A stretch of 64,000 nucleotides of DNA from Oxalicibacterium flavum (GTDB taxonomy: Bacteria > Pseudomonadota > Gammaproteobacteria > Burkholderiales > Burkholderiaceae_D), in NCBI RefSeq assembly GCF_014635065.1, contig NZ_BMCG01000001.1, forward strand, positions 434,001 through 498,000, in the 5' to 3' direction. This document shows positions 1 to 64,000 of the stretch, in pieces. The first letter of the stretch is position 1, and each line of letters starts with the position of its first letter. The notes under the pieces are model-generated. The model was not told where the DNA came from and made no database searches. It saw only the letters and a program-made list of their open reading frames with translations. The translations under genes were made by a program, and so were the position numbers.

Positions 1-1
1 C

Positions 2-799
2 GGGTTGTTCGAGTCGCACTTCTTCGGCCATGCCAAGGGCGCATTCACCGGCGCCATGCTGGCGCACAAGGGTTACTTCGAACAGGCCGATGGCGGCACG
101 CTGTTTCTCGACGAGATCGGCGACCTGCCGCTCTACCAGCAGGTCAAGCTGCTGCGCGTGCTCGAGCAGAACAAGGTGACAAGACTCGGCTCGACCACCG
201 AGATCGACGTCAACTTCCGTCTCGTCACCGCCACCAACCGCAACCTGCGCGAGCTGGTGCGGCAGGAGATGTTCCGTTCCGACCTCTACTACCGCATGGC
301 CGTCATCGAACTGCGCGTGCCGAATCTGGAAGAACGCGGCGAGGTCGACAAGATCGCGATCTTCAAGGGCATCATCCAGCAGATCTTCAGCAACGAGAAA
401 CGCGATGCCGATGCCGCGCCCGAGATACCGGACTGGCTGTTGCGCATGGTGGCCTGCACCCGCTTCCTCGGCAATGTACGCGAACTGCGCAACATCGCCG
501 AACGCGTGACCATCATTCGCCGCCAGTTCGGCGAATGGGATCGCGGCGCCATCGATCGCGTGTTTCTCGCACTGCGCGAATTCCAGGACGATGCACGCGA
601 GGCCGAAAGCAACAGCGGCAAACCCAAGTGGGATGCCGCCGACCGCAAGCGCATCATCGAGGCGCTCGATGCGCACAACTGGCGGCGCCAGGATACGGCC
701 AACTACTTGAAGATGAGCCGCAAGGTACTGTGGGAGAAGATGCGCAAGTTCGAGATCATCAGCGGCGATACCGCGACGCGCGAGGATCTGGACCCTTGA
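2..799 (+). CDS. Sigma-54-dependent transcriptional activator (C-terminal part)
   Basis: The gene runs in from before the window, so only the back part of the AAA+ domain and the DNA-binding end are visible. The GAFTGA loop that touches sigma-54 is intact near the start ([11 protein letters not shown]). It is followed by a Walker B segment ([13 protein letters not shown]), the sensor I region (VTATNRNL), the arginine-finger region (FRSDLYYR) and a sensor II-like motif (GNVRELRN). The last 45 residues form a Fis-type helix-turn-helix ([20 protein letters not shown]). The family opens promoters for RNA polymerase-sigma54 using ATP. The sensory domain, and so the target regulon, cannot be read here. 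It faces rplS across a shared terminator. Confidence 0.93.
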
Positions 800-823
800 C
801 GCAAGCGTGCCGTTCCCAAAAAC

Positions 824-855
824 AAAAACCCCGCGTCATGCAACGCGGGGTTTTT
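824..855. terminator. Bidirectional intrinsic terminator between convergent genes
   Basis: An A-run (824-828), an 8-bp GC-rich stem (829-836 with 843-850), a 6-nt loop and a T-run (851-855) form a symmetrical hairpin. It ends the sigma-54 activator on the plus strand and the rplS operon on the minus strand. Confidence 0.9.
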
Positions 856-895
856 GTTGTGAAGGAAACCGGAGAGCCGGCTTCGCTTCGGCCGA

Positions 896-1279
896 TTATT
901 CCGCAGCCTTGGCAGCGGAACGACGGCTCGGCAGTTTTTCCTTGATACGTGCCGACTTGCCCGAACGATCGCGCAGGTAGTACAGCTTGGCACGACGCAC
1001 GTCACCGCGACGCTTGACTTCGATCGAGGCGATCAGCGGCGAGTACAGCTGGAACGTACGCTCCACGCCTTCGCCCGACGAGATCTTGCGAACGATGAAG
1101 TTCGAGTTCAGACCACGGTTGCGGCGCGAGATCACGACGCCTTCGTAAGCCTGTGCACGCTTGCGCGTACCTTCGACGACGTTGACGTTCACCACCACCG
1201 TATCGCCAGGGGCGAAGTCGGGGATGTTCTTGCCCAGACGGGCGATTTCTTCCTGCTCGAGTTGCTGGATCAGATCCAT
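896..1279 (-). CDS. rplS: 50S ribosomal protein L19
   Basis: Protein of 127 aa, the usual size for bacterial L19, which sits at the 30S-50S interface. It opens [15 protein letters not shown] and carries the conserved PGDTVVVNV and [11 protein letters not shown] segments. The tail is basic with an alanine-rich end. It is the last gene of the minus-strand operon rpsP-rimM-trmD-rplS, about 110 nt downstream of trmD. A GGAGCAAAAA ribosome-binding stretch precedes the start codon. The order is conserved in most proteobacteria, so the identification is secure. Confidence 0.98.
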
Positions 1280-1387
1280 TTTTTGCTCCTTGAACCATCA
1301 TGCCGGCGCCTTGACTGCCTTGCCCGGTAGAGGATGGGGTTACACACATTGCGGAACCGGGACTGCATTCCGCGCGATACTGCTACT

Positions 1388-2140
1388 TCAAACCTGCAAA
1401 CTGCTCAAAAACCGTTCGTCGGCCCGCGTCAGCAAACCTGCTTCACGTGCCTTGGCGATCAGGTCGGGGCGCTTGGTCGCCGTGGCTTCCAGTGCGCGCT
1501 CGCGTCGCCATTTTTCGATCTCGGCGTGGTTGCCGCCCATCAGCACCGGCGGCACTGCCACGCCTTCGTGCACTTCCGGCCGCGTGTAGTGCGGACAATC
1601 GAGCAGGCCGTTGACGAAGCTATCCTCGACTGCCGAGGCATCGTCGTGCAGCACGCCCGGCAGTTGCCGTATCACCGCATCCATCAGCGCCATCGCCGGC
1701 AATTCACCGCCCGACAGCACGAAGTCGCCAAGGCTGATTTCCTCATCGACGCAAGCGTCGAGAAAACGCTGATCGACTGCCTCGTAGCGGCCGCACAGCA
1801 ACACCAGGCCGGGCTCCATCTTCAGCTGCATCACGCGTTCATGCGTGAGCGGCCTGCCTTGCGGCGACAGATAAATCACTTTCGGTATCGGCAGCTCGGC
1901 CGCCACCTGCCGTGCCTTGGCTGCCTGCACCGCCGCTTCCAGCGGCTTGACCAGCATCACCATGCCGGGACCGCCGCCATAGGGCCGGTCATCGACGGTG
2001 CGATGCCTGTCGCTGGTGAAATCGCGCGGGTTCCACAGCGCGATTTCGCATTTCTTCTGTTCAAACGCCCGCCGGGTGATGCCCGACTGCGTGATCGCGG
2101 TGAACATTTCCGGGAACAGCGTGACGACGTCGAATTGCAT
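1388..2140 (-). CDS. trmD: tRNA (guanine-37-N1)-methyltransferase
   Basis: TrmD uses S-adenosylmethionine to methylate G37 next to the anticodon, which prevents +1 frameshifting. The protein of 250 aa (from [13 protein letters not shown]) shows the SPOUT-knot motifs: [10 protein letters not shown], the [10 protein letters not shown] segment and [19 protein letters not shown] nine bases upstream (2149) is also in frame. The ATG at 2140 was chosen because GAGGAG lies 8 nt before it. Third gene of the rpsP operon, 26 nt after rimM. Confidence 0.97.
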
Positions 2141-2166
2141 CCCGTCCACTCCTCACACGGACGCAA

Positions 2167-2715
2167 TCAGTAATCGCGTCCCCAGTCCACCGTGATTTTT
2201 CCTGCCTCGCGCTCCACCTTGATGACGAACTGGTCAACAAAGGGAATCAGCGATTCGCGCGGCTTGTCGTCGCCGGCGAACGGCTCCGCCACCTGCAGGA
2301 TCGGATGCGCGCCGTTGTCCATCAGGCCGCTGACCGCACCGAGCGACTCGCCCTGCAGGTTTTCCACCGTGAGGCCGATCAGATCGACCCAGTAGAATTC
2401 GTTGTCCGACAGGGCAGGAAAATGGCTGCGCGCGATCTGCACCGTCGTGCCCTTGAGCGCTTCCGCCGCATCGCGATCGGCCACGCCCATCAACTGGGCC
2501 ACCACATCGCCGCCGTGCTGCTTGGACTGCATCAGAGAAACGTCGCGCATCTCCGGCTTGTTCAGCCACCACGTCTTCGCATGCAGCAGTGCATCCGCCT
2601 CGGCCGAATAAGGCCTCACGCGCACCCAGCCTTTCAGGCCGTATGCGCCGGTGATATGACCGACCAGAACCAGATCTTCAGGAATCTGCATTCCCGATCG
2701 CGTCTCTGCAGACAA
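2167..2715 (-). CDS. rimM: 16S rRNA processing protein RimM
   Basis: RimM binds ribosomal protein S19 and helps mature the 30S head. The N-terminal beta-barrel motif VGHITGAYGLKGWVRVRPY and the C-terminal PRC-barrel region (EFYWVDLIGLTV; ILQVAEP; IPFVDQFVIKVE) are both present. The longest frame begins with a TTG at 2715, only 3 nt after the rpsP stop codon, giving 182 aa. The ATG at 2691 would give 174 aa. Neither has a strong ribosome-binding site, so the exact start is open. Translational coupling to rpsP favours the early start. Confidence 0.93.
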   Translation of the reverse strand: MSAETRSGMQIPEDLVLVGHITGAYGLKGWVRVRPYSAEADALLHAKTWWLNKPEMRDVSLMQSKQHGGDVVAQLMGVADRDAAEALKGTTVQIARSHFPALSDNEFYWVDLIGLTVENLQGESLGAVSGLMDNGAHPILQVAEPFAGDDKPRESLIPFVDQFVIKVEREAGKITVDWGRDY

Positions 2716-2718
2716 GAC

Positions 2719-2970
2719 TTACGCAGCAGCTTTCTTGGCGCCGTCAACCAGACGTGCAACGGTCGGGGACAGTTGTGCGCCGTTTTCTTTCCAGTAGGCC
2801 AGGCGATCCTGAGCGATGCGGACGCCTTCTTCCTTGCCGGAAGCAACCGGGTTGTAGAAACCGATGCGTTCGATGAAACGGCCATCGCGGCGATTGCGCG
2901 AATCGGCTGCAACGATGTTGTAGAAGGGGCGCTTCTTGGCACCACCACGAGCTAAACGAATAACGACCAT
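2719..2970 (-). CDS. rpsP: 30S ribosomal protein S16
   Basis: Protein of 83 aa beginning [20 protein letters not shown], the invariant S16 N-terminus. It also has the [14 protein letters not shown] segment that contacts 16S rRNA in the 30S body. First gene of the four-gene ribosome/tRNA operon. A good sigma-70 promoter lies about 45 nt upstream of the start codon. Confidence 0.98.
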
Positions 2971-3011
2971 AATATTTCCAGATAAGTGTCAGAACACGGA
3001 AAAAGCCGCAA

Positions 3012-3041
3012 ATTATAGCGCGGGACGACTCTGCACCGCAA
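3012..3041 (-). promoter_or_regulatory. Predicted sigma-70 promoter of the rpsP-rimM-trmD-rplS operon
   Basis: Reading the minus strand, TTGCGG (3041-3036), an 18-bp spacer and a perfect TATAAT (3017-3012) precede rpsP. The 5' leader would be about 35 nt. Confidence 0.7.
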
Positions 3042-3214
3042 GCCGCTTGAGCGGGTTTGCAACGATACGAGCCACCAGTCGCCGATCCGCCCTGCAAAAC
3101 TTGCCAATTAACTCACACTTGGCGGCAAGCGCCAATCCAGTGCACATACTCGTCCGGCTGAACGTGCGCAGTGCATGCCGGCCGTTTCGCGCGCCCAAAT
3201 CCCCTGTTTCCTCA

Positions 3215-3231
3215 TGGCATGCAAAGTGCTT
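3215..3231 (+). promoter_or_regulatory. Candidate sigma-54 promoter of amtB
   Basis: TGGCATG-CAAA-GTGCT has the -24 GG (3216-3217) and -12 GC (3228-3229) separated by exactly 10 bp, as sigma-54 requires. It differs from the TGGCACG/TTGC consensus at two positions. Transcription would begin near 3241, leaving a leader of about 63 nt. That leader contains a hairpin (CTGCG 3251-3255 pairing with CGCAG 3273-3277). amtB is a classical NtrC/sigma-54 target, which supports the assignment. No convincing NtrC dyad was found upstream. The rest of the 333-nt gap to rpsP shows nothing else. Confidence 0.55.
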
Positions 3232-3303
3232 TTACGGAAATACAAGATATCTGCGGCAGGAGCCTCCTGTGGCGCAGACTACATCCAGCCTCGGGGAGTT
3301 TTC

Positions 3304-4737
3304 ATGGCAACGCGCATTTTATCGAGCCTGCTGGCGACGGCCGTTCTGAGCCTGTGTCTGGTCGCATCCGGCACGGCCCAGGAAATCTCTCCCACGCCAA
3401 CACCCACCATCTCCGATGCTGCACCCATGATCGTGGAACCGGTCGCCGACGCCGGCCAGACAGACAACGCCGTGGAGCCCGCCGCCGCAGAAACGCTCAC
3501 GCGCCCCACCCTCGTCGATACATCTCACATCAGTGCCGGCGACACTGCCTGGGTCATGACCTCGACCGCGCTGGTGCTGTTCATGACCCTGCCCGGCCTC
3601 GCCCTGTTCTATGCCGGCATGGTCCGCAAGAAGAACGTGCTGGCGACCATGGCGCACAGCTTCGCGGTGGCGGCACTGATTACCGTGATCTGGGTCGTGA
3701 TCGGCTACAGCCTGGCCTTCACGCCGGGCTCGCCCTATGTCGGCAGCCTGGATCGCATCTTGCTGAGTGGCATGGAATTCCTCAACGAAGGCGGCAAGCT
3801 GACGGTCAGCGAGATCGCGCCAACGATCCCCGAGAGCGTCTTCGTCATGTTCCAGATGACCTTCGCCATCATCACGGCGGCACTGATCACGGGCGCCTTT
3901 GCCGAACGCATGAAATTCTCGGCGCTGCTGATCTTCATGGCGCTGTGGTCGGTCTGCGTCTATGCGCCGGTCGCGCACTGGGTATGGGAGCCGGGCGGCT
4001 GGCTGGCCGGGCGCGGCGTGCTCGACTTTGCCGGCGGTACCGTGGTCCACATCAACGCCGGCGTGTCCGGTCTGGTGGCGGCCATCATCGTCGGCCCGCG
4101 CCTGGGCTTCGGGCGCGAACCGATGCCGCCGCACAATCTGGTCCTGACCGTGATCGGTGCCTGCATGCTGTGGGTCGGCTGGTTCGGCTTCAATGCCGGC
4201 TCGGCGGTGGCGGCCGATGGCCGCGCCGGCATGGCGATGCTGGTCACGCAGCTGGCTACCGCGGTCGGCGCGCTGGCCTGGATGCTGGCCGAGTGGGCAC
4301 GGCGCGGCAAACCCTCGGTGCTCGGCATGGTGTCGGGCGCGGTGTCGGGGCTGGTCGCCATCACGCCGGCCTCGGGCTTCGTCGGCATCAACGGCGCGCT
4401 GGTCATCGGTGCGGTGGCCGGCGTCGCCTGCTACTGGGGCGCGACCTCCCTCAAGTCCGCGCTCGGCTACGACGATTCGCTCGACGTGTTCGGCGTGCAT
4501 GCGATCGGCGGCATCGTCGGTGCGCTGCTGACCGGCGTGTTTGCGGTGCCGGCCATCGGTGGTGCCACCAGCAGCTTCGGCAATCAGGCGTTCGGCGTGA
4601 TCGTGACCGTGGTATTTTCGGGTGTGATGACGGCCGTCATTCTCGGCATCGTCAAGGCGCTGGTCGGGCTGCGCGTGACGCCGGAAGGCGAACGCGAAGG
4701 CATGGACATCGAACAGCATGGTGAGCACGTACTATGA
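3304..4737 (+). CDS. amtB: Ammonium transporter
   Basis: AmtB forms trimers in the inner membrane and conducts ammonium/ammonia. The precursor of 477 aa starts with a cleavable signal peptide (LATAVLSLCLVASGTAQ). It is followed by about 11 membrane helices. The twin pore histidines lie in VVHINAGVSG and VFGVHAIGG. Upstream in-frame codons exist back to 3175, but GGGGAG 6 nt before the ATG at 3304 and the signal peptide fix the start. The usual partner glnK is not next to it. Instead amtB overlaps a small uncharacterised gene by 4 nt (ATGA). Confidence 0.97.
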   Translation: MATRILSSLLATAVLSLCLVASGTAQEISPTPTPTISDAAPMIVEPVADAGQTDNAVEPAAAETLTRPTLVDTSHISAGDTAWVMTSTALVLFMTLPGLALFYAGMVRKKNVLATMAHSFAVAALITVIWVVIGYSLAFTPGSPYVGSLDRILLSGMEFLNEGGKLTVSEIAPTIPESVFVMFQMTFAIITAALITGAFAERMKFSALLIFMALWSVCVYAPVAHWVWEPGGWLAGRGVLDFAGGTVVHINAGVSGLVAAIIVGPRLGFGREPMPPHNLVLTVIGACMLWVGWFGFNAGSAVAADGRAGMAMLVTQLATAVGALAWMLAEWARRGKPSVLGMVSGAVSGLVAITPASGFVGINGALVIGAVAGVACYWGATSLKSALGYDDSLDVFGVHAIGGIVGALLTGVFAVPAIGGATSSFGNQAFGVIVTVVFSGVMTAVILGIVKALVGLRVTPEGEREGMDIEQHGEHVL

Positions 4738-5135
4738 CGGAGGAACACCACACGCGCGCCGCGCTCGAGAACCAGGCGTTCGCACTGATGGGACGCCTGC
4801 ACGTCACACTGCGGCGGCAGACCGGACGCGTGACCGACATCGAATACATGCGCATCGATCCCGGCTACTGCCGCTACCTGCTGAAACTGGCCTCGCTGTC
4901 GCCAAACGAGGATTTGCAGGACATCGCCGCCAAGCTGCAGGACATCTTCTTCGGCGCAGACGGCCTGTTCGTGCGCCCGGAGCCGCGCCAGCCGCTGCTG
5001 AGCAGGCTGTCAGAGAACACCGAAGCACCGCCAGCGCCGTCATCGCCCACTCCCGCCATCCCGGCGGCATCGCCGGCTCCGGCAACGGGCCCCGACGATC
5101 CGGTGGATCGCGGCTATATCGGACGTCTGCGCTAG
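4734..5135 (+). CDS. Uncharacterised protein coupled to amtB
   Basis: Protein of 133 aa that I do not recognise. The start codon overlaps the amtB stop (ATGA), so the two are probably translated together. Residues 1-80 look like a compact, mostly helical cytosolic domain with several charged and tyrosine residues (MRIDPGYCRYLLKLASL). Residues 90-120 are a proline/alanine linker. The tail reads DDPVDRGYIGRLR. No signal peptide or membrane segment is visible. The position where glnK usually sits suggests a role in nitrogen uptake or its control, but the sequence is not PII-like. This is inference only. Confidence 0.75.
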   Translation: MTEEHHTRAALENQAFALMGRLHVTLRRQTGRVTDIEYMRIDPGYCRYLLKLASLSPNEDLQDIAAKLQDIFFGADGLFVRPEPRQPLLSRLSENTEAPPAPSSPTPAIPAASPAPATGPDDPVDRGYIGRLR

Positions 5136-5155
5136 GAACTGCAGCGCTCCCCGCC

Positions 5156-6946
5156 TCAGAACTGCGCCTCCTCCAGCGCCATGACGCTGGCGCCGCCCTC
5201 GACGATCGCGCTGCGATACGCAATCGCCTGCGACAGATAATGATCGGCAAAGAAACGCGCGGTCGCCACTTTCGCCGTCAGGAACGATCGATCGCCTTCG
5301 CCCGCCTGCAATTTTTCCTGCGCCCGCAATGCGGCACGCGCCATCTGCCAGCCACCGAGCACGATGCCGGCAAGCTTCAGATACGGCACGCTGCCGGCAA
5401 AGACCTGCTTGACTTCGGCTTCCACGTTGCGCACCACATAATCGACCACGGCATCCAGCGCATCGGCAGCCGCACCGAGTTGCGCGGCGATTGCCACCAG
5501 ATCGGCATTGCCGTCGGCAGCCACTGCCGCCTGCGTGCGGCGAATCTCGGCAAGAATGGCGCGCGCCACCTGGCCGCCGTCGCGCGCCGTCTTGCGACCG
5601 ACCAGATCGTTGGCCTGGATCGCGGTTGTGCCTTCGTAAATAGTCAGGATGCGCGCGTCGCGGTAATGCTGCGCAGCGCCGGTCTCTTCGATGAAGCCCA
5701 TGCCGCCGTGTATCTGCACACCGGTGGATGCAACGTCGATCGCCATCTCGGTCGCCCAGCCCTTGATGATCGGCACCATGAATTCGTAAACCGCCTGATT
5801 CGTCCTGCGCACCGCCTCATCCGGATGATGATGCGCAATGTCGAAATGCGCCGCGCCGACGCAGGCCAGCGCACGCGCCGCCTCGATCTGCGCTTTCATC
5901 GACATCAGCATGCGCCGCACGTCGGGTTGATGGATGATGGATACCGCCTTGTCGGAACCCTCGAGGTCTTTGGACTGCACGCGTTCCTTCGCATACTGCA
6001 ATGCCTGCTGGTAGGCGCGCTCTGCCAGCCCGATGCCCTGCACGCCGACCGCGAAGCGCGCCGCGTTCATCATGATGAACATGGTTTCCAGCCCGCGATT
6101 CTCCTCGCCGACCAGCGTGCCGATCGCACCGCCATGGTCGCCGAACTGCAGCACCGCAGTCGGACTCGCCTTGATGCCGAGCTTGTGTTCGATGGAAACG
6201 CACTGGACGTCGTTGCGCTCGCCCAGCGAACCATCGGGATTGACGAGAAATTTCGGCACCAGAAACAGCGAAATGCCCTTCACGCCTTCCGGCGCATCGG
6301 GTGTACGCGCCAGCACCAGATGGACGATGTTCTCGGCCATGTCGTGCTCGCCGTAGGTGATGAAAATCTTGGTGCCGGAAATCCTGTAAGTGCCGTCGCC
6401 CTGCGGCACCGCGCGCGAGCGTACCATCGCCAGGTCTGAACCGGCCTGCGGCTCCGTCAGGTTCATGGTGCCGGTCCACTTGCCGCTGATGAAGTTGGGC
6501 AGGAACGCTTCCTTCTGCTCTGCCGAACCCGCCGTCATCAATGCCTCGATCGCACCATCGGTCAGCAGCGGGCACAGGGCAAACGACAGGTTCGCCGCAT
6601 TCAGCATTTCCATGCAGGGCGTGGCGACCAGCTTGGGCAAACCCTGGCCGCCGAAATCGGCCGGGTGTTGCACGCCCTGCCAGCCCGCCTCGGCAAACGA
6701 CCTGAAAGCCTGGCTGAATCCCGGCGTCGTCGTGACCTTGCCGTCCTGCCAATGGCTAGGATGCAGATCGCCTGCGCGGTTGAGCGGCGCAATCACCTCG
6801 CTGCAAAAACGCGCATTTTCCTCGAGCACGGCTTCCACCGTTTCCGGCGTGGCGTCGTCGCAACCGGGCAATGCCTGAATCGCCTGCAGGTCGGCCAGCT
6901 CGTTCAACGCAAACAGCATGTCCTTCAACGGCGCAACATAACGCAT
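5156..6946 (-). CDS. Acyl-CoA dehydrogenase (long form, about 600 aa)
   Basis: FAD enzyme that removes two hydrogens from an acyl-CoA and passes electrons to ETF. The protein of 596 aa has an extra N-terminal domain ([20 protein letters not shown]), the acyl-CoA dehydrogenase core ([36 protein letters not shown]), the catalytic-Glu motif [17 protein letters not shown] and an added C-terminal domain. This size matches the group that includes DmdC-type 3-methylmercaptopropionyl-CoA dehydrogenases, but the substrate cannot be told from sequence. The start at 6946 has AGGAGT 5 nt before it. It is the last gene of the etfB-etfA-acd run, its own electron acceptor. Confidence 0.93.
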
Positions 6947-7058
6947 GCACGACTCCTGAAATGAAAATGGGCGGGACGGTGGCGCTTGCAGTGTGCCAGA
7001 AAGTTTCCGCGCACCACAACCGCCGCCGTCCCGCCCACTGGCAGAACGCGGAGGAAAA

Positions 7059-7988
7059 TCAGCCGAGCTCTTTGACCAGCGCCGGCACCACCTCGAACAG
7101 ATCGCCGACGATGCCGTAATCGGCCACCGAGAAGATCGGCGCCTCGGCATCCTTGTTGATGGCGACGATGGTCTTGGAATCCTTCATCCCAGCCAAGTGC
7201 TGGATCGCGCCGGATATGCCGACCGCGATGTACAGGTCGGGCGCGACGACCTTGCCGGTCTGGCCGACCTGCCAGTCGTTGGGCACGTAGCCGGCGTCAA
7301 CCGCCGCGCGCGAGGCGCCGAGCGCCGCACCGAGCTTGTCGGCCAGCGGATCGAGGATCTTGAAGTTTTCTTCCGAGCCGAGGCCGCGTCCACCGGAGAC
7401 CACCACTTTCGCAGCAGTCAGTTCGGGGCGTGCCGAGGTCGCGATCTCGCGCGAGACGAACGACGACTTGCCGGAATCGGCCACCGCCGTCACGCTCTCG
7501 ACGGTGGCGCTGCCGCCGTCCGCAGGAGCGTCGAATGCCGTGGTGCGCACGGTGATGACCTTGGTCGCATCCGACGACTGCACCGTAGCGATCGCGTTGC
7601 CGGCATAGAACGGACGCTCGAAGGTATCGGCCGCGACGACCTTGGTGATTTCCGAGATTTGCGCGACGTCGAGTTTGGCGGCCACGCGCGGCAGGATGTT
7701 CTTGCCGTAGGCGGTGGCCGGCGCCAGGATGTGCGCGTAGCCGGCGGCGAGCGCCAGCGCCTGCGCGGCAACGTTCTCGGCCAGACCGTCGGCAAACTGT
7801 GGGCCGTCGGCCACCAGCACCTTGGTCACGCCTGCCACCTTGGCGGCGGCCTGCGCGGCGGCATCGGCCTGGTGGCCGGCGATCAGTACGTGAACGTCGC
7901 CGCCGCATTGCGCGGCCGCGGTGATGGTGTGCAGGGTGCTGCCCTTGAGCGAGGCGTTATCGTGTTCTGCGATGACAAGTGCGGTCAT
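7059..7988 (-). CDS. etfA: Electron transfer flavoprotein, alpha subunit
   Basis: The protein of 309 aa binds FAD in its C-terminal half, shown by [24 protein letters not shown] and the [27 protein letters not shown] segment. Together with EtfB it carries electrons from acyl-CoA dehydrogenases to ETF-ubiquinone oxidoreductase. It lies 66 nt after etfB and about 110 nt before the acyl-CoA dehydrogenase on the same strand, consistent with one fatty-acid-oxidation operon. Confidence 0.97.
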
Positions 7989-8054
7989 GATGTTTTCCTG
8001 ATGGGGACGGCCTGCGTCGGTGCGCGGCCGGTCGCGCTGAGTAATGTAGGTGAA

Positions 8055-8804
8055 TTAGATGACTTTGGCTTCGTTCCTGAGCTTGTCGACCAGCGTGGCG
8101 ACGTCCGGCACGATGATGCCGGCGGCGCGGCCCGCAGGTTCGCTGACCTTCAGCGTCTTCAGGCGCGGTGCGACATCGACGCCGAGATCGGCCGGCTTGA
8201 GGTTGTCGATGGTCTTCTTCTTCGCCTTCATGATGTTGGGCAGCGTCACGTAGCGCGGCTCGTTCAGGCGCAGATCGGTGGTGACGATGGCCGGCAGCGT
8301 CAGCGAGACGACTTCCAGGCCGCCGTCAACTTCGCGCGTGACCTTTGCCTTGTCGCCGTCGATTTCCACTTTCGACGCATAGGTCGCCTGCGGCCAGTCG
8401 AGCAGCGCAGCCAGCATCTGGCCGGTCTGGTTGGCATCGTCGTCGATCGCCTGCTTGCCGAGGATGATCAATTGCGGCTGCTCCTTGTCCGCGATCGCCT
8501 TCAGCAGCTTGGCCACTGCCAGCGGCTGCAGTTCGATATCGGTCTCGACCAGGACGCTGCGGTCGGCGCCGATCGCCATCGCGGTGCGCAGGGTTTCCTG
8601 CGACTGCGGCGCACCGCACGACACGGCGATGATCTCGGTCGCCTTGCCGGCTTCCTTCAGGCGCACGGCTTCTTCCACCGCGATCTCGTCGAACGGGTTC
8701 ATCGACATCTTGACGTTGGCGATATCGACGCCGGACTGATCCGATTTGACGCGCACCTTGACGTTGTAATCGACGACGCGCTTGACGGGGACCAACACTT
8801 TCAT
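8055..8804 (-). CDS. etfB: Electron transfer flavoprotein, beta subunit
   Basis: Protein of 249 aa beginning [20 protein letters not shown], with the AMP-binding loop region ([24 protein letters not shown]) and the dehydrogenase-recognition helix region ([30 protein letters not shown]). The start codon follows AAGGA. First gene of the etfB-etfA-acyl-CoA dehydrogenase group. Confidence 0.97.
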
Positions 8805-8940
8805 GACTTTGTCCTTGAAAAATTCACAATGACGGGAGGCAAACCAAAGGGGAGATTATAACCAGAAGTGATAAACCAACACCAAAACAGGCCGTTGTCC
8901 AAATAAGGAGTACAGACGGACAGCCGCCCCTTCAAAAACA

Positions 8941-8962
8941 AAGGACGACGCAGGTCGTCCTT
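8941..8962 (-). terminator. Intrinsic terminator of the tusA-like gene
   Basis: A 9-bp stem (8941-8949 with 8954-8962) with a 4-nt loop lies 32 nt beyond the stop codon. On the minus strand it is followed by a T-rich run (TGTTTTTG). The remaining gap to etfB (8805-8940) shows nothing else. Confidence 0.8.
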
Positions 8963-8993
8963 GAAGGATATTGTAATTGAGAATTGCTCTCGA

Positions 8994-9230
8994 TTACTTG
9001 CGGCGCATGAAGAAGGTGAAGACCTCGCCTTCCTTTTCCTGCTGCACCAGCTCGTTGCCGGTCTGCTTGGCGAAGGCCTGGAAATCGCGCACGGAACCGG
9101 GATCGGTCGCCTGCACGCGCAGGATCTGGCCACTGCTCAGTTCGGCCAGCGCCTTCTTGGTCTTGAGAATCGGCAAGGGGCAGTTCAAGCCCTTTGCGTC
9201 GAGGTCCTTGGCAAATTCGATGGTCGCCAT
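8994..9230 (-). CDS. TusA/SirA-family sulfur-carrier protein
   Basis: Small protein of 78 aa with the family signature LNCPLPILKTKKAL; Cys17 would carry the persulfide. Members pass sulfur for tRNA thiolation or other sulfur transfers. The C-terminal FTFFMRRK strand is typical. It is separated from alaS by 128 nt and has its own terminator. Whether it is TusA itself or a paralogue cannot be decided, as no tusBCD genes are near. Confidence 0.9.
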   Translation of the reverse strand: MATIEFAKDLDAKGLNCPLPILKTKKALAELSSGQILRVQATDPGSVRDFQAFAKQTGNELVQQEKEGEVFTFFMRRK

Positions 9231-9358
9231 GCTTTACACACCAATACCGTTTTCAATGAGTTAACCGGATTCTAACCTTTCCATCCGGGCCCAGGGCGCA
9301 GGCTGCGCTCCTTGTCGCCACCGCCGCGCCGATCACCGGCTGCGACGGCGATTCCCGT

Positions 9359-11968
9359 TCAGGTCCGCTCGGCCACCCAACCCTGCACCGAAGCCAGCGC
9401 CGCCGGCAAAGCTGCGGCATCGGTGCCGCCGGCCATTGCCATGTCGGGCTTGCCGCCGCCCTTGCCGCCGACCTGCTGCGCGACGAAGTTGACGAGCTCG
9501 CCGGCCTTGACCCTGGCGATGCTGTCGGCCGTCACGCCGGCCGCGATCTGCACCTTGGCGCCGTCAACGGCGGCCAGCACGATGGCGGCGGTCTTGAGCT
9601 TGTCCTTGAGCTTGTCCATCGTCTCGCGCAAGGTCTTGGCGTCGACGCCTTCGAGCCGTGCCGCGAGCACCTTGATGCCGTTGACGTCCACCGCCTGCGT
9701 CACCAATTCGTCGCCCTGCGACGACGCCAGCTTGCCCTTGAGCGCGCCGACTTCGCGTTCCAGCAGCTTCACCTGGTCCAGCACCTGCGCCAGGCGCGAC
9801 TGCAGTTCGGCCGCCGGCGACTTCAGCGTGGCGGCCGCGCTGTGCACGGTGGATTCCAGTTCCTGCAGATAGGCCAGTGCATTGGCGCCGGTGATCGCTT
9901 CCACGCGGCGCACGCCGGCCGCGACGCCGCTTTCGACCACGATCTTGAACAGGCCGATGTCGCCGGTGCGCTGCACGTGGGTACCGCCGCACAGTTCGCG
10001 GCTGCTGCCGATGTCGAGCACGCGCACGGTCTCGCCGTACTTCTCGCCGAACAGCATGACGGCGCCGGTCTGCTGCGCCGATTCGATATCCATCACGCGC
10101 GCCTGTGTGTCGGTGTTCGACAGGATTTCGGCGTTGACGCGCTTTTCGATTTCCAGGATCTGGTCATGCGTGACCGGCGCGTTGTGCGTGAAGTCGAAGC
10201 GCGTCTTGTCGGCGTCAACCAGCGACCCCTTCTGCTGCACGTGGTCGCCCAGCACTTCGCGCAGCGCCTTGTGCATGATGTGCGTGACCGAGTGGTTGCG
10301 CATGGTGGCGGCGCGGCGTTCGCCATCGACGGCGGCCTTGACCTTGTCGCCAACCTTGAGCGTGCCCTGCGTCTGCGTGCCGTGGTGGCCGAACACGTCG
10401 GCCTTGATCTTCTGCGTGTCCTCGACGCCGAACTGCACGCCTTCGGCCGCGATGATGCCCTGGTCGCCGACCTGGCCGCCGCTTTCTGCATAGAACGGCG
10501 TGGTGTCGAGCACGACGATACCGGACTGGCCTTCCTTCAGTTCGTTGACGGCGGTGCCTTCGAAATAGAGGCCGACCACGGTTGCCTCCTCTTCCAGATG
10601 CTCGTAGCCCGTGAAGACGTTGCCCGCGCCCGTGTATTCGACGGCGCGTTCCATCTTGAACTTGCCGGCGGCACGGCCCGCGGCCTTCTGTTTTTCCATC
10701 GCGGCTGCAAAGCCGGCTTCATCGACACTGACGTCGCGCTCGCGGCAGACGTCGGCCGACAGGTCGAGCGGGAAGCCGAAGGTGTCGTGCAGCTTGAAGG
10801 CGACTTCACCCGGCAGCACCTTGGCGCCGCCCGCGAGCGCCGCGTCGAGAATGTCCATGCCGTTGGCGAGCGTCTCGAAGAAGCGCTCTTCCTCGGCCTT
10901 CAGCACCTCGGTGATGCGTTGCGCGTCGGCCTTGAGCTTGGGATAGGCATCGCCCATCTGTTCGACCAGATCGGCCACCAGCTTGTGGAAGAACGGTTTT
11001 TTCTGGCCGAGCTTGTAGCCGTGGCGGATCGCGCGGCGGATGATGCGGCGCTGCACGTAGCCGCGTCCCTCGTTGGACGGGATCACGCCGTCGGCGACCA
11101 GGAAAGCGGTGGCGCGGATGTGGTCGGCGATGACCTTCAACGAGTTGTTGTCGAGATCGGCCGTGTTGGTCTCGCGCGCGGCCGCCTTGATCAGCGCCTG
11201 GAAGGTATCGATTTCGTAGTTGCTGTGCACGCCCTGCAGGATCGCGGCCAGGCGCTCGAGGCCCATGCCGGTATCCACGCACGGCGCCGGCAGCGGCTTG
11301 ACCGAGCCGTCCTCGGCCATGTCGAACTGCATGAAGACGTGGTTCCAGATTTCGATGAAGCGGTCGCCATCCTCATCCGGGCTGCCCGGAGGACCGCCGG
11401 CGATGTGCGGGCCGTGGTCGTAAAAGATTTCCGAGCAGGGGCCGCAAGGGCCGGTATCGGCCATCATCCAGAAATTGTCGCTCTTGTACTTGCCGCCCTT
11501 GTTGTCGCCGATGCGGATCACGCGCTCCGGCGGCAGGCCGATGTCCTTGGTCCAGATGTCGTAGGCTTCGTCATCCTCGTGATAGACGGTCGCCAGCAGC
11601 TTTTCCGGCGGCAGGCCATAGACTTTCGTCAGCAGCTCCCAGCCCCAGGCGATCGACTCCTTCTTGAAGTAGTCGCCGAAGGACCAGTTGCCCAGCATTT
11701 CGAAGAACGTATGGTGGCGCGCCGTATAGCCGACGTTTTCCAGATCGTTGTGCTTGCCGCCCGCGCGCAGGCAGGCCTGCACCGAGGTCGCGCGCACGTA
11801 GGGGCGCTTGTCCGTGCCGAGGAACACGTCCTTGAACTGCACCATTCCCGAGTTGGTGAACATCAGCGTCGGATCGTTGCCCGGCACCAGCGGACTGGAC
11901 GCCACGATGGCATGCCCCTTCGACTCGAAGAACTTCAGGAATTTTTCGCGGATTTCGGACGATTTCAT
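9359..11968 (-). CDS. alaS: Alanyl-tRNA synthetase
   Basis: Full-length class II synthetase of 869 aa. The N-terminal aminoacylation domain starts [19 protein letters not shown] and contains [23 protein letters not shown] (motif 2 region). The editing domain has the zinc-ligand pattern [16 protein letters not shown] and the downstream [13 protein letters not shown]. The C-Ala domain ends with the glycine-rich [15 protein letters not shown]. It charges tRNA-Ala and hydrolyses mischarged Ser- and Gly-tRNA-Ala. It appears monocistronic. No recA/recX pair lies upstream as in enterics. Confidence 0.98.
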
Positions 11969-12166
11969 GTGCGTGTTCTGGAAAAAGCCGGCTGGCTTGG
12001 GAAACCGATCATTATACGTGAATGCGGGCGATAACCCTTGAGGCGACAGGGACGAAACGGGGAGGAATGGCGGGGATGCAACGGTTTGCGTTTGTACGTC
12101 CGAAGGCGCATATCCGGCCGAAGGATCGGAGCGAGAGAAAGGATAAATTGGCGACGGTGATACGCA

Positions 12167-12278
12167 CTGGATTCCCGCCTGCGCGGGAATGACGAATTTT
12201 GAGTCAATGCAAGTTCACGTTTCAAACGTAGGCCAGGTTTCAACCTTCTCCGTCATTCCCGCGCAGGCGGGAATCCAG
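12167..12278. repeat. Inverted pair of 28-bp REP-like (dRS3-type) repeats
   Basis: Copies at 12167-12194 and 12251-12278 are perfect reverse complements over 28 bp and are separated by 56 bp. Each contains an inner palindrome ATTCCCGC-N4-GCGGGAAT. This is the ATTCCC-N8-GGGAAT layout of repeats known in Neisseria (dRS3) and seen dispersed in other proteobacteria. The pair lies in the 375-nt gap between the divergently placed ends of alaS and the glycerophosphodiesterase gene. The gap otherwise holds no recognisable gene. Confidence 0.85.
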
Positions 12279-12343
12279 TTTACTCATCCAACGGAGAAAC
12301 AACCCATCCACAATCTACGGGAAGCCATCAAACCTCCGCCGCC

Positions 12344-13111
12344 CTACCGCTCCACCACACTCCCCGCAAACTGCGCCCCGATCAAATCGATCCTGTCCGT
12401 GCAAAACCCATCCACGCCCCATTCCAGCAACTGCCGCGCGCGCACCGGATCGTTGACCGTGTAGCAGAACAATCCAAACCCGGCCTCCTTGACCGCGCGC
12501 GCCAGCACCGGCGTCAGCCGGCGGTGATTGACGTGCAGCGAGATCGCGCCAAGCTGCCGTAGCTGCGCATGCCAGTCGGCCGGCACTTCGTCGATCAGCA
12601 GACCGCGCGGAATCTCCGCCGCAGCGAAGCGCGCCGCCTCCAGCGCCGCGAAGGAAAACGACGACAGCAGCGGCAAGGCCGCCGCGCGGTGATCGGGCTG
12701 GCCGGCGAACAGGCGCCAGGTCGCCTGCGCCACGCTCCAGCCGGTCTGTTCCTCGTGGCCCGGCACTGGCTTGATCTCGACGTTCATCCAGATGCCGTGC
12801 TGCATGCAGAAGCGCGCGACCTGCTCGTAGGTCGGCACCGGCTCGCCTTCAAATTCCGGGCCGAACCAGATGCCGGCATCGCGCGCCGCCAGTTCCTGCG
12901 CGGTGAAATCGGCAATGCTGCCCTCGCCCGCCACCGTGCGCCCGAGCTGCGGATCGTGCATGACCACCGGCACGCCATCCTTTGCCAGCATGACGTCGAA
13001 CTCGACCGCGCGAAAACCGTGGTCGAGTCCGCAGCGCATCGCCGCGATGGTGTTTTCCGGTGCCAGCGTGCCGCCGCCGCGGTGCGCGACGATTCGGGGA
13101 TAAGGCCACAT
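12344..13111 (-). CDS. ugpQ: Glycerophosphodiester phosphodiesterase (UgpQ-type, cytosolic)
   Basis: Hydrolyses glycerophosphodiesters to glycerol-3-phosphate and an alcohol. The protein of 255 aa lacks a signal peptide, as in UgpQ rather than periplasmic GlpQ. Catalytic and metal-binding motifs are present: IVAHRGGGTLAPENT, VEFDVMLAKDGVPVVMHD and MNVEIKP. The C-terminal VNDPVRARQLLEWGVDGFCTDRID is typical. A GAGG motif precedes the start at 13111. No ugp transport genes are adjacent. Confidence 0.93.
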   Translation of the reverse strand: MWPYPRIVAHRGGGTLAPENTIAAMRCGLDHGFRAVEFDVMLAKDGVPVVMHDPQLGRTVAGEGSIADFTAQELAARDAGIWFGPEFEGEPVPTYEQVARFCMQHGIWMNVEIKPVPGHEEQTGWSVAQATWRLFAGQPDHRAAALPLLSSFSFAALEAARFAAAEIPRGLLIDEVPADWHAQLRQLGAISLHVNHRRLTPVLARAVKEAGFGLFCYTVNDPVRARQLLEWGVDGFCTDRIDLIGAQFAGSVVER

Positions 13112-13230
13112 GCATTTGCCTCACAGGATGAAGGGATGCGTCCTAGTGTAGCGCAGCCGACGCGCTAGAATGACCGCTCGACGCAGCGCGCCATTGCCGC
13201 TCACTTTGCATTTTTCTGCCAGGACCGCAC

Positions 13231-14829
13231 ATGACTTCTTTCGACTGGAGCAATCCCTATCCGTCCACCCGCCAGCCGCTGTTCGCGCGCAACGTGGTCG
13301 CCACCTCGCAGCCGCTGGCGGCGCAGGCCGGCCTGCGCATGCTGATGAAGGGCGGCAACGCGGTGGATGCCGCGATCGCCGCGGCAGCCGCCATCACGGT
13401 GGTAGAACCGTGCTCGTGCGGACTCGGCAGCGATGCCTTCGCGCTGGTGTGGGACGGCACGCAGCTGCACGGTCTCAACAGTTCCGGCCCGGCGCCGGCC
13501 GCGTGGGATGTCGAATACTTCCGCCGCAAGCACAACGGCATGATGCCCGAGCGCGGCTGGGACAGCGTGACGGTGCCGGGCGCGATTGCCGGCTGGGTCG
13601 CGCTGTCGAAGAAGTTCGGCAAGCTGCCGTTCGCGGACCTGCTGGAACCGGCGATCGACCTCGCCGCGCGCGGCCACATGGTGTCGCGCGTGGTGCAGCA
13701 GAAATGGACCAACGCGGTTGCCATCCTGCACGCGCAGCCCGGCTTTGCGCAGGCCTTCATGCCGCACGGCCGCGCGCCGCACGTGGGCGAGAACTTCGTC
13801 TTCGCCGATGCCGCGCGCTCGCTGGCGAAGATCGCGCAGACCGAAGGCGAAGCCTTCTATCGCGGCGAACTGGCCGACGCCATCGTCAGCTACGCGAAGG
13901 AAAACGGCGCCGCCATGGCGCACGCCGACCTCGCCGCCTTCCAGCCCGAATGGGTGACGCCGATCAGCAAGGATTTCGCCGGCCACACCGTGCACGAGAT
14001 TCCGCCCAACGGCCAGGGCATCGCCGCGCTGATTGCGCTCGGCATCATCGACAAGCTCGACATCACGCGCTTCGCGCCCGATTCGGTCGAAAGCCGCCAC
14101 CTGCAGATCGAGGCCATGAAGCTGGCCTTTGCCGACACCTACAAATGGGTCGCCGAGGAACGCCACATGACCGAAGTGAAAGCCGCCGACCTGCTCGACG
14201 ACGCCTACCTGACCGAACGCGCCAAACTGATCGACCTTAGCAAGGCGCAACGCTTCAACCACGGCACGCCGCCGACCGGCGGCACCATCTATCTGAGCGT
14301 GGCCGACGAGAACGGCATGATGGTCAGCTTCATCCAGTCCAACTACATGGGCTTCGGTTCGGGCGTGGTGGTGCCGGGCACCGGCATCAGCCTGCAGAAC
14401 CGCGGCTACGGTTTCAACACCAGCCCGCGCCACGTCAACTGTGTGGCGCCCGGCAAGCGGCCGTTCCACACCATCATTCCCGGCTTCCTGACCAAGGACG
14501 GCCAGCCGCAGATGAGCTTCGGCGTCATGGGCGGCAACATGCAGCCGCAGGGCCACGTGCAGACGCTGGTGCGCATGCTCGCCTACGGCCAGCAGCCGCA
14601 GGCTGCGTGCGACGCGGCGCGCTGGAAGGTCAACGTCGGCCTCTCGGTCAATCTCGAAGACACCATGGCAGCCGACGTGCGCGCCGCGCTCGCCGCGCGC
14701 GGCCACCAGATCGACAAGGTGGCCGACAACTACATGGACTTCGGCTCCGGCCAGTTCATCTGGAAGACACCCGATGGCTACATCGCCGCCAGCGACGCAC
14801 GGCGCGACGGACAGGCGGTCGGCTTCTGA
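13231..14829 (+). CDS. Gamma-glutamyltransferase-family Ntn hydrolase
   Basis: Protein of 532 aa of the GGT fold: GGNAVDAAIAAAAAITVVEP near the N-terminus and the autocleavage site GGTIYLSVAD, where Thr352 would become the nucleophile of the small subunit. The C-terminal part contains QPQGHVQTLVRML. There is no signal peptide, unlike periplasmic GGT. Cytosolic members include oxamate amidohydrolase (HpxW) and other amidases, so the substrate is unclear. It is transcribed alone and ends at a clear terminator. Confidence 0.87.
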   Translation: MTSFDWSNPYPSTRQPLFARNVVATSQPLAAQAGLRMLMKGGNAVDAAIAAAAAITVVEPCSCGLGSDAFALVWDGTQLHGLNSSGPAPAAWDVEYFRRKHNGMMPERGWDSVTVPGAIAGWVALSKKFGKLPFADLLEPAIDLAARGHMVSRVVQQKWTNAVAILHAQPGFAQAFMPHGRAPHVGENFVFADAARSLAKIAQTEGEAFYRGELADAIVSYAKENGAAMAHADLAAFQPEWVTPISKDFAGHTVHEIPPNGQGIAALIALGIIDKLDITRFAPDSVESRHLQIEAMKLAFADTYKWVAEERHMTEVKAADLLDDAYLTERAKLIDLSKAQRFNHGTPPTGGTIYLSVADENGMMVSFIQSNYMGFGSGVVVPGTGISLQNRGYGFNTSPRHVNCVAPGKRPFHTIIPGFLTKDGQPQMSFGVMGGNMQPQGHVQTLVRMLAYGQQPQAACDAARWKVNVGLSVNLEDTMAADVRAALAARGHQIDKVADNYMDFGSGQFIWKTPDGYIAASDARRDGQAVGF

Positions 14830-14851
14830 CCTTCCGAAACTTCCCATGAAA

Positions 14852-14879
14852 AAACGGCCCATGTGGCCGTTTCTTTTTT
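14852..14879 (+). terminator. Intrinsic terminator after the gamma-glutamyltransferase-like gene
   Basis: An 8-bp stem (14852-14859 with 14865-14872), a 5-nt loop and a TTTTTT run follow 22 nt after the stop codon. Confidence 0.88.
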
Positions 14880-15013
14880 GCATTCCACAACGTCGTGCAG
14901 CCGGTTCGAACGCTGCGCCACGCATCGCCATATTCATCGCGTTCATGACCGTCATCACCACATCCGCATGACATGGCGATGACAGGTGCATTTGCACAAC
15001 AGAAATAAGCATA

Positions 15014-15027
15014 TTGCGATTTCGCAA
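15014..15027. promoter_or_regulatory. Palindrome upstream of the DUF1275 gene
   Basis: TTGCGA-TT-TCGCAA is a 14-bp dyad 129 nt before the DUF1275 start, followed by AT-rich sequence (TATATCTGATATTT). It could be an operator or promoter element. No regulator gene lies next to it. The rest of the 326-nt gap (14830-15155) holds only the upstream terminator. Confidence 0.35.
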
Positions 15028-15155
15028 GACGCTATATCTGATATTTACCTGCTTTTCGATGCATGCTTATGCCTACGCAATCGTCATGCCGACGGAGCAG
15101 GCACCACCCGGCTTTTCTCCGCGGCCAACCACTCTTCTACCCGGAGAACGCCTAC

Positions 15156-15920
15156 ATGAAACGCAGTGAAGTACGTCACAAGATCCAGAACAGCAGCCTC
15201 GGCTTCATCGCCGGCTACGTCGATACGCTGGGCTTCGTCGCCCTGTTCGGCCTGTTCACGGCGCACGTGACCGGCAACTTTGTGCTGATCGGCGCCGAAA
15301 TGGCCAATCCGCAAGGCGGCCCGCTGCTGCTCAAGATCCTGGCCTTCCCCGCCTTCATCTTCGGCATCGTGTTCTCGCGCCTGCTGGTCGCCAGTCTGCA
15401 ATCAAACGGCCGCCATGCGCTGTTCTATCTCTACATCGTCGAACTGTTCCTGCTGACCGCCTTCATGGCACTCGGCACGCTGGCCGAACCGATCGGTCAC
15501 GAACCGTCGTTCTACGCGGGCCTGGCCGGCATCGTCGGCGCGATGGCGATGGGCACGCACAGCGGCTACGGCCGCCTGCTGCTGTCGCACCTGGTGCCGA
15601 CCGCGATGATGACCGGCAACGTCACCCAACTTGTGATCGACGCCGTTGACGTCATGCGCGGCGCGGCCGACGACAACGTCAAACGCCGCTGCAAGAAATT
15701 CCTGTGGCCGGTGCTCTCGTTCAGCGTGGGTGCGGTCGGCGCGGCCTTCGCCTACCAATGGTTCGGCTTCGTCGCCCTGCTGTTACCGATCTGCATGATG
15801 TTCCACCTCATGTTCATCGAACGCGGCGCGCTGCACAAGAACCAGCATCAGAACGAACACAAGCGCAAGCAGCACAAGCTTGCAAAGCAGAAACGCGAAA
15901 GCCAGGCGGTACATCAATAA
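15156..15920 (+). CDS. YoaK/DUF1275-family membrane protein
   Basis: Protein of 254 aa with about six hydrophobic helices. The family signature GYVDTLGFVALFGLFTAHVTGNFV is at the N-terminus, with a repeat-like counterpart HLVPTAMMTGNVTQLVID in the middle. The last 30 residues are an unusual cytosolic tail of His, Lys and Gln (KNQHQNEHKRKQHKLAKQKR). The function of the family is unknown; transport has been proposed. The ATG at 15156 has GGAG upstream and begins the conserved region. Earlier in-frame codons add nothing conserved. Confidence 0.9.
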   Translation: MKRSEVRHKIQNSSLGFIAGYVDTLGFVALFGLFTAHVTGNFVLIGAEMANPQGGPLLLKILAFPAFIFGIVFSRLLVASLQSNGRHALFYLYIVELFLLTAFMALGTLAEPIGHEPSFYAGLAGIVGAMAMGTHSGYGRLLLSHLVPTAMMTGNVTQLVIDAVDVMRGAADDNVKRRCKKFLWPVLSFSVGAVGAAFAYQWFGFVALLLPICMMFHLMFIERGALHKNQHQNEHKRKQHKLAKQKRESQAVHQ

Positions 15921-15927
15921 ACAGGAA

Positions 15928-15955
15928 ACGGGCGGCATTGCCGCCCGTTATCTTT
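15928..15955 (+). terminator. Intrinsic terminator after the DUF1275 gene
   Basis: A 9-bp GC-rich stem (15928-15936 with 15940-15948) with a 3-nt loop is followed by TTATCTTTT, 8 nt after the stop codon. Confidence 0.85.
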
Positions 15956-16105
15956 TATGCCCCTGGTTAGCGATATGTTAATTTTTGTGAGCAGAATATA
16001 AACTTTCCATGCATACCCTTGTCCCACGCACAAGGGCGGATTATCGGCATTCCCAAAAACAACAATGCGCCACGTCCCCCCTCAACCCTCAAAAAGGAGC
16101 GAGAC

Positions 16106-16624
16106 ATGGGCAAATCCTTTGGCACCCTCACTGTATTGATCCTCCTGGCCTTGCCGGCCATTGTGCTCATCGCCGGTCAATTGAGATTGTTTGCCGGACG
16201 CAAGCCGGACGACCTTGGCGTGCACGACGGCCTGCTCAAGGCGCCGATGAAAGACTGGCGCAACGTCGTGTCGAGCCAGGCGGCCTACCATCCGCACGAG
16301 CCGCACCACCTGATCGAACCGCTCGAGTACACGGGTGACGGCAGCGGCGCGATGGGGCGCGTGGCCGGCATCGTGCGCACATTGCCGGGTGCCAGCATCA
16401 TCACATCGACGCCGACCTACCTGCATGCCGAATTTCGCAGCACGCTGCTCGGTTTTGTCGATGACACCGAATTCATGCTCGATCCCAACGAGCGCGTGAT
16501 CCACATGCGTTCCGGTTCACGCCTGAACCGCAAGGATTTCGGCGCCAACCGCACCCGTCTCGAAACCATCCGCAGCCGCTTCGAACGCCGAGCGGAAAGT
16601 CGGCGCGAACCGCTGACAGCCTGA
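16106..16624 (+). CDS. DUF1499-family protein with N-terminal membrane anchor
   Basis: Protein of 172 aa. It starts with one hydrophobic segment (LTVLILLALPAIVLIAGQL), then a soluble domain matching the DUF1499 pattern: DWRNVVSSQA, the TSTPTYLHAEFRSTLLGFVDD core and VIHMRSGSRLNRKDFGANRTRLETIR. The function of the family is unknown. An AAGGAG ribosome-binding site 7 nt before 16106 decides the start. Monocistronic, 207 nt before glnS. Confidence 0.9.
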   Translation: MGKSFGTLTVLILLALPAIVLIAGQLRLFAGRKPDDLGVHDGLLKAPMKDWRNVVSSQAAYHPHEPHHLIEPLEYTGDGSGAMGRVAGIVRTLPGASIITSTPTYLHAEFRSTLLGFVDDTEFMLDPNERVIHMRSGSRLNRKDFGANRTRLETIRSRFERRAESRREPLTA

Positions 16625-16831
16625 GCCGGAAGAACAACCATGTCCTGCACAGATAAAAATCTGAGCGCGACATGGAGGGCGTTGATACGCCATCCCATCG
16701 CAAGCTGAATACCGCGCGTCAAACCCGGCAACCATCGCTTTCCCGCCCGGCTCGCTTTACACCTCTGCTTGCCCATGCCTACGGTAAAATGCCCGATCAC
16801 CCTCCAGGCATCACCGAGAACACAACAAGAC

Positions 16832-18592
<1,761 letters not shown>

Positions 18593-18765
18593 GATTCGCC
18601 ATCGCCTCAAACCCGAGGCTGTGTCCGGCAGGACGCACGCTTGCTCACTTTTGAGCCACAGCCCGTCCGTCGAGCGCGTCACGGCTTCCCACGCCTGCAA
18701 CTCGCTCGACATGGCCGCCAGCTTTTCCCTGACCAGCCCCGCCAGGCAGAAACTGAGACTTCTGC

Positions 18766-19074
18766 TTATTTTTTCTCGCCGTACTGCGCAATCAGTTGCG
18801 CAACCTGCCGTCGCTCGCTCTGCGGCAAGCGGTACAGCCCGACCAGCATGCTCGCCACGTCGTCTTCGGCAATATAGAAATAGGCGACCGGAACCTTGAG
18901 CACATCCGCCAGCCGCTCCACCATCGAGATATCGGGCATGTGCTTGCCGCGCTCGTACTGATTCATCCGCGCGCTGGCCGACATTTCGTCGATCCCCGCC
19001 AGGACGCCCAGCCTTTCCTGAGACAACCCTGCCTGCAGGCGCGCCTCCTTCAGCCGCTTTGCGAACGACGACAT
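18766..19074 (-). CDS. XRE-family helix-turn-helix regulator
   Basis: Protein of 102 aa. Residues 5-65 are a Cro/C1-type HTH (ARLQAGLSQERLGVLAGID, then MNQYERGKHMPDISMVERLADVLKVP). The C-terminal tail (YFYIAEDDVASMLVGLYRLPQ) probably dimerises. Its start codon abuts two palindromes with the same CTAAG/CTTAG half-sites, so it very likely binds there and controls itself and the divergent gene at 19169. No toxin or phage gene is nearby. The 173-nt stretch between it and glnS has coding-like base use but no clear gene. Confidence 0.92.
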   Translation of the reverse strand: MSSFAKRLKEARLQAGLSQERLGVLAGIDEMSASARMNQYERGKHMPDISMVERLADVLKVPVAYFYIAEDDVASMLVGLYRLPQSERRQVAQLIAQYGEKK

Positions 19075-19139
19075 TCTTAGCTCCCAAAAGCTAAGATATT
19101 CTTAGCAATCCATTGACCACACACTAAGGATTGCTTAGT
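19075..19139. promoter_or_regulatory. Operator array between the XRE regulator and its divergent neighbour
   Basis: Two 17-bp dyads share the half-site CTTAG: GCTAAGA-TAT-TCTTAGC (19090-19106) and ACTAAG-GATTG-CTTAGT (19123-19139). A further half-site TCTTAG (19075-19080) pairs with the left arm at 19091-19096. The two dyad centres are 33 bp apart, about three helical turns, so dimers would sit on one face of the DNA. Their position between divergent starts (19074 and 19169) fits repression by the adjacent XRE protein. Confidence 0.75.
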
Positions 19140-19168
19140 ATCGAAAAAGCTCCTTCACAGGTAAGTCA

Positions 19169-19801
19169 ATGGAAACGCTCAAAACCCAACTCTGGCGGCT
19201 CCTCCCCGCCCTCCTCCTTGCTTCCGTCATTGCCGTCGCCTTCGCCGGTTTCTTCATCTGGCTGCTGGATCGCCAGTTGCTGGCAAGCAGCTCATCGATG
19301 TTCTGGCTGATCCTGTTTGGCGCCTGTTGCGCACTGGTCGGAGCCATGGTGCTTGGAGAACGACCGCAGGTCGCGCTGCAGCGGGCGGCATGCGAACAGG
19401 ATCAGCAGCGATCGGACAGGCAGCGCGCCGTGTATGCAGCCATGGCGCAGGCAGCGGGAAAAGTCATGGCCGATCTGGCAAACGTGTATTCCAATACGAT
19501 GGAAGACCGATTGCGCATTCGCGCGGTCTATCACAAGGACACGTTCTCGGCCGTACTGGGCGCATTGAGCAGCATTCCAACGCAAGAACTGAGCAGCGCA
19601 GAAGCGGCGATCGCACTGGCCGGACTCAAGCAGAACATGCGCGATGCACAGTACATGATCGATCTCTACATTCCATGGCAGGACCCGGTCTATGGCGATA
19701 CGCCATCACGCCAGTTTACGCAGATCGACCTGCGCAGTTGCAAGTCCTTCGCGGAAATCCACTGCCGTCAATTGATGCAGGCACTGGCGGCGCGAACTTA
19801 A
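19169..19801 (+). CDS. Uncharacterised membrane protein, divergent from XRE regulator
   Basis: Protein of 210 aa that I do not recognise. Two hydrophobic segments (LLPALLLASVIAVAFAGFFIWLL and the stretch around SMFWLILFGACCALVGAMVL) anchor the N-terminus. A helical cytosolic or periplasmic domain follows, with a Gln/Arg-rich stretch (QRAACEQDQQRSDRQR) and a C-terminal half containing two cysteines (SCKSFAEIHC). It shares the operator region with the XRE gene and is probably its main target. Confidence 0.75.
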   Translation: METLKTQLWRLLPALLLASVIAVAFAGFFIWLLDRQLLASSSSMFWLILFGACCALVGAMVLGERPQVALQRAACEQDQQRSDRQRAVYAAMAQAAGKVMADLANVYSNTMEDRLRIRAVYHKDTFSAVLGALSSIPTQELSSAEAAIALAGLKQNMRDAQYMIDLYIPWQDPVYGDTPSRQFTQIDLRSCKSFAEIHCRQLMQALAART

Positions 19802-19995
19802 ACGAAGCTCCTGCGCCGCAACGTCGGCTGACGCACCACGATATTGCTCCAGGTACGTCCATCGAGCGAACCACCCGCGTTCTTCCCCATCGACATGAAA
19901 CATGCTCTGGCATTACCATGCCAGTCAAGCATGCTCCGGAACGCGTCACCGAACTGCTGCCGAGAGCCGTCTTTCACACTTCTTTCTTTGCCGGC

Positions 19996-20451
19996 ATGAA
20001 CGTCCTTTTTGCCTTCCTGCATCACCTGTGCTTCCTCGCGATCATGCTGGTGCTGTCTTTCGAGATGCTTGCACTCAAGCAGCCGCTGACGTTGCAATCG
20101 GCCGCGCGCATCCGGCGCTACGACGCGATCTACGGCGTGGCGGCGCTGCTGGTGCTGCTTATCGGCGGACTGCGCGTGATGTACTTCGAGAAAGGCGCGT
20201 ACTACTACATGCACAGCGCACCCTTCATGGCGAAGATAGCGCTGTTCGTGGCGGTCGGCCTGATCTCGATCTATCCGACCCTGACCTTCCTGAAGTGGAA
20301 CAAGTCGATCCGGCAGGGCATTGCGCTCGCTCTTTCCGAATCGCAGGGCCGCACGCTGCGCATCGTCATCCACGTTGAACTCACCTTGCTGGCGCTGATG
20401 CTCCTGTGCGCGGCGATGATGGCGAAGGGAATCGGCTACATCGATGCATGA
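19996..20451 (+). CDS. DUF2214-family membrane protein
   Basis: Protein of 151 aa with four hydrophobic helices, starting MNVLFAFLHHLCFLAIMLVLSFEM as is usual for DUF2214. An Arg-Tyr-Asp loop follows (ARIRRYDAIYGVAALLVLLIGGLR), and there is a conserved FMAKIALFVAVGLISIYPT helix. The histidine pair in the first helix hints at a cofactor or metal, but the function of the family is unknown. An in-frame ATG at 19918 would add 26 residues. I preferred 19996 because the family begins there. Neither has a strong ribosome-binding site. Confidence 0.82.
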   Translation: MNVLFAFLHHLCFLAIMLVLSFEMLALKQPLTLQSAARIRRYDAIYGVAALLVLLIGGLRVMYFEKGAYYYMHSAPFMAKIALFVAVGLISIYPTLTFLKWNKSIRQGIALALSESQGRTLRIVIHVELTLLALMLLCAAMMAKGIGYIDA

Positions 20452-20497
20452 ACTGGACAATATGCAAGCAATCTCCTGCGACGCGTAAAATCTCCAC

Positions 20498-20881
20498 ATG
20501 AAACTCGATCACGCCACCGTCTCTACCCCGCATCTGGAAACGATGCGCGATTTTTTCTGCAGTATTGTCGGCCTGAGTGTCGGCCCGCGCCCACCCTTCT
20601 CCTTCGAGGGTCATTGGCTGTACCACGACGGTAAAGCGGTAATTCATCTGATCAAGACCAACTCCGATCACCCGTTCACAAAACAGTCCTCGTACATCGA
20701 CCACGTCGCCTTCCGGGTAGAGAACGAGGTCGATTGGAATGCATTGATCGCTCGCCTGGAAGCCGGCGGCATCGCCTATCGGACCACCACCTTGCCAGAT
20801 GGTAGCGAGCGACAACTGTTCGTGACACCAATGTCTGGTGTGCGAATCGAGTTTGTGACTGCATCCATCGCGTCGCGCTGA
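20498..20881 (+). CDS. VOC-superfamily (glyoxalase-fold) protein
   Basis: Protein of 127 aa with two beta-alpha-beta-beta-beta units. MKLDHATVSTPHLETMRDFF and IDHVAFRVENEVDWNALIARLEAGG give the two half-domains, with candidate metal ligands His5 and His in IDHVAF. The C-terminal RIEFVTAS strand ends with a Glu in the usual ligand position. Members are glyoxalases, dioxygenases or resistance proteins. The reaction cannot be inferred here. Monocistronic, 46 nt after the DUF2214 gene. Confidence 0.88.
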   Translation: MKLDHATVSTPHLETMRDFFCSIVGLSVGPRPPFSFEGHWLYHDGKAVIHLIKTNSDHPFTKQSSYIDHVAFRVENEVDWNALIARLEAGGIAYRTTTLPDGSERQLFVTPMSGVRIEFVTASIASR

Positions 20882-20953
20882 TGCACGCTCCAACCAGGCT
20901 CGCATTTGCCCCACCGCCATGTCCTGTCCATACGGTCTTTGCAAACAACGCGG

Positions 20954-21880
20954 TTAGGGCATCACATCCGCAAACGATGGCATGGCACGAATGGTTTCCA
21001 GAAACAGCCGTAGACGCGCCGGATAGTAACGCGCATGCGGATACACCAAATATACGGGCAACGGCGGAGCATTCCATTCGGCAGCCAGGTGAAGCAAGCG
21101 CCCCTGTGCAATATCATCGGCCACCAGCCATGACGAAACGATTCCCGCCCCCAGACCTGCCAGCGCCGCATTGCGCAACGCGTACAGACTGTCCGTACTC
21201 ATGCGCGGCTTGATACGGAAACGATGCTCGGCTCCATCCGACTGCCGCGTCAACGTTATTTCATCACGATAGAACGTGCCGAACGCCAACCAGGGCAGCA
21301 TGTGCAAATCCTCTACCTGCGCTGCCTGCTGCTTGCCAGCCAGCAACTGCGGCGCAACCACCGCTATGCGTGGCACATCGAAAATCTTGATGGCAATTAC
21401 GGAGGGATTGTCGATGACACCGACCTGAATAGCGCAATCTATACCTTCAGCAATAAAGTCAGGACGACGATCGTGCAGCAGCCATTCCACCGCGACACGC
21501 GGATAACGACCAAGGTAGTCGACCAGCGGCGTAATCAGATATTCCTGTCCGAACGCATGCGGCACCAGTACCCTCAAGGTCCCCTCCGGCTCGTCCTGCG
21601 TATCGCGCAGGTCTGCCTCCATCTCTTTCCAACTATCCAGAAGATCCTTGGCATGCGCATAACAGCGCTCGCCATCCTCTGTCAGCTTCATCACATGCGT
21701 GGAGCGTTGCAGCAAACGCAGGCCGAGACTGCGTTCCAGAGCCTGCAAACGACGACTTACCGTAGGTTGGCTGGTTTTGAGTTGTCCGGCGGCCGCCGAC
21801 AAGCTGCCCGTCTCGACAATGCGTATGAATGTTTGCAACAGTTCGATGCGGTCGACACCCGGATTTCCAGAATCTTTCAT
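20954..21880 (-). CDS. LysR-family transcriptional regulator
   Basis: Protein of 308 aa. The winged HTH is at residues 8-65 (ELLQTFIRIVETGSLSAAAG, then QPTVSRRLQALERSLGLRLL). A periplasmic-binding-like effector domain follows. It diverges from an MFS transporter gene 95 nt away, the usual arrangement in which the regulator controls export or uptake of its effector. The start at 21880 was chosen because it begins conserved sequence, and a LysR-type dyad overlaps it. An upstream in-frame start at 21922 would run through the operator. Confidence 0.93.
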   Translation of the reverse strand: MKDSGNPGVDRIELLQTFIRIVETGSLSAAAGQLKTSQPTVSRRLQALERSLGLRLLQRSTHVMKLTEDGERCYAHAKDLLDSWKEMEADLRDTQDEPEGTLRVLVPHAFGQEYLITPLVDYLGRYPRVAVEWLLHDRRPDFIAEGIDCAIQVGVIDNPSVIAIKIFDVPRIAVVAPQLLAGKQQAAQVEDLHMLPWLAFGTFYRDEITLTRQSDGAEHRFRIKPRMSTDSLYALRNAALAGLGAGIVSSWLVADDIAQGRLLHLAAEWNAPPLPVYLVYPHARYYPARLRLFLETIRAMPSFADVMP

Positions 21881-21893
21881 ACGAAAATCGTAT
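21879..21893. promoter_or_regulatory. LysR-type operator overlapping the regulator start
   Basis: ATACGA-AAA-TCGTAT is a perfect 15-bp dyad containing a T-N11-A core (T21880, A21892), the standard LysR recognition pattern. It overlaps the lysR start codon and lies 83 nt before the MFS start, suggesting autorepression plus control of the divergent transporter gene. Confidence 0.6.
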
Positions 21894-21975
21894 AACAGAT
21901 CTACGTTTGGAACCACTACCACACCCTATCCAAGGCACGGAGAATGCATTCTGCCGTCAATTAAAAGGAAATATC

Positions 21976-23193
21976 ATGGCAATTATGCAAACTACACATG
22001 CAAAGCTCGGAGCACACATCCTCCCGGCCTCGCTCATCCTGCTGCTTGCCGCCAGCGCCGGATTCAGTGTGGCCTCTCTCTACTACAGCCAGCCCATGCT
22101 CGGCGTACTTGGCGCGGACATGCATGCCAGCGATCGCATGGTCGGTCTGGTGCCAACCTTGACCCAACTGGGCTATGCGCTCGGCATCGTGCTGCTGGCC
22201 CCCCTCGGTGACCGCTACGACCGTCGCACCATCATCCTGATCAAGGCCGGCCTGCTGACACTGGCCCTGCTCAGCAGTGGGCTGGCTCCCGGCATGCCTT
22301 GGCTGCTTGCCGCCAGCCTGGTTATCGGTCTGAGCGCCACCATGGCGCAGGATATCGTGCCAGCAGCGGCAACACTGGCGCCGACAACCGCCCGCGGGAA
22401 AATCGTTGGCACCGTCATGACGGGCCTGCTGCTCGGCATTCTGCTCTCGCGCGTAATCAGCGGCCTCGGTGCCGAACAGTTTGGCTGGCGTGCCGTCTAT
22501 GTTGCTGCCGCAGGAAGTATTGCCTTGATTGCAGTAGCAACGTGGCGCGGCTTGCCACACTTCCAACCAACCACCCAGTTGTCGTACGGCGCCTTGCTCG
22601 GCTCGATGACTGGCCTTTGGAGGCAGCATGCCGCACTGCGACAGGCGGCATACGCGCAAGGCTTGCTGGCGGTAGGCTTCAGCGCATTCTGGTCGACGCT
22701 GGCAGTGATGCTGCATGGCGAGCCGTTTCACCTGGGCAGTGCGGCCGCTGGCGCATTCGGCCTGGCCGGCGCTGCCGGCGCGCTGGCCGCTCCCCTGGCA
22801 GGACGCCTGGCCGACCGGCGCGGCCCCGAACTGGTCACGCGACTCGGTGCCGGTTTGGCGGCCGTATCGTTTGCGACAATGTTTCTGGCACCACTCGTCC
22901 CGGCCCATGTGCAGCTGGCGCTGATCGTTGCCAGCGCGGTCGGCTTCGACTTCGGCATCCAAGCGACGCTGGTGGCGCATCAGACCATGGTTTTCGGCAT
23001 CGATCCCGGCTCACGCAGTCGCCTGAATGCATTGCTGTTCACAGGCATGTTTGTCGGCATGGCTGCAGGCGCAGCCGCCGGCAGCCTGCTGTTCTCGCAG
23101 TGGGGATGGACAGGTGTTGTGATGCTGGCGACCACCGCCTCGCTCAGCGCCTTGGGTGTGCGCCTGATCCGCCACCAAACAGGGAAGACGTAA
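21976..23193 (+). CDS. MFS transporter
   Basis: Protein of 405 aa with 12 predicted membrane helices. The loop 2-3 signature is APLGDRYDRRTIILIKAGLL and its repeat counterpart APLAGRLADRRGPELVTRLG. The layout resembles drug/sugar efflux members of the superfamily, but the substrate is not readable. AAAGGAA 6 nt upstream decides the ATG at 21976. Divergent from the LysR gene, which probably controls it. Confidence 0.92.
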   Translation: MAIMQTTHAKLGAHILPASLILLLAASAGFSVASLYYSQPMLGVLGADMHASDRMVGLVPTLTQLGYALGIVLLAPLGDRYDRRTIILIKAGLLTLALLSSGLAPGMPWLLAASLVIGLSATMAQDIVPAAATLAPTTARGKIVGTVMTGLLLGILLSRVISGLGAEQFGWRAVYVAAAGSIALIAVATWRGLPHFQPTTQLSYGALLGSMTGLWRQHAALRQAAYAQGLLAVGFSAFWSTLAVMLHGEPFHLGSAAAGAFGLAGAAGALAAPLAGRLADRRGPELVTRLGAGLAAVSFATMFLAPLVPAHVQLALIVASAVGFDFGIQATLVAHQTMVFGIDPGSRSRLNALLFTGMFVGMAAGAAAGSLLFSQWGWTGVVMLATTASLSALGVRLIRHQTGKT

Positions 23194-23329
23194 AGCAAGC
23201 CTATATACCACGGACAATACGATAACGCTCCACGCGACAGACTGCTTGTGAGACACAACGCCGCACTTCGTCCCAGTCTGTCGCGCTTGCGTTACAGTAG
23301 CGACCTCTCTCCGGCAGGCCAATGACATC

Positions 23330-23719
23330 ATGACCACGTTCAAGCACACCATCCTCTACACCGACACCAACGGCTTCGCCCGATTCCGCGAGGAAAACAT
23401 GCCCCTTCCGGACGGCACACCCAAGGCGTTGCTGTCCAACCTGTTTCCTTCGAGCGGCTTCCAGGTCCGCCACAGCCCGCCGGGTGTGAGCAGCGACTTC
23501 CATTGCACGACAACAGCGCAATGGCTGGTAGTGTTAAGCGGCGAAATGGAAATCGGCCTGCGCGACGGCACGTCACGTATCTTCAAGGCAGGCGAGCATT
23601 TCTTTTCCAACGATCTGCTGCCGGCAGGCGCAGCATTCGATCCCGCCGTACACGGCCATCGCAGCCAGGTGGTCGGCGATGCTCCATTGACGACCTTGTT
23701 TGTCCGAACTGGGGATTAG
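23330..23719 (+). CDS. Cupin-domain protein
   Basis: Small protein of 129 aa with one cupin barrel: motif 1 is degenerate (SSDFHCTTTAQWLVVLSGEMEIG) and motif 2 region is AGEHFFSNDLLPAGAAF. Only some of the usual metal-binding His/Glu residues are clear, so enzymatic activity is uncertain. No partner gene is evident. It follows the MFS gene by 136 nt with its own likely promoter. Confidence 0.82.
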   Translation: MTTFKHTILYTDTNGFARFREENMPLPDGTPKALLSNLFPSSGFQVRHSPPGVSSDFHCTTTAQWLVVLSGEMEIGLRDGTSRIFKAGEHFFSNDLLPAGAAFDPAVHGHRSQVVGDAPLTTLFVRTGD

Positions 23720-23837
23720 CTCAGAGCCGCATCTGGTAATGACACAAAGAGCAACCGCCTTGGCTGCGCCAGCACGCAAGTTGAAGCCTTCCTTGACGGA
23801 AGCTTGGCAATTTAAAAAAGGGGAATTAGGAAAGGAA

Positions 23838-23914
23838 TGGTCGGGGTGAGAGGATTCGAACCTCCGGCCTCTACGTCCCGAACGTAGCGCTCTACCGGGC
23901 TAAGCTACACCCCG
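23838..23914 (-). tRNA. tRNA-Pro (anticodon CGG)
   Basis: The 77-nt cloverleaf on the minus strand has a 7-bp acceptor stem (CGGGGTG with CACCCCG), anticodon stem CTACG/CGTAG around the loop TTCGGGA, T-arm GGAGG-TTCGAAT-CCTCT and an encoded CCA end. Anticodon CGG reads CCG codons. No integrase or duplicated 3' end adjoins it. Confidence 0.97.
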
Positions 23915-24061
23915 ACGGTGATGCTTGCAGAAAGATGCATATTTTAAACAATTCCGCCGTTTTTGTCGCGTACCTCCGCGCGGAAAACATCGATTTTTAT
24001 CGGCAAAAACATCTTCTCGAATAACTCCCCGGGGATTCTACTGTCGCCCTCCGCATTCGGC

Positions 24062-25306
24062 TCATCGGCCAAAACGCTGCTCGATGAGATCAATTGCACG
24101 AGTGACGCCATCCTCGTTTTGCATCTGCATTCCGAGTTCGGCAGCCCGGCGGCGCATAGGCTCCGACTGCAGCACCGTGCAAATGGCTTGCGCCAGTTGC
24201 CGTGCTGTCACGGTATTCCTGTGCAAAACCTTGCCGGCGGCGCCAACACGCCTCAACTCGTCTCCCCAGAACTGCTGATCGAATGCATGCTCGACCACGA
24301 TGGACGGACGTCCGGAGCGCAACGCAGAATGCGAAGTGCCGGCACCGCCGTGGTGGACGATCGCGGCACACTGCGAAAATACTTGCGCGTGCGGCGCCTG
24401 CATGCAGCGAAAGACATGCGAGGAGACGGCGACAGTTCCACCCGACTGGATCACGGCACGGCACCCTGCCAGTTCGACCGCTTCGCTCATCAAGGCCTCA
24501 AAGGATTCACCCTGAAACTGGGTCAGCGAGCCGAATGTCATGTAAAGCGGCGGCGCCCCGGCGTCGATGAAGTCCTGCAGACCTGGCGGCATCGGAATCG
24601 GGTGCGCGCCAGGAGGATAATGCAAGTCGCCGCAGATGTGGATGTGGGAACCCCAGTCGCCGCGTCGCGGACTCAGGGCGGGAGTGCATGCGATCAGGGT
24701 CAGGTCTTTCGATACATAGAGCTGTTCCTGCATGCTGGCCAGCGGTGGCAGGCCTTCACGCTGCCGCAGGACTTCGGCGCGGCTGAACATCTTCTTGCGG
24801 CCGACATAATCGCCGAGCTTCCAGGTCAGGCTGTTAAGAAAACCGCCCAGGCTCGGTCCGAACAGCGGAATTTCCCGGGTACTGACTGCAAGCGGGGCCA
24901 GCGCGATCGAAACACGCGGACAACCGGCCTTCTCCGCCGCCGTCAGCAACGTGTGGCAGACCATATGGCCGATCACGATGTCATTGTCGGCGCACAGCGC
25001 CTGAGAGGCTGCATACATGGCATCGAGGGCAGGATCAAAATAGCGCTGCATCACCAGCACGAACTGTTTCATCGGGTCGTTGGTGCGCACGATATCGACC
25101 AGTACCGGATCAAGCCCGTTCGGAAATCCATCGTAGGCGCGTACTGCGGCAAAACCGCCGGCAGCTGCATACCCCGCGTAATCCTTGTTATCGACACTGG
25201 TGTAGGCGACGGTCACCCGATGTCCGGCTGCCTGCAGGCCGTGCGCAAGCGCCATGAACGGCAGAATATCGCCGTCGCTGCCCCAGGTCTGGATTCCGAT
25301 TTTCAT
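24062..25306 (-). CDS. GT1-family (UDP-glycosyltransferase-like) glycosyltransferase
   Basis: Protein of 414 aa with a GT-B fold. The N-terminal acceptor domain begins MKIGIQTWGSDGDILPFMALA. The C-terminal nucleotide-sugar site is clear: PLYMTFGSL, HHGGAGTSHSALRSGRPSIVV and EHAFDQQFWGDELRRVG. Relatives glycosylate macrolides, sterols, flavonoids or rhamnolipid precursors; no lipid or antibiotic genes are near, so the acceptor is unknown. The start codon follows GAGGG. It lies 7 nt after the tetR gene, in one transcription unit. Confidence 0.92.
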   Translation of the reverse strand: MKIGIQTWGSDGDILPFMALAHGLQAAGHRVTVAYTSVDNKDYAGYAAAGGFAAVRAYDGFPNGLDPVLVDIVRTNDPMKQFVLVMQRYFDPALDAMYAASQALCADNDIVIGHMVCHTLLTAAEKAGCPRVSIALAPLAVSTREIPLFGPSLGGFLNSLTWKLGDYVGRKKMFSRAEVLRQREGLPPLASMQEQLYVSKDLTLIACTPALSPRRGDWGSHIHICGDLHYPPGAHPIPMPPGLQDFIDAGAPPLYMTFGSLTQFQGESFEALMSEAVELAGCRAVIQSGGTVAVSSHVFRCMQAPHAQVFSQCAAIVHHGGAGTSHSALRSGRPSIVVEHAFDQQFWGDELRRVGAAGKVLHRNTVTARQLAQAICTVLQSEPMRRRAAELGMQMQNEDGVTRAIDLIEQRFGR

Positions 25307-25313
25307 GATGCCC

Positions 25314-25949
25314 TCACGGTTGCGGGAAACGGTCGCGCAGCAATGTAGCGACCAGTTCCACCATGCTGTTGACGTCGAAGTCGCTGTCGCGCAGCCCAGC
25401 CACCAATCCAAGCAGATAGAACGACCAGAAAGCCAGCGTGACTGACATGGCATCGTCGAACGGCGCAATTTCGCGCCGGTCTGCCGCAGCCACGAACAAG
25501 GTGGCGACCCGATCGAGGAAGGCCATGGTTTTGCCGTGCACGATGTCGCCGGCCGGCCCGCCAAGAAACAGCGACTCCTTGACGAGCACACGCGAAAACG
25601 CCTGGTGACGCGCATAATAGCCGTACAGATGCAGCAGAAGATGACGCAGTTGCTGATGAATGTTCTTTCTCGGCAGCGTCTCGAATGCCTGCTCGATGAC
25701 CACGCTGATATCTCCCTCGAACGTGGCGACGAGAATGGCCGACTTGTCCGGGAAGTGCTTGAACAGCGTGCCCAGTCCCACGCCACAATGCCCGGCAAGC
25801 TGGCGCATGGTGGTGCCGTCATAGCCGTTCTGCTGAAACAGCGTATACGCAGAGGCGAGAATGAGCTTGCGCGTTTCCTCCTTCTGCCGGTCGCGATGTG
25901 TAGGTTTCTGTTCCGCTTGCATCATGAAGAGCTCGAATTGATTGAACAT
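25314..25949 (-). CDS. TetR-family transcriptional regulator
   Basis: Protein of 211 aa. The N-terminal HTH reads ASAYTLFQQNGYDGTTMRQL then GVGLGTLFKHFPDKSAIL, the TetR signature. The remainder is a helical ligand-binding domain. A 14-bp dyad lies 9 nt upstream of its start, so it probably represses itself and the downstream glycosyltransferase gene until a small molecule binds. Together this looks like an inducible detoxification or modification unit. Confidence 0.93.
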   Translation of the reverse strand: MFNQFELFMMQAEQKPTHRDRQKEETRKLILASAYTLFQQNGYDGTTMRQLAGHCGVGLGTLFKHFPDKSAILVATFEGDISVVIEQAFETLPRKNIHQQLRHLLLHLYGYYARHQAFSRVLVKESLFLGGPAGDIVHGKTMAFLDRVATLFVAAADRREIAPFDDAMSVTLAFWSFYLLGLVAGLRDSDFDVNSMVELVATLLRDRFPQP

Positions 25950-25958
25950 GAATTCTTA

Positions 25959-25972
25959 GTGAACATGTTCAC
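25959..25972. promoter_or_regulatory. Probable TetR operator
   Basis: The perfect dyad GTGAACATGTTCAC lies just upstream of the tetR start (25949). A partial copy TTGAACATGAATTC (25942-25955) overlaps the first codons. Size and position suit a TetR dimer site. The rest of the gap to 26171 shows no gene. Confidence 0.65.
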
Positions 25973-26170
25973 CATAAATAAGCTTCATCTCCCTGTCAAG
26001 CCATGCGCTGCAATAGTCACAACACGCAGATAAAAAATAACGGCCGAAGCGATTTTGTATTTGCTACGCTATATCTCTGGCAGCAGGTGTGCACGAGCGC
26101 TTTTATATGAATGACAATCGCCCACCATTCCGTGTTGCCGTTTTACGTTGACCAGCTTGATGGAATTTCC

Positions 26171-26578
26171 ATGAATCTCACCACTCCCGCCCTGCTGTTT
26201 CCGGCCATCTCGCTCCTTCTGGTGGCATTCACCAATCGCTTTCTGGTCACCGCGCAACTGATCCGCCAACTGCATGCGAAATATGAAACCGGCGCCAAGG
26301 ATGTCGTCATCCGGCAGATTTCCAATCTTCGTACGCGCATCATGCTGATCCGTCGCATGCAGGCGCTGGGCGTATCGGCTTTCATCCTGTGCGCGCTGTC
26401 GATGTTCCTGATCTTCATCGACGTACAGGTCGTGGCGCAGGTGGTGTTCGGACTGAGCATCTTCCTGCTGGTGATGGCGCTGCTGTTTTCCCTCTATGAA
26501 ATTTCGATCAGCACCAAGGCGATCGAGATCGAGATGGAGGACATGGAACACGCTCTCGGTCTGCACCGGGAACCATGA
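26171..26578 (+). CDS. DUF2721-family membrane protein
   Basis: Protein of 135 aa with three hydrophobic segments (TTPALLFPAISLLLVAFTNRF; MQALGVSAFILCALSMFLIF; VVFGLSIFLLVMALLFSLYE). The middle has a basic loop (IRQISNLRTRIMLIRRMQ) and the C-terminus is acidic. The pattern fits DUF2721, whose function is unknown. An ATG at 26111 is also in frame; 26171 starts the conserved region and has GGA upstream. Confidence 0.82.
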   Translation: MNLTTPALLFPAISLLLVAFTNRFLVTAQLIRQLHAKYETGAKDVVIRQISNLRTRIMLIRRMQALGVSAFILCALSMFLIFIDVQVVAQVVFGLSIFLLVMALLFSLYEISISTKAIEIEMEDMEHALGLHREP

Positions 26579-26678
26579 AACGGAATGCAGCGCGTGATAC
26601 AGTAAGGTCTTGTTGTTTTCCGTTTGCGATGGCCCGCCCCTTTCAGCCAGCCCTCACATCGCAATCCCGTATTGCGTC

Positions 26679-27074
26679 ATGAATCCACATATTCTCCCCA
26701 TTGCCCGCAATGTCTTCGGCGAACCGCTGGTGCCGTGTTCCTTCGATCCGGTCACCGGCTTCTTCCGCGACGGCTGTTGCAAGACATGCGAGGATGACGT
26801 CGGCAACCATGTGGTCTGCGCGGTCATGAATCCGACCTTCCTGATGTTCAGCGAAGCGTCGGGCAACGATCTGAGTTCGCCGCGCCCGGGTTTTCCCGGC
26901 CTCCAACCGGGCGATCAGTGGTGCCTTTGCGCAAGCCGCTGGATCGAAGCCTGGCGTGCCGGCATGGCGCCGCAAGTCGTTTTGGAAAGTACCAATCAGG
27001 AAGTCCTGCAGCTCGTCAGTCTGGAAGTGCTCAAACGGCATGCCTATAAGCCGCGCGAGGAACAGGATTGCTGA
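26679..27074 (+). CDS. DUF2237-family protein
   Basis: Protein of 131 aa with the family's conserved opening NVFGEPLVPCSFDPVTGFFRDGCC, the cysteine group CKTCEDDVGNHVVC and GDQWCLCASRWIEA. Seven cysteines in a short cytosolic protein suggest metal binding, but no function is known. Monocistronic, about 70 nt before the HDOD unit. Confidence 0.9.
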   Translation: MNPHILPIARNVFGEPLVPCSFDPVTGFFRDGCCKTCEDDVGNHVVCAVMNPTFLMFSEASGNDLSSPRPGFPGLQPGDQWCLCASRWIEAWRAGMAPQVVLESTNQEVLQLVSLEVLKRHAYKPREEQDC

Positions 27075-27145
27075 GCTGCCACACGAAGATGCTGGAAAGC
27101 AACTTCAGGCAGTGATAAGCTGGCCCCATAACGATACGGAGACTG

Positions 27146-27472
27146 TTGGCCTTGACCATCATCCACAAACAAGTCGCGCTGCAGGATGCGGAGCCCGGCA
27201 TGGTGCTGTCCGACGACCTGTTCGATTCGCAAGGGCAGACCCTGCTGCCGGCCGGCGCCACGCTGACCGAGCAAACCATCGCCTCGCTCGCGCGGCACGA
27301 GGTCGAATGGCTGCGTATCGAGGCAGGCAGAATGAGCCCAGAGGAAGAAGCAGCACAACGGGCCCATTACGCGCAACGCATCGCGCATCTGTTCCGTCAC
27401 CAGGACGACAGCCCCGCCGCCGCGCTGCTGCACGCCTACATCCGCAAGTATCGACTCGGGGAGGAAGCGTGA
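27146..27472 (+). CDS. Small partner protein of the HDOD gene (HD-GYP N-terminal-like module)
   Basis: Protein of 108 aa starting with TTG, 4 nt after GGAG. Residues 10-60 read GMVLSDDLFDSQGQTLLPAG then LTEQTIASLARHEVEWLRIE. This is the short module usually fused in front of HD-GYP or HDOD output domains. The C-terminal half is helical and acidic/basic. Its stop codon overlaps the HDOD start (TGATG), so it is probably a separated N-terminal domain acting with that protein. The alternative TTG at 27152 would remove two residues. Confidence 0.8.
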   Translation: MALTIIHKQVALQDAEPGMVLSDDLFDSQGQTLLPAGATLTEQTIASLARHEVEWLRIEAGRMSPEEEAAQRAHYAQRIAHLFRHQDDSPAAALLHAYIRKYRLGEEA

Positions 27473-28338
27473 TGCCCAATCCGCCGGCTTCCCACTCCCT
27501 CGCGTTCGACCAGGTGATGCAGCAGATCCACGATCTGCCGACGCTACCCGTGATCGTGCAGGACCTGCTCAAGAGCATCGACAGCGACGACGCCGATATC
27601 CACCTGATCACCCGCAAGGTTTCCCAGGACCAGGCGCTGTCGGCCAAGGTCCTGCGCTTTGCCAACTCCTCCTTCTACGGCGTGCAGTCGCGCGTCACCA
27701 CGATCCAGCAGGCCATCACGCTGATCGGCGTCGATGCCGTCAAGCACATGGCCAGTGCCAGCACCCTCACGCGACTGTTCCCGAGCGAACATCTGGCCGG
27801 ACTAGATTTCACGGCGCTATGGCGGCATTCCGTCGCAACCGCGGTCTGCGCGCGCGTGCTGGCACGTCATCTGCATGTCAATCAGGATTACGCCTTTACC
27901 GCCGGTCTGATGCACGACATCGGCCGGCTCGTGCTGGTCATTTACTTTCGCGACCAATACCAGAAGGTGCTGGCCTATCGTGAAGAACAGGACAGCCATC
28001 TGATCGAAGCCGAACGCGACATCATGGGCATCGATTACGTGATGACCGGCGTGGCGCTGGCAACCCACTGGAATTTCTCGGACTCCATCCGCAACGCGAT
28101 TGCCGGCCACTACCGTCCCGAGAACCAGAAGGTGCATTCGCTGGCCTCGATCGTTCACATTGCCAATGCGATCGTGCGCGCGCTCGACCTTTCCCGCGAC
28201 GAAAACGATCTTGTGCCACCGCTTTCCCAGGCAGCATGGGACGATCTGGCCCTGAGCGAGGAAACCTATCTGCGCGTGTTCCACGAAACCGAGGTGATGT
28301 TCGAGGAAATCAGCAGAATTCTGCTGACCGACGACTGA
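27472..28338 (+). CDS. HDOD-domain signalling protein
   Basis: Protein of 288 aa filled by an HDOD domain: LPTLPVIVQDLLKSID, the FANSSFYGVQSRVTTIQQAI segment, WRHSVATAVCARVLARHL, AFTAGLMHDIGRLVL and the ATHWNFSDSIRNAIAGHY region. The HD pair is retained as MHDIG. HDOD proteins act in motility, stress and c-di-GMP-linked regulation; no enzyme activity is established for most. GGGGAGGAA precedes the start codon. Coupled to the small upstream partner. Confidence 0.92.
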   Translation: MPNPPASHSLAFDQVMQQIHDLPTLPVIVQDLLKSIDSDDADIHLITRKVSQDQALSAKVLRFANSSFYGVQSRVTTIQQAITLIGVDAVKHMASASTLTRLFPSEHLAGLDFTALWRHSVATAVCARVLARHLHVNQDYAFTAGLMHDIGRLVLVIYFRDQYQKVLAYREEQDSHLIEAERDIMGIDYVMTGVALATHWNFSDSIRNAIAGHYRPENQKVHSLASIVHIANAIVRALDLSRDENDLVPPLSQAAWDDLALSEETYLRVFHETEVMFEEISRILLTDD

Positions 28339-28437
28339 CCGTTGCACAAGTGGTGCGGAATGCCGCATCATGCACGTTGTAGCGGCACAACTGCCATCAC
28401 AGCTTGCCCGCAGATTCCGCCATCCCCGAGCATATCG

Positions 28438-29871
28438 ATGTCTTCACATACCTTCCTCTGGCACGACTACGAAACCTTTGGCGCACAGCCGCGCCGCGAT
28501 CGTCCTGCCCAGTTTGCGGCGATCCGCACCGACGCCGAACTCAACGAGATCGGCGAACCGATCATGATCTATTGCAAGCCGGCCAACGATTTCCTGCCCG
28601 ATCCGCAGGCATGCCTGATCACCGGCATCACGCCGCAGGTCTGCCTGGAACGCGGCATTCCCGAACATGCGTTCGCGGCAGAAATCGAAAAGGTGCTGTC
28701 GGCCACCGGCACCATCGGCGTCGGCTACAACACCATCCGCTTCGACGACGAAGTCACCCGCTTCCTGTTCTGGCGCAACCTGATCGATCCCTACGCGCGC
28801 GAATGGCAGAACAGCTGCGGCCGCTGGGACCTGCTCGACGTGGTGCGCACCGCCTACGCGCTGCGCCCGGAAGGCATCAACTGGCCGACGCATCCGGACG
28901 GCCGCCCGAGCTTCCGTCTGGAAGACCTGAGCAAGGCCAACGGCCTCGTGCACGAGGCCGCGCACGATGCGCTGTCCGACGTGCGCGCCACCATCGCGCT
29001 GGCGCGCCTGATCCGCCAAGAGCATCCCAAGTTGTTCGACTTCTGTCTGGGCCTGCACAAGAAGGACCGTGTGGCTGCCGAGATCGGCCTGCCGCAGCGC
29101 CGCCCGCTGCTGCACATCACCGGCATGTTCCCGGCCGAGCGCGGCTGCCTGGGCGTGGTATGGCCGCTGGCCGTGCATCCGACCAACCGCAACGAGGTGC
29201 TGGTATGGGACCTCAGCGAAGACCCGTCCGAACTGACGACGCTGGATGCGGAAACCATCCGCCAGCGCCTGTTCAGCCGCAGCGCCGACCTGCCGGAAGG
29301 CGTGACGCGCCTGCCGGTCAAGTCCATCCATCTCAACAAGTCACCCATCGTGATCGGCAATCTCAAGACGCTGTCGGCCGAGCTGTGTGCGAAGTGGAAT
29401 ATCTCGCTCGACGATGCGCTGCGCCATGCGGAGATCGCAGCAGCCGTACCCGACATGAGCGCGATCTGGCAGGACGTCTTCCAGCGCCCGCAGGAAGAAA
29501 CGCCGGATGTCGATGAGGATCTCTACGGCGGCTTCATCGGCAACGGCGACCGCCGCCTGCTGCAGGATCTGCGCGCGCTGTCGCCGGAAAGACTGGCCGA
29601 GGCGCGACCGGCATTCGCCGATGTACGACTGGAAGAATTGGTGTGGCGCTACCGCGCGCGCAATTTCCCGCACACGCTGGACGAGGAAGAACAGGCGCGC
29701 TGGGAAGAACATCGCACCGCTCGCCTGTTCGAAGGCGCCGGCGGCGCGCGCACGATGGACGATCTGTTCGCGCAGATCGATGCGTTGTCGGAGACGGCAG
29801 ACGAGCGCGCCGAAGCCATCCTGGGCGCGCTGTACGATTACGCCGAATCGATCGCGCCGGAAATTGCATGA
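28438..29871 (+). CDS. sbcB: Exodeoxyribonuclease I
   Basis: Degrades single-stranded DNA 3' to 5' in mismatch repair and recombination. The protein of 477 aa matches the E. coli enzyme in length. Exonuclease motifs are FLWHDYETFGAQP (ExoI), VGYNTIRFDDEVTRFLFWRN (ExoII) and HEAAHDALSDVRATIALA (ExoIII with the catalytic His). The SH3-like and C-terminal ExoI-specific regions (ELVWRYRARNFPHTL) follow. The start at 28438 begins conserved sequence with a GAG nearby. Confidence 0.96.
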   Translation: MSSHTFLWHDYETFGAQPRRDRPAQFAAIRTDAELNEIGEPIMIYCKPANDFLPDPQACLITGITPQVCLERGIPEHAFAAEIEKVLSATGTIGVGYNTIRFDDEVTRFLFWRNLIDPYAREWQNSCGRWDLLDVVRTAYALRPEGINWPTHPDGRPSFRLEDLSKANGLVHEAAHDALSDVRATIALARLIRQEHPKLFDFCLGLHKKDRVAAEIGLPQRRPLLHITGMFPAERGCLGVVWPLAVHPTNRNEVLVWDLSEDPSELTTLDAETIRQRLFSRSADLPEGVTRLPVKSIHLNKSPIVIGNLKTLSAELCAKWNISLDDALRHAEIAAAVPDMSAIWQDVFQRPQEETPDVDEDLYGGFIGNGDRRLLQDLRALSPERLAEARPAFADVRLEELVWRYRARNFPHTLDEEEQARWEEHRTARLFEGAGGARTMDDLFAQIDALSETADERAEAILGALYDYAESIAPEIA

Positions 29872-29985
29872 CCGACCGTTCTTGGTAATTTCCTCAAGAA
29901 TGCGGGTTGACGGAGCCGGCTTGCGTCGGCTCGCGTATGATGGACACTTTCGGCACAACAGCGCCAGTTCGTTCATCGTTCCGCG

Positions 29986-30294
29986 ATGAAACCGGCGTCA
30001 ACCATCCACACCATGCACGACCAAGCCTTTTCCCGCCTGCAGGACGCCATGCAAGCCCTGCGCCAAAGCCGCATCTCGATTGCCGACTTCTGCCGCGTGT
30101 GGCGCAATGAAAACGCGCTTCTGCAGGCACTGCCTGCGCGCTTTGCCACCGTGATGGAAGACCTGCTCGGCCGGCTCGAGGCGGGCAGCCTGTTCACGGA
30201 AGAAAGCTGCTCCTTCAGCCAGATCGATCTGCTTGCCACGCTCGACACCTGGCTCGACAAGGCACAACAGACCCTGCGCTCTCCCTCCAACTGA
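29986..30294 (+). CDS. Uncharacterised helical protein
   Basis: Protein of 102 aa without recognised domain, predicted mostly helical and cytosolic (LQDAMQALRQSRISIADFCRVWRNE; LPARFATVMEDLLGRLEAGS). It lies 9 nt before the S4-domain gene and 114 nt after sbcB, so probably belongs to a small operon with the S4 protein and the exonuclease. The ATG at 30013 is an equally possible start. Neither has a strong ribosome-binding site. Confidence 0.7.
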   Translation: MKPASTIHTMHDQAFSRLQDAMQALRQSRISIADFCRVWRNENALLQALPARFATVMEDLLGRLEAGSLFTEESCSFSQIDLLATLDTWLDKAQQTLRSPSN

Positions 30295-30303
30295 ACCACC
30301 GAC

Positions 30304-30522
30304 ATGCAACAGATCGATTTTGACCTCAACGACGAATACGTCGAACTGAACCAGCTGCTCAAGCTCGCCGGCCTCTGCGAAAGCGGCGGCGCGGGCAAGA
30401 TGCTCGTCGCCAGCGGCAAGGTCCAGGTGGACGGCCGGCAGGAATTGCGCAAGACCTGCAAGATCCGCGCGGGCCAGGTCGTGCAGCTCGGCAATGTGCG
30501 CATTCGCGTCAACGCCGTATAG
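30304..30522 (+). CDS. S4-domain RNA-binding protein (YbcJ-like)
   Basis: Protein of 72 aa consisting of a single S4 RNA-binding domain: VELNQLLKLAGLCESGGAGK then LVASGKVQVDGRQELRKTCK and the final VVQLGNVRIRV strand. It resembles YbcJ of enterics, thought to bind structured RNA. Short spacing (9 and 15 nt) to both neighbours suggests cotranscription with the exonuclease gene. Confidence 0.9.
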   Translation: MQQIDFDLNDEYVELNQLLKLAGLCESGGAGKMLVASGKVQVDGRQELRKTCKIRAGQVVQLGNVRIRVNAV

Positions 30523-30537
30523 TTCAAGGCCGCACGC

Positions 30538-31182
30538 ATGACTCGCGCATCGGAAGACACGGCAATGCATCCCGCGGAAAGACTGCTGTTCGTCGATCTT
30601 GAAACCACGGGGGCCAATGCCTTCAATGATCGCATCACGGAAATCGGCATCGTCACTGTCGAACCGGATGGCCGCATCGACCGCTGGTCCAGCCTTGTCA
30701 ATCCTGGCGTGCCGATTTCTTCCTTCATCCGCCAGTTGACCGGCATCGACAACGCGATGGTCGCCGATGCACCTGCCTTCGGCGATCTGGCGCACGAACT
30801 GGATGCACGCCTGTCTCAAGGATTGTTCATCGCGCACAATGCGCGCTTCGACTACGGCTTCCTGCATCATGCATTTGTCCGTACCGGCCGCGCTTTACAC
30901 GCCGAAGCGCTGTGCACCGTGAAACTGTCGCGGCGCCTGTATCCGCAGGAAAAGAAGCATAGCCTCGACACGCTGATCGCACGGCATGCGCTCGTTCCCG
31001 CAGCACGCCACCGCGCACTTGCCGATGCCGACCTGCTCTGGCAATTCTGGTGTCGGCTACAGGCCGTCATGCCGGCTGCCACGCTCGCGGATGCGGTGAC
31101 CGCATTGCGCCATCTGCCAAAGATCCAGATGCCGGAAATCGCAACGGTGGAAACACATACCGTGGCCAGCGCCGCAGCATGA
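30538..31182 (+). CDS. DnaQ-like 3'-5' exonuclease (DEDDh family)
   Basis: Protein of 214 aa with the three exonuclease motifs: LLFVDLETTGAN (Asp and Glu), LFIAHNARFDYGFLHHAF (Asp) and ARHRALADADLLWQFW (His and Asp). It resembles the epsilon proofreading subunit or RNase T-like enzymes but lacks a clear clamp- or PHP-binding tail, so it is probably a stand-alone nuclease. AAGG 8 nt before 30538 supports that start; Met at 30565 is an alternative. Last gene of the S4 group. Confidence 0.9.
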   Translation: MTRASEDTAMHPAERLLFVDLETTGANAFNDRITEIGIVTVEPDGRIDRWSSLVNPGVPISSFIRQLTGIDNAMVADAPAFGDLAHELDARLSQGLFIAHNARFDYGFLHHAFVRTGRALHAEALCTVKLSRRLYPQEKKHSLDTLIARHALVPAARHRALADADLLWQFWCRLQAVMPAATLADAVTALRHLPKIQMPEIATVETHTVASAAA

Positions 31183-31228
31183 TTGCGACGGGCGCTTCCA
31201 AAGACGTTCTGCAATTCCGGGAAGTCAG

Positions 31229-31810
31229 TCAGGAAAGATAACGGCCAGAGTGCACCGTCATGGTCGCACCGCGGATAGGTTCCGCCTCGGCAGATGCCAG
31301 ATAAAGCGCGAGCATCGCCACTTCATAAGCCCTTCCGCCACGCTGCCCGATCGATGCGATCCGCTCTTCCTCGGAAATCACAGCCGGAGCCAATGGCCCT
31401 ACATGCGCCGCGACAATGGTATTGAAGTTCGCCGATGAGCCAACCTGCAGGACTTCCATGACGGAAGACTTCTCTGCATGTTCGACAACACGGATGAGAC
31501 GCGCCGAACACAGCGTCTGCAAATCACGAAGCCATTCGGCTCCGCAGGATCGATGGACGATCATGACGTCCGGCATGCCATATCGCGCATGGATATCCGC
31601 CATCGCCTGCCTCAATGCAGCCGCATCATCCATCTCGCACGTATCGATATCCGGCGACAGGTTCAACCCATGCATCTGCTGACGTGCCTGCACCAGATCG
31701 GCATCATGCGTAAGCAGTAATGCAATCCGATATCCGGCTTCCTCGAAACGGAAGCACACCGTTGCCACCGCGCTGTCGAGCTGATCGGCAAGAATCAGGC
31801 ACAAACGCAT
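31229..31810 (-). CDS. Degenerate short-chain dehydrogenase-like protein
   Basis: Protein of 193 aa, shorter than the 240-250 aa of FabG/PhaB enzymes. The C-terminus (GGRAYEVAMLALYLASAEAE, ending GATMTVHSG) matches the SDR end pattern. PDVMIVHRSCG sits where the NAG motif should be. The N-terminal TGxxxGIG cofactor loop is replaced by LADQLDSAV and no YxxxK catalytic pair is visible. It is therefore probably inactive as a reductase, or structural. It follows the PhaA-type thiolase by 1 nt, the place of phaB in PHB operons. Confidence 0.75.
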   Translation of the reverse strand: MRLCLILADQLDSAVATVCFRFEEAGYRIALLLTHDADLVQARQQMHGLNLSPDIDTCEMDDAAALRQAMADIHARYGMPDVMIVHRSCGAEWLRDLQTLCSARLIRVVEHAEKSSVMEVLQVGSSANFNTIVAAHVGPLAPAVISEEERIASIGQRGGRAYEVAMLALYLASAEAEPIRGATMTVHSGRYLS

Positions 31811-31811
31811 G

Positions 31812-32987
31812 CTAGCGCTCGATCGCTATCGCGATGCCCATGCCGCCACCAATGCACAGGCTTGCCAGCCCCTTGCGCGCATCGCGCCGGACCATCTCGT
31901 GCAGCAGCGTCACCAGGATGCGACAACCGGAAGCGCCAATCGGATGCCCGATCGCGATCGCACCGCCGTTCACATTGATCTTGCCTGTGTCCCAGCCCAT
32001 CTCGCGGTGCACGGCAATCGCCTGCGCCGCAAAGGCTTCATTGATTTCCATCAGATCGACCTCCTCGTGCGTCCAACCTGCCTTATGCAGACAACGCCGC
32101 ACCGCGGGAATCGGCCCCAGGCCCATGAAAGCGGGATCTACACCGGCAGAAGAAACGGCCTTGATCGACGCCATCGGCTTCAACCCGAGCGCCTCGGCCT
32201 TCTTCCTGTGCATGAGGATGACCGCAGCGGCACCATCGTTGATACCGGCCGCATTACCCGCCGTAACTGTGCCGTCGTGCACGAAGGCGCGTGGCAAGGC
32301 CGCCAGCGCTTCGCGCGTCGTACCCGGACGGATGTATTCGTCACGCGCGAACGATGTCGCGGCCTTGCTGCCATTCGCCTGCACCGGAATGATCTCGTCG
32401 GCGAAGCGGCCCGCCTGCTGTGCTTCCGCCGCCTTGCGATGCGAGGCATAGGCGTATTCGTCTTGCTCCAGCCGCGTGATGCCGAAGCGCTGCGCGATGT
32501 TCTCTGCCGTCATGCCCATGTGATAGTGGTGATAAGCGTCAACCAGGCCATCCGTCAGCACGCTGTCCTTCAGCGCGACGTCACCGAGCCGCACGCCTTC
32601 GCGTCCCTGTTGCAGCAGGTGCGGCGCTGCACTCATGTTTTCCTGTCCACCCGCGATCACCACTTCGGCATCGCCGCATTGAATCGCCTGCGCGGCCAGT
32701 TGCACCGCTTTCAAGCCGCTGCCGCAGACCTTGTTGACGGTGAATGCCGGAATCATTTCGGGCAATCCCGCGCCCATTGCCGCCTGGCGCGCCGGATTCT
32801 GCCCGCAGCCCGCAGTCAGCACCTGACCAAGGATCACTTCGCTGATCTCTTCTGGCGCGATGTCGGTACCTGCCAGCAGCACACGAATCACTTCCGCGCC
32901 CAACACCGTCGCCGGCGTATGCGCCAATGCTCCGCGAAACTTGCCGACGGCGGTCCTGCCCGCCGCGACGATGACCACATCCGCCAT
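31812..32987 (-). CDS. Acetyl-CoA acetyltransferase (PhaA-type thiolase)
   Basis: Condenses two acetyl-CoA to acetoacetyl-CoA, or the reverse. The protein of 391 aa contains the nucleophile Cys88 in VNKVCGSGLKAV, the NEAFAAQ motif, the GHPIGASG histidine loop and the CIGGGMG general-base cysteine. The length fits biosynthetic thiolases. GGGGGAG precedes the ATG at 32987. The downstream SDR-like gene suggests descent from a phaAB pair. No PHA synthase is in the window. Upstream, 32988-33270 holds no gene I can support. Confidence 0.94.
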   Translation of the reverse strand: MADVVIVAAGRTAVGKFRGALAHTPATVLGAEVIRVLLAGTDIAPEEISEVILGQVLTAGCGQNPARQAAMGAGLPEMIPAFTVNKVCGSGLKAVQLAAQAIQCGDAEVVIAGGQENMSAAPHLLQQGREGVRLGDVALKDSVLTDGLVDAYHHYHMGMTAENIAQRFGITRLEQDEYAYASHRKAAEAQQAGRFADEIIPVQANGSKAATSFARDEYIRPGTTREALAALPRAFVHDGTVTAGNAAGINDGAAAVILMHRKKAEALGLKPMASIKAVSSAGVDPAFMGLGPIPAVRRCLHKAGWTHEEVDLMEINEAFAAQAIAVHREMGWDTGKINVNGGAIAIGHPIGASGCRILVTLLHEMVRRDARKGLASLCIGGGMGIAIAIER

Positions 32988-33277
32988 CACTCCCCCGCTG
33001 TCTGATCCATATCGAATGCCGGTTATCTTGAATCCTTGGTACTCCCAAAAGGCCTGCCTGCATGGCATCGGGCTATCCGTTAATTCGCCACGTTATCGTC
33101 AAACGAAGCACAAGGCAAACCGAGGCGTCCGTCGGTGTGTAGAGGAAGAAGAATCCAAAGGAAGGAGTGAGAGATTGGGCCGCAGCGGAAGAATGGGGAG
33201 GCCTGAAGCCCGAGCCAGAGTCCGCCCCCCAAGCTTGAATCTAAAAGCCCAAAGCCCCGAAGCTTAAGCCTCAAAGC

Positions 33278-33312
33278 AAAAACCCCCACCAACGCATGTT
33301 GATGGGGGTTTT
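33278..33312 (-). terminator. Terminator of the rRNA operon
   Basis: A stem of ten GC/AT pairs plus an A/T extension with a single mismatch (33278-33293 with 33298-33312, loop GCAT) lies just beyond 5S. On the minus strand it ends in a T-run. Confidence 0.88.
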
Positions 33313-33322
33313 CTAATAAAAG

Positions 33323-33435
33323 CCTGACGATGACCTACTTTCACACTGGTTGCAGCACTATCATCGGCGCAAAGTCGTTTCACGGTCCTGTTCGGGATGG
33401 GAAGGGGTGGTACCAACTCGCTATGGTCATCAGGC
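33323..33435 (-). rRNA. rrf: 5S ribosomal RNA
   Basis: About 113 nt; the ends pair (TGCCTGATGACC with GTCATCGTCAGG). The internal conserved stretches CCATCCCGAACAG and CGCCGATGATAGT are present on the minus strand. Last gene of the rRNA operon. Ends are approximate by 1-2 nt. Confidence 0.96.
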
Positions 33436-33571
33436 ATAACTTGTAAAGCTGCCTGCGTCACCGCTGAACCTGGTGAATCGCAAACAACCCAATCTGGAAG
33501 AAGTAAATATGGGTAATGATCGTGTCGCACCTGGCGAACACTATACTGAACTATAACTGTCAATGTTATAG

Positions 33572-36439
<2,868 letters not shown>

Positions 36440-36446
<7 letters not shown>

Positions 36447-36656
36447 CTATAACGTTGACCTCTGTTGCCAGAGACGTCATAGAGTCTTTGAGTTTAGCGT
36501 TTGCCGTATTTCCAAAGCGAATCTTCTAAAACTTAAGATCACTTCGTAATACTTGGTTGATACAATCATTACCCATCGACGCCACCAACAATGCTTGCGC
36601 ATCATCGATCACATCGATCAATAATCTTTACTTCTTCCAGATTGTTAAAGAACAAA
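36440..36656 (-). promoter_or_regulatory. 23S leader: boxA and processing-stem arms
   Basis: On the minus strand a boxA-like TGTTCTTTAAC (36654-36644) is followed by three segments complementary to the 23S trailer. 36627-36643 matches 33491-33507 (17/17). 36565-36576 matches 33509-33520 (12/12). 36440-36459 matches 33559-33578 (19/20). The innermost pair is the usual RNase III stem. The outer two extend it. BoxA recruits the Nus antitermination complex in rRNA operons. Confidence 0.75.
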
Positions 36657-36726
36657 AACAGCCAATGATCGTTAAACGATCAAACCTAAATCCAATCGCA
36701 TCGCGATCGACTTAGGTTTGATGTCT

Positions 36727-36802
36727 TGGTGGAGGTTGACGGGATCGAACCGACGACCCCCTGCTTGCAAAGCAGGTGCTCTCCCAGCTGAGCTAAACCC
36801 CC
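36727..36802 (-). tRNA. tRNA-Ala (anticodon TGC)
   Basis: 76 nt with encoded CCA. Acceptor GGGGGTT pairs with AACCTCC (one G-T wobble). Anticodon arm CCTGC-TTTGCAA-GCAGG. It lies in the 16S-23S spacer, the standard position. Confidence 0.98.
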
Positions 36803-36823
36803 AAATCCTGTACCACACATTCT

Positions 36824-36900
36824 TGGTGGGTCTGGTTGGGCTCGAACCAACGACCCCCGCGTTATCAACACGGTGCTCTAACCAACTGAGCTACAGACCC
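36824..36900 (-). tRNA. tRNA-Ile (anticodon GAT)
   Basis: 77 nt with encoded CCA. Acceptor GGGTCTG pairs with CAGACCC. The anticodon loop TTGATAA gives GAT. It precedes tRNA-Ala in the 16S-23S spacer by 21 nt. Confidence 0.98.
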
Positions 36901-36981
36901 GTTCGGATCAGTACCAACCAGCATGCACAGACTTCACTGCTTGCCTGCACACTGCCGACATTCACTGTTCTTCTTCTACTC

Positions 36982-37008
36982 AACAGACCGATAAGTGTGA
37001 ACGCTTGA
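36982..37008 (-). other. 3' arm of the 16S rRNA processing stem
   Basis: This segment is nearly complementary in the transcript to the leader at 38696-38721: 22 of about 26 positions pair, with one bulge. It encloses 16S rRNA and is the expected RNase III substrate. Confidence 0.75.
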
Positions 37009-37023
37009 CTTTCGTGCGTACTC

Positions 37024-38559
<1,536 letters not shown>

Positions 38560-38695
38560 AATCTCTGTTTTGTGGCTTTCGCCAGCTTCTTTCGAAGCGT
38601 CGCTCACTCAAAATACTGACAGATAATTTCTTACCTATATTCTTCGTGAGCATTTAATGTTTTGAGCTTCGGCAAAACTGCACCGCGCACTTCCA

Positions 38696-38735
38696 TCAAA
38701 CGCCCACACTTATCGGCTGTTAGTTTTTAAAGAAC
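38696..38735 (-). promoter_or_regulatory. 16S leader: boxA and 5' arm of the processing stem
   Basis: Minus-strand GTTCTTTAAAAA (38735-38724) is a boxA-like element. Directly after it, 38721-38696 forms the 5' arm of the stem around 16S. The region 38560-38695 is untranslated leader without a gene. Confidence 0.7.
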
Positions 38736-38799
38736 CTGTCTGCCAGACCTTCCGGCCTTCGCTGCGAAGCGTTGTGTTCGTCAGCAGCAGAGAAACGAG

Positions 38800-38828
38800 A
38801 TTATGCGGTAGGTTTCGGTTCTCGTCAA
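38800..38828 (-). promoter_or_regulatory. Strong sigma-70 promoter of the rRNA operon
   Basis: TTGACG (38828-38823), an exact 17-bp spacer and CATAAT (38805-38800) on the minus strand. A/T tracts just upstream (around 38830-38870) resemble an UP element. A second TTGACG at 38875-38870 has no matching -10. Transcription would start near 38793, about 235 nt before 16S. Confidence 0.8.
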
Positions 38829-38969
38829 CATCTTTTTTAAAAGATTCGCTTCAATTTCTTTTTCGAAGCACCGTCAACAAAATACTCAAACCACCAGTCA
38901 AAAAAACCAGCCCTCCTCTCGGAAAACCGCCTCTTTCAACCCCCGTCTCGCAACGGGAGGCGAACTATA

Positions 38970-39746
38970 TCAAACACCTTTGAAACTTGGCAAGCGCTTT
39001 TCGAGAAAAGCCTGCATTCCTTCCTTTTGGTCTTCGGTGGCGAAGGTGCCGTGAAACAGACGGCGCTCGAACAGCAGGCCTTCGCCGAGTGTCGTTTCGT
39101 AGGCGCGGTTGACGGATTCCTTGATCATCATGACGGTCGGCAGCGACATGGCGGCAATCACTTCGGCTGCGGCGAACGCTTCGTCCAGCAACCTGTCGGC
39201 CGGCACGATGCGCGAGACCAGGCCGGCGCGCTCCGCTTCTTCGGCGTCCATCATGCGCGCGGTCAGACACATGTCCATGGCCTTGGACTTGGAGATCGCG
39301 CGTGGCAGGCGCTGGGTGCCGCCGGCACCGGGAATGATGCCGAGCTTGATTTCGGGCTGACCGAACCTGGCGGTATCGGCGGCAATGATGAAGTCGCACA
39401 TCATCGCAAGCTCGCAGCCGCCACCCAGGGCGTAGCCGGCGACGGCAGCGATCACCGGCTTGCGCACGCGTCGGATCTGCTCCCAGTTGCGCGTGATGAA
39501 ATCGCTCTTGTATACGTCGGCGTAATTGAGTCCTGCCATTTCGGTGATGTCGGCACCGGCGGCAAAGGCTTTCTCGCTGCCGGTCAGGACGATGCAACCG
39601 ACGTCGTCGCTGCCGTCGAACGCCAGCAGGGCGTGCCCCAGCTCTTCCATCTGCCGGTCGTTCAGCGCATTCAGGGCAGCCGGACGGTTCAGCGTCACCA
39701 GGCCGACCCGGCCGCGCGTCTCTACCAATATATGTTCGTATTGCAT
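38970..39746 (-). CDS. Enoyl-CoA hydratase
   Basis: Crotonase-fold enzyme of 258 aa that hydrates trans-2-enoyl-CoA in fatty-acid oxidation. Motifs: [25 protein letters not shown] (oxyanion-hole loop), [44 protein letters not shown] with both catalytic glutamates. It is closest to the FadB1/EchA type. The ATG at 39746 was chosen over 39752 because GGGAG lies 6 nt before it. It follows mltA by 23 nt. Confidence 0.94.
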
Positions 39747-39769
39747 GCTCATCTCCCGAGAAGGAATCC

Positions 39770-40987
39770 TTATTTGGGCAGCAGCACCCACATGCTGCCG
39801 CGCTGTTTCATGCGGCCAGCGATCTCGCCGGCCTGCGCACCAAAGCCCCAGAAGAAATCGGCACGCACCGGATTCTTGATGGCACTGCCGGTGTCTTGCG
39901 CCATCACGAGGCGCTGCAGCAGTGTCTTGCTGCCGGGTTGGGTGGTGGCAAGGAAGACCGGCGCACCCAGCGGAATGTAGGCAGGATCGACGGCAATCGA
40001 ACGCTGCGGCGTCAACGGCAGGCCCATCGCACCTTTCGGGCCGACGTTCGGATCGCTGATTGCTTCCTCGCGGAAGAAAATGTAGCGGGGATTGGCGTTC
40101 AGCAGTTCTTCCTGGCGCGACGGATTGGCGGCGACCCAGGCCTTGATGCCCTGCATGGAAGCCTGATCCATGGTCAGCTCGCCCTTGTCGATCAGATAGC
40201 GGCCAATGGATTTGTAAGGCTGGCCGTTCTGGTCGGCATAGGCGATGCGGATGACTTCGCCATGAGGCAGTTGCACGCGGCCGGAGCCTTGCACCTGCAG
40301 GAAGAAAGCCTCGATCGCATCATCCACCCAGACGATCTCCTTGCCGGCCAGCGCATTGGTGCGCATGAGCTCGGCACGCCCCGGATAGGCGACGACCTTC
40401 TTGCCTGCCAGCTTGCCACGCAGGTTCTGGCCCTTCAGATCCGGATAGATGGAGGTGAAGTCGATGGTCAGCAGGTCGTCGGGCGCGCGATGCAAAGGCG
40501 TCTGATAGACGCCGCCGCGCTTGCGCGCACCGCGCAGCAAGGGCTCGTAATAGCCGGTCACGGTGCCGGTCTGGGTGCCGTCGGTATTGTTGACCTGGTA
40601 GGGCGTGAAATTGGTTTCGAAGAAATTGCGGACTGCCGTATCGTCGCTGCCGTCGATGCGCTTGGCCGCATCGCAGGGCTTGCGCCAGTCGGGACGACGC
40701 GTCAGGATCGAGCACGACGACAGGAAGGCACTCCATGCCTCGCTGTGCCTGTCGGCCGACCATCCGGGCAGTTTGGCGAAACTCGATGGGCGCAATGCGG
40801 AACTGATGACGGTGCGCGGGCGGTCGATGGGCGGCGTGACGTCGTCCGGCTTGTCGGTGTCGGGCAGGGCCGGATGGCCGGGCGTGGTTTCGGGTTCGAC
40901 CGGGGCCGGCTGGCGCGGCGTGGTGGTACAGGCGGCAAGCGCCAGCAGAAGCGATGCAAGTAAACTACGACGAAGAATCATGGACAT
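39770..40987 (-). CDS. mltA: Membrane-bound lytic murein transglycosylase A
   Basis: Lipoprotein of 405 aa that cleaves peptidoglycan to 1,6-anhydromuropeptides. The lipobox LALAAC places the lipidated Cys at position 20. The MltA barrel is recognised by [24 protein letters not shown], the [16 protein letters not shown] motif and the C-terminal 3D domain [24 protein letters not shown] with its catalytic aspartate. The start codon has no visible ribosome-binding site and lies directly against that of the divergent small gene at 41000. Confidence 0.95.
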
Positions 40988-40999
40988 AAGGAGAATGCA

Positions 41000-41149
41000 A
41001 TGTGGCTGTTGTTTGTTGAAGCAGGCATCGCGCTGTTTCTGCTGGTGTTCATCGTCTGGTGGACCATGTTCGCCGGCCGGAAACCGCCGCGACCGCCTGC
41101 ACGAAAACCTTTGCCGCCGGCAAAGGAGGAAGGCGAGCGACAGGATTAA
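41000..41149 (+). CDS. 49-aa single-span membrane protein
   Basis: Reading from ATG at 41000 gives MWLLFVEAGIALFLLVFIVWW followed by a basic, proline-rich tail (RKPPRPPARKPLPPAKEEGE). AAGGAG sits 6 nt before the start, a strong ribosome-binding site that starts one base beyond the mltA start codon. The stop codon overlaps the apaG stop on the other strand (TTAA, 41146-41149). One N-terminal membrane helix with a cytosolic tail is predicted. The function is unknown. The good ribosome-binding site and typical GC-rich codons argue for a real gene. Confidence 0.8.
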   Translation: MWLLFVEAGIALFLLVFIVWWTMFAGRKPPRPPARKPLPPAKEEGERQD

Positions 41150-41520
41150 TGCAGCGTGCGCGGCAGCGACAGCACAAATTCGGGAATGACGGCTTCAAAG
41201 CGGTGCCCGTCCTCGGACACGCAGAAATACTCGCCGCGCATCGAACCCTGCGGCGTCGCCAGCGAGGTGCCGCTCGTGTATTCGAACTGTTCGCCCGGCC
41301 GCAGCAGCGGCTGGTTGCCGACCACGCCGAGTCCGCGCACCTCTTCGGTGTGGTTGTTGGCGTCGGTGATGATCCAGTGGCGCGAGATCAGCTGCGCCGG
41401 CACGCTGCCGGTATTGCGAATGGTGATCGCATAGGCGAACACGTAATGCGACCGCGCCGGATCGGATTGCTCTTCCAGATACTGCGTTTGCACCGTGACC
41501 GTGAATTGGTAGGAAGCCAT
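41146..41520 (-). CDS. apaG: ApaG-family protein
   Basis: Protein of 124 aa with a fibronectin-III-like ApaG fold: FTVTVQTQYLEEQSDPARSH, FAYAITIRNTGSVPAQLISRHW, the VRGLGVVGNQPLLRPGEQFEYTSG block and RGEYFCVSEDG. The role is unknown; it has been linked to Co/Mg resistance in enterics. AAGGAAAGAG precedes the ATG at 41520. It diverges from rpe and converges with the small membrane-protein gene. Confidence 0.95.
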   Translation of the reverse strand: MASYQFTVTVQTQYLEEQSDPARSHYVFAYAITIRNTGSVPAQLISRHWIITDANNHTEEVRGLGVVGNQPLLRPGEQFEYTSGTSLATPQGSMRGEYFCVSEDGHRFEAVIPEFVLSLPRTLH

Positions 41521-41692
41521 CTCTTTCCTTGAAACCTTCGCAGCCCGGTGATCGAACGGCAAAAGCAGATTGAACATTGAAGAAGCGTACCGATTTGGCA
41601 ACGGCCTATTGCACACGAAATCGGCAGGCGGCGCAAGCAGGCGCGCAGGACGGCAAGGTAGAATAGCGGCTTCCCGTTCCCCGATCATCATC

Positions 41693-42355
41693 ATGACCTA
41701 CCGCATCGCTCCCAGCATCCTGTCCGCCGACTTCGCCCGCCTGGGCGAGGAAGTGCGCAATGTCGTCGCCGCCGGCGCCGACATCATCCACTTCGACGTG
41801 ATGGACAACCATTACGTTCCGAACCTGACGGTCGGCCCGCTGGTCTGCGAAGCGATCCGCCCGCACGTGCAGGTGCCGATCGACGTGCACCTGATGGTCA
41901 AGCCGGTTGACCGCATCATCCCCGACTTCGCCAAGGCCGGCGCCAACATCATCACCTTCCACCCGGAAGCGTCCGAGCACATCGACCGCTCGCTGCAACT
42001 GATCCGCGACAACGGCTGCAAGGCCGGTCTCGTGTTCAATCCGGCGACCTCGCTGCATTATCTCGAGCACGTGATGGACAAGCTGGACATCGTGCTGCTG
42101 ATGTCGGTCAACCCGGGGTTCGGCGGCCAGTCGTTCATTCCGCACACGCTGAAGAAAATCGAGATGGTACGCAAGCTGATCGACGAATCGGGCCGCGACA
42201 TCATGCTCGAGGTGGACGGCGGCATCAAGATCGACAACATCGAAGCCGTCGCGCGCGCCGGCGCCGACACCTTCGTCGCCGGCTCGGCCATCTTCGGCAA
42301 GCCGGACTACAAGGCCGTGATCGACGCCATGCGCGGCGAACTGGCAAAGGTCTAG
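41693..42355 (+). CDS. rpe: Ribulose-phosphate 3-epimerase
   Basis: TIM-barrel enzyme of 220 aa that interconverts ribulose-5-P and xylulose-5-P. Signature motifs are [40 protein letters not shown]-type [24 protein letters not shown] and [10 protein letters not shown], with metal ligands His and Asp intact. First gene of the rpe-gph-trp run. It lies 7 nt before gph. Confidence 0.97.
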
Positions 42356-42362
42356 ATTCACG

Positions 42363-43064
42363 ATGATCAATCAGCCTGCCGGATTCAGCAAAGAGTTCAC
42401 CCACATTCGCGGTGTCATCGTCGATCTCGATGGCACCATGCTGCACACCGCGCAGGATCTGCATATCACCATCAACCGGGTACGGCATGACCTCGGCCTG
42501 TCGGCACTGACTCTCGAGACCGTGATCAGCTTCGTCGGCAAGGGTGCAGAAAACCTGGTGCGTTCTTCATTGCTTATCGACCAGCCGGAAGAACAGGTCA
42601 ACGCCCGTTTTCCTGCCGCCATGCAGTTGTTCAACCTGCACTATCAGGAAATCAACGGCGACTACGCCACCGTTTATCCGGGCGTGCACGAAGGCTTGCA
42701 GGCCATGCAGGCAAAAGGGTTGCGCCTTGCCTGCGTGACCAACAAGCCGATGGATTTCACCATTCCATTGCTGTACAAGACCGGCCTGCGTGATTATTTC
42801 GAGGTGGTTTACGGCGGCGACTCGTTCTCGCGCAAGAAACCGGATCCCATGCAGTTGCTGCAGGTCTGCGCAGATTTTGCGCTGGAGCCGTTTGAAGTCG
42901 TCGCCATCGGCGACTCGATCAACGATGCGCAGGCGGCGCGCGCCGCCGGCTGCCGCGTGCTGACCGTGCCGTATGGCTACAACCACGGCCACGCTATACA
43001 GGAAGTTGACAGCGATGGTATAGTTTCCTCGCTGCTCGACGCAGCCCATCTTATTTCAACCTGA
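42363..43064 (+). CDS. gph: Phosphoglycolate phosphatase
   Basis: HAD-family phosphatase of 233 aa that removes 2-phosphoglycolate from DNA-repair byproducts. The nucleophile motif is VIVDLDGTMLHTA, motif II is CVTNKP and motif III/IV is FSRKKPDP with AIGDSINDAQAARAAG. It is the standard partner of rpe. The trp leader begins 7 nt after its stop codon, so the trp promoter probably lies inside gph or read-through occurs. Confidence 0.95.
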   Translation: MINQPAGFSKEFTHIRGVIVDLDGTMLHTAQDLHITINRVRHDLGLSALTLETVISFVGKGAENLVRSSLLIDQPEEQVNARFPAAMQLFNLHYQEINGDYATVYPGVHEGLQAMQAKGLRLACVTNKPMDFTIPLLYKTGLRDYFEVVYGGDSFSRKKPDPMQLLQVCADFALEPFEVVAIGDSINDAQAARAAGCRVLTVPYGYNHGHAIQEVDSDGIVSSLLDAAHLIST

Positions 43065-43071
43065 AACACAC

Positions 43072-43155
43072 ATGTCTTCTCCCGACAAAAAACGTTTCGC
43101 AACACCCGGCACGCATGAGGCCTGGCTGTGGCGACGCTGGCAATTCTGGCGCTGA
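43072..43155 (+). CDS. trpL: trp operon leader peptide
   Basis: A 27-codon reading frame whose C-terminal third is WLWRRWQFWR: four Trp codons within the last ten. It lies between gph and trpE and is followed directly by an intrinsic terminator, the arrangement of a transcription attenuator. Stalling at Trp codons when charged tRNA-Trp is scarce would allow read-through into trpE. The ribosome-binding site is weak, so reinitiation from gph (stop at 43064) may help. Confidence 0.88.
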   Translation: MSSPDKKRFATPGTHEAWLWRRWQFWR

Positions 43156-43205
43156 CCGCCACTTGCCGCCGATCGCGCACGCTTGTGCGAACGGCAACGT
43201 TTTTT
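43128..43205 (+). promoter_or_regulatory. trp attenuator
   Basis: Terminator: TTGCCG (43163-43168) pairs with CGGCAA (43192-43197), with an inner CGCAC/GTGCG stem (43176-43180, 43185-43189), then CG and a T6 run (43200-43205). Competing pairs: GTGGCG (43128-43133) with CGCCAC (43157-43162) as the 1:2 hairpin, and TGGCAA (43138-43143) with TTGCCG as an antiterminator that would take the left arm of the terminator. Stalling at the first Trp codons would disrupt the 1:2 stem. Confidence 0.8.
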
Positions 43206-43261
43206 GCAGTATCCGCTAAAGGATCAAACCGCTCGACTACAATAGCGGTCCGGAGAAAACC

Positions 43262-44758
43262 ATGACTGAAACCGAATTCAACTCGCTGGCCGCGCAAGGC
43301 TACAACCGCATTCCGCTGGTCGCACAGGCCTTTGCCGATCTCGAAACCCCGCTGTCGCTGTATCTCAAGCTGGCACAGACGCGCAACGGTGGAAAAAACT
43401 CCTTCCTGCTCGAATCCGTGGTCGGCGGCGAACGCTTCGGCCGCTATTCCTTCATCGGCCTGCCCGCCAACACCCTGCTGCGCAGCTTCGGCACGCGCGT
43501 CGAGGTGGTGCGCGACGACCAGGTGATCGAAACCTTCGACGGCAATCCGCTCGATTTCATCGCCGACTATCAAGCGCGCTACAAGGTTGCGGTCGCGCCC
43601 GACATGCCGCGTTTCTGCGGCGGACTGGCCGGCTACTTCGGCTACGATGCCGTGCGCCACGTCGAGAAACGCCTCGCACACAGCGCGCCGAAGGACGACC
43701 TCGGCCTGCCGGAAATCCTGCTGCTGCTGACCGAGGAACTGGCCGTCATCGACAATCTCTCGGGCAAGCTTTATCTCATCATTTACGTCGATCCGGCGCA
43801 GCCGCAAGCCTTCGAGCAGGGCCGCAAGCGCCTGCAGGCACTGCGCGCCTCGCTGCACCAGGCGGTCGAAGCGCCGCTGACGCTGGCGTCCAAACGTACC
43901 GAAACCATCCGCGAATTCGACAAGGCAGATTACCTGGCCGCCGTCGCGCGCGCCAAGGAATACGTGATGGCCGGCGACCTGATGCAGGTGCAGATCGGCC
44001 AGCGCATCAAGAAGCCCTATACCGACGCGCCACTGACGCTGTACCGCGCGCTGCGCTCGCTGAATCCGTCGCCCTATATGTACTTCTACAACTTCGGCGA
44101 CATGCAGATCGTCGGCTCGTCGCCCGAGATCCTGGTGCGCAACGAGTCGATCGCCGACAGCAGGAAGAAGGTCACGATCCGTCCGCTCGCCGGCACGCGC
44201 CCGCGCGGCGACACGCCAGAGAAAGATGCCGCGCTGGCCAAGGAACTGCTGGCCGATCCCAAGGAGATCGCCGAACACGTGATGCTGATCGATCTCGCGC
44301 GCAACGACATCGGCCGCATCGCCGAGATCGGCAGCGTGAAGGTCACCGACAAGTTGGTCATCGAAAAGTATTCGCACGTGCAGCACATCGTCTCCAACGT
44401 TGAAGGCACGCTGAAGGATGGCCTGACCAATCTCGACGTGCTGAAAGCCACCTTCCCGGCCGGCACGCTGTCCGGCGCGCCGAAAGTGCGCGCGATGGAA
44501 ATCATCGACGAACTGGAACCGACCAAGCGCGGCATCTATGGCGGCGCCTGCGGCTACCTGTCGTTCGGCGGCGAGATGGACCTCGCGATCGCGATCCGCA
44601 CCGGCGTCATCAAGGACGGCATGCTTTACGTACAGGCGGCCGCCGGCATCGTCGCCGATTCGGTGCCCGAGATGGAATGGCAGGAAACCGAGAACAAGGC
44701 CCGCGCTGTGCTTAGAGCCGCAGAGCAGGTGCAGGACGGCCTGGATGGAGAAATCTGA
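43262..44758 (+). CDS. trpE: Anthranilate synthase component I
   Basis: Converts chorismate to anthranilate with ammonia from TrpG. The protein of 498 aa contains the chorismate-binding motifs: [69 protein letters not shown] and [10 protein letters not shown]. The N-terminal feedback region has LLESV (Trp-binding). CGGAGAAAACC precedes the ATG. Its last 18 codons ([18 protein letters not shown]) exist a second time, recoded, 151 nt downstream. In this proximal copy codons AGA and CTT are unlike the rest of the gene. Confidence 0.97.
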
Positions 44759-44909
44759 CATGGCAAATATTCCACAAGCGGGCATTGTTGGGGCGAAGGC
44801 TAACCTGCGCAAAGCGCAGGTTAAGCGTAGCGGCCGTAGCCACAACTTCCATCGCGCCGTATTGCGCGCAGCGGAACAGGTACAAGACGGACTGGACGGG
44901 GAGATCTGA
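44702..44909 (+). repeat. Recoded direct duplication of the trpE 3' end
   Basis: Copy A (44702-44758, end of trpE) and copy B (44853-44909, before trpG) each encode [18 protein letters not shown] and stop, and both continue with CATG. Of 57 nt, 42 match. Thirteen of 18 sense codons differ and every change is synonymous. Between them lies 94 nt of unrelated DNA with a 10-bp hairpin (44801-44810 with 44814-44823, loop AAA). The unit of 151 nt shifts the reading frame, so copy B is read in a separate small ORF. Confidence 0.9.
44760..44909 (+). CDS. 49-aa mini-ORF between trpE and trpG ending in a TrpE tail copy
   Basis: The ATG follows the trpE stop by one base (TGACATG), with GGAG of the trpE end acting as ribosome-binding site. 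The first 31 residues are basic and unrelated to TrpE ([20 protein letters not shown], then KRSGRSHNF). The last 18 repeat the TrpE C-terminus exactly. The end supplies GGGGAG and the same TGACATG junction to trpG, so translational coupling along the operon is kept. Whether the peptide does anything is unknown; the frame may simply preserve coupling through an inserted fragment. Confidence 0.6.
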
Positions 44910-44910
44910 C

Positions 44911-45474
44911 ATGCTGCTCATGCTCGACAATTACGACTCCTTCACCTACAACCTCGTGCAGTATTTCGGCGAGCTCGGCGAGGACGTCCATACGGTGCGC
45001 AACGACGAGATCACGCTGGAAGAAATCGAAGCACTGAAGCCGGAACGCATCTGCATTTCGCCCGGCCCGTGTTCGCCGGCCGAAGCCGGCGTCTCGATCC
45101 CGGTGCTGCAGCACTTCGCCGGCAAGCTACCCATCCTCGGCGTGTGCCTCGGCCACCAGGCCATCGGCGCGGCGTTCGGCGGCAAGGTGGTGCGCGCGCA
45201 GCAGGTCATGCACGGCAAGACTTCGCCGATCGAACACACGGGCGTCGGCGTCTTCAAGGACCTGCCGAGCCCCTATACGGTGATTCGCTATCACTCGCTG
45301 GCGATCGAGCGCGCCTCGCTGCCCGACTGCCTGGAAGTGACGGCATGGACCGCCGACGGCGAGATCATGGGGGTGCGCCACAAGCAGTTCGACATCGAAG
45401 GCGTGCAATTCCATCCGGAATCCATCCTGTCCGAACACGGCCACGCGCTGCTGAAGAACTTTCTTGTCCGCTGA
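44911..45474 (+). CDS. trpG: Anthranilate synthase component II (glutamine amidotransferase)
   Basis: Class I glutamine amidotransferase of 187 aa that supplies ammonia to TrpE. The triad is visible: Cys79 in [11 protein letters not shown], and His/Glu in [14 protein letters not shown]. It opens [21 protein letters not shown], the TrpG/PabA pattern. GGGGAG lies 7 nt before the start, inside the preceding mini-ORF. Longer in-frame starts upstream fall in the inserted segment and are not used. Confidence 0.96.
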
Positions 45475-45494
45475 TCCATAGAGAAAGAATCGCC

Positions 45495-46529
45495 ATGCCC
45501 ATTACCGAACAGGAAGCCCTGCTGCGCTGCATCGAACACCGCGAGATCTTCCACGACGAGATGCTGCATCTGTTCCGCAAGATCATGAGCGGCGAGATGT
45601 CGCCCGTCATGATCGCGGCGCTGACCATGGGCCTGCGCGTGAAGAAGGAAACCATCGGCGAGATCGCGGCGGCAGCGCAGGTCATGCGCGAATTCTCGAC
45701 CAAGGTGCCGCTGGACGATACCGCCGGCCTGCTCGACATCGTCGGCACCGGCGGCGATGGCGCGCACACTTTCAACATTTCGACCGCCTCGATGTTCGTC
45801 GCGGCAGCGGCCGGCGCGCGTGTCGCCAAGCATGGCGGACGCAGCGTGTCGTCGTCGTCGGGCAGCGCCGACGTGCTCGAATCGCTGGGCGCCAACATCG
45901 ATCTGAAGCCTGAATTGGTGGCCGAAGCGATCCGCCAGACCGGCATCGGCTTCATGTTCGCGCCCAATCACCATGCCGCGATGAAGCATGCGGCGCCGGT
46001 CCGCCGCGAACTCGGCGTGCGCACCATCTTCAATATCCTCGGCCCGCTGACCAATCCGGCCGGCGCGCCCAACATCCTGATGGGCGTGTTCCATCCGGAC
46101 TTGGTCGGCATCCAGGTGCGCGTGCTGCAGCGCCTCGGCGCGCAGCACGCGGTCGTGGTCTGGGGCCGCGACAACATGGACGAGGTCTCGCTGGGCGCGG
46201 CCACCATGGTCGGCGAACTGGTTGACGGCAACATCCGCGAATACGAAATCCATCCCGAAGACTTCGGCCTGCAGATGACGTCCAGCCGCAACCTCAAGGT
46301 CGCGAACTCGGCCGAATCGAAGGCCAGGATCTTCGAGGCGCTCGACAACACCGACGGACCGGCACGCGACATCGTGGTGCTCAATGCCGGCACCGCACTG
46401 TATGCGGCCGGCGTCGCAACCTCGATCGCCGATGGCATGACCAAGGCGCGCGCCGTCATCGCGTCCGGCGCCGCGCGCGCCAAGCTCGAGCAGTTCGTGC
46501 GTGTGACGCAGGAACTGGGCAAGGCCTGA
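45495..46529 (+). CDS. trpD: Anthranilate phosphoribosyltransferase
   Basis: Transfers a phosphoribosyl group from PRPP to anthranilate. The protein of 344 aa has the PRPP loop [17 protein letters not shown], the [21 protein letters not shown] block, [22 protein letters not shown] and the metal-binding [14 protein letters not shown]. It follows trpG by 20 nt and is a separate gene, not fused to trpG as in enterics. Confidence 0.97.
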
Positions 46530-46564
46530 ACCGCCCTTACTGGAAAAAACGCTGGGAAAGAACG

Positions 46565-47365
46565 ATGTCAGACATTCTCAACAAGATCCTCGCCGTCAAG
46601 ACTGAAGAAATCGCCGCGGCCAAGAAATACCGCAGCCTAGCCAGCCTGCGCGATGAAGTCGAATCCGACCGCGAGGCGCGCGCCGGATTGCGCGGCTTCG
46701 AGGCGGCCATGCGCGCCAAGATCGCCGACGGCCGCGCGGCGGTGATCGCAGAAGTGAAGAAGGCTTCGCCGTCCAAGGGCGTGCTGCGCCCGGACTTCCA
46801 ACCCGCCGAGATCGCACAGAGCTACGCTGCGCATGGTGCGGCCTGCCTGTCGGTGCTGACCGACGTGCAATTCTTCCAGGGCGCGCCCGACTACCTGAAA
46901 CAGGCGCGCGCCGCCTGTGCGCTGCCGGTGCTGCGCAAGGATTTCATCGTCGATCCGTATCAGATTTATGAAGCGCGTTCGTGGGGTGCCGATTGCATCC
47001 TGCTGATCGTCGCCGCGCTCGACCACGGCCTGATGGCCGAACTCGAAGCCTGCGCGCACGAGCTCGGCATGAACGTGCTGGTGGAAGTGCACGATGCCGA
47101 CGAACTGACCGCCGCGCTGCGCCTGAAGACCGCCCTGCTCGGCATCAACAACCGCAACCTGCGCACCTTCGAGACCACGCTGCAGACCACGCTCGACCTG
47201 TTGCCGCGCATTTCGCCGGACAAGCTGGTGGTGACCGAATCGGGCATCCTCGGGCCGGACGATGTGAAGAAGATGCGCGATGCCGACGTGCACGCCTTCC
47301 TGGTCGGCGAAGCCTTCATGCGCGCCGCCGATCCGGGTACCGAACTGGCCAGACTGTTCAGCTGA
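46565..47365 (+). CDS. trpC: Indole-3-glycerol phosphate synthase
   Basis: TIM-barrel enzyme of 266 aa that closes the indole ring. Motifs: [19 protein letters not shown] (catalytic Lys and Glu), [66 protein letters not shown] and VTESGIL. It is not fused to a TrpF domain. Last gene of the trpEGDC operon; a strong terminator follows 20 nt later. Confidence 0.97.
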
Positions 47366-47385
47366 AAAGGGAAGTCACGAAGAAC

Positions 47386-47423
47386 ATGCCGCGATGACGG
47401 GATTCCGCATCGCGGCATTTTTC
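47386..47423 (+). terminator. Terminator of the trp operon
   Basis: A perfect 11-bp stem (47386-47396 with 47408-47418), an 11-nt loop and a T5 run. The T-run overlaps the stop codon of the convergent M61 peptidase gene. Confidence 0.9.
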
Positions 47424-49212
47424 ATTTGCGGCGGAGCCAGCCCTCGCGCAAGGCCGGCTGTGCTGCCGGTTTCGCATCCAGCGCGAGCGTGACATTGGGG
47501 AAGTCCGATACCGCCATGCGCGCATCGAAGGTCAGCAATTCGTCACGGCGGAAAGCGTGGATCACGAAGCGGTCGCCGAGGCGGTAACGCGCCAGCAGCG
47601 CGTCGATGTTGCTGCCGTTCACGCGCAGGCCGTCGATGGCGACGATGATGTCGCCAGCCGACAGCCCCGCCTTCTGCGCCGCCGAACCCTCGAAGATGGT
47701 GCCGACCTTGCAGTCGTTGCCTTCGCGCACGGTGCGCATGCCGAGCGCGGCGCGGCCGCGGCTGCGTTCGTCCTTCAATGTCACGCCGAAAGGCGCGAGC
47801 AGGCGCGCCAGCGGCAGGTCATCGGTGCCGCGTACCCAGCGATCCAGCGTGCGCTTGAGCTTCAGGCCGGTGACGCTGTCGAACAGTGCATCGACTTCGT
47901 CCTCGGTGATGCCGCGGCCGCCACGTTCGGTATAGAAGTCGCGGCCGTACTGCTGCCACAGCGCGCGCATGACGTCGTCGAGTGATTTGGCGCCGCCGGT
48001 TTCGGCGCGTATCGTCAGGTCCAGCGCCAGCGCCACCAGCGAACCCTTGGTGTAGTAGCTGACGATGGCGTTGGTCGCGTTCTCGTCCTGGCGGTAATAC
48101 TTGACCCACGCATCGAAGCTCGATTCGGCCACGCTCTGCCTGGTGCGGCCGGCGCCGCGCAGCACGCCGTTGACGGTCTTGGCGATGAGCTTCAGGTAGG
48201 CGGTCTCGTCGATCGCGCCGCTGCGTACCAGGATCAGGTCATCGTAATAACTCGTGAAGCCCTCGAACAGCCACAGCAGCGGCGTGTAGTTTTCCTTGCT
48301 CAGATCGTAGGGTGCGAAGGCGGCCGGCTTGATGCGCTTGACGTTCCAGGTATGGAAATACTCGTGGCTGCACAGGCCGAGGAAGGTGCGATAGCCTTCG
48401 CTCATCTCGCTTTTTCCCTTGACCGGCAGGTCGCCGCGCGAGCAGATCAGCGCGGTCGAGGCACGATGCTCGAGTCCGCCATAGCCCTCGCTGACCACCA
48501 TCGTCATGAAGACGTAGCGGTCCATCGGCGCGCGCCGCGTGCGCGGCTCGAACAGCGCGATCTGCGCCTCGCAGATCTTCTTCAGGTCGGCCGTGATGCG
48601 ATCGAGATCGAGGTTCGGCACCTTGCCCGTAAACACCACGTCGTGCTGCACGCCCCAGGCCTTGAAGGAGGCCAATGCGAAGGTGCCCATCTCGACCGGA
48701 TGGTCGATGAGTTCGTCGTAATTCGCGGCGGCATAGGTGCCGAAGCCGTAGCGGCGCGCCTTCAGGCGCGGCATGGCAGTCGCCACGCGCCATTTGTCGT
48801 ATTCGGCACCGGCCGGCTTGCGGATGTCGGCCACATGCTCGCTCTCCTCCTGGCCGTGCACGCGCAGGAACACGCTGGTGCCGTTGAAGAATCCATGTAG
48901 CTGGTCCAGATGCGCGGTGCGCACCGACAGGTCCCAGGCATAGACTTCGTACTCGAGCGTCAGCGGGCCGTCGCATGGCGCGGCCTGCCAGGTGTGCTTG
49001 TCGATCTTCTTCAGTGCGATCTTGCGGCGGCCGCAGGTGGCGGCGATCTGCACGATGTTCTTGGCGAATTCGCGGATCATGTAGCTGCCGGGAATCCAGG
49101 CCGGCAGCGAGAACAGCTGGCCTTGCGGATCGGGCGCGGCAACCGTGACGGTGACGCCGAACAGGTGGGCGGCGGGATTCTTGGGAACGATGGTGTAGTG
49201 GATGGAAGTCAT
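47422..49212 (-). CDS. M61-family (glycyl) aminopeptidase with PDZ domain
   Basis: Protein of 596 aa. The N-terminal domain is followed by the M61 core: GGLEH (245-249), the zinc motif HEYFHTW (283-287), the second-sphere LLWLFEGFTSYYDD with the third zinc-ligand Glu, and SYYTKGSLVALALDL. A PDZ domain near residues 490-570 carries AAQKAGLSAGDIIVAIDG. No signal peptide is visible, so it is probably cytosolic, releasing N-terminal residues. Upstream codons to 49332 read through a terminator and were dropped; the start is 49212. Confidence 0.92.
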   Translation of the reverse strand: MTSIHYTIVPKNPAAHLFGVTVTVAAPDPQGQLFSLPAWIPGSYMIREFAKNIVQIAATCGRRKIALKKIDKHTWQAAPCDGPLTLEYEVYAWDLSVRTAHLDQLHGFFNGTSVFLRVHGQEESEHVADIRKPAGAEYDKWRVATAMPRLKARRYGFGTYAAANYDELIDHPVEMGTFALASFKAWGVQHDVVFTGKVPNLDLDRITADLKKICEAQIALFEPRTRRAPMDRYVFMTMVVSEGYGGLEHRASTALICSRGDLPVKGKSEMSEGYRTFLGLCSHEYFHTWNVKRIKPAAFAPYDLSKENYTPLLWLFEGFTSYYDDLILVRSGAIDETAYLKLIAKTVNGVLRGAGRTRQSVAESSFDAWVKYYRQDENATNAIVSYYTKGSLVALALDLTIRAETGGAKSLDDVMRALWQQYGRDFYTERGGRGITEDEVDALFDSVTGLKLKRTLDRWVRGTDDLPLARLLAPFGVTLKDERSRGRAALGMRTVREGNDCKVGTIFEGSAAQKAGLSAGDIIVAIDGLRVNGSNIDALLARYRLGDRFVIHAFRRDELLTFDARMAVSDFPNVTLALDAKPAAQPALREGWLRRK

Positions 49213-49288
49213 CGGCACGAATGGTCGGCGGGAGAAGGCACTAGTGTAGCGGCATTGCCCGCCGCATGCAGGTGCGCCGGGCAAACGA

Positions 49289-49321
49289 AAGGCGCCGGCA
49301 TCGGCTGATGCACGGCGCCTT
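49289..49321 (-). terminator. Intrinsic terminator of the dsbC-like gene
   Basis: A 9-bp stem (49289-49297 with 49313-49321) with a smaller inner hairpin lies 15 nt beyond the stop codon. On the minus strand it ends CCTTTCGTTT. Confidence 0.75.
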
Positions 49322-49335
49322 GCGAAACGCACGGC

Positions 49336-50058
49336 TTACTTGATCGACGACAGCTTGGCTTCGAGCGCCTTGGTATCGATCGCGCCGGGGATGCGCGAAC
49401 CGTCGGCGAAGATGATGGTCGGCGTGCCGGTTACTTTCATGCTGCGGCCCAATTCGATGACCTTCTCATGCGGCGTGGTGCAGTTGGCCGGCGCGGTCGG
49501 CGGCAGCTTGCCGTTCAGCATCCAGTCGCTCCATGCCTTGGAACGATCGGGCGCGCACCAGATGTTGCGCGACTTTTCGATCGAATCAGGCGACAGGATG
49601 TTATAGAAGAAGGTGTAGACGGTGATGTTGTCCACGTCTTCCAGCGTACGGCGGAAACGCTTGCAGTAGCCGCAGTTCGGATCCTCGAAGACTGCGATCA
49701 CGCGCTTGCCGTTGCCCTTGACTTCCTTCATCGCCAGTTCGAGCGGCAGGTTGCCAAAGGTGACCTTGTTGATCTCGTCGAGGCGCGCCTTGGTGTAGTC
49801 CTGATAGGTGCGCGTATCGACCACGCGGCCAACGAACAGGTACTCGGCCTTGGCATCGGTATAAATGATGTCGCCGTTGACCTGCACTTCGAACAGGCCC
49901 GAGTAGGGCGTCTTGGTGACCGATTCGACCTTGGCTTCTTCGCCCAGGCGCGGCGTGATCGCCTTGCGTACCGCTGCCTCCTGCGCGGTTTCGGCCCAGG
50001 CGCTCATCGAGACCAGCGTTGCCAGCATGGCAGCTGCCCATGTTGCTGCTTTCATCAT
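49336..50058 (-). CDS. dsbC: Thiol:disulfide interchange protein DsbC
   Basis: Periplasmic disulfide isomerase of 240 aa. The signal peptide ends near SMSAWAETA. The N-terminal dimerisation domain (VESVTKTPYSGLFEVQVNGDIIYTD) is followed by a thioredoxin fold with active site CGYC (Cys129 and Cys132), the cis-Pro motif VTGTPTIIFADG and an extra Cys pair (IWCAPD; ANCTTP). It lies 23 nt after the UbiH-like gene. DsbB, the oxidant of DsbA, is encoded later in the window at 59230. Confidence 0.93.
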   Translation of the reverse strand: MMKAATWAAAMLATLVSMSAWAETAQEAAVRKAITPRLGEEAKVESVTKTPYSGLFEVQVNGDIIYTDAKAEYLFVGRVVDTRTYQDYTKARLDEINKVTFGNLPLELAMKEVKGNGKRVIAVFEDPNCGYCKRFRRTLEDVDNITVYTFFYNILSPDSIEKSRNIWCAPDRSKAWSDWMLNGKLPPTAPANCTTPHEKVIELGRSMKVTGTPTIIFADGSRIPGAIDTKALEAKLSSIK

Positions 50059-50081
50059 GTATCCGTTTCTAAGTGGGGAAT

Positions 50082-51269
50082 TCAAAACGATTTGCCGACC
50101 GCATGGCCGATCAATCTCCGTTTTAGGACAGGCAAGCGGTTCACGAGGTTCAATCCGAGGTTGCGGGCGATGCGCACCGGCTCCAGATCGGTGCCGAACA
50201 GGCGCGCCAGACCGTCGGTCGTGACCTGCATCAGCAGGATGTCTTCCTTGCGCGCCCGCGCATAGCGCGACAGCACGCGTGCGTCGCCGCAGTCGCGATG
50301 CTCGCCGCGCGCGGCGACGATGCGCACCAGCGCCTCGACGTCGGCAAACCCGAGATTCATGCCATGCCCCGCGAGCGGATGCACGACGTGCGCGGCATCG
50401 CCGATCAATGCGGTGCGCGGTGCCGTGATCGCATGCGGGCGGATCAGCGAGAGCGGGAACGACTTTGCGACTTCCGGCTGCAGCGGCGTGAGCCGGCCCA
50501 GCGGTTCGGCCGCATAGGCAGCCAGGCGCTGCGCCAGATCGGGCAACGGCTCCTTCATCAACTGCTCGGCCAGCGCATCCGGCGCCGACCACACGAGCGA
50601 AACGCGATCATCGGGCAAGGGCAGCAGCGCGACGATGCCCTCCTGTGCCGAAAACCATTGATGCGCAACGCCGCGATGCGGTTTCTCGCAATGGAAATTG
50701 GTGACGATCGCGCGCTGGCCGTAGGAACGGTAATCGACGCCGATGTCCGATTGCGCGCGCACCCACGACTGTGCGCCGTCGGCGCCGACCAGCAGTTCGG
50801 CCGCAATGACGTCGCCATTGTCGAGCGTCACGCGCGCCGCCGCATCGCCGACCGCGATCGACACCGCGCGCCCCTGCACGAAGCGGATGTTGGATGCAAA
50901 GCGCAGCGCCGCATCCAGCGCCTGATTGAGATTGCGGTCCTCGACGATCCATGCCAGCGCACCGACGCGCGCACCGTAGGAATCGAAGGACAGCGCGCCG
51001 GCCTGCGCGCCATCGCCGCGCACGTCCATCGCATCGACCGGCGCCACGCGCGTTGCATCCAGCGCATCCCACACCTTGAGCGAGGACAGCAGGCCGTGCG
51101 CGGTATGGTTGACCGCATAGACGCGCACGTCCCAGTCGCCCTGCTGCACTGGTGCTTCGCGCTGCGGCCGCAGCAGCGTCACGCTCAATCCCGCCTGCGC
51201 AAAGCCGAGCGCCGCCACCTTGCCGATAGCGCCGTCGCCGACGATGCAGATGTCGCTTTGTATTTGCAT
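50082..51269 (-). CDS. UbiH/UbiF-family FAD-dependent hydroxylase
   Basis: Flavoprotein of 395 aa. The FAD-binding loop IVGDGAIGKVAALGFAQAG is at the N-terminus. DG-motif LLVGADGAQSWVR lies in the middle and LIGDAAHVVHPLAGHGMNLGFADVEAL near residue 300. Members add ring hydroxyl groups in ubiquinone synthesis; which position (UbiH, UbiF, UbiI) is not decidable. GGGGA precedes the start at 51269. Followed by dsbC on the same strand. Confidence 0.92.
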   Translation of the reverse strand: MQIQSDICIVGDGAIGKVAALGFAQAGLSVTLLRPQREAPVQQGDWDVRVYAVNHTAHGLLSSLKVWDALDATRVAPVDAMDVRGDGAQAGALSFDSYGARVGALAWIVEDRNLNQALDAALRFASNIRFVQGRAVSIAVGDAAARVTLDNGDVIAAELLVGADGAQSWVRAQSDIGVDYRSYGQRAIVTNFHCEKPHRGVAHQWFSAQEGIVALLPLPDDRVSLVWSAPDALAEQLMKEPLPDLAQRLAAYAAEPLGRLTPLQPEVAKSFPLSLIRPHAITAPRTALIGDAAHVVHPLAGHGMNLGFADVEALVRIVAARGEHRDCGDARVLSRYARARKEDILLMQVTTDGLARLFGTDLEPVRIARNLGLNLVNRLPVLKRRLIGHAVGKSF

Positions 51270-51357
51270 GAGCTGTTCCCGGGGAGTTGAACAATGAGCG
51301 AACAATGAATGTTGCCACATTATAGCGGCTGCCTTCCCTGTCATTTGCATTCAATGC

Positions 51358-51385
51358 TTGCATATCCCGTCAGGTTTGCTATACT
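51358..51385 (+). promoter_or_regulatory. Promoter of tRNA-Phe
   Basis: TTGCAT (51358-51363), a 16-bp spacer and TATACT (51380-51385) end 10 nt before the tRNA. Confidence 0.65.
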
Positions 51386-51395
51386 TGCCCGCCTT

Positions 51396-51471
51396 GGCCT
51401 GGTAGCTCAGTCGGTAGAGCAGAGGATTGAAAATCCTTGTGTCGGTGGTTCGATTCCGCCCCGGGCCACCA
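51396..51471 (+). tRNA. tRNA-Phe (anticodon GAA)
   Basis: 76 nt with encoded CCA. Acceptor GGCCTGG pairs with CCGGGCC (one T-G pair). The anticodon loop TTGAAAA gives GAA. The T-arm is GGTGG-TTCGATT-CCGCC. A terminator follows 9 nt later. Confidence 0.98.
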
Positions 51472-51480
51472 AGAACATCA

Positions 51481-51515
51481 AACGCCCGCCTGCATCATGC
51501 AGCGGGCGTTTTTGT
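51481..51515 (+). terminator. Terminator after tRNA-Phe
   Basis: A 9-bp stem (51481-51489 with 51502-51510), extended by an inner TGCAT/ATGCA pair, is followed by TTTTTG. Confidence 0.9.
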
Positions 51516-51641
51516 TTTGGTCGTTCGCGGCATGAACTATCGCGCACCCAAAAAAAATCCGCCGACAGGCGGCTGTGGCAGCCGATGCAGGCGGACGATG
51601 GATGATGGCGGGCGCGATCTTGGCGATCACCCCGCCGCGAC

Positions 51642-51830
51642 TTACCCGATAGCGGGCAGGAGCGGAATGCCCCAGTCGAACACGGCATTGAGAAACGCCA
51701 CGAACAGCAGCGTGCCGAGCAGAACGCCGGTGCTGAACATCGCGATGGCTTTCAAATCTTCCTTGTCGCGAATATCAAGCCCATGGGACATATGCGGCAG
51801 ATGCCAGGAATCAAAAATATGCGTATTCAT
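51642..51830 (-). CDS. Small single-span membrane protein
   Basis: Protein of 62 aa. The first 28 residues are His/Asp-rich (HIFDSWHLPHMSHGLDIRDKE) and one hydrophobic helix follows (MFSTGVLLGTLLFVAFLNAVF). A near-perfect AGGAGG lies 7 nt before the start, and a sigma-70 promoter is placed correctly upstream, so it is very likely expressed. I do not recognise the family. Four histidines before the helix might bind metal, which is speculation. Confidence 0.8.
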   Translation of the reverse strand: MNTHIFDSWHLPHMSHGLDIRDKEDLKAIAMFSTGVLLGTLLFVAFLNAVFDWGIPLLPAIG

Positions 51831-51873
51831 GATTTACCTCCTGTTGGTCTGACTGCATGGGTACTGCGATTTC

Positions 51874-51901
51874 AGTATAGAAAAGCTTTGACGATAATCA
51901 A
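51874..51901 (-). promoter_or_regulatory. Promoter of the small membrane-protein gene
   Basis: On the minus strand TTGATT (51901-51896), a 16-bp spacer and TATACT (51879-51874); the start codon is about 44 nt downstream. Confidence 0.65.
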
Positions 51902-51988
51902 CCAAATTTTCACAATTTCTTAACATTCAAAAAAACAGGTGCGGCGCTCGATGTCTGTAGGAAAAGACATCAAAATGACCGCAACAGA

Positions 51989-52036
51989 TGTGAAAACTGT
52001 GACATTTTCCCCTTAATTTTGTGAAATATTGTCACA
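51989..52036. promoter_or_regulatory. TGTGA repeat cluster upstream of the response-regulator gene
   Basis: TGTGA occurs at 51989, 51998 and 52020, and the inverted TCACA at 52032-52036. The first two are spaced 9 nt apart, near the 10-11 nt direct-repeat spacing used by OmpR-type regulators. The 305-nt gap (51831-52135) is clearly more A/T-rich than its surroundings and holds no gene. It probably contains the promoter and operators of the divergent genes on either side. Confidence 0.4.
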
Positions 52037-52135
52037 TCGACCGGAAATGGCATGTACATAAAAATAGTTTTGTTAAATTAGGTACCAGATTCAATCCACA
52101 ACTTGCCCCGCGCCATTTCGGCGCCATTCAACATT

Positions 52136-52825
52136 ATGCGAATTGCCGTACTCGACGATGACCGCAGCCAGACGGATCTGGTGTGCCAGGTGCTCGGCGC
52201 TGCCGGTCATGCGTGCCATCCTTTCCAGCGCGGCCGCGACATGCTCAATCAACTGCGTCGTGAAAGTTTCGACATGCTCATCATCGACTGGCAGGTGCCT
52301 GACCTGAGCGGCGCCGATGTGCTGGCCTGGGCGCGCGAGAAGCTGGCGCCCAATCTTCCGGTACTGTTCATGACCAGCCGTTCCGGCGAAGATGACATCG
52401 TTGCCGGCCTCGCCGCCGGCGCCGACGATTACATGATCAAGCCGATCCGTCGCGGCGAATTGCTGGCGCGCGTGCAGGCCTTGCTGCGGCGCGCCTATCC
52501 GAGCCAGAATCCGGTCGAGCAGATCCAGTTCGGCAATTTCGTGTTCGAAACGCGCACCGGCCGCCTGACCGTATCGGGCACGCCGATCGAAGTCACGCAG
52601 AAGGAATTCGATCTCGCCCTGCTGTTCTTCCGCAATCTCGGACGGCCGCTGTCGCGCGCCTACATCCTCGAAGCGGTATGGGCACGCGATGTGGAGATTC
52701 CGTCGCGGACCATGGATACCCATGTCTCGCGCGTGAGGAGCAAGTTACAATTGCGGCCTGAGCATGGATTTCGTTTGGCTCCGGTCTATAGCTACGGCTA
52801 CCGCCTGGAGCAGATAACCGCTTGA
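52136..52825 (+). CDS. OmpR-family response regulator
   Basis: Protein of 229 aa. The receiver domain has the acidic pocket (VLDDDRS), phosphoacceptor Asp51 in LIIDWQVPD, Thr/Ser switch (FMTSRSG) and Lys102 in YMIKPIRRGE. The DNA-binding winged helix runs from residue 130 (VTQKEFDLALLFF, then TMDTHVSRVRSKL and SYGYRLEQI). First gene of an operon with a LysM/FecR protein and a CHASE2 histidine kinase, its likely partner. The start at 52136 begins the receiver fold. Confidence 0.94.
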   Translation: MRIAVLDDDRSQTDLVCQVLGAAGHACHPFQRGRDMLNQLRRESFDMLIIDWQVPDLSGADVLAWAREKLAPNLPVLFMTSRSGEDDIVAGLAAGADDYMIKPIRRGELLARVQALLRRAYPSQNPVEQIQFGNFVFETRTGRLTVSGTPIEVTQKEFDLALLFFRNLGRPLSRAYILEAVWARDVEIPSRTMDTHVSRVRSKLQLRPEHGFRLAPVYSYGYRLEQITA

Positions 52826-52854
52826 TTGCGCCCGGGCTGCGCGGAGAGAGAAGC

Positions 52855-54264
52855 ATGCGCATCACCCTTGAAAAATTGCGTTTCTTCACGGTGTTCCTCG
52901 TGACCGCCGTCCTGCTGTGGAACCATGCTGCCGCGCAACCGCCCGGCAGCATCGCCGTCACCCCGTCAGGCATCATCTATCACGCCAAGGCCGGCGATAC
53001 TCTCATTTCCATCGCCAGCACTTACACCACCCGCAGCGCCAACTGGACCATTCTCGGTTCGCTCAATCGCATCGCACGCGACAAGGGCATCCCGATCGGC
53101 ACCCCGATTATGATCCCGGCCGACCTGCTGCTGGACGAACCGGACGAAGGCAAGGTCATCGCCCGCAACGGCACCATCGTCGCCACCTATCCCGACGGCA
53201 GCACCAGCACGCTGAATGTCGGCAGCCGCATCGTCGAAGGCATGGTCCTCAATACCGGCGCCAACAGCTTTTTGACCGTGGCCTTGCCGGACCAGTCGCG
53301 CATCTCCATTCCATCCAACAGCCAGGCGCAGGTCGCCCTGTTGCGCAGGACGCTCTATACCGCCAGCCCGCGCGTGGAGATCGCCTTGCAGCAAGGCAGC
53401 GTGGTGTCCCGCGTCTCGCCGCTGCAAGCCAACAAGGGCAGCTACAAGGTGCGCACACCGGTATCCGTGGCCGGCGTGCGCGGCACCGAATTCCGCGTGC
53501 GGCTGGTCGATGGCGAAGCCGCGACCGAAGTGCTCGATGGTCGCGTGCTGGCAGCCCTGCCGCGCGAGGCCGACGGCAAGCTGCTGGAACGCGCCAAGGG
53601 GAATTTCACCGGTCGCACCGCACTGGGCCCGATCACCGACCTGCTGCCGCCACCGCAACTGGCGGGCATGCCATGGCGCTTGCAGGACCGCGCGCACTTT
53701 GCGCTGGCGCCGCTGAAGAGCGCCGACAGCTACCACGTGCAACTGGCCAGCGATGCCGACATGCTGAACATGATTGCCGAGGCCAGCGGCCCGGCGCACG
53801 ACATCGTGCTCGACAACATTCAGGAAGGCAGCTACTTTGCGCGCCTGTCCGCCATCGATACCAACGGGCTGGAAGGCATGCCGCGTACCGTGGCCGTCAC
53901 CATCCGCGATCGACGCGTGCCGCCAACGAGCCAGCCGGCCCAGCCCGCCCCGTTCGTGGCGAGCAGCGATCCCCAAGAACTGGTGCTGCGCTGGCCCGGC
54001 TCTCCCGACGGCAAATACAATGTGCAGGTTGCCCGCGACAGCGACTTCAGCTGGCTGACCTACAGCACCAACGTGACCGGCACCGAAGCACGCTTCCCGC
54101 GCCCGGCCTTTGGCACGTATTTCGCGCGCGTGCAGCACGTCGAGGCCGACGGCAGCAGCAGCGCCTACTCTTTCGCGCAGACCCTGATCGTGACCGACCA
54201 GTGGATCATCAACGACGGCCAGCCGTTGAGGCCGAATCTGTCCTCTTCCCGCAGCGAACGCTGA
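52855..54264 (+). CDS. Secreted LysM- and FecR-domain protein
   Basis: Protein of 469 aa with a signal peptide (TVFLVTAVLLWNHAAAQ). A LysM-like peptidoglycan-binding repeat (IIYHAKAGDTLISIASTYTT, then GTPIMIPADLLL) is followed by a FecR domain with the signature YKVRTPVSVAGVRGTEFRV. The C-terminal half has two fibronectin-like segments (YHVQLASDADM; YNVQVARDSDFSW). It is probably periplasmic, tied to the cell wall. Sited between the regulator and the kinase, it may present a signal to the kinase's CHASE2 domain. GGAGAGAG precedes the start. Confidence 0.88.
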   Translation: MRITLEKLRFFTVFLVTAVLLWNHAAAQPPGSIAVTPSGIIYHAKAGDTLISIASTYTTRSANWTILGSLNRIARDKGIPIGTPIMIPADLLLDEPDEGKVIARNGTIVATYPDGSTSTLNVGSRIVEGMVLNTGANSFLTVALPDQSRISIPSNSQAQVALLRRTLYTASPRVEIALQQGSVVSRVSPLQANKGSYKVRTPVSVAGVRGTEFRVRLVDGEAATEVLDGRVLAALPREADGKLLERAKGNFTGRTALGPITDLLPPPQLAGMPWRLQDRAHFALAPLKSADSYHVQLASDADMLNMIAEASGPAHDIVLDNIQEGSYFARLSAIDTNGLEGMPRTVAVTIRDRRVPPTSQPAQPAPFVASSDPQELVLRWPGSPDGKYNVQVARDSDFSWLTYSTNVTGTEARFPRPAFGTYFARVQHVEADGSSSAYSFAQTLIVTDQWIINDGQPLRPNLSSSRSER

Positions 54265-54276
54265 TCGTCCGGCGCG

Positions 54277-56628
54277 ATGGCGAACCGCTGGCTTTCTCCC
54301 TTTGCGCGTCTGGCTCTGCGCGAATGGCTGGCGCTGTTCGTCGGCCTGCTCGGCCTGACCATGGTACTGGGGTGGCAGAACGGCCTGGGGCGCCTCGACC
54401 AATCGCTTTACGACCTGTTCCTTTCCTCTCACAGCAAACCGGTACGCGATGACATCGTCATCGTCGCCATCGACGACTACAGCATCGCCCAGCTCGGCCG
54501 CTGGCCGTGGCCGCGCAAACATCATGCGCAGGTAATCGAACGGGTGGGCGATGCCGCGCCGCGCGCGATCGGTCTCGACGTCATTCTGTCCGAGGCCGCG
54601 CCCGATGCGGATGGCCGGCAAGGCGACGAAAGGATGCGTGCAGCACTGCAGCGTACGCCGAGCGTGCTGCCCGTGGTCATGACCAGCGCGGGCATGGGCG
54701 TGACGGCCGGCCTGCCGATCGCCGAACTGGCGCAGGCGGCGCGTGCGCTTGGCCATATCGATCTCGCGCATGACAGTGACGGCGTGGTGCGCAGCGTCTT
54801 TCTGCATGAGGGCCAACAGGACCGGCGCTGGCCGCAGTTCGCACTGGCTCTGCGCACGGTCGGAACCGCAGGTACCGGCGACATGCCGCGCAGCGCCGCA
54901 AGGACGATCGATGCCGACGACGACTGGGTACGCACCGACCGCATGTTCATTCCGTTCGATCGCGGTGTCGGCCGCTTTCCGACCATTCCCTATGTCTCGG
55001 TCCTGCGCGGCGAAGTAGCGGACAGCTTCTTCCATGGCAAGTACGTGCTGATCGGCGCCACCGCGCTCGGCATGGCCGACGCGTATCCGACGCCGGTATC
55101 CGGATCGGCGGGAGCCATGCCCGGCATCGAGATTCATGCCAATGTGCTGTCCAGCCTGCTGGAAGAACATCACATCGGCATCGCGGCGCCATGGCAAACC
55201 GCGCTCTTCAACGTCGCGCCGGTCTTCATGGTGCTGCTCGGCTGCCTGCTGCTCTCGCCGCGCCTGTCCTTGCTGGGAACCGGCGGTCTGGTACTGGTCA
55301 CGCTGCTGGCCAGCTATATCGCCCTGCGCATGGGATTATGGCTGCCGCCATCGGCGGCGGTGCTGGTGCTGCTGCTGTCCTATCCCTTGTGGAGCTGGCG
55401 GCGCCTGGAGGCGGCCATCACCTATCTCGGCCAGGAGTTCATCCGCCTCGACAGCGAACCGCATCTGCTGCCGGAGTCGACCGCGCCCGCGTCCCGCGAG
55501 GTGGCAGACGTTCTCACGCAGCGCATCTCGGCCATGGAAAAAGCCGCGCACCGCGTGCGAGACCTGCGACAGTTCGTTTCCGACAGCCTGGACAGCCTGC
55601 CCGACGCCACGCTGGTAACCACCATCGATGGCCGCATCGTGCTGGCAAATCGCCATGCAGCCGACTACTGCCGCTCGCTTGGCCTGCACCAGACCGCCAG
55701 TCTCAGCATTTTCCAGATACTCGACCATTTGCATCATCCCAAACCGCTCAATCAGGGCACGGGCCAATCCTTCAAGTGGTCGGAGCTGTTCGATCTGCGA
55801 TACGCCGCCGGCTATGCCGATGGCATTTCCACGCAGGATGCGCATGGTCGCGATCTGCTGGTGAAAAGCGCGCCTAGCCACTCGTCGGGCCACCAATTGA
55901 TGGGCTGGATCGTGAGTCTGATCGACATTTCGACGATTCGCGCCGCCGAACGCAGCCGCGACGAAACCCTGCGCTTCCTGTCGCACGACATGCGCGGTCC
56001 GCAGGCTTCCATCCTGGCGCTGCTCGAACTGCAGAACGAGGCGGGCTCGGCCTTGCCGCTGGAAGAACTGTTTGCGCGCATCGAGAAGGCCTCGCGCCGC
56101 ACCTTGGGCCTGGCCGACAACTTCGTGCAGCTGGCGCGCGCCGAATCGGACGAGTACCGCCTGGAAGAGATCGACTTCCACGATCTGCTGTTCGACGCCG
56201 CCGACGAGATCTGGTCGCTGGCCAAGAGCAAGCACATCACGGTGCAGGTGGACAACGCCGAAGACGATTGCGCGGTCAGCGTCGATCGCACGCTGATGAC
56301 ACGCGCCCTGACCAATCTGCTGTCCAATGCCATCAACTACAGTCCCGAACACACCACCATCCGTTGCACCATCCGGCGCCGCGAGACGCTGGTGAGCTGC
56401 AGCATTCGCGATCAGGGCTACGGCATCGCGCTCGAGGACCAGGCACGCCTGTTCCAGCGCTTCCAGCATATGGAATCGTCCGATCATGCGCGACATGATG
56501 GCGTCGGTCTCGGACTGGTGTTCGTGAAGACCGTCATCGAACGCCATCACGGCGACATCAGTTTTGTCAGCGCGCCAGGCGAAGGAACCACGTTCACGCT
56601 CACGCTTGCGTGCTGCACAGTTGCCTGA
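54277..56628 (+). CDS. CHASE2-domain sensor histidine kinase
   Basis: Protein of 783 aa. After one N-terminal membrane helix comes a periplasmic CHASE2 domain (VAIDDYSIAQLGRWPWPRKH to the KYVLIGATALGMADAYPTP end). Three hydrophobic helices follow (about residues 307-370), then a PAS-like region (PDATLVTTIDGRIVLANRHA). The transmitter has His570 in LSHDMRGPQASI, the N-box LTNLLSNAINYS, and G-boxes DQGYGI and GVGLGLVFVK. It lies 12 nt after the FecR gene and completes a two-component system with the regulator at 52136. Confidence 0.93.
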   Translation: MANRWLSPFARLALREWLALFVGLLGLTMVLGWQNGLGRLDQSLYDLFLSSHSKPVRDDIVIVAIDDYSIAQLGRWPWPRKHHAQVIERVGDAAPRAIGLDVILSEAAPDADGRQGDERMRAALQRTPSVLPVVMTSAGMGVTAGLPIAELAQAARALGHIDLAHDSDGVVRSVFLHEGQQDRRWPQFALALRTVGTAGTGDMPRSAARTIDADDDWVRTDRMFIPFDRGVGRFPTIPYVSVLRGEVADSFFHGKYVLIGATALGMADAYPTPVSGSAGAMPGIEIHANVLSSLLEEHHIGIAAPWQTALFNVAPVFMVLLGCLLLSPRLSLLGTGGLVLVTLLASYIALRMGLWLPPSAAVLVLLLSYPLWSWRRLEAAITYLGQEFIRLDSEPHLLPESTAPASREVADVLTQRISAMEKAAHRVRDLRQFVSDSLDSLPDATLVTTIDGRIVLANRHAADYCRSLGLHQTASLSIFQILDHLHHPKPLNQGTGQSFKWSELFDLRYAAGYADGISTQDAHGRDLLVKSAPSHSSGHQLMGWIVSLIDISTIRAAERSRDETLRFLSHDMRGPQASILALLELQNEAGSALPLEELFARIEKASRRTLGLADNFVQLARAESDEYRLEEIDFHDLLFDAADEIWSLAKSKHITVQVDNAEDDCAVSVDRTLMTRALTNLLSNAINYSPEHTTIRCTIRRRETLVSCSIRDQGYGIALEDQARLFQRFQHMESSDHARHDGVGLGLVFVKTVIERHHGDISFVSAPGEGTTFTLTLACCTVA

Positions 56629-56641
56629 GAGCCACGCCGCA

Positions 56642-56673
56642 CCGCCTCCTCATAGGGGGCGGCAGGCTATAAT
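56642..56673 (+). promoter_or_regulatory. Hairpin and -10 element before hemA
   Basis: An 8-bp stem (56642-56649 with 56655-56662, one G-T pair) lies 13 nt after the kinase gene, followed by a perfect TATAAT (56668-56673). There is no T-run, so the hairpin is a weak terminator at best. No good -35 matches the -10. Confidence 0.4.
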
Positions 56674-56703
56674 AGGAACGTTATTCCACGATGCGTGCCA
56701 TTC

Positions 56704-57993
56704 ATGCAACTCGTCGCCGTCGGCATCAACCACACCACCGCGCCCGTCTCCCTGCGCGAGAAGGTCGCGTTCCCGGCTGACCAGATCGGTCAGGCGGTCG
56801 CTTCGGCACGGTCGTGGTACGGCAATCGCGCTCCCAAGGTCTATAGCGACGAAGCGGCGATCCTCTCAACCTGCAACCGCACCGAACTCTATGCCGCCAG
56901 CCATCTGCCGGGCGGCGTCAACGAAGCGATCGACCTGACCGCGCACTTCCTCGCCGACTACCACAAGCTGCCCTATACCGATCTGCGTCCCTATCTGTAT
57001 GCGCTGCCGCAGGAAAACGCGGTGCGTCATGCCTTCCGCGTCGCTTCCGGACTCGATTCGATGGTGCTCGGCGAACCGCAGATTCTCGGGCAGATGAAGG
57101 ATGCAGTGCGGCAGGCGGAAGCCGCCGGCGGCCTCGGCACCTATCTGCACCAGATGTTCCAGCGCACCTTCGCGGTGGCCAAGGAAGTACGCAGCACCAC
57201 CGAGATCGGCGCGCACAGTGTCTCGATGGCCGCCGCCGCGGTGCGGCTGTCGGAACGCATCTTCGATACGCTGGCCGAACAGCATGTGCTGTTCATCGGC
57301 GCCGGCGAGATGATCGAACTGTGCGCGACCCACTTCTCCGCGCAGAACGTCAAGTCGCTGACCATCGCCAATCGCACGCTGGAGCGCGGCGAATCGCTCG
57401 CGCACCGGCTCAGCGGCACCGCGATCCGTCTGGCCGACCTGCCCGATCAGCTTGCGCGCTACGACATCGTCATTTCCTCGACCGCCTCGTCGCTGCCCAT
57501 CATCGGACTCGGCATGGTCGAGCGCGCGATCAAGGCGCGCCGCCACAAGCCGATGTTCATGGTCGATCTGGCCGTGCCGCGCGACATCGAAGCCGAAGTC
57601 GGCCGCCTGAACGACGTCTTCCTTTACACCGTCGACGATCTCGGCGCCTTCGTGCAGTCGGGCGTCGAACATCGGCAGGCCGCCGTCGCGCAGGCCGAGG
57701 CCATCATCGAACACCGCGTGCAATCCTTCATGCACTGGGTCGATGCACGCGCCGTGGTACCGCTGATCCAGGACCTGCAGGAATCCGGCGAAGCCATGCG
57801 CACCGCCGAACTCGAACGCGCACGCCGCCTGCTGGCCCGGGGCGAAGACATCGACACCGTGCTCGAAGCGCTCTCCAAGGGACTGACCGCCAAGTTCCTG
57901 CACGGTCCGCAGCAGGCGCTCAACAACGCCCAGGGCGACGAACGCGCGCGCCTCGCAGCCCTGCTGCCGCAACTGTTCCGCACCAAGCGCTAG
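56704..57993 (+). CDS. hemA: Glutamyl-tRNA reductase
   Basis: First step of tetrapyrrole synthesis: reduces Glu-tRNA to glutamate-1-semialdehyde with NADPH. The protein of 429 aa has the catalytic Cys57 in [12 protein letters not shown], the [19 protein letters not shown] motif, the NADPH loop [15 protein letters not shown] and the [10 protein letters not shown] region. A C-terminal dimerisation helix ends in [19 protein letters not shown] is the usual beginning, so the ATG at 56704 was taken over a GTG at 56695. Confidence 0.96.
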
Positions 57994-58079
57994 CGACGCT
58001 GCACGCCTTCGCCTGCCTTGCAGGCAGTGCCGCGTCCGCCGCGGCTGCCTTACCTCTTCCACATTCAGGACCGATTCCC

Positions 58080-59165
58080 ATGATGAAACCATCGATGCTT
58101 GCCAAGCTCGATCAATTGACGGAGCGCCTTGCCGAGCTGGACGCCCTGCTGATGCAGGAAAACGCCACGGCCGACATCAACCACTACCGCAAGATGACGC
58201 GCGAGCATGCCGAGCTCGGACCGCTGGTCGCGCTCTATCGCGACTACATGCAGGCGAACACGGATATCGAAGCCGCGCAGGACATGCTGTCCGATCCCGA
58301 CATGAAGGAATTCGCACAGGAAGAGATCGAAGCCGCGCGCGCCCGCATGGAACAGCTCGAACTCGACCTGCAGAAGATGCTGCTGCCCAAGGACCCCAAC
58401 GACGAACGCAATATCTTTCTCGAAATCCGCGCCGGCACCGGCGGCGACGAATCGGCGCTGTTCGCCGGCGACCTGCTGCGCATGTACACGCGCTACGCCG
58501 AACGCAACCGCTGGCAGGTCGAGATCGTCTCGGCATCGGAATCGGAACTCGGCGGCTATCGCGAGGTGATCGCGCGCATTGTCGGGCATGGCGCTTACTC
58601 GCGTCTCAAGTTCGAGTCGGGCGGTCACCGCGTGCAACGCGTGCCGGCCACCGAAACCCAGGGCCGCATCCACACCTCGGCCTGCACCGTGGCCGTGATG
58701 CCGGAAGCCGACGAGGTGGAGGATATCGACATCAACCCGGCCGACCTGCGCATCGACACCTTCCGCGCCTCGGGCGCCGGCGGCCAGCACATCAACAAGA
58801 CCGATTCGGCGGTGCGCATCACGCACATTCCGAGCGGCATCGTGGTCGAATGCCAGGACGACCGCAGTCAGCACAAGAACAAGGCTCAGGCAATGAAGGT
58901 GCTGGCCGCACGCATCAAGGACGTGCAGCTGCGCGAACAGCAGTCGCAGGAAGCCGCCACGCGCAAGTCGCTGATCGGCTCGGGCGACCGCAGCGAGCGC
59001 ATCCGCACCTACAATTTTCCGCAGGGCCGCATGACCGACCACCGCATCAACCTGACGCTGTACAAGCTCGACTTCATCATGGACGGCGACCTCAACGAAC
59101 TGACCACCGCACTGACGACCGAACATCAGGCAGAATTGCTGGCATCGCTGGCCGACGCCAGTTGA
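58080..59165 (+). CDS. prfA: Peptide chain release factor 1
   Basis: Recognises UAA and UAG. The protein of about 361 aa has the codon-recognition motif in [20 protein letters not shown] and the catalytic GGQ in [19 protein letters not shown]. The C-terminal [22 protein letters not shown] block is also present. ATG codons at 58080 and 58083 are both possible starts. It follows hemA by 86 nt, the common arrangement. Confidence 0.97.
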
Positions 59166-59229
59166 GCCGGCACTGAAACCAAATGCACACCAACCCACTC
59201 TACTTCGGCATTCCCTTACGGACCGTCCA

Positions 59230-59703
59230 ATGAAAACAACCAAGTCCCAGTTGATCGCGATCGGCCTGATTGCCATCGCCCTGCTTGCCTTTGCCCTTTA
59301 TCTGCAGCACATCGAAGGCATGCAGCCATGCCCGCTGTGCGTGATCCAGCGTTACCTGTTCGCCGCCATCGCCGTGCTGAGTCTGGGTGCGGCCGCGCTG
59401 CCGCCGACGGGTGAGCGCATCGTCGCCGGCATCGGCGCGCTGACGGCGATCGCCGGCGCCGGCGTGGCGGGCTGGCACATTCACGTCAAGTCCAATCCCG
59501 ACGTATCGTGCGGCATCGATCCGCTTGAAACTTCCCTGAATACCTTTCCGACCGCCGACTGGCTGCCCTTCCTGTTCAAGGCCGATGGCCTGTGCAGTAC
59601 CGACTACGCGCCGATACTCGGCCTGTCGATCCCGCAATGGTCGCTGCTGTGGTTCGCCGTGCTCGGCGTGGTCATGATCCGCATTGCGCTCGCACGTCGC
59701 TGA
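59230..59703 (+). CDS. dsbB: Disulfide bond formation protein DsbB
   Basis: Inner-membrane protein of 157 aa that reoxidises DsbA and passes electrons to ubiquinone. Four membrane helices and both periplasmic cysteine pairs are visible: Cys34/Cys37 (QPCPLC) and Cys94/Cys122 (VSCGID; GLCSTD). It lies between prfA and prmC, which are more often adjacent. It is 10 nt before prmC, so they are cotranscribed. Confidence 0.95.
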   Translation: MKTTKSQLIAIGLIAIALLAFALYLQHIEGMQPCPLCVIQRYLFAAIAVLSLGAAALPPTGERIVAGIGALTAIAGAGVAGWHIHVKSNPDVSCGIDPLETSLNTFPTADWLPFLFKADGLCSTDYAPILGLSIPQWSLLWFAVLGVVMIRIALARR

Positions 59704-59713
59704 AAGCGGACGC

Positions 59714-60547
59714 ATGAATCCGATCGAGGCCGGCCTCACGCTGGAAGAGGTGTTGCGCATGGCCTTGCTGCCGCCGCTGGAAATGCGCCTGTTCCTCGAA
59801 CGGACGCTGGCACTGACACGCGTGCAGCTCATCACGCAGTCGCACCGTACGCTGACCGAAGCGGAAGCCCATGCGCTGTCTCGGCTCGTCACGCGCCGGC
59901 TCGCCGGCGAACCGGTCGCCTACCTGCTCGGCGAACGCGAATTCTTCGGCCTGTCGTTCAAGGTCGATCCCTCGGTATTGATTCCACGCCCGGAGACCGA
60001 ACTGCTGGTCGAACTGGCACTCGATCGTCTGCCTGCAGCCGGCCGGCTGCTCGACATGGGCACCGGCTCCGGCGCCATCGCAGTGGCCATTGCACACACA
60101 CGGCCTGACGCCGTGGTCCATGCGCTGGATGTCAGTCCCGCCGCACTGGCAACGGCACGCGGCAATGCGCAACGAAATGGCACGACCGTCCATTTTCTGC
60201 AGAGCGACTGGTTTGCGGCGCTGGAAGACGATGCCGTCTTCGATCTCATCGTTTCCAACCCGCCCTACATTGTCGCCGGCGACCGCCATCTGGCAGAAGG
60301 CGATCTGCGCTTCGAGCCGGTTAACGCGTTGACCGATCACGGCGATGGCCTGTCGGCGCTACGCATTCTTTGCCAGCAAACACCCGCGCATCTTTCAGCG
60401 GGCGGCTGGCTGTTGATGGAACACGGATACGATCAGGCGAGTGCCGTGCGCGCCCTGCTTGCGCAGAGTGGATTCGAAGCAATCGAAAGCTGGCGCGATC
60501 TGGCCGGCATCGAGCGCGTCAGCGGCGGCCGCCTCGCGTCGCGTTGA
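59714..60547 (+). CDS. prmC: Release factor glutamine methyltransferase
   Basis: Methylates the GGQ glutamine of RF1/RF2 using SAM. The protein of 277 aa shows an N-terminal helical domain, GEREFFGLSFKVDPSVLIPRPETE, the SAM loop LLDMGTGSGAIAVAIA and the active-site NPPY (VSNPPYIVAGD). The start at 59714 begins conserved sequence. Functionally linked to prfA, one gene upstream of dsbB. Confidence 0.95.
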   Translation: MNPIEAGLTLEEVLRMALLPPLEMRLFLERTLALTRVQLITQSHRTLTEAEAHALSRLVTRRLAGEPVAYLLGEREFFGLSFKVDPSVLIPRPETELLVELALDRLPAAGRLLDMGTGSGAIAVAIAHTRPDAVVHALDVSPAALATARGNAQRNGTTVHFLQSDWFAALEDDAVFDLIVSNPPYIVAGDRHLAEGDLRFEPVNALTDHGDGLSALRILCQQTPAHLSAGGWLLMEHGYDQASAVRALLAQSGFEAIESWRDLAGIERVSGGRLASR

Positions 60548-60555
60548 GCAACGCG

Positions 60556-61080
60556 TCAGCCTGCCAATGCCGTATCCAGCAGGCGATGCAGCGTGTCGAA
60601 GTCCGGTTCGCCGACATAGCGCTTGATGACCTGTCCCTGCTTGTCGATCACCAGCGTGGTCGGCGTCAGCTTGATGTCGCCGAAGGCGCGCGCCAGTTCG
60701 CCACGGCTGTCGAGCGAGACCGTGAACGGCAGCTTGCGCGTCTCGACGAAGTTGAGCACGTAATTGGGCGGATCGTAGGCCATCGCCACTGCAATCAGCT
60801 CCAGCCCCTTGCCCTTGTATTTTTCGTAGGTGTCCACCAGTTCCGGCATCTCCTTGACGCAGGTCGTGCAGGAAGTGGCCCAGAAGTTCAGGATCGTCAC
60901 CTTGCCGCGCAAATCCTGCGTGGTGATCCGCTGCCCCTGCAGATCGATGAAGGTGACGTCCGGAATCGTCTCCTTCTTCGTCAGCGAAAAATAGCCGACC
61001 GCGGCGATGAGCACGATCGCCACCAATGCGAGTATCGTCAGACCGCGACGACGGGAAGAGACGGCAGAAGTTTCTTGCAT
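60556..61080 (-). CDS. Membrane-anchored TlpA/ResA-like thioredoxin
   Basis: Protein of 174 aa. The uncleaved N-terminal anchor LTILALVAIVLIAAVGYFSL is followed by a periplasmic thioredoxin fold with active site CTTC (Cys71/Cys74, in NFWATSCTTCVKEMPEL). The cis-Pro motif is TPTTLVIDKQG. ResA/TlpA proteins reduce haem-binding or copper-site cysteines. It converges with prmC 8 nt away. No cytochrome maturation genes are in view. Confidence 0.93.
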   Translation of the reverse strand: MQETSAVSSRRRGLTILALVAIVLIAAVGYFSLTKKETIPDVTFIDLQGQRITTQDLRGKVTILNFWATSCTTCVKEMPELVDTYEKYKGKGLELIAVAMAYDPPNYVLNFVETRKLPFTVSLDSRGELARAFGDIKLTPTTLVIDKQGQVIKRYVGEPDFDTLHRLLDTALAG

Positions 61081-61160
61081 GATGGACAGTCACCGCAACA
61101 GTGGATGAGGACGCTCCATTATAGTCAGCCCGCCTGCAACGGACAGGCCGGCTGCACCAT

Positions 61161-62678
61161 TCATTTCGACATCAGGTCCCGCATGCGACGGCGCATTTCG
61201 CGTTCGATGCGCTGCTCTTCCTTCCAGTCGTCGCGGATCGCGCGCCATAGCGAAATCGCCATCAGCACCACCACCAGCGCAAACGGCAATGCAAACACGA
61301 TGGTTGCCGTCTGCAACGCATCGAGCCCGCCTGCCAGCAGCAGACTGATGGCAATGCCCGCCACCAGCACGCCCCATATGATCTTGATGCGCGACGACGG
61401 ATCCGCCTGACCGCCGGTGCTCATCATGCCGAGCACCAGGATCGCCGAATCGCCCGAGGTGACGAAGAACACCAGCACCAGCACGGTGGCGATGACGGAC
61501 ATGATCAGGCCCAGCGGCATCTGCCCGAGCATGGTGAACAATGCCGTCGACAGATTCTCCTGCACCGCCTGCGCCATCGGCAGGCTCTGCCAGATTTCCA
61601 TATGCAAGGCGGTACCGCCGAACACCGAGAACCAGACGAAGGCGGCCAGCGATGGCGCGATGACGGTGCCGATCACGAACTCGCGGATGGTGCGTCCGCG
61701 CGAGACGCGCGCGATGAACAGGCCGACGAACGGCGACCACGAAATCCACCAGGCCCAGTAGAACACGGTCCACTCGCCGACCCATTCGCTGTCGCGGAAC
61801 GGCGTCATGCGCAGGCTCATCCGGACGAATTCGGTCAGGTAGTTGCCGAGCGTGCTGGTCAGCGTATCGATGATGGTCACCGTGGGACCGAGCACGAACA
61901 CCATCAGGGTCAGGAAGGCGGCCAGCAGCATATTGGCCGACGACAGCCATTTGATGCCGCGCTCGACGCCGCTGATCGCGGAGACGATGAAGATCGCGGC
62001 CGTGACGACGATGATGACGATCTGCGCCGGCACCGAAACCGGCACGCCGAACACTACCGACAGCCCGCCATTGATCTGCAACGCGCCCATGCCGAGCGAG
62101 GCCGCCACACCGAAGGCGGTCGCGATCACGGCCAGGCCGTTGAAGATGCCGGACATGCGCTGGATCGGCCGCCACGGCAAGGCGCCGGTGGATTCGCTGA
62201 CCAGCGAGACGCCGTCGCGGCGATAGAGAAAGAAGGCGATCGCGAGTGCGACGATGCTATAGACTGCCCATGGATGCACGCCCCAGTGAAAGAAGCTGTA
62301 GCGCATGGCGGCGCCTGCTGCCTCCGGCGTCAGCGGAAGAATGCCCGGCGACGGCTTGGCGTAGTGCGAGAGCGGCTCCGACACGCCCCAGAATACGAGG
62401 CCGATGCCCATGCCGGCCGCAAACAGCATGGCGAACCACGATGGCAGCGAGAAAGCGGGCTCTTCGTCTTCCTTGCCGAGCTTGAGGTTGCCATAGCGGC
62501 TCAATGCGAGGAACACCGAAAACAATACCAATCCCAGCACGACCCACAGATAGAGCCAGCCGAAATTCCTCGTGATCGCCGCCATGGCGAGATGGGATAT
62601 GGAACCAAGCGTGGCTGGCGACAAGACGCCCCACAACACGACAGCGGATATCAGGCAGGCCGGAAAGAGCAACTGCAT
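61161..62678 (-). CDS. BCCT-family betaine/carnitine/choline transporter
   Basis: Protein of 505 aa with 12 membrane helices. The family signatures are MGIGLVFWGVSEPLSHY, YSFFHWGVHPWAVYSIVALA and WAWWISWSPFVGLFIARVSRGRTIREF. FFVTSGDSAILVLGMMS follows. Members are Na+ or H+ symporters for glycine betaine, choline or ectoine under osmotic stress. The substrate is not assigned. AGGAGAAAGAT precedes the ATG at 62678. Short cytosolic tails suggest weak osmosensing of its own. Confidence 0.93.
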   Translation of the reverse strand: MQLLFPACLISAVVLWGVLSPATLGSISHLAMAAITRNFGWLYLWVVLGLVLFSVFLALSRYGNLKLGKEDEEPAFSLPSWFAMLFAAGMGIGLVFWGVSEPLSHYAKPSPGILPLTPEAAGAAMRYSFFHWGVHPWAVYSIVALAIAFFLYRRDGVSLVSESTGALPWRPIQRMSGIFNGLAVIATAFGVAASLGMGALQINGGLSVVFGVPVSVPAQIVIIVVTAAIFIVSAISGVERGIKWLSSANMLLAAFLTLMVFVLGPTVTIIDTLTSTLGNYLTEFVRMSLRMTPFRDSEWVGEWTVFYWAWWISWSPFVGLFIARVSRGRTIREFVIGTVIAPSLAAFVWFSVFGGTALHMEIWQSLPMAQAVQENLSTALFTMLGQMPLGLIMSVIATVLVLVFFVTSGDSAILVLGMMSTGGQADPSSRIKIIWGVLVAGIAISLLLAGGLDALQTATIVFALPFALVVVLMAISLWRAIRDDWKEEQRIEREMRRRMRDLMSK

Positions 62679-62843
62679 ATCTTTCTCCTGAAAACAGACA
62701 AGCAGCACAAAGCGGACTTGCGGATGATGCGACAACCGGTCAACAGACCGATGAGCCTGGCGGCTCGTGAATGAAGAAGTGACATTGTACGCCTGTTGGA
62801 CGCATGACCGGGCCGCGGTTGCCAAGCGGCGATCGAACGACCT

Positions 62844-64000
62844 TCAGTCTTCCGGCCAGCCGGATGCGATATAGACGGAGGCCACCGCCGCCGGCATCGG
62901 CACATCCATGGCCACGCATATCGCGCGCAGCAGGTCCGCCATCACCAGCTGCAGCGGCTTTCCGGGTTCGGCTGCCGCCAGCAGCCCCTTGATCAGCGCC
63001 GGCTTGAGCAGCGGCGCCAGTTGATCGACGCGCTCGAGCATGGCCGTGATCCGGGTGCGGCGCAAGGCGACCGGCGGCAGCAGGTCGCCGGGTTCCAGCG
63101 CCAATTGCGGACAGGCGCCGATGATGCGGGAAAACACCGCGGACGGCGGCTGCTTCTCGAGCGGCGCCACCACATGCGCCGCCAGCGAAAACAGGCCCAT
63201 GCAGTCATGCCGCACGTCGGACAGGGAGTGGAAACGGATCGGCGCCGCGCGCTGGGCGCGCGCGTCAAGTCTGCGCAGCAGCACGATCTGCAAAATGAAT
63301 TCCTGCAGCGTCACGCGCCGGTCTTCCGCAACCAGCCGTTCCACATGATCGAGCATCGCCATGTGCGCGCCGACCGGCAGCCGCCGCAATGCGGGAATCG
63401 ACAGCTCCAGCAAGGGCAGACGGGCATTGTGCGGCAATGCGCGGATCGCGACCGCCATCGACAGGATGGCTTCGCTCTGCTGCGGCAGATGACGCTGCAG
63501 AAAATCGCGTTGTGCCTCCGCTTGCATGGTGCCGCTTTCCATGAACAGGGCCAGCACCAGCGCGACGGCGGCGTGCGGATCGTGCGCTGCCCGATCGATG
63601 TCCGGAGCCAGGCGAATCTGCCGCAAGGGACCATCGCCATAGGCCTGCGCCGCCGCGGCCGCGATGTCGCTCGCCGCCTCGCTCCTCGCAGCCTGCACTT
63701 CGACATCATCGACGTCGCTGGCGGTAAAGGACAGTTCCGGCAGGTGCCGTGCCGGTGCGGCGGTCGCCGCCCGCGATTCGGCTGCCGGCGCTTCCAGCCA
63801 GGTCCTGTTGCGACCGTAAATGCGATGCAGACGTTCCTGCAATGGCGGGTGCGTCGCGAACAGACCTTCGAGCAATCCCGGTTTGATCGCATTCAGAAAA
63901 AGATGCGAGAGATGCTCGGCATTGCCGTGCGCGATGCGCGCTTCTTCGCCGCCGTTGTGCACCAGCCCGCCGATCTTGCGCAGGGCATTGCCGATCCCGT
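62844..64000 (-). CDS. M48-family metallopeptidase (C-terminal part)
   Basis: The gene enters from beyond the right edge; about 385 codons are visible. The first readable residues (IGNALRKIGGLVHNGGEEARIAH, then HLFLNAIKPGLLEGLFATHPPLQERLHRIY) are the end of an M48 peptidase domain of the HtpX-like membrane type. The zinc HExxH lies outside the window. After an Ala/Glu-rich linker (residues about 60-75 of the visible part), the C-terminal 250 residues form a helical domain that I do not recognise. The stop codon is at 62844. Confidence 0.8.
   Translation of the reverse strand, partial: GIGNALRKIGGLVHNGGEEARIAHGNAEHLSHLFLNAIKPGLLEGLFATHPPLQERLHRIYGRNRTWLEAPAAESRAATAAPARHLPELSFTASDVDDVEVQAARSEAASDIAAAAAQAYGDGPLRQIRLAPDIDRAAHDPHAAVALVLALFMESGTMQAEAQRDFLQRHLPQQSEAILSMAVAIRALPHNARLPLLELSIPALRRLPVGAHMAMLDHVERLVAEDRRVTLQEFILQIVLLRRLDARAQRAAPIRFHSLSDVRHDCMGLFSLAAHVVAPLEKQPPSAVFSRIIGACPQLALEPGDLLPPVALRRTRITAMLERVDQLAPLLKPALIKGLLAAAEPGKPLQLVMADLLRAICVAMDVPMPAAVASVYIASGWPED

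What the first reader, a model, noticed from the sequence alone, without database searches (positions are those of the whole stretch)
44702..44909. trpE tail duplicated with all-synonymous recoding, making a mini-ORF between trpE and trpG
Seen directly: the last 18 codons of trpE occur twice, 151 nt apart. 13 of 18 codons differ (15 of 57 nt), with no amino-acid change. Both copies end in the same TGACATG junction, first to a 49-codon ORF and then to trpG. Established parallel: phages and islands that integrate in the 3' end of a protein gene (for example icd in E. coli) bring a recoded replacement end and leave the old end on the far side. Inference: this is a tiny element or the scar of a lost island at trpE, with copy A imported and copy B ancestral. 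The two copies seem pushed apart in codon choice, which would also limit recombination between them.
Basis: partly seen in the sequence, partly recalled or inferred. Interest (0 to 1): 0.8.

Follow-up and report, generated by a model that had tools for sequence, protein, structure and literature searches.

The report
Hairpin units that duplicate gene ends
The odd repeat between two tryptophan genes is one copy of a widespread, apparently undescribed family of short DNA insertions that often double the end of the gene they land in, so the gene keeps its ending and the next gene keeps its start.

Summary
The duplication is real: 44702-44758 and 44853-44909, 15 of 57 nt different, all synonymous. 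It is not a private scar. The 151-nt unit (44691-44841) sits at the same place in 14 genomes of three genera, in 1-3 tandem copies. In the window's genus 3 of 13 genomes have it, 9 have a plain junction, one an unrelated insert. Its hairpin core recurs in 29 of 399 genomes of the order, at many unrelated genes and some tRNAs. In 56 of 150 cores a stretch just upstream, mostly the host gene's end, is repeated behind the core; in 38 of the 56 the repeat starts within 2 nt of the core. The host junction reads G|A(A/C/T)AA in 42 of 52 cases. An inverted copy of the sequence behind that junction precedes the core in 55 of 156 (51 begin after GA; control 1.2%). All 19 trpE units stay open as a relay ORF from trpE to trpG. 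Young copies have near-identical tails, so local copying is likelier than import. Enzyme unknown: RAYTs do not track the core; integron integrases do weakly, but attC features are not met.

The parts
43262..44758 (+). trpE; its last 19 codons (18 + stop) are copy A
44691..44841 (+). the inserted 151-nt unit; left border G|A at 44690/44691 (here G|AGAAC, so one base off the usual A(A/C/T)AA), right border ...GTAGCC|ACAAC at 44841/44842
   Evidence: borders placed from 52 tail-duplicated cores and from congeners without the unit
44702..44758 (+). copy A of the trpE tail (the one that ends TrpE)
44747..44750 (+). GGAG, Shine-Dalgarno-like site of the mini-ORF
   Evidence: sequence; GGAG or GGGG at the same place in the other units
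44760..44909 (+). 49-codon relay mini-ORF: starts one base after the TrpE stop, ends one base before the TrpG start
   Evidence: open in 19 of 19 trpE units of 14 genomes (two shortened units read)
44780..44790 (+). place of the arm complementary to the start of copy A (stem 1); decayed in this genome (about 5 bp, by eye), 13 bp in G141 and G170 unit 1
44791..44804 (+). left part of the core (consensus CGGCGNAGGCTAAC; here GGGCGAAGGCTAAC)
44802..44822 (+). stem 2: AACCTGCGC-AAA-GCGCAGGTT, with compensatory changes among relatives
44820..44841 (+). right part of the core, GTTAAGCGNAGCGGCCGNARCC
44853..44909 (+). copy B: native trpE end, now the end of the mini-ORF, with GGGGAG (44898-44903) for trpG
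44911..45474 (+). trpG

Best explanation
The trpE repeat is an old copy of a non-autonomous, hairpin-based insertion unit that spread through Betaproteobacteria. Shown by comparison: units sit at G|A(A/C/T)AA. A full unit consists of a copy of the host segment that follows the junction (gene tail through the stop, sometimes into the next gene's start), in many cases an inverted copy of the first 8-19 nt of that segment (stem 1), and a conserved core (CGGCGNAGGCTAAC-stem 2-GTTAAGCGNAGCGGCCGNAGCC). The native continuation follows directly. So the upstream gene keeps its C-terminus (copy A) and the downstream gene keeps its own leader (copy B). Between trpE and trpG the unit stays open as a mini-ORF from the stop of gene 1 to the start of gene 2, which could hand ribosomes on. 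Inferred: insertion goes through single-stranded DNA hairpins; the host segment is copied at the site (snap-back copying makes stem 1, repeated copying makes A and B); an enzyme encoded elsewhere acts in trans; units are lost again by recombination between A and B.
For: Same unit at trpE in 14 genomes, three of them with 2-3 tandem copies. Core in 29 of 399 genomes of the order, the window's included; reversed-pattern control 0. Upstream stretch repeated in 56 of 150 cores at score >=40, cross-locus null 2%; 38 of the 56 start within 2 nt of the core. Fifteen protein genes recognised by their tails at that score, two more (pstB, norD-like) at 30-34, plus tRNAs. Junction G|A(A/C/T)AA in 42 of 52; of the other ten, six are units that follow another core, three are shifted alignments, one is G277. 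Stem 1: 55 of 156 cores, 51 preceded by GA; control 36 of 3120 points, 3 by GA; the arm fits A better than B 26 times, equally 24, worse 2 of 52. Covariation in 16 trpE units: 16 double-changed cells against 5.1 shuffled, score 0.175 against 0.108, 0 of 500. Stem 2 in 126 distinct segments stays paired with several pair types. Empty sites: gapA in 8 of 10 genomes whose site was read (12 searched), trpE 9 of 13. GNA triloops in 42 of 81 stem-2 triloops and 41 of 65 short stem-1 loops (their DNA stability is recalled). Relay ORF open in 19 of 19 trpE units and 8 of 8 ftsW units that the script called coupled to murG. Copies within one genome agree at glmS (G625, G408), gapA (G321) and trpE (G141, G180).
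Against: No transposase, integrase or gene-bearing version was found, so mobility is inferred from distribution only. In the window's own genome the core occurs once and stem 1 is decayed. 101 of 156 usable cores have no arm of 8 bp or more within 300 nt, and 94 of 150 show no repeat at score 40. In one search two of five measures did not beat the shuffles (pairs with a change on both sides 71 of 500 as high; further pair types 477 of 500). The RNA folding z-score of the window's linker is unremarkable (-1.25). In gapA of G569, A and B differ. The relay is not general: my script of 32 coupled and 18 of 34 uncoupled units open (it misjudges later units of arrays), two ftsW units (L105, L106) are not open, and in L249 the frame does not end in the ccmE tail. 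Many genomes are MAGs, and copies at one gene share ancestry, so counts are not independent.
Confidence: 0.6

Rival explanations
1. One reading: a phage-like integrase or lost island brought a recoded tail (copy A) and left the old end behind; only a scar remains.
For: Gene-tail restoration at a 3' end and a native copy B. A of Paucimonas resembles A of the window's genus (0.84-0.93) more than B resembles B (0.71-0.73). In gapA of G569, A differs from B.
Against: One core at many different host genes; no gene-bearing version in the loci held; A as diverged as the gene body within the two genera tested; several young units have A nearly equal to B.
Confidence: 0.12
2. A domesticated RNA element of the trp operon: the two hairpins and the relay ORF tune TrpG relative to TrpE and are kept for that.
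For: Covariation among trpE units although synonymous sites differ by about 0.4-0.6; mini-ORF always open; codons 5-20 of B keep their amino acids (pN/pS 0.03-0.06).
Against: Patchy presence (at least 8 state changes on a 26-taxon tree); the same core at gapA, glmS, smpB, tRNAs; the first 28 codons are near neutral. B's conservation can also come from gene conversion with A or from exchange with unit-free alleles.
Confidence: 0.15
3. An integron by-product: the core is a minimal attC-like folded site and integron integrase moves it.
For: Integron integrase at E<=1e-60 in 20 of 29 core-positive against 128 of 370 core-negative genomes (one-sided Fisher p 3e-4); GTTAAGC fits the R' box GTTRRRY (recalled); hairpins, tandem arrays.
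Against: The left box GGCTAAC is not the complement of GTTAAGC; no L boxes; unit borders lie at CC|AMAA, not at G|TT; attC-like sites that I read by eye beside the G439 integrase look different, while my automatic attC scan found none in five loci and so was too strict to help; 9 of 29 positives, the window's genome among them, lack the match; carriage is confounded with lineage.
Confidence: 0.13
4. Plain tandem duplication or replication slippage at trpE, or an assembly error.
For: Tandem units exist.
Against: The core has no source in the empty site and is shared with unrelated genes; orthologous units in other genomes speak against an assembly error.
Confidence: 0.03

Closest known systems
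Rickettsia palindromic elements (RPE)
   Same: Short palindromic repeats that can sit in frame inside genes (passage in PMC3733652); the IMG/VR contig L262 looks like such a case here.
   Different: As far as I recall, RPEs do not repeat the host gene's end or carry an arm complementary to their own site.
REP sequences and their RAYT transposases
   Same: Small dispersed hairpins.
   Different: No RAYT link: PF01797 in 19 of 31 carriers and 13 of 17 non-carriers, none in G312 and G439 with many cores; no long host duplication in REPs (recalled).
Integron gene cassettes and attC sites
   Same: Tandem units ending in a folded hairpin; carriers richer in integrase.
   Different: Box structure and borders differ; the cargo is the host's own gene end.
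Phages and islands integrated in protein-gene 3' ends (icd type, recalled)
   Same: The target gene's end is present again on the gene side.
   Different: No integrase and no cargo found, one shared core at many unrelated targets.
MITEs
   Same: Non-autonomous, short, no coding capacity (70-300 bp in the passage of PMC3733652).
   Different: No terminal inverted repeats of an IS noticed (not systematically tested); host duplications longer and variable.

Membership tests
Tyrosine-integrase island or its scar | Integrase gene or larger element at the same site in some relatives | tested here: not met
   Loci held (up to 8 kb upstream, often 2 kb or less) searched for the second tail or arm: only tandem, inverted or spurious hits; congeners have a plain site or an unrelated 0.8-kb insert
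Tyrosine-integrase island or its scar | Tail of the target gene present again on the gene side | tested here: met
Integron attC | R''/R' boxes complementary (RYYYAAC / GTTRRRY), L boxes | tested here: not met
   GGCTAAC against GTTAAGC, stem follows directly; box consensus recalled
Integron attC | Integron integrase in carriers | tested here: inconclusive
   20 of 29 against 128 of 370, lineage not controlled
REP/RAYT | RAYT (PF01797) tracks carriers | tested here: not met
   19 of 31 carriers, 13 of 17 non-carriers; none in G312 and G439
Retroelement (RT-driven) | Reverse transcriptase in carrier genomes | tested here: not met
   PF00078 in 5 of 15 carriers examined
RPE-like element | Palindromic repeat inserted in frame in coding genes | tested here: inconclusive
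   One likely case, L262; homology to RPEs not tested
Known structured RNA (Rfam) | Match to a family | tested here: not met
   11 loci scanned, six microRNA matches below the gathering scores only
MITE | Terminal inverted repeats of a resident IS | not tested
   No systematic IS comparison; one core had no match in plasmid records

The most novel reading that the evidence does not exclude
A new kind of mobile DNA: a bare hairpin that inserts by host-templated copying. At G|AMAA the inserting strand copies a piece of the target, folds back and copies its beginning in reverse (stem 1), takes up the hairpin core, and resumes in the target. Each copy thereby writes its own site-matching arm and its own spare gene end, which makes insertion into essential genes harmless and can keep operon translation running through a relay ORF. 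A second, different core with the same layout at glmS suggests the mechanism does not depend on one core sequence.
Probability: 0.35. Interest if true: 0.92.

Novelty: categorically new. Interest (0 to 1): 0.78.

Why it matters
It would add a class of minimal insertion unit that supplies the gene it hits with a spare end as it enters, and it gives a test bed for hairpin-driven DNA copying and for translational relay between overlapping genes. It also warns annotators that some short ORFs ending in a housekeeping protein's tail are such units. The targets (trpE, gapA, ftsW, glmS, smpB, nrdA, dksA, gyrB among them) make the effect on important genes directly testable.

Tried and rejected
Rejected: simple duplication (no source for the core); assembly error; lost island; RAYT-driven REP; reverse transcriptase (15 genomes only); Rfam RNA. 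No match: one core against plasmid records, the window's unit against phage records; Pfam gave one sub-threshold hit for the mini-ORF and none for the 224-aa ORF of G006. I first read the low divergence of the linker as recent transfer; A is as diverged as the gene body and the linker includes the conserved core, so I dropped that. The 1.17-kb space between two cores in L133 looked like a gene-bearing unit; it holds an ORF on the other strand and no repeated tail (not followed further). A stem-1 search with an off-by-one border was redone; one search also lists two edge artefacts (L174, L236), which one search leaves out. Literature: sequence strings and phrase searches listed no paper that I recognised as a description; I saw search listings, and passages of PMC3733652 only. 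bioRxiv and most subscription journals are not held, so 'undescribed' rests on these searches alone.

Full report
1. Observation. The trpE end occurs twice, 151 nt apart, with 15 of 57 nt and 13 of 18 sense codons different and no amino-acid change. Both copies end in TGACATG, first before a 49-codon ORF (44760-44909), then before trpG. Between them lies a perfect 9-bp hairpin.

2. The same unit elsewhere at trpE. In the window's genus, 3 of 13 genomes carry it (G000, G009, G011), 9 have a plain trpE-trpG junction like the end of copy B, and G006 has an unrelated 0.8-kb insert with a 224-aa ORF. Among 294 genomes of the family (whose match list is cut) I found it in 14 genomes of three genera, one of them apparently Paucimonas lemoignei (G111 has the contig length and place of L164). 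G129, G170 and G180 have 2-3 tandem units. Carriers are scattered on a tree of trpE body plus trpG (26 taxa, at least 8 changes; G009 is sister to the non-carrier G001). Synonymous divergence of A equals that of the gene body in both genera tested (3 and 7 carriers), and B and trpG are similar or higher, so the units there look old and often lost. The tail of non-carrier G200 looks like A at its start and B at its end, as expected from loss by A-B recombination; this is read by eye.

3. The core is dispersed. GTTAAGCGNAGCGGCCGNARCC occurs in 29 of 399 genomes of the order, up to 15 copies each, with none for the reversed pattern. Upstream and downstream of each core were aligned: 56 of 150 score 40 or more (cross-locus null 2%, which includes same-gene pairs); 38 of the 56 repeats begin within 2 nt of the core's right end, 18 further in. 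The 150 include several units of one array and 20 loci that I chose from core-rich genomes. The repeated piece is the end of trpE, gapA, ftsW, glmS, smpB, an alaT-like aminotransferase, nrdA, dksA, metK, gyrB, a branched-chain amino-acid permease, an FAD-linked oxidase, ccmE, yggX, folE2, with lower scores pstB and a norD-like gene, or part of tRNA genes (the names are mine from the peptides, not from a database); some repeats I could not name. In some ftsW and trpE units the copy runs past the stop into the start of murG or trpG.

4. Anatomy. In 42 of 52 aligned cases the host junction reads G|A(A/C/T)AA; the window's own reads G|AGAA. In front of the core many units hold the reverse complement of the sequence that begins at the junction. 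Searching blindly, 55 of 156 cores have such an arm of 8 bp or more within 300 nt upstream, and 51 of the 55 arms are preceded by GA; among 3120 control points 36 have an arm and 3 of those a GA. The space between the arms is 1-5 nt in minimal hairpins, or 13 nt upward where it can hold the host segment. The arm fits copy A better than B in 26, equally in 24 and worse in 2 of 52. In 16 trpE units the two stems show 16 double-changed cells against 5.1 in shuffles and a covariation score that no shuffle reached; two other measures did not exceed the shuffles. GNA makes up 42 of 81 triloops of stem 2 and 41 of 65 short stem-1 loops (many are related copies). I recall GNA loops as exceptionally stable in DNA; this points to single-stranded DNA. 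Stem 1 is decayed in the window's own copy, and 101 of 156 cores lack an arm by this test.

5. Empty sites and age. At gapA, two related genomes carry 3 and 2 units and eight of the ten genomes whose site was read have the plain site (12 searched). At glmS, the copies within G625 and within G408 agree with each other while the two genomes differ. That fits local copying or homogenisation rather than import from afar; in gapA of G569, however, A and B differ. Three genomes of that genus carry a second core type (GGGCGGAACTCA-stem-TGAGTGGAGACC) at the same glmS site, with its own target-matching arm; an exact-pattern scan found it only there (3 of 399).

6. Relay ORF. All 19 trpE units are open from an ATG at the TrpE stop to the stop that touches trpG; the two units with a 21-nt deletion (G129 unit 3, G111) keep the frame. 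For other genes the picture is weaker: the script of 32 coupled and 18 of 34 uncoupled units open, ftsW 8 of 8 coupled and 1 of 3 uncoupled; L105 and L106 are not open, and that script misjudges later units of arrays. The first 28 codons at trpE are near neutral (pN/pS 0.75-0.83) but codons 5-20 of B are conserved as protein (0.03-0.06). The cause of the latter is open: selection on the mini-ORF, gene conversion from A (A and B nearly agree in G141 and G180), or exchange with unit-free alleles.

7. Enzyme. RAYT (19 of 31 carriers, 13 of 17 non-carriers) and reverse transcriptase (5 of 15 carriers) do not track the core. Integron integrases do, weakly (20 of 29 against 128 of 370, p 3e-4), but the core fails the attC box test and the comparison is not corrected for lineage. 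I leave the enzyme open.

8. Verdict. What is shown is a family of hairpin units that often repeat the host gene's end; mobility and the copying mechanism are inferred. I found no published description in the searches listed. I mark it categorically new because no known kind that I tested or recall shares the target-matching arm and the long local duplication; if a known transposase turns out to drive it, it would fall back to a new variant of a small palindromic element.

Noticed in passing
L299, L300, L301 (glmS of G321, G540, G569): A second core type, GGGCGGAACTCA-stem-TGAGTGGAGACC, with the same layout at the same glmS site; an exact-pattern scan found it in no other of 399 genomes.
   Followed up: partly
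L007 (G006), between trpE and trpG: Unrelated 0.8-kb insert with a 224-aa membrane-type ORF and no Pfam match, without tail duplication.
   Followed up: partly
L257-L261, L263-L265 (IMG/VR), L156, L193, L199, L224: Near-identical cores in antisense at what looks, by eye, like the start of a phage structural gene, in phage contigs and bacterial genomes.
   Followed up: no
L262:9372-9393: Core apparently inserted in frame in an ORF of an IMG/VR contig (NIKEN...[14 protein letters not shown]).
   Followed up: no
L158, L200 (Oxalobacter sp. SURF_1): Minimal cores inside GGGGTCAG...CTGACCCC-type hairpins that resemble RAYT repeats; no RAYT-like ORF recognised between the two in L158.
   Followed up: partly
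L117-L123, L206, L225, L245 and others: Multi-copy minimal units at one fixed place in another dispersed repeat (...GCG|A(A/C)AACGNAGTT(T/G)...core...AACACCGC(G/C)CAACGC).
   Followed up: no
L065 unit 3 and L079: A 21-nt in-frame deletion that removes the left arm of stem 2, in two genera.
   Followed up: no
L083 (G200): Next to the unit-free trpE end the contig turns, a few codons into trpG, into what looks by eye like an IS30-type transposase.
   Followed up: no
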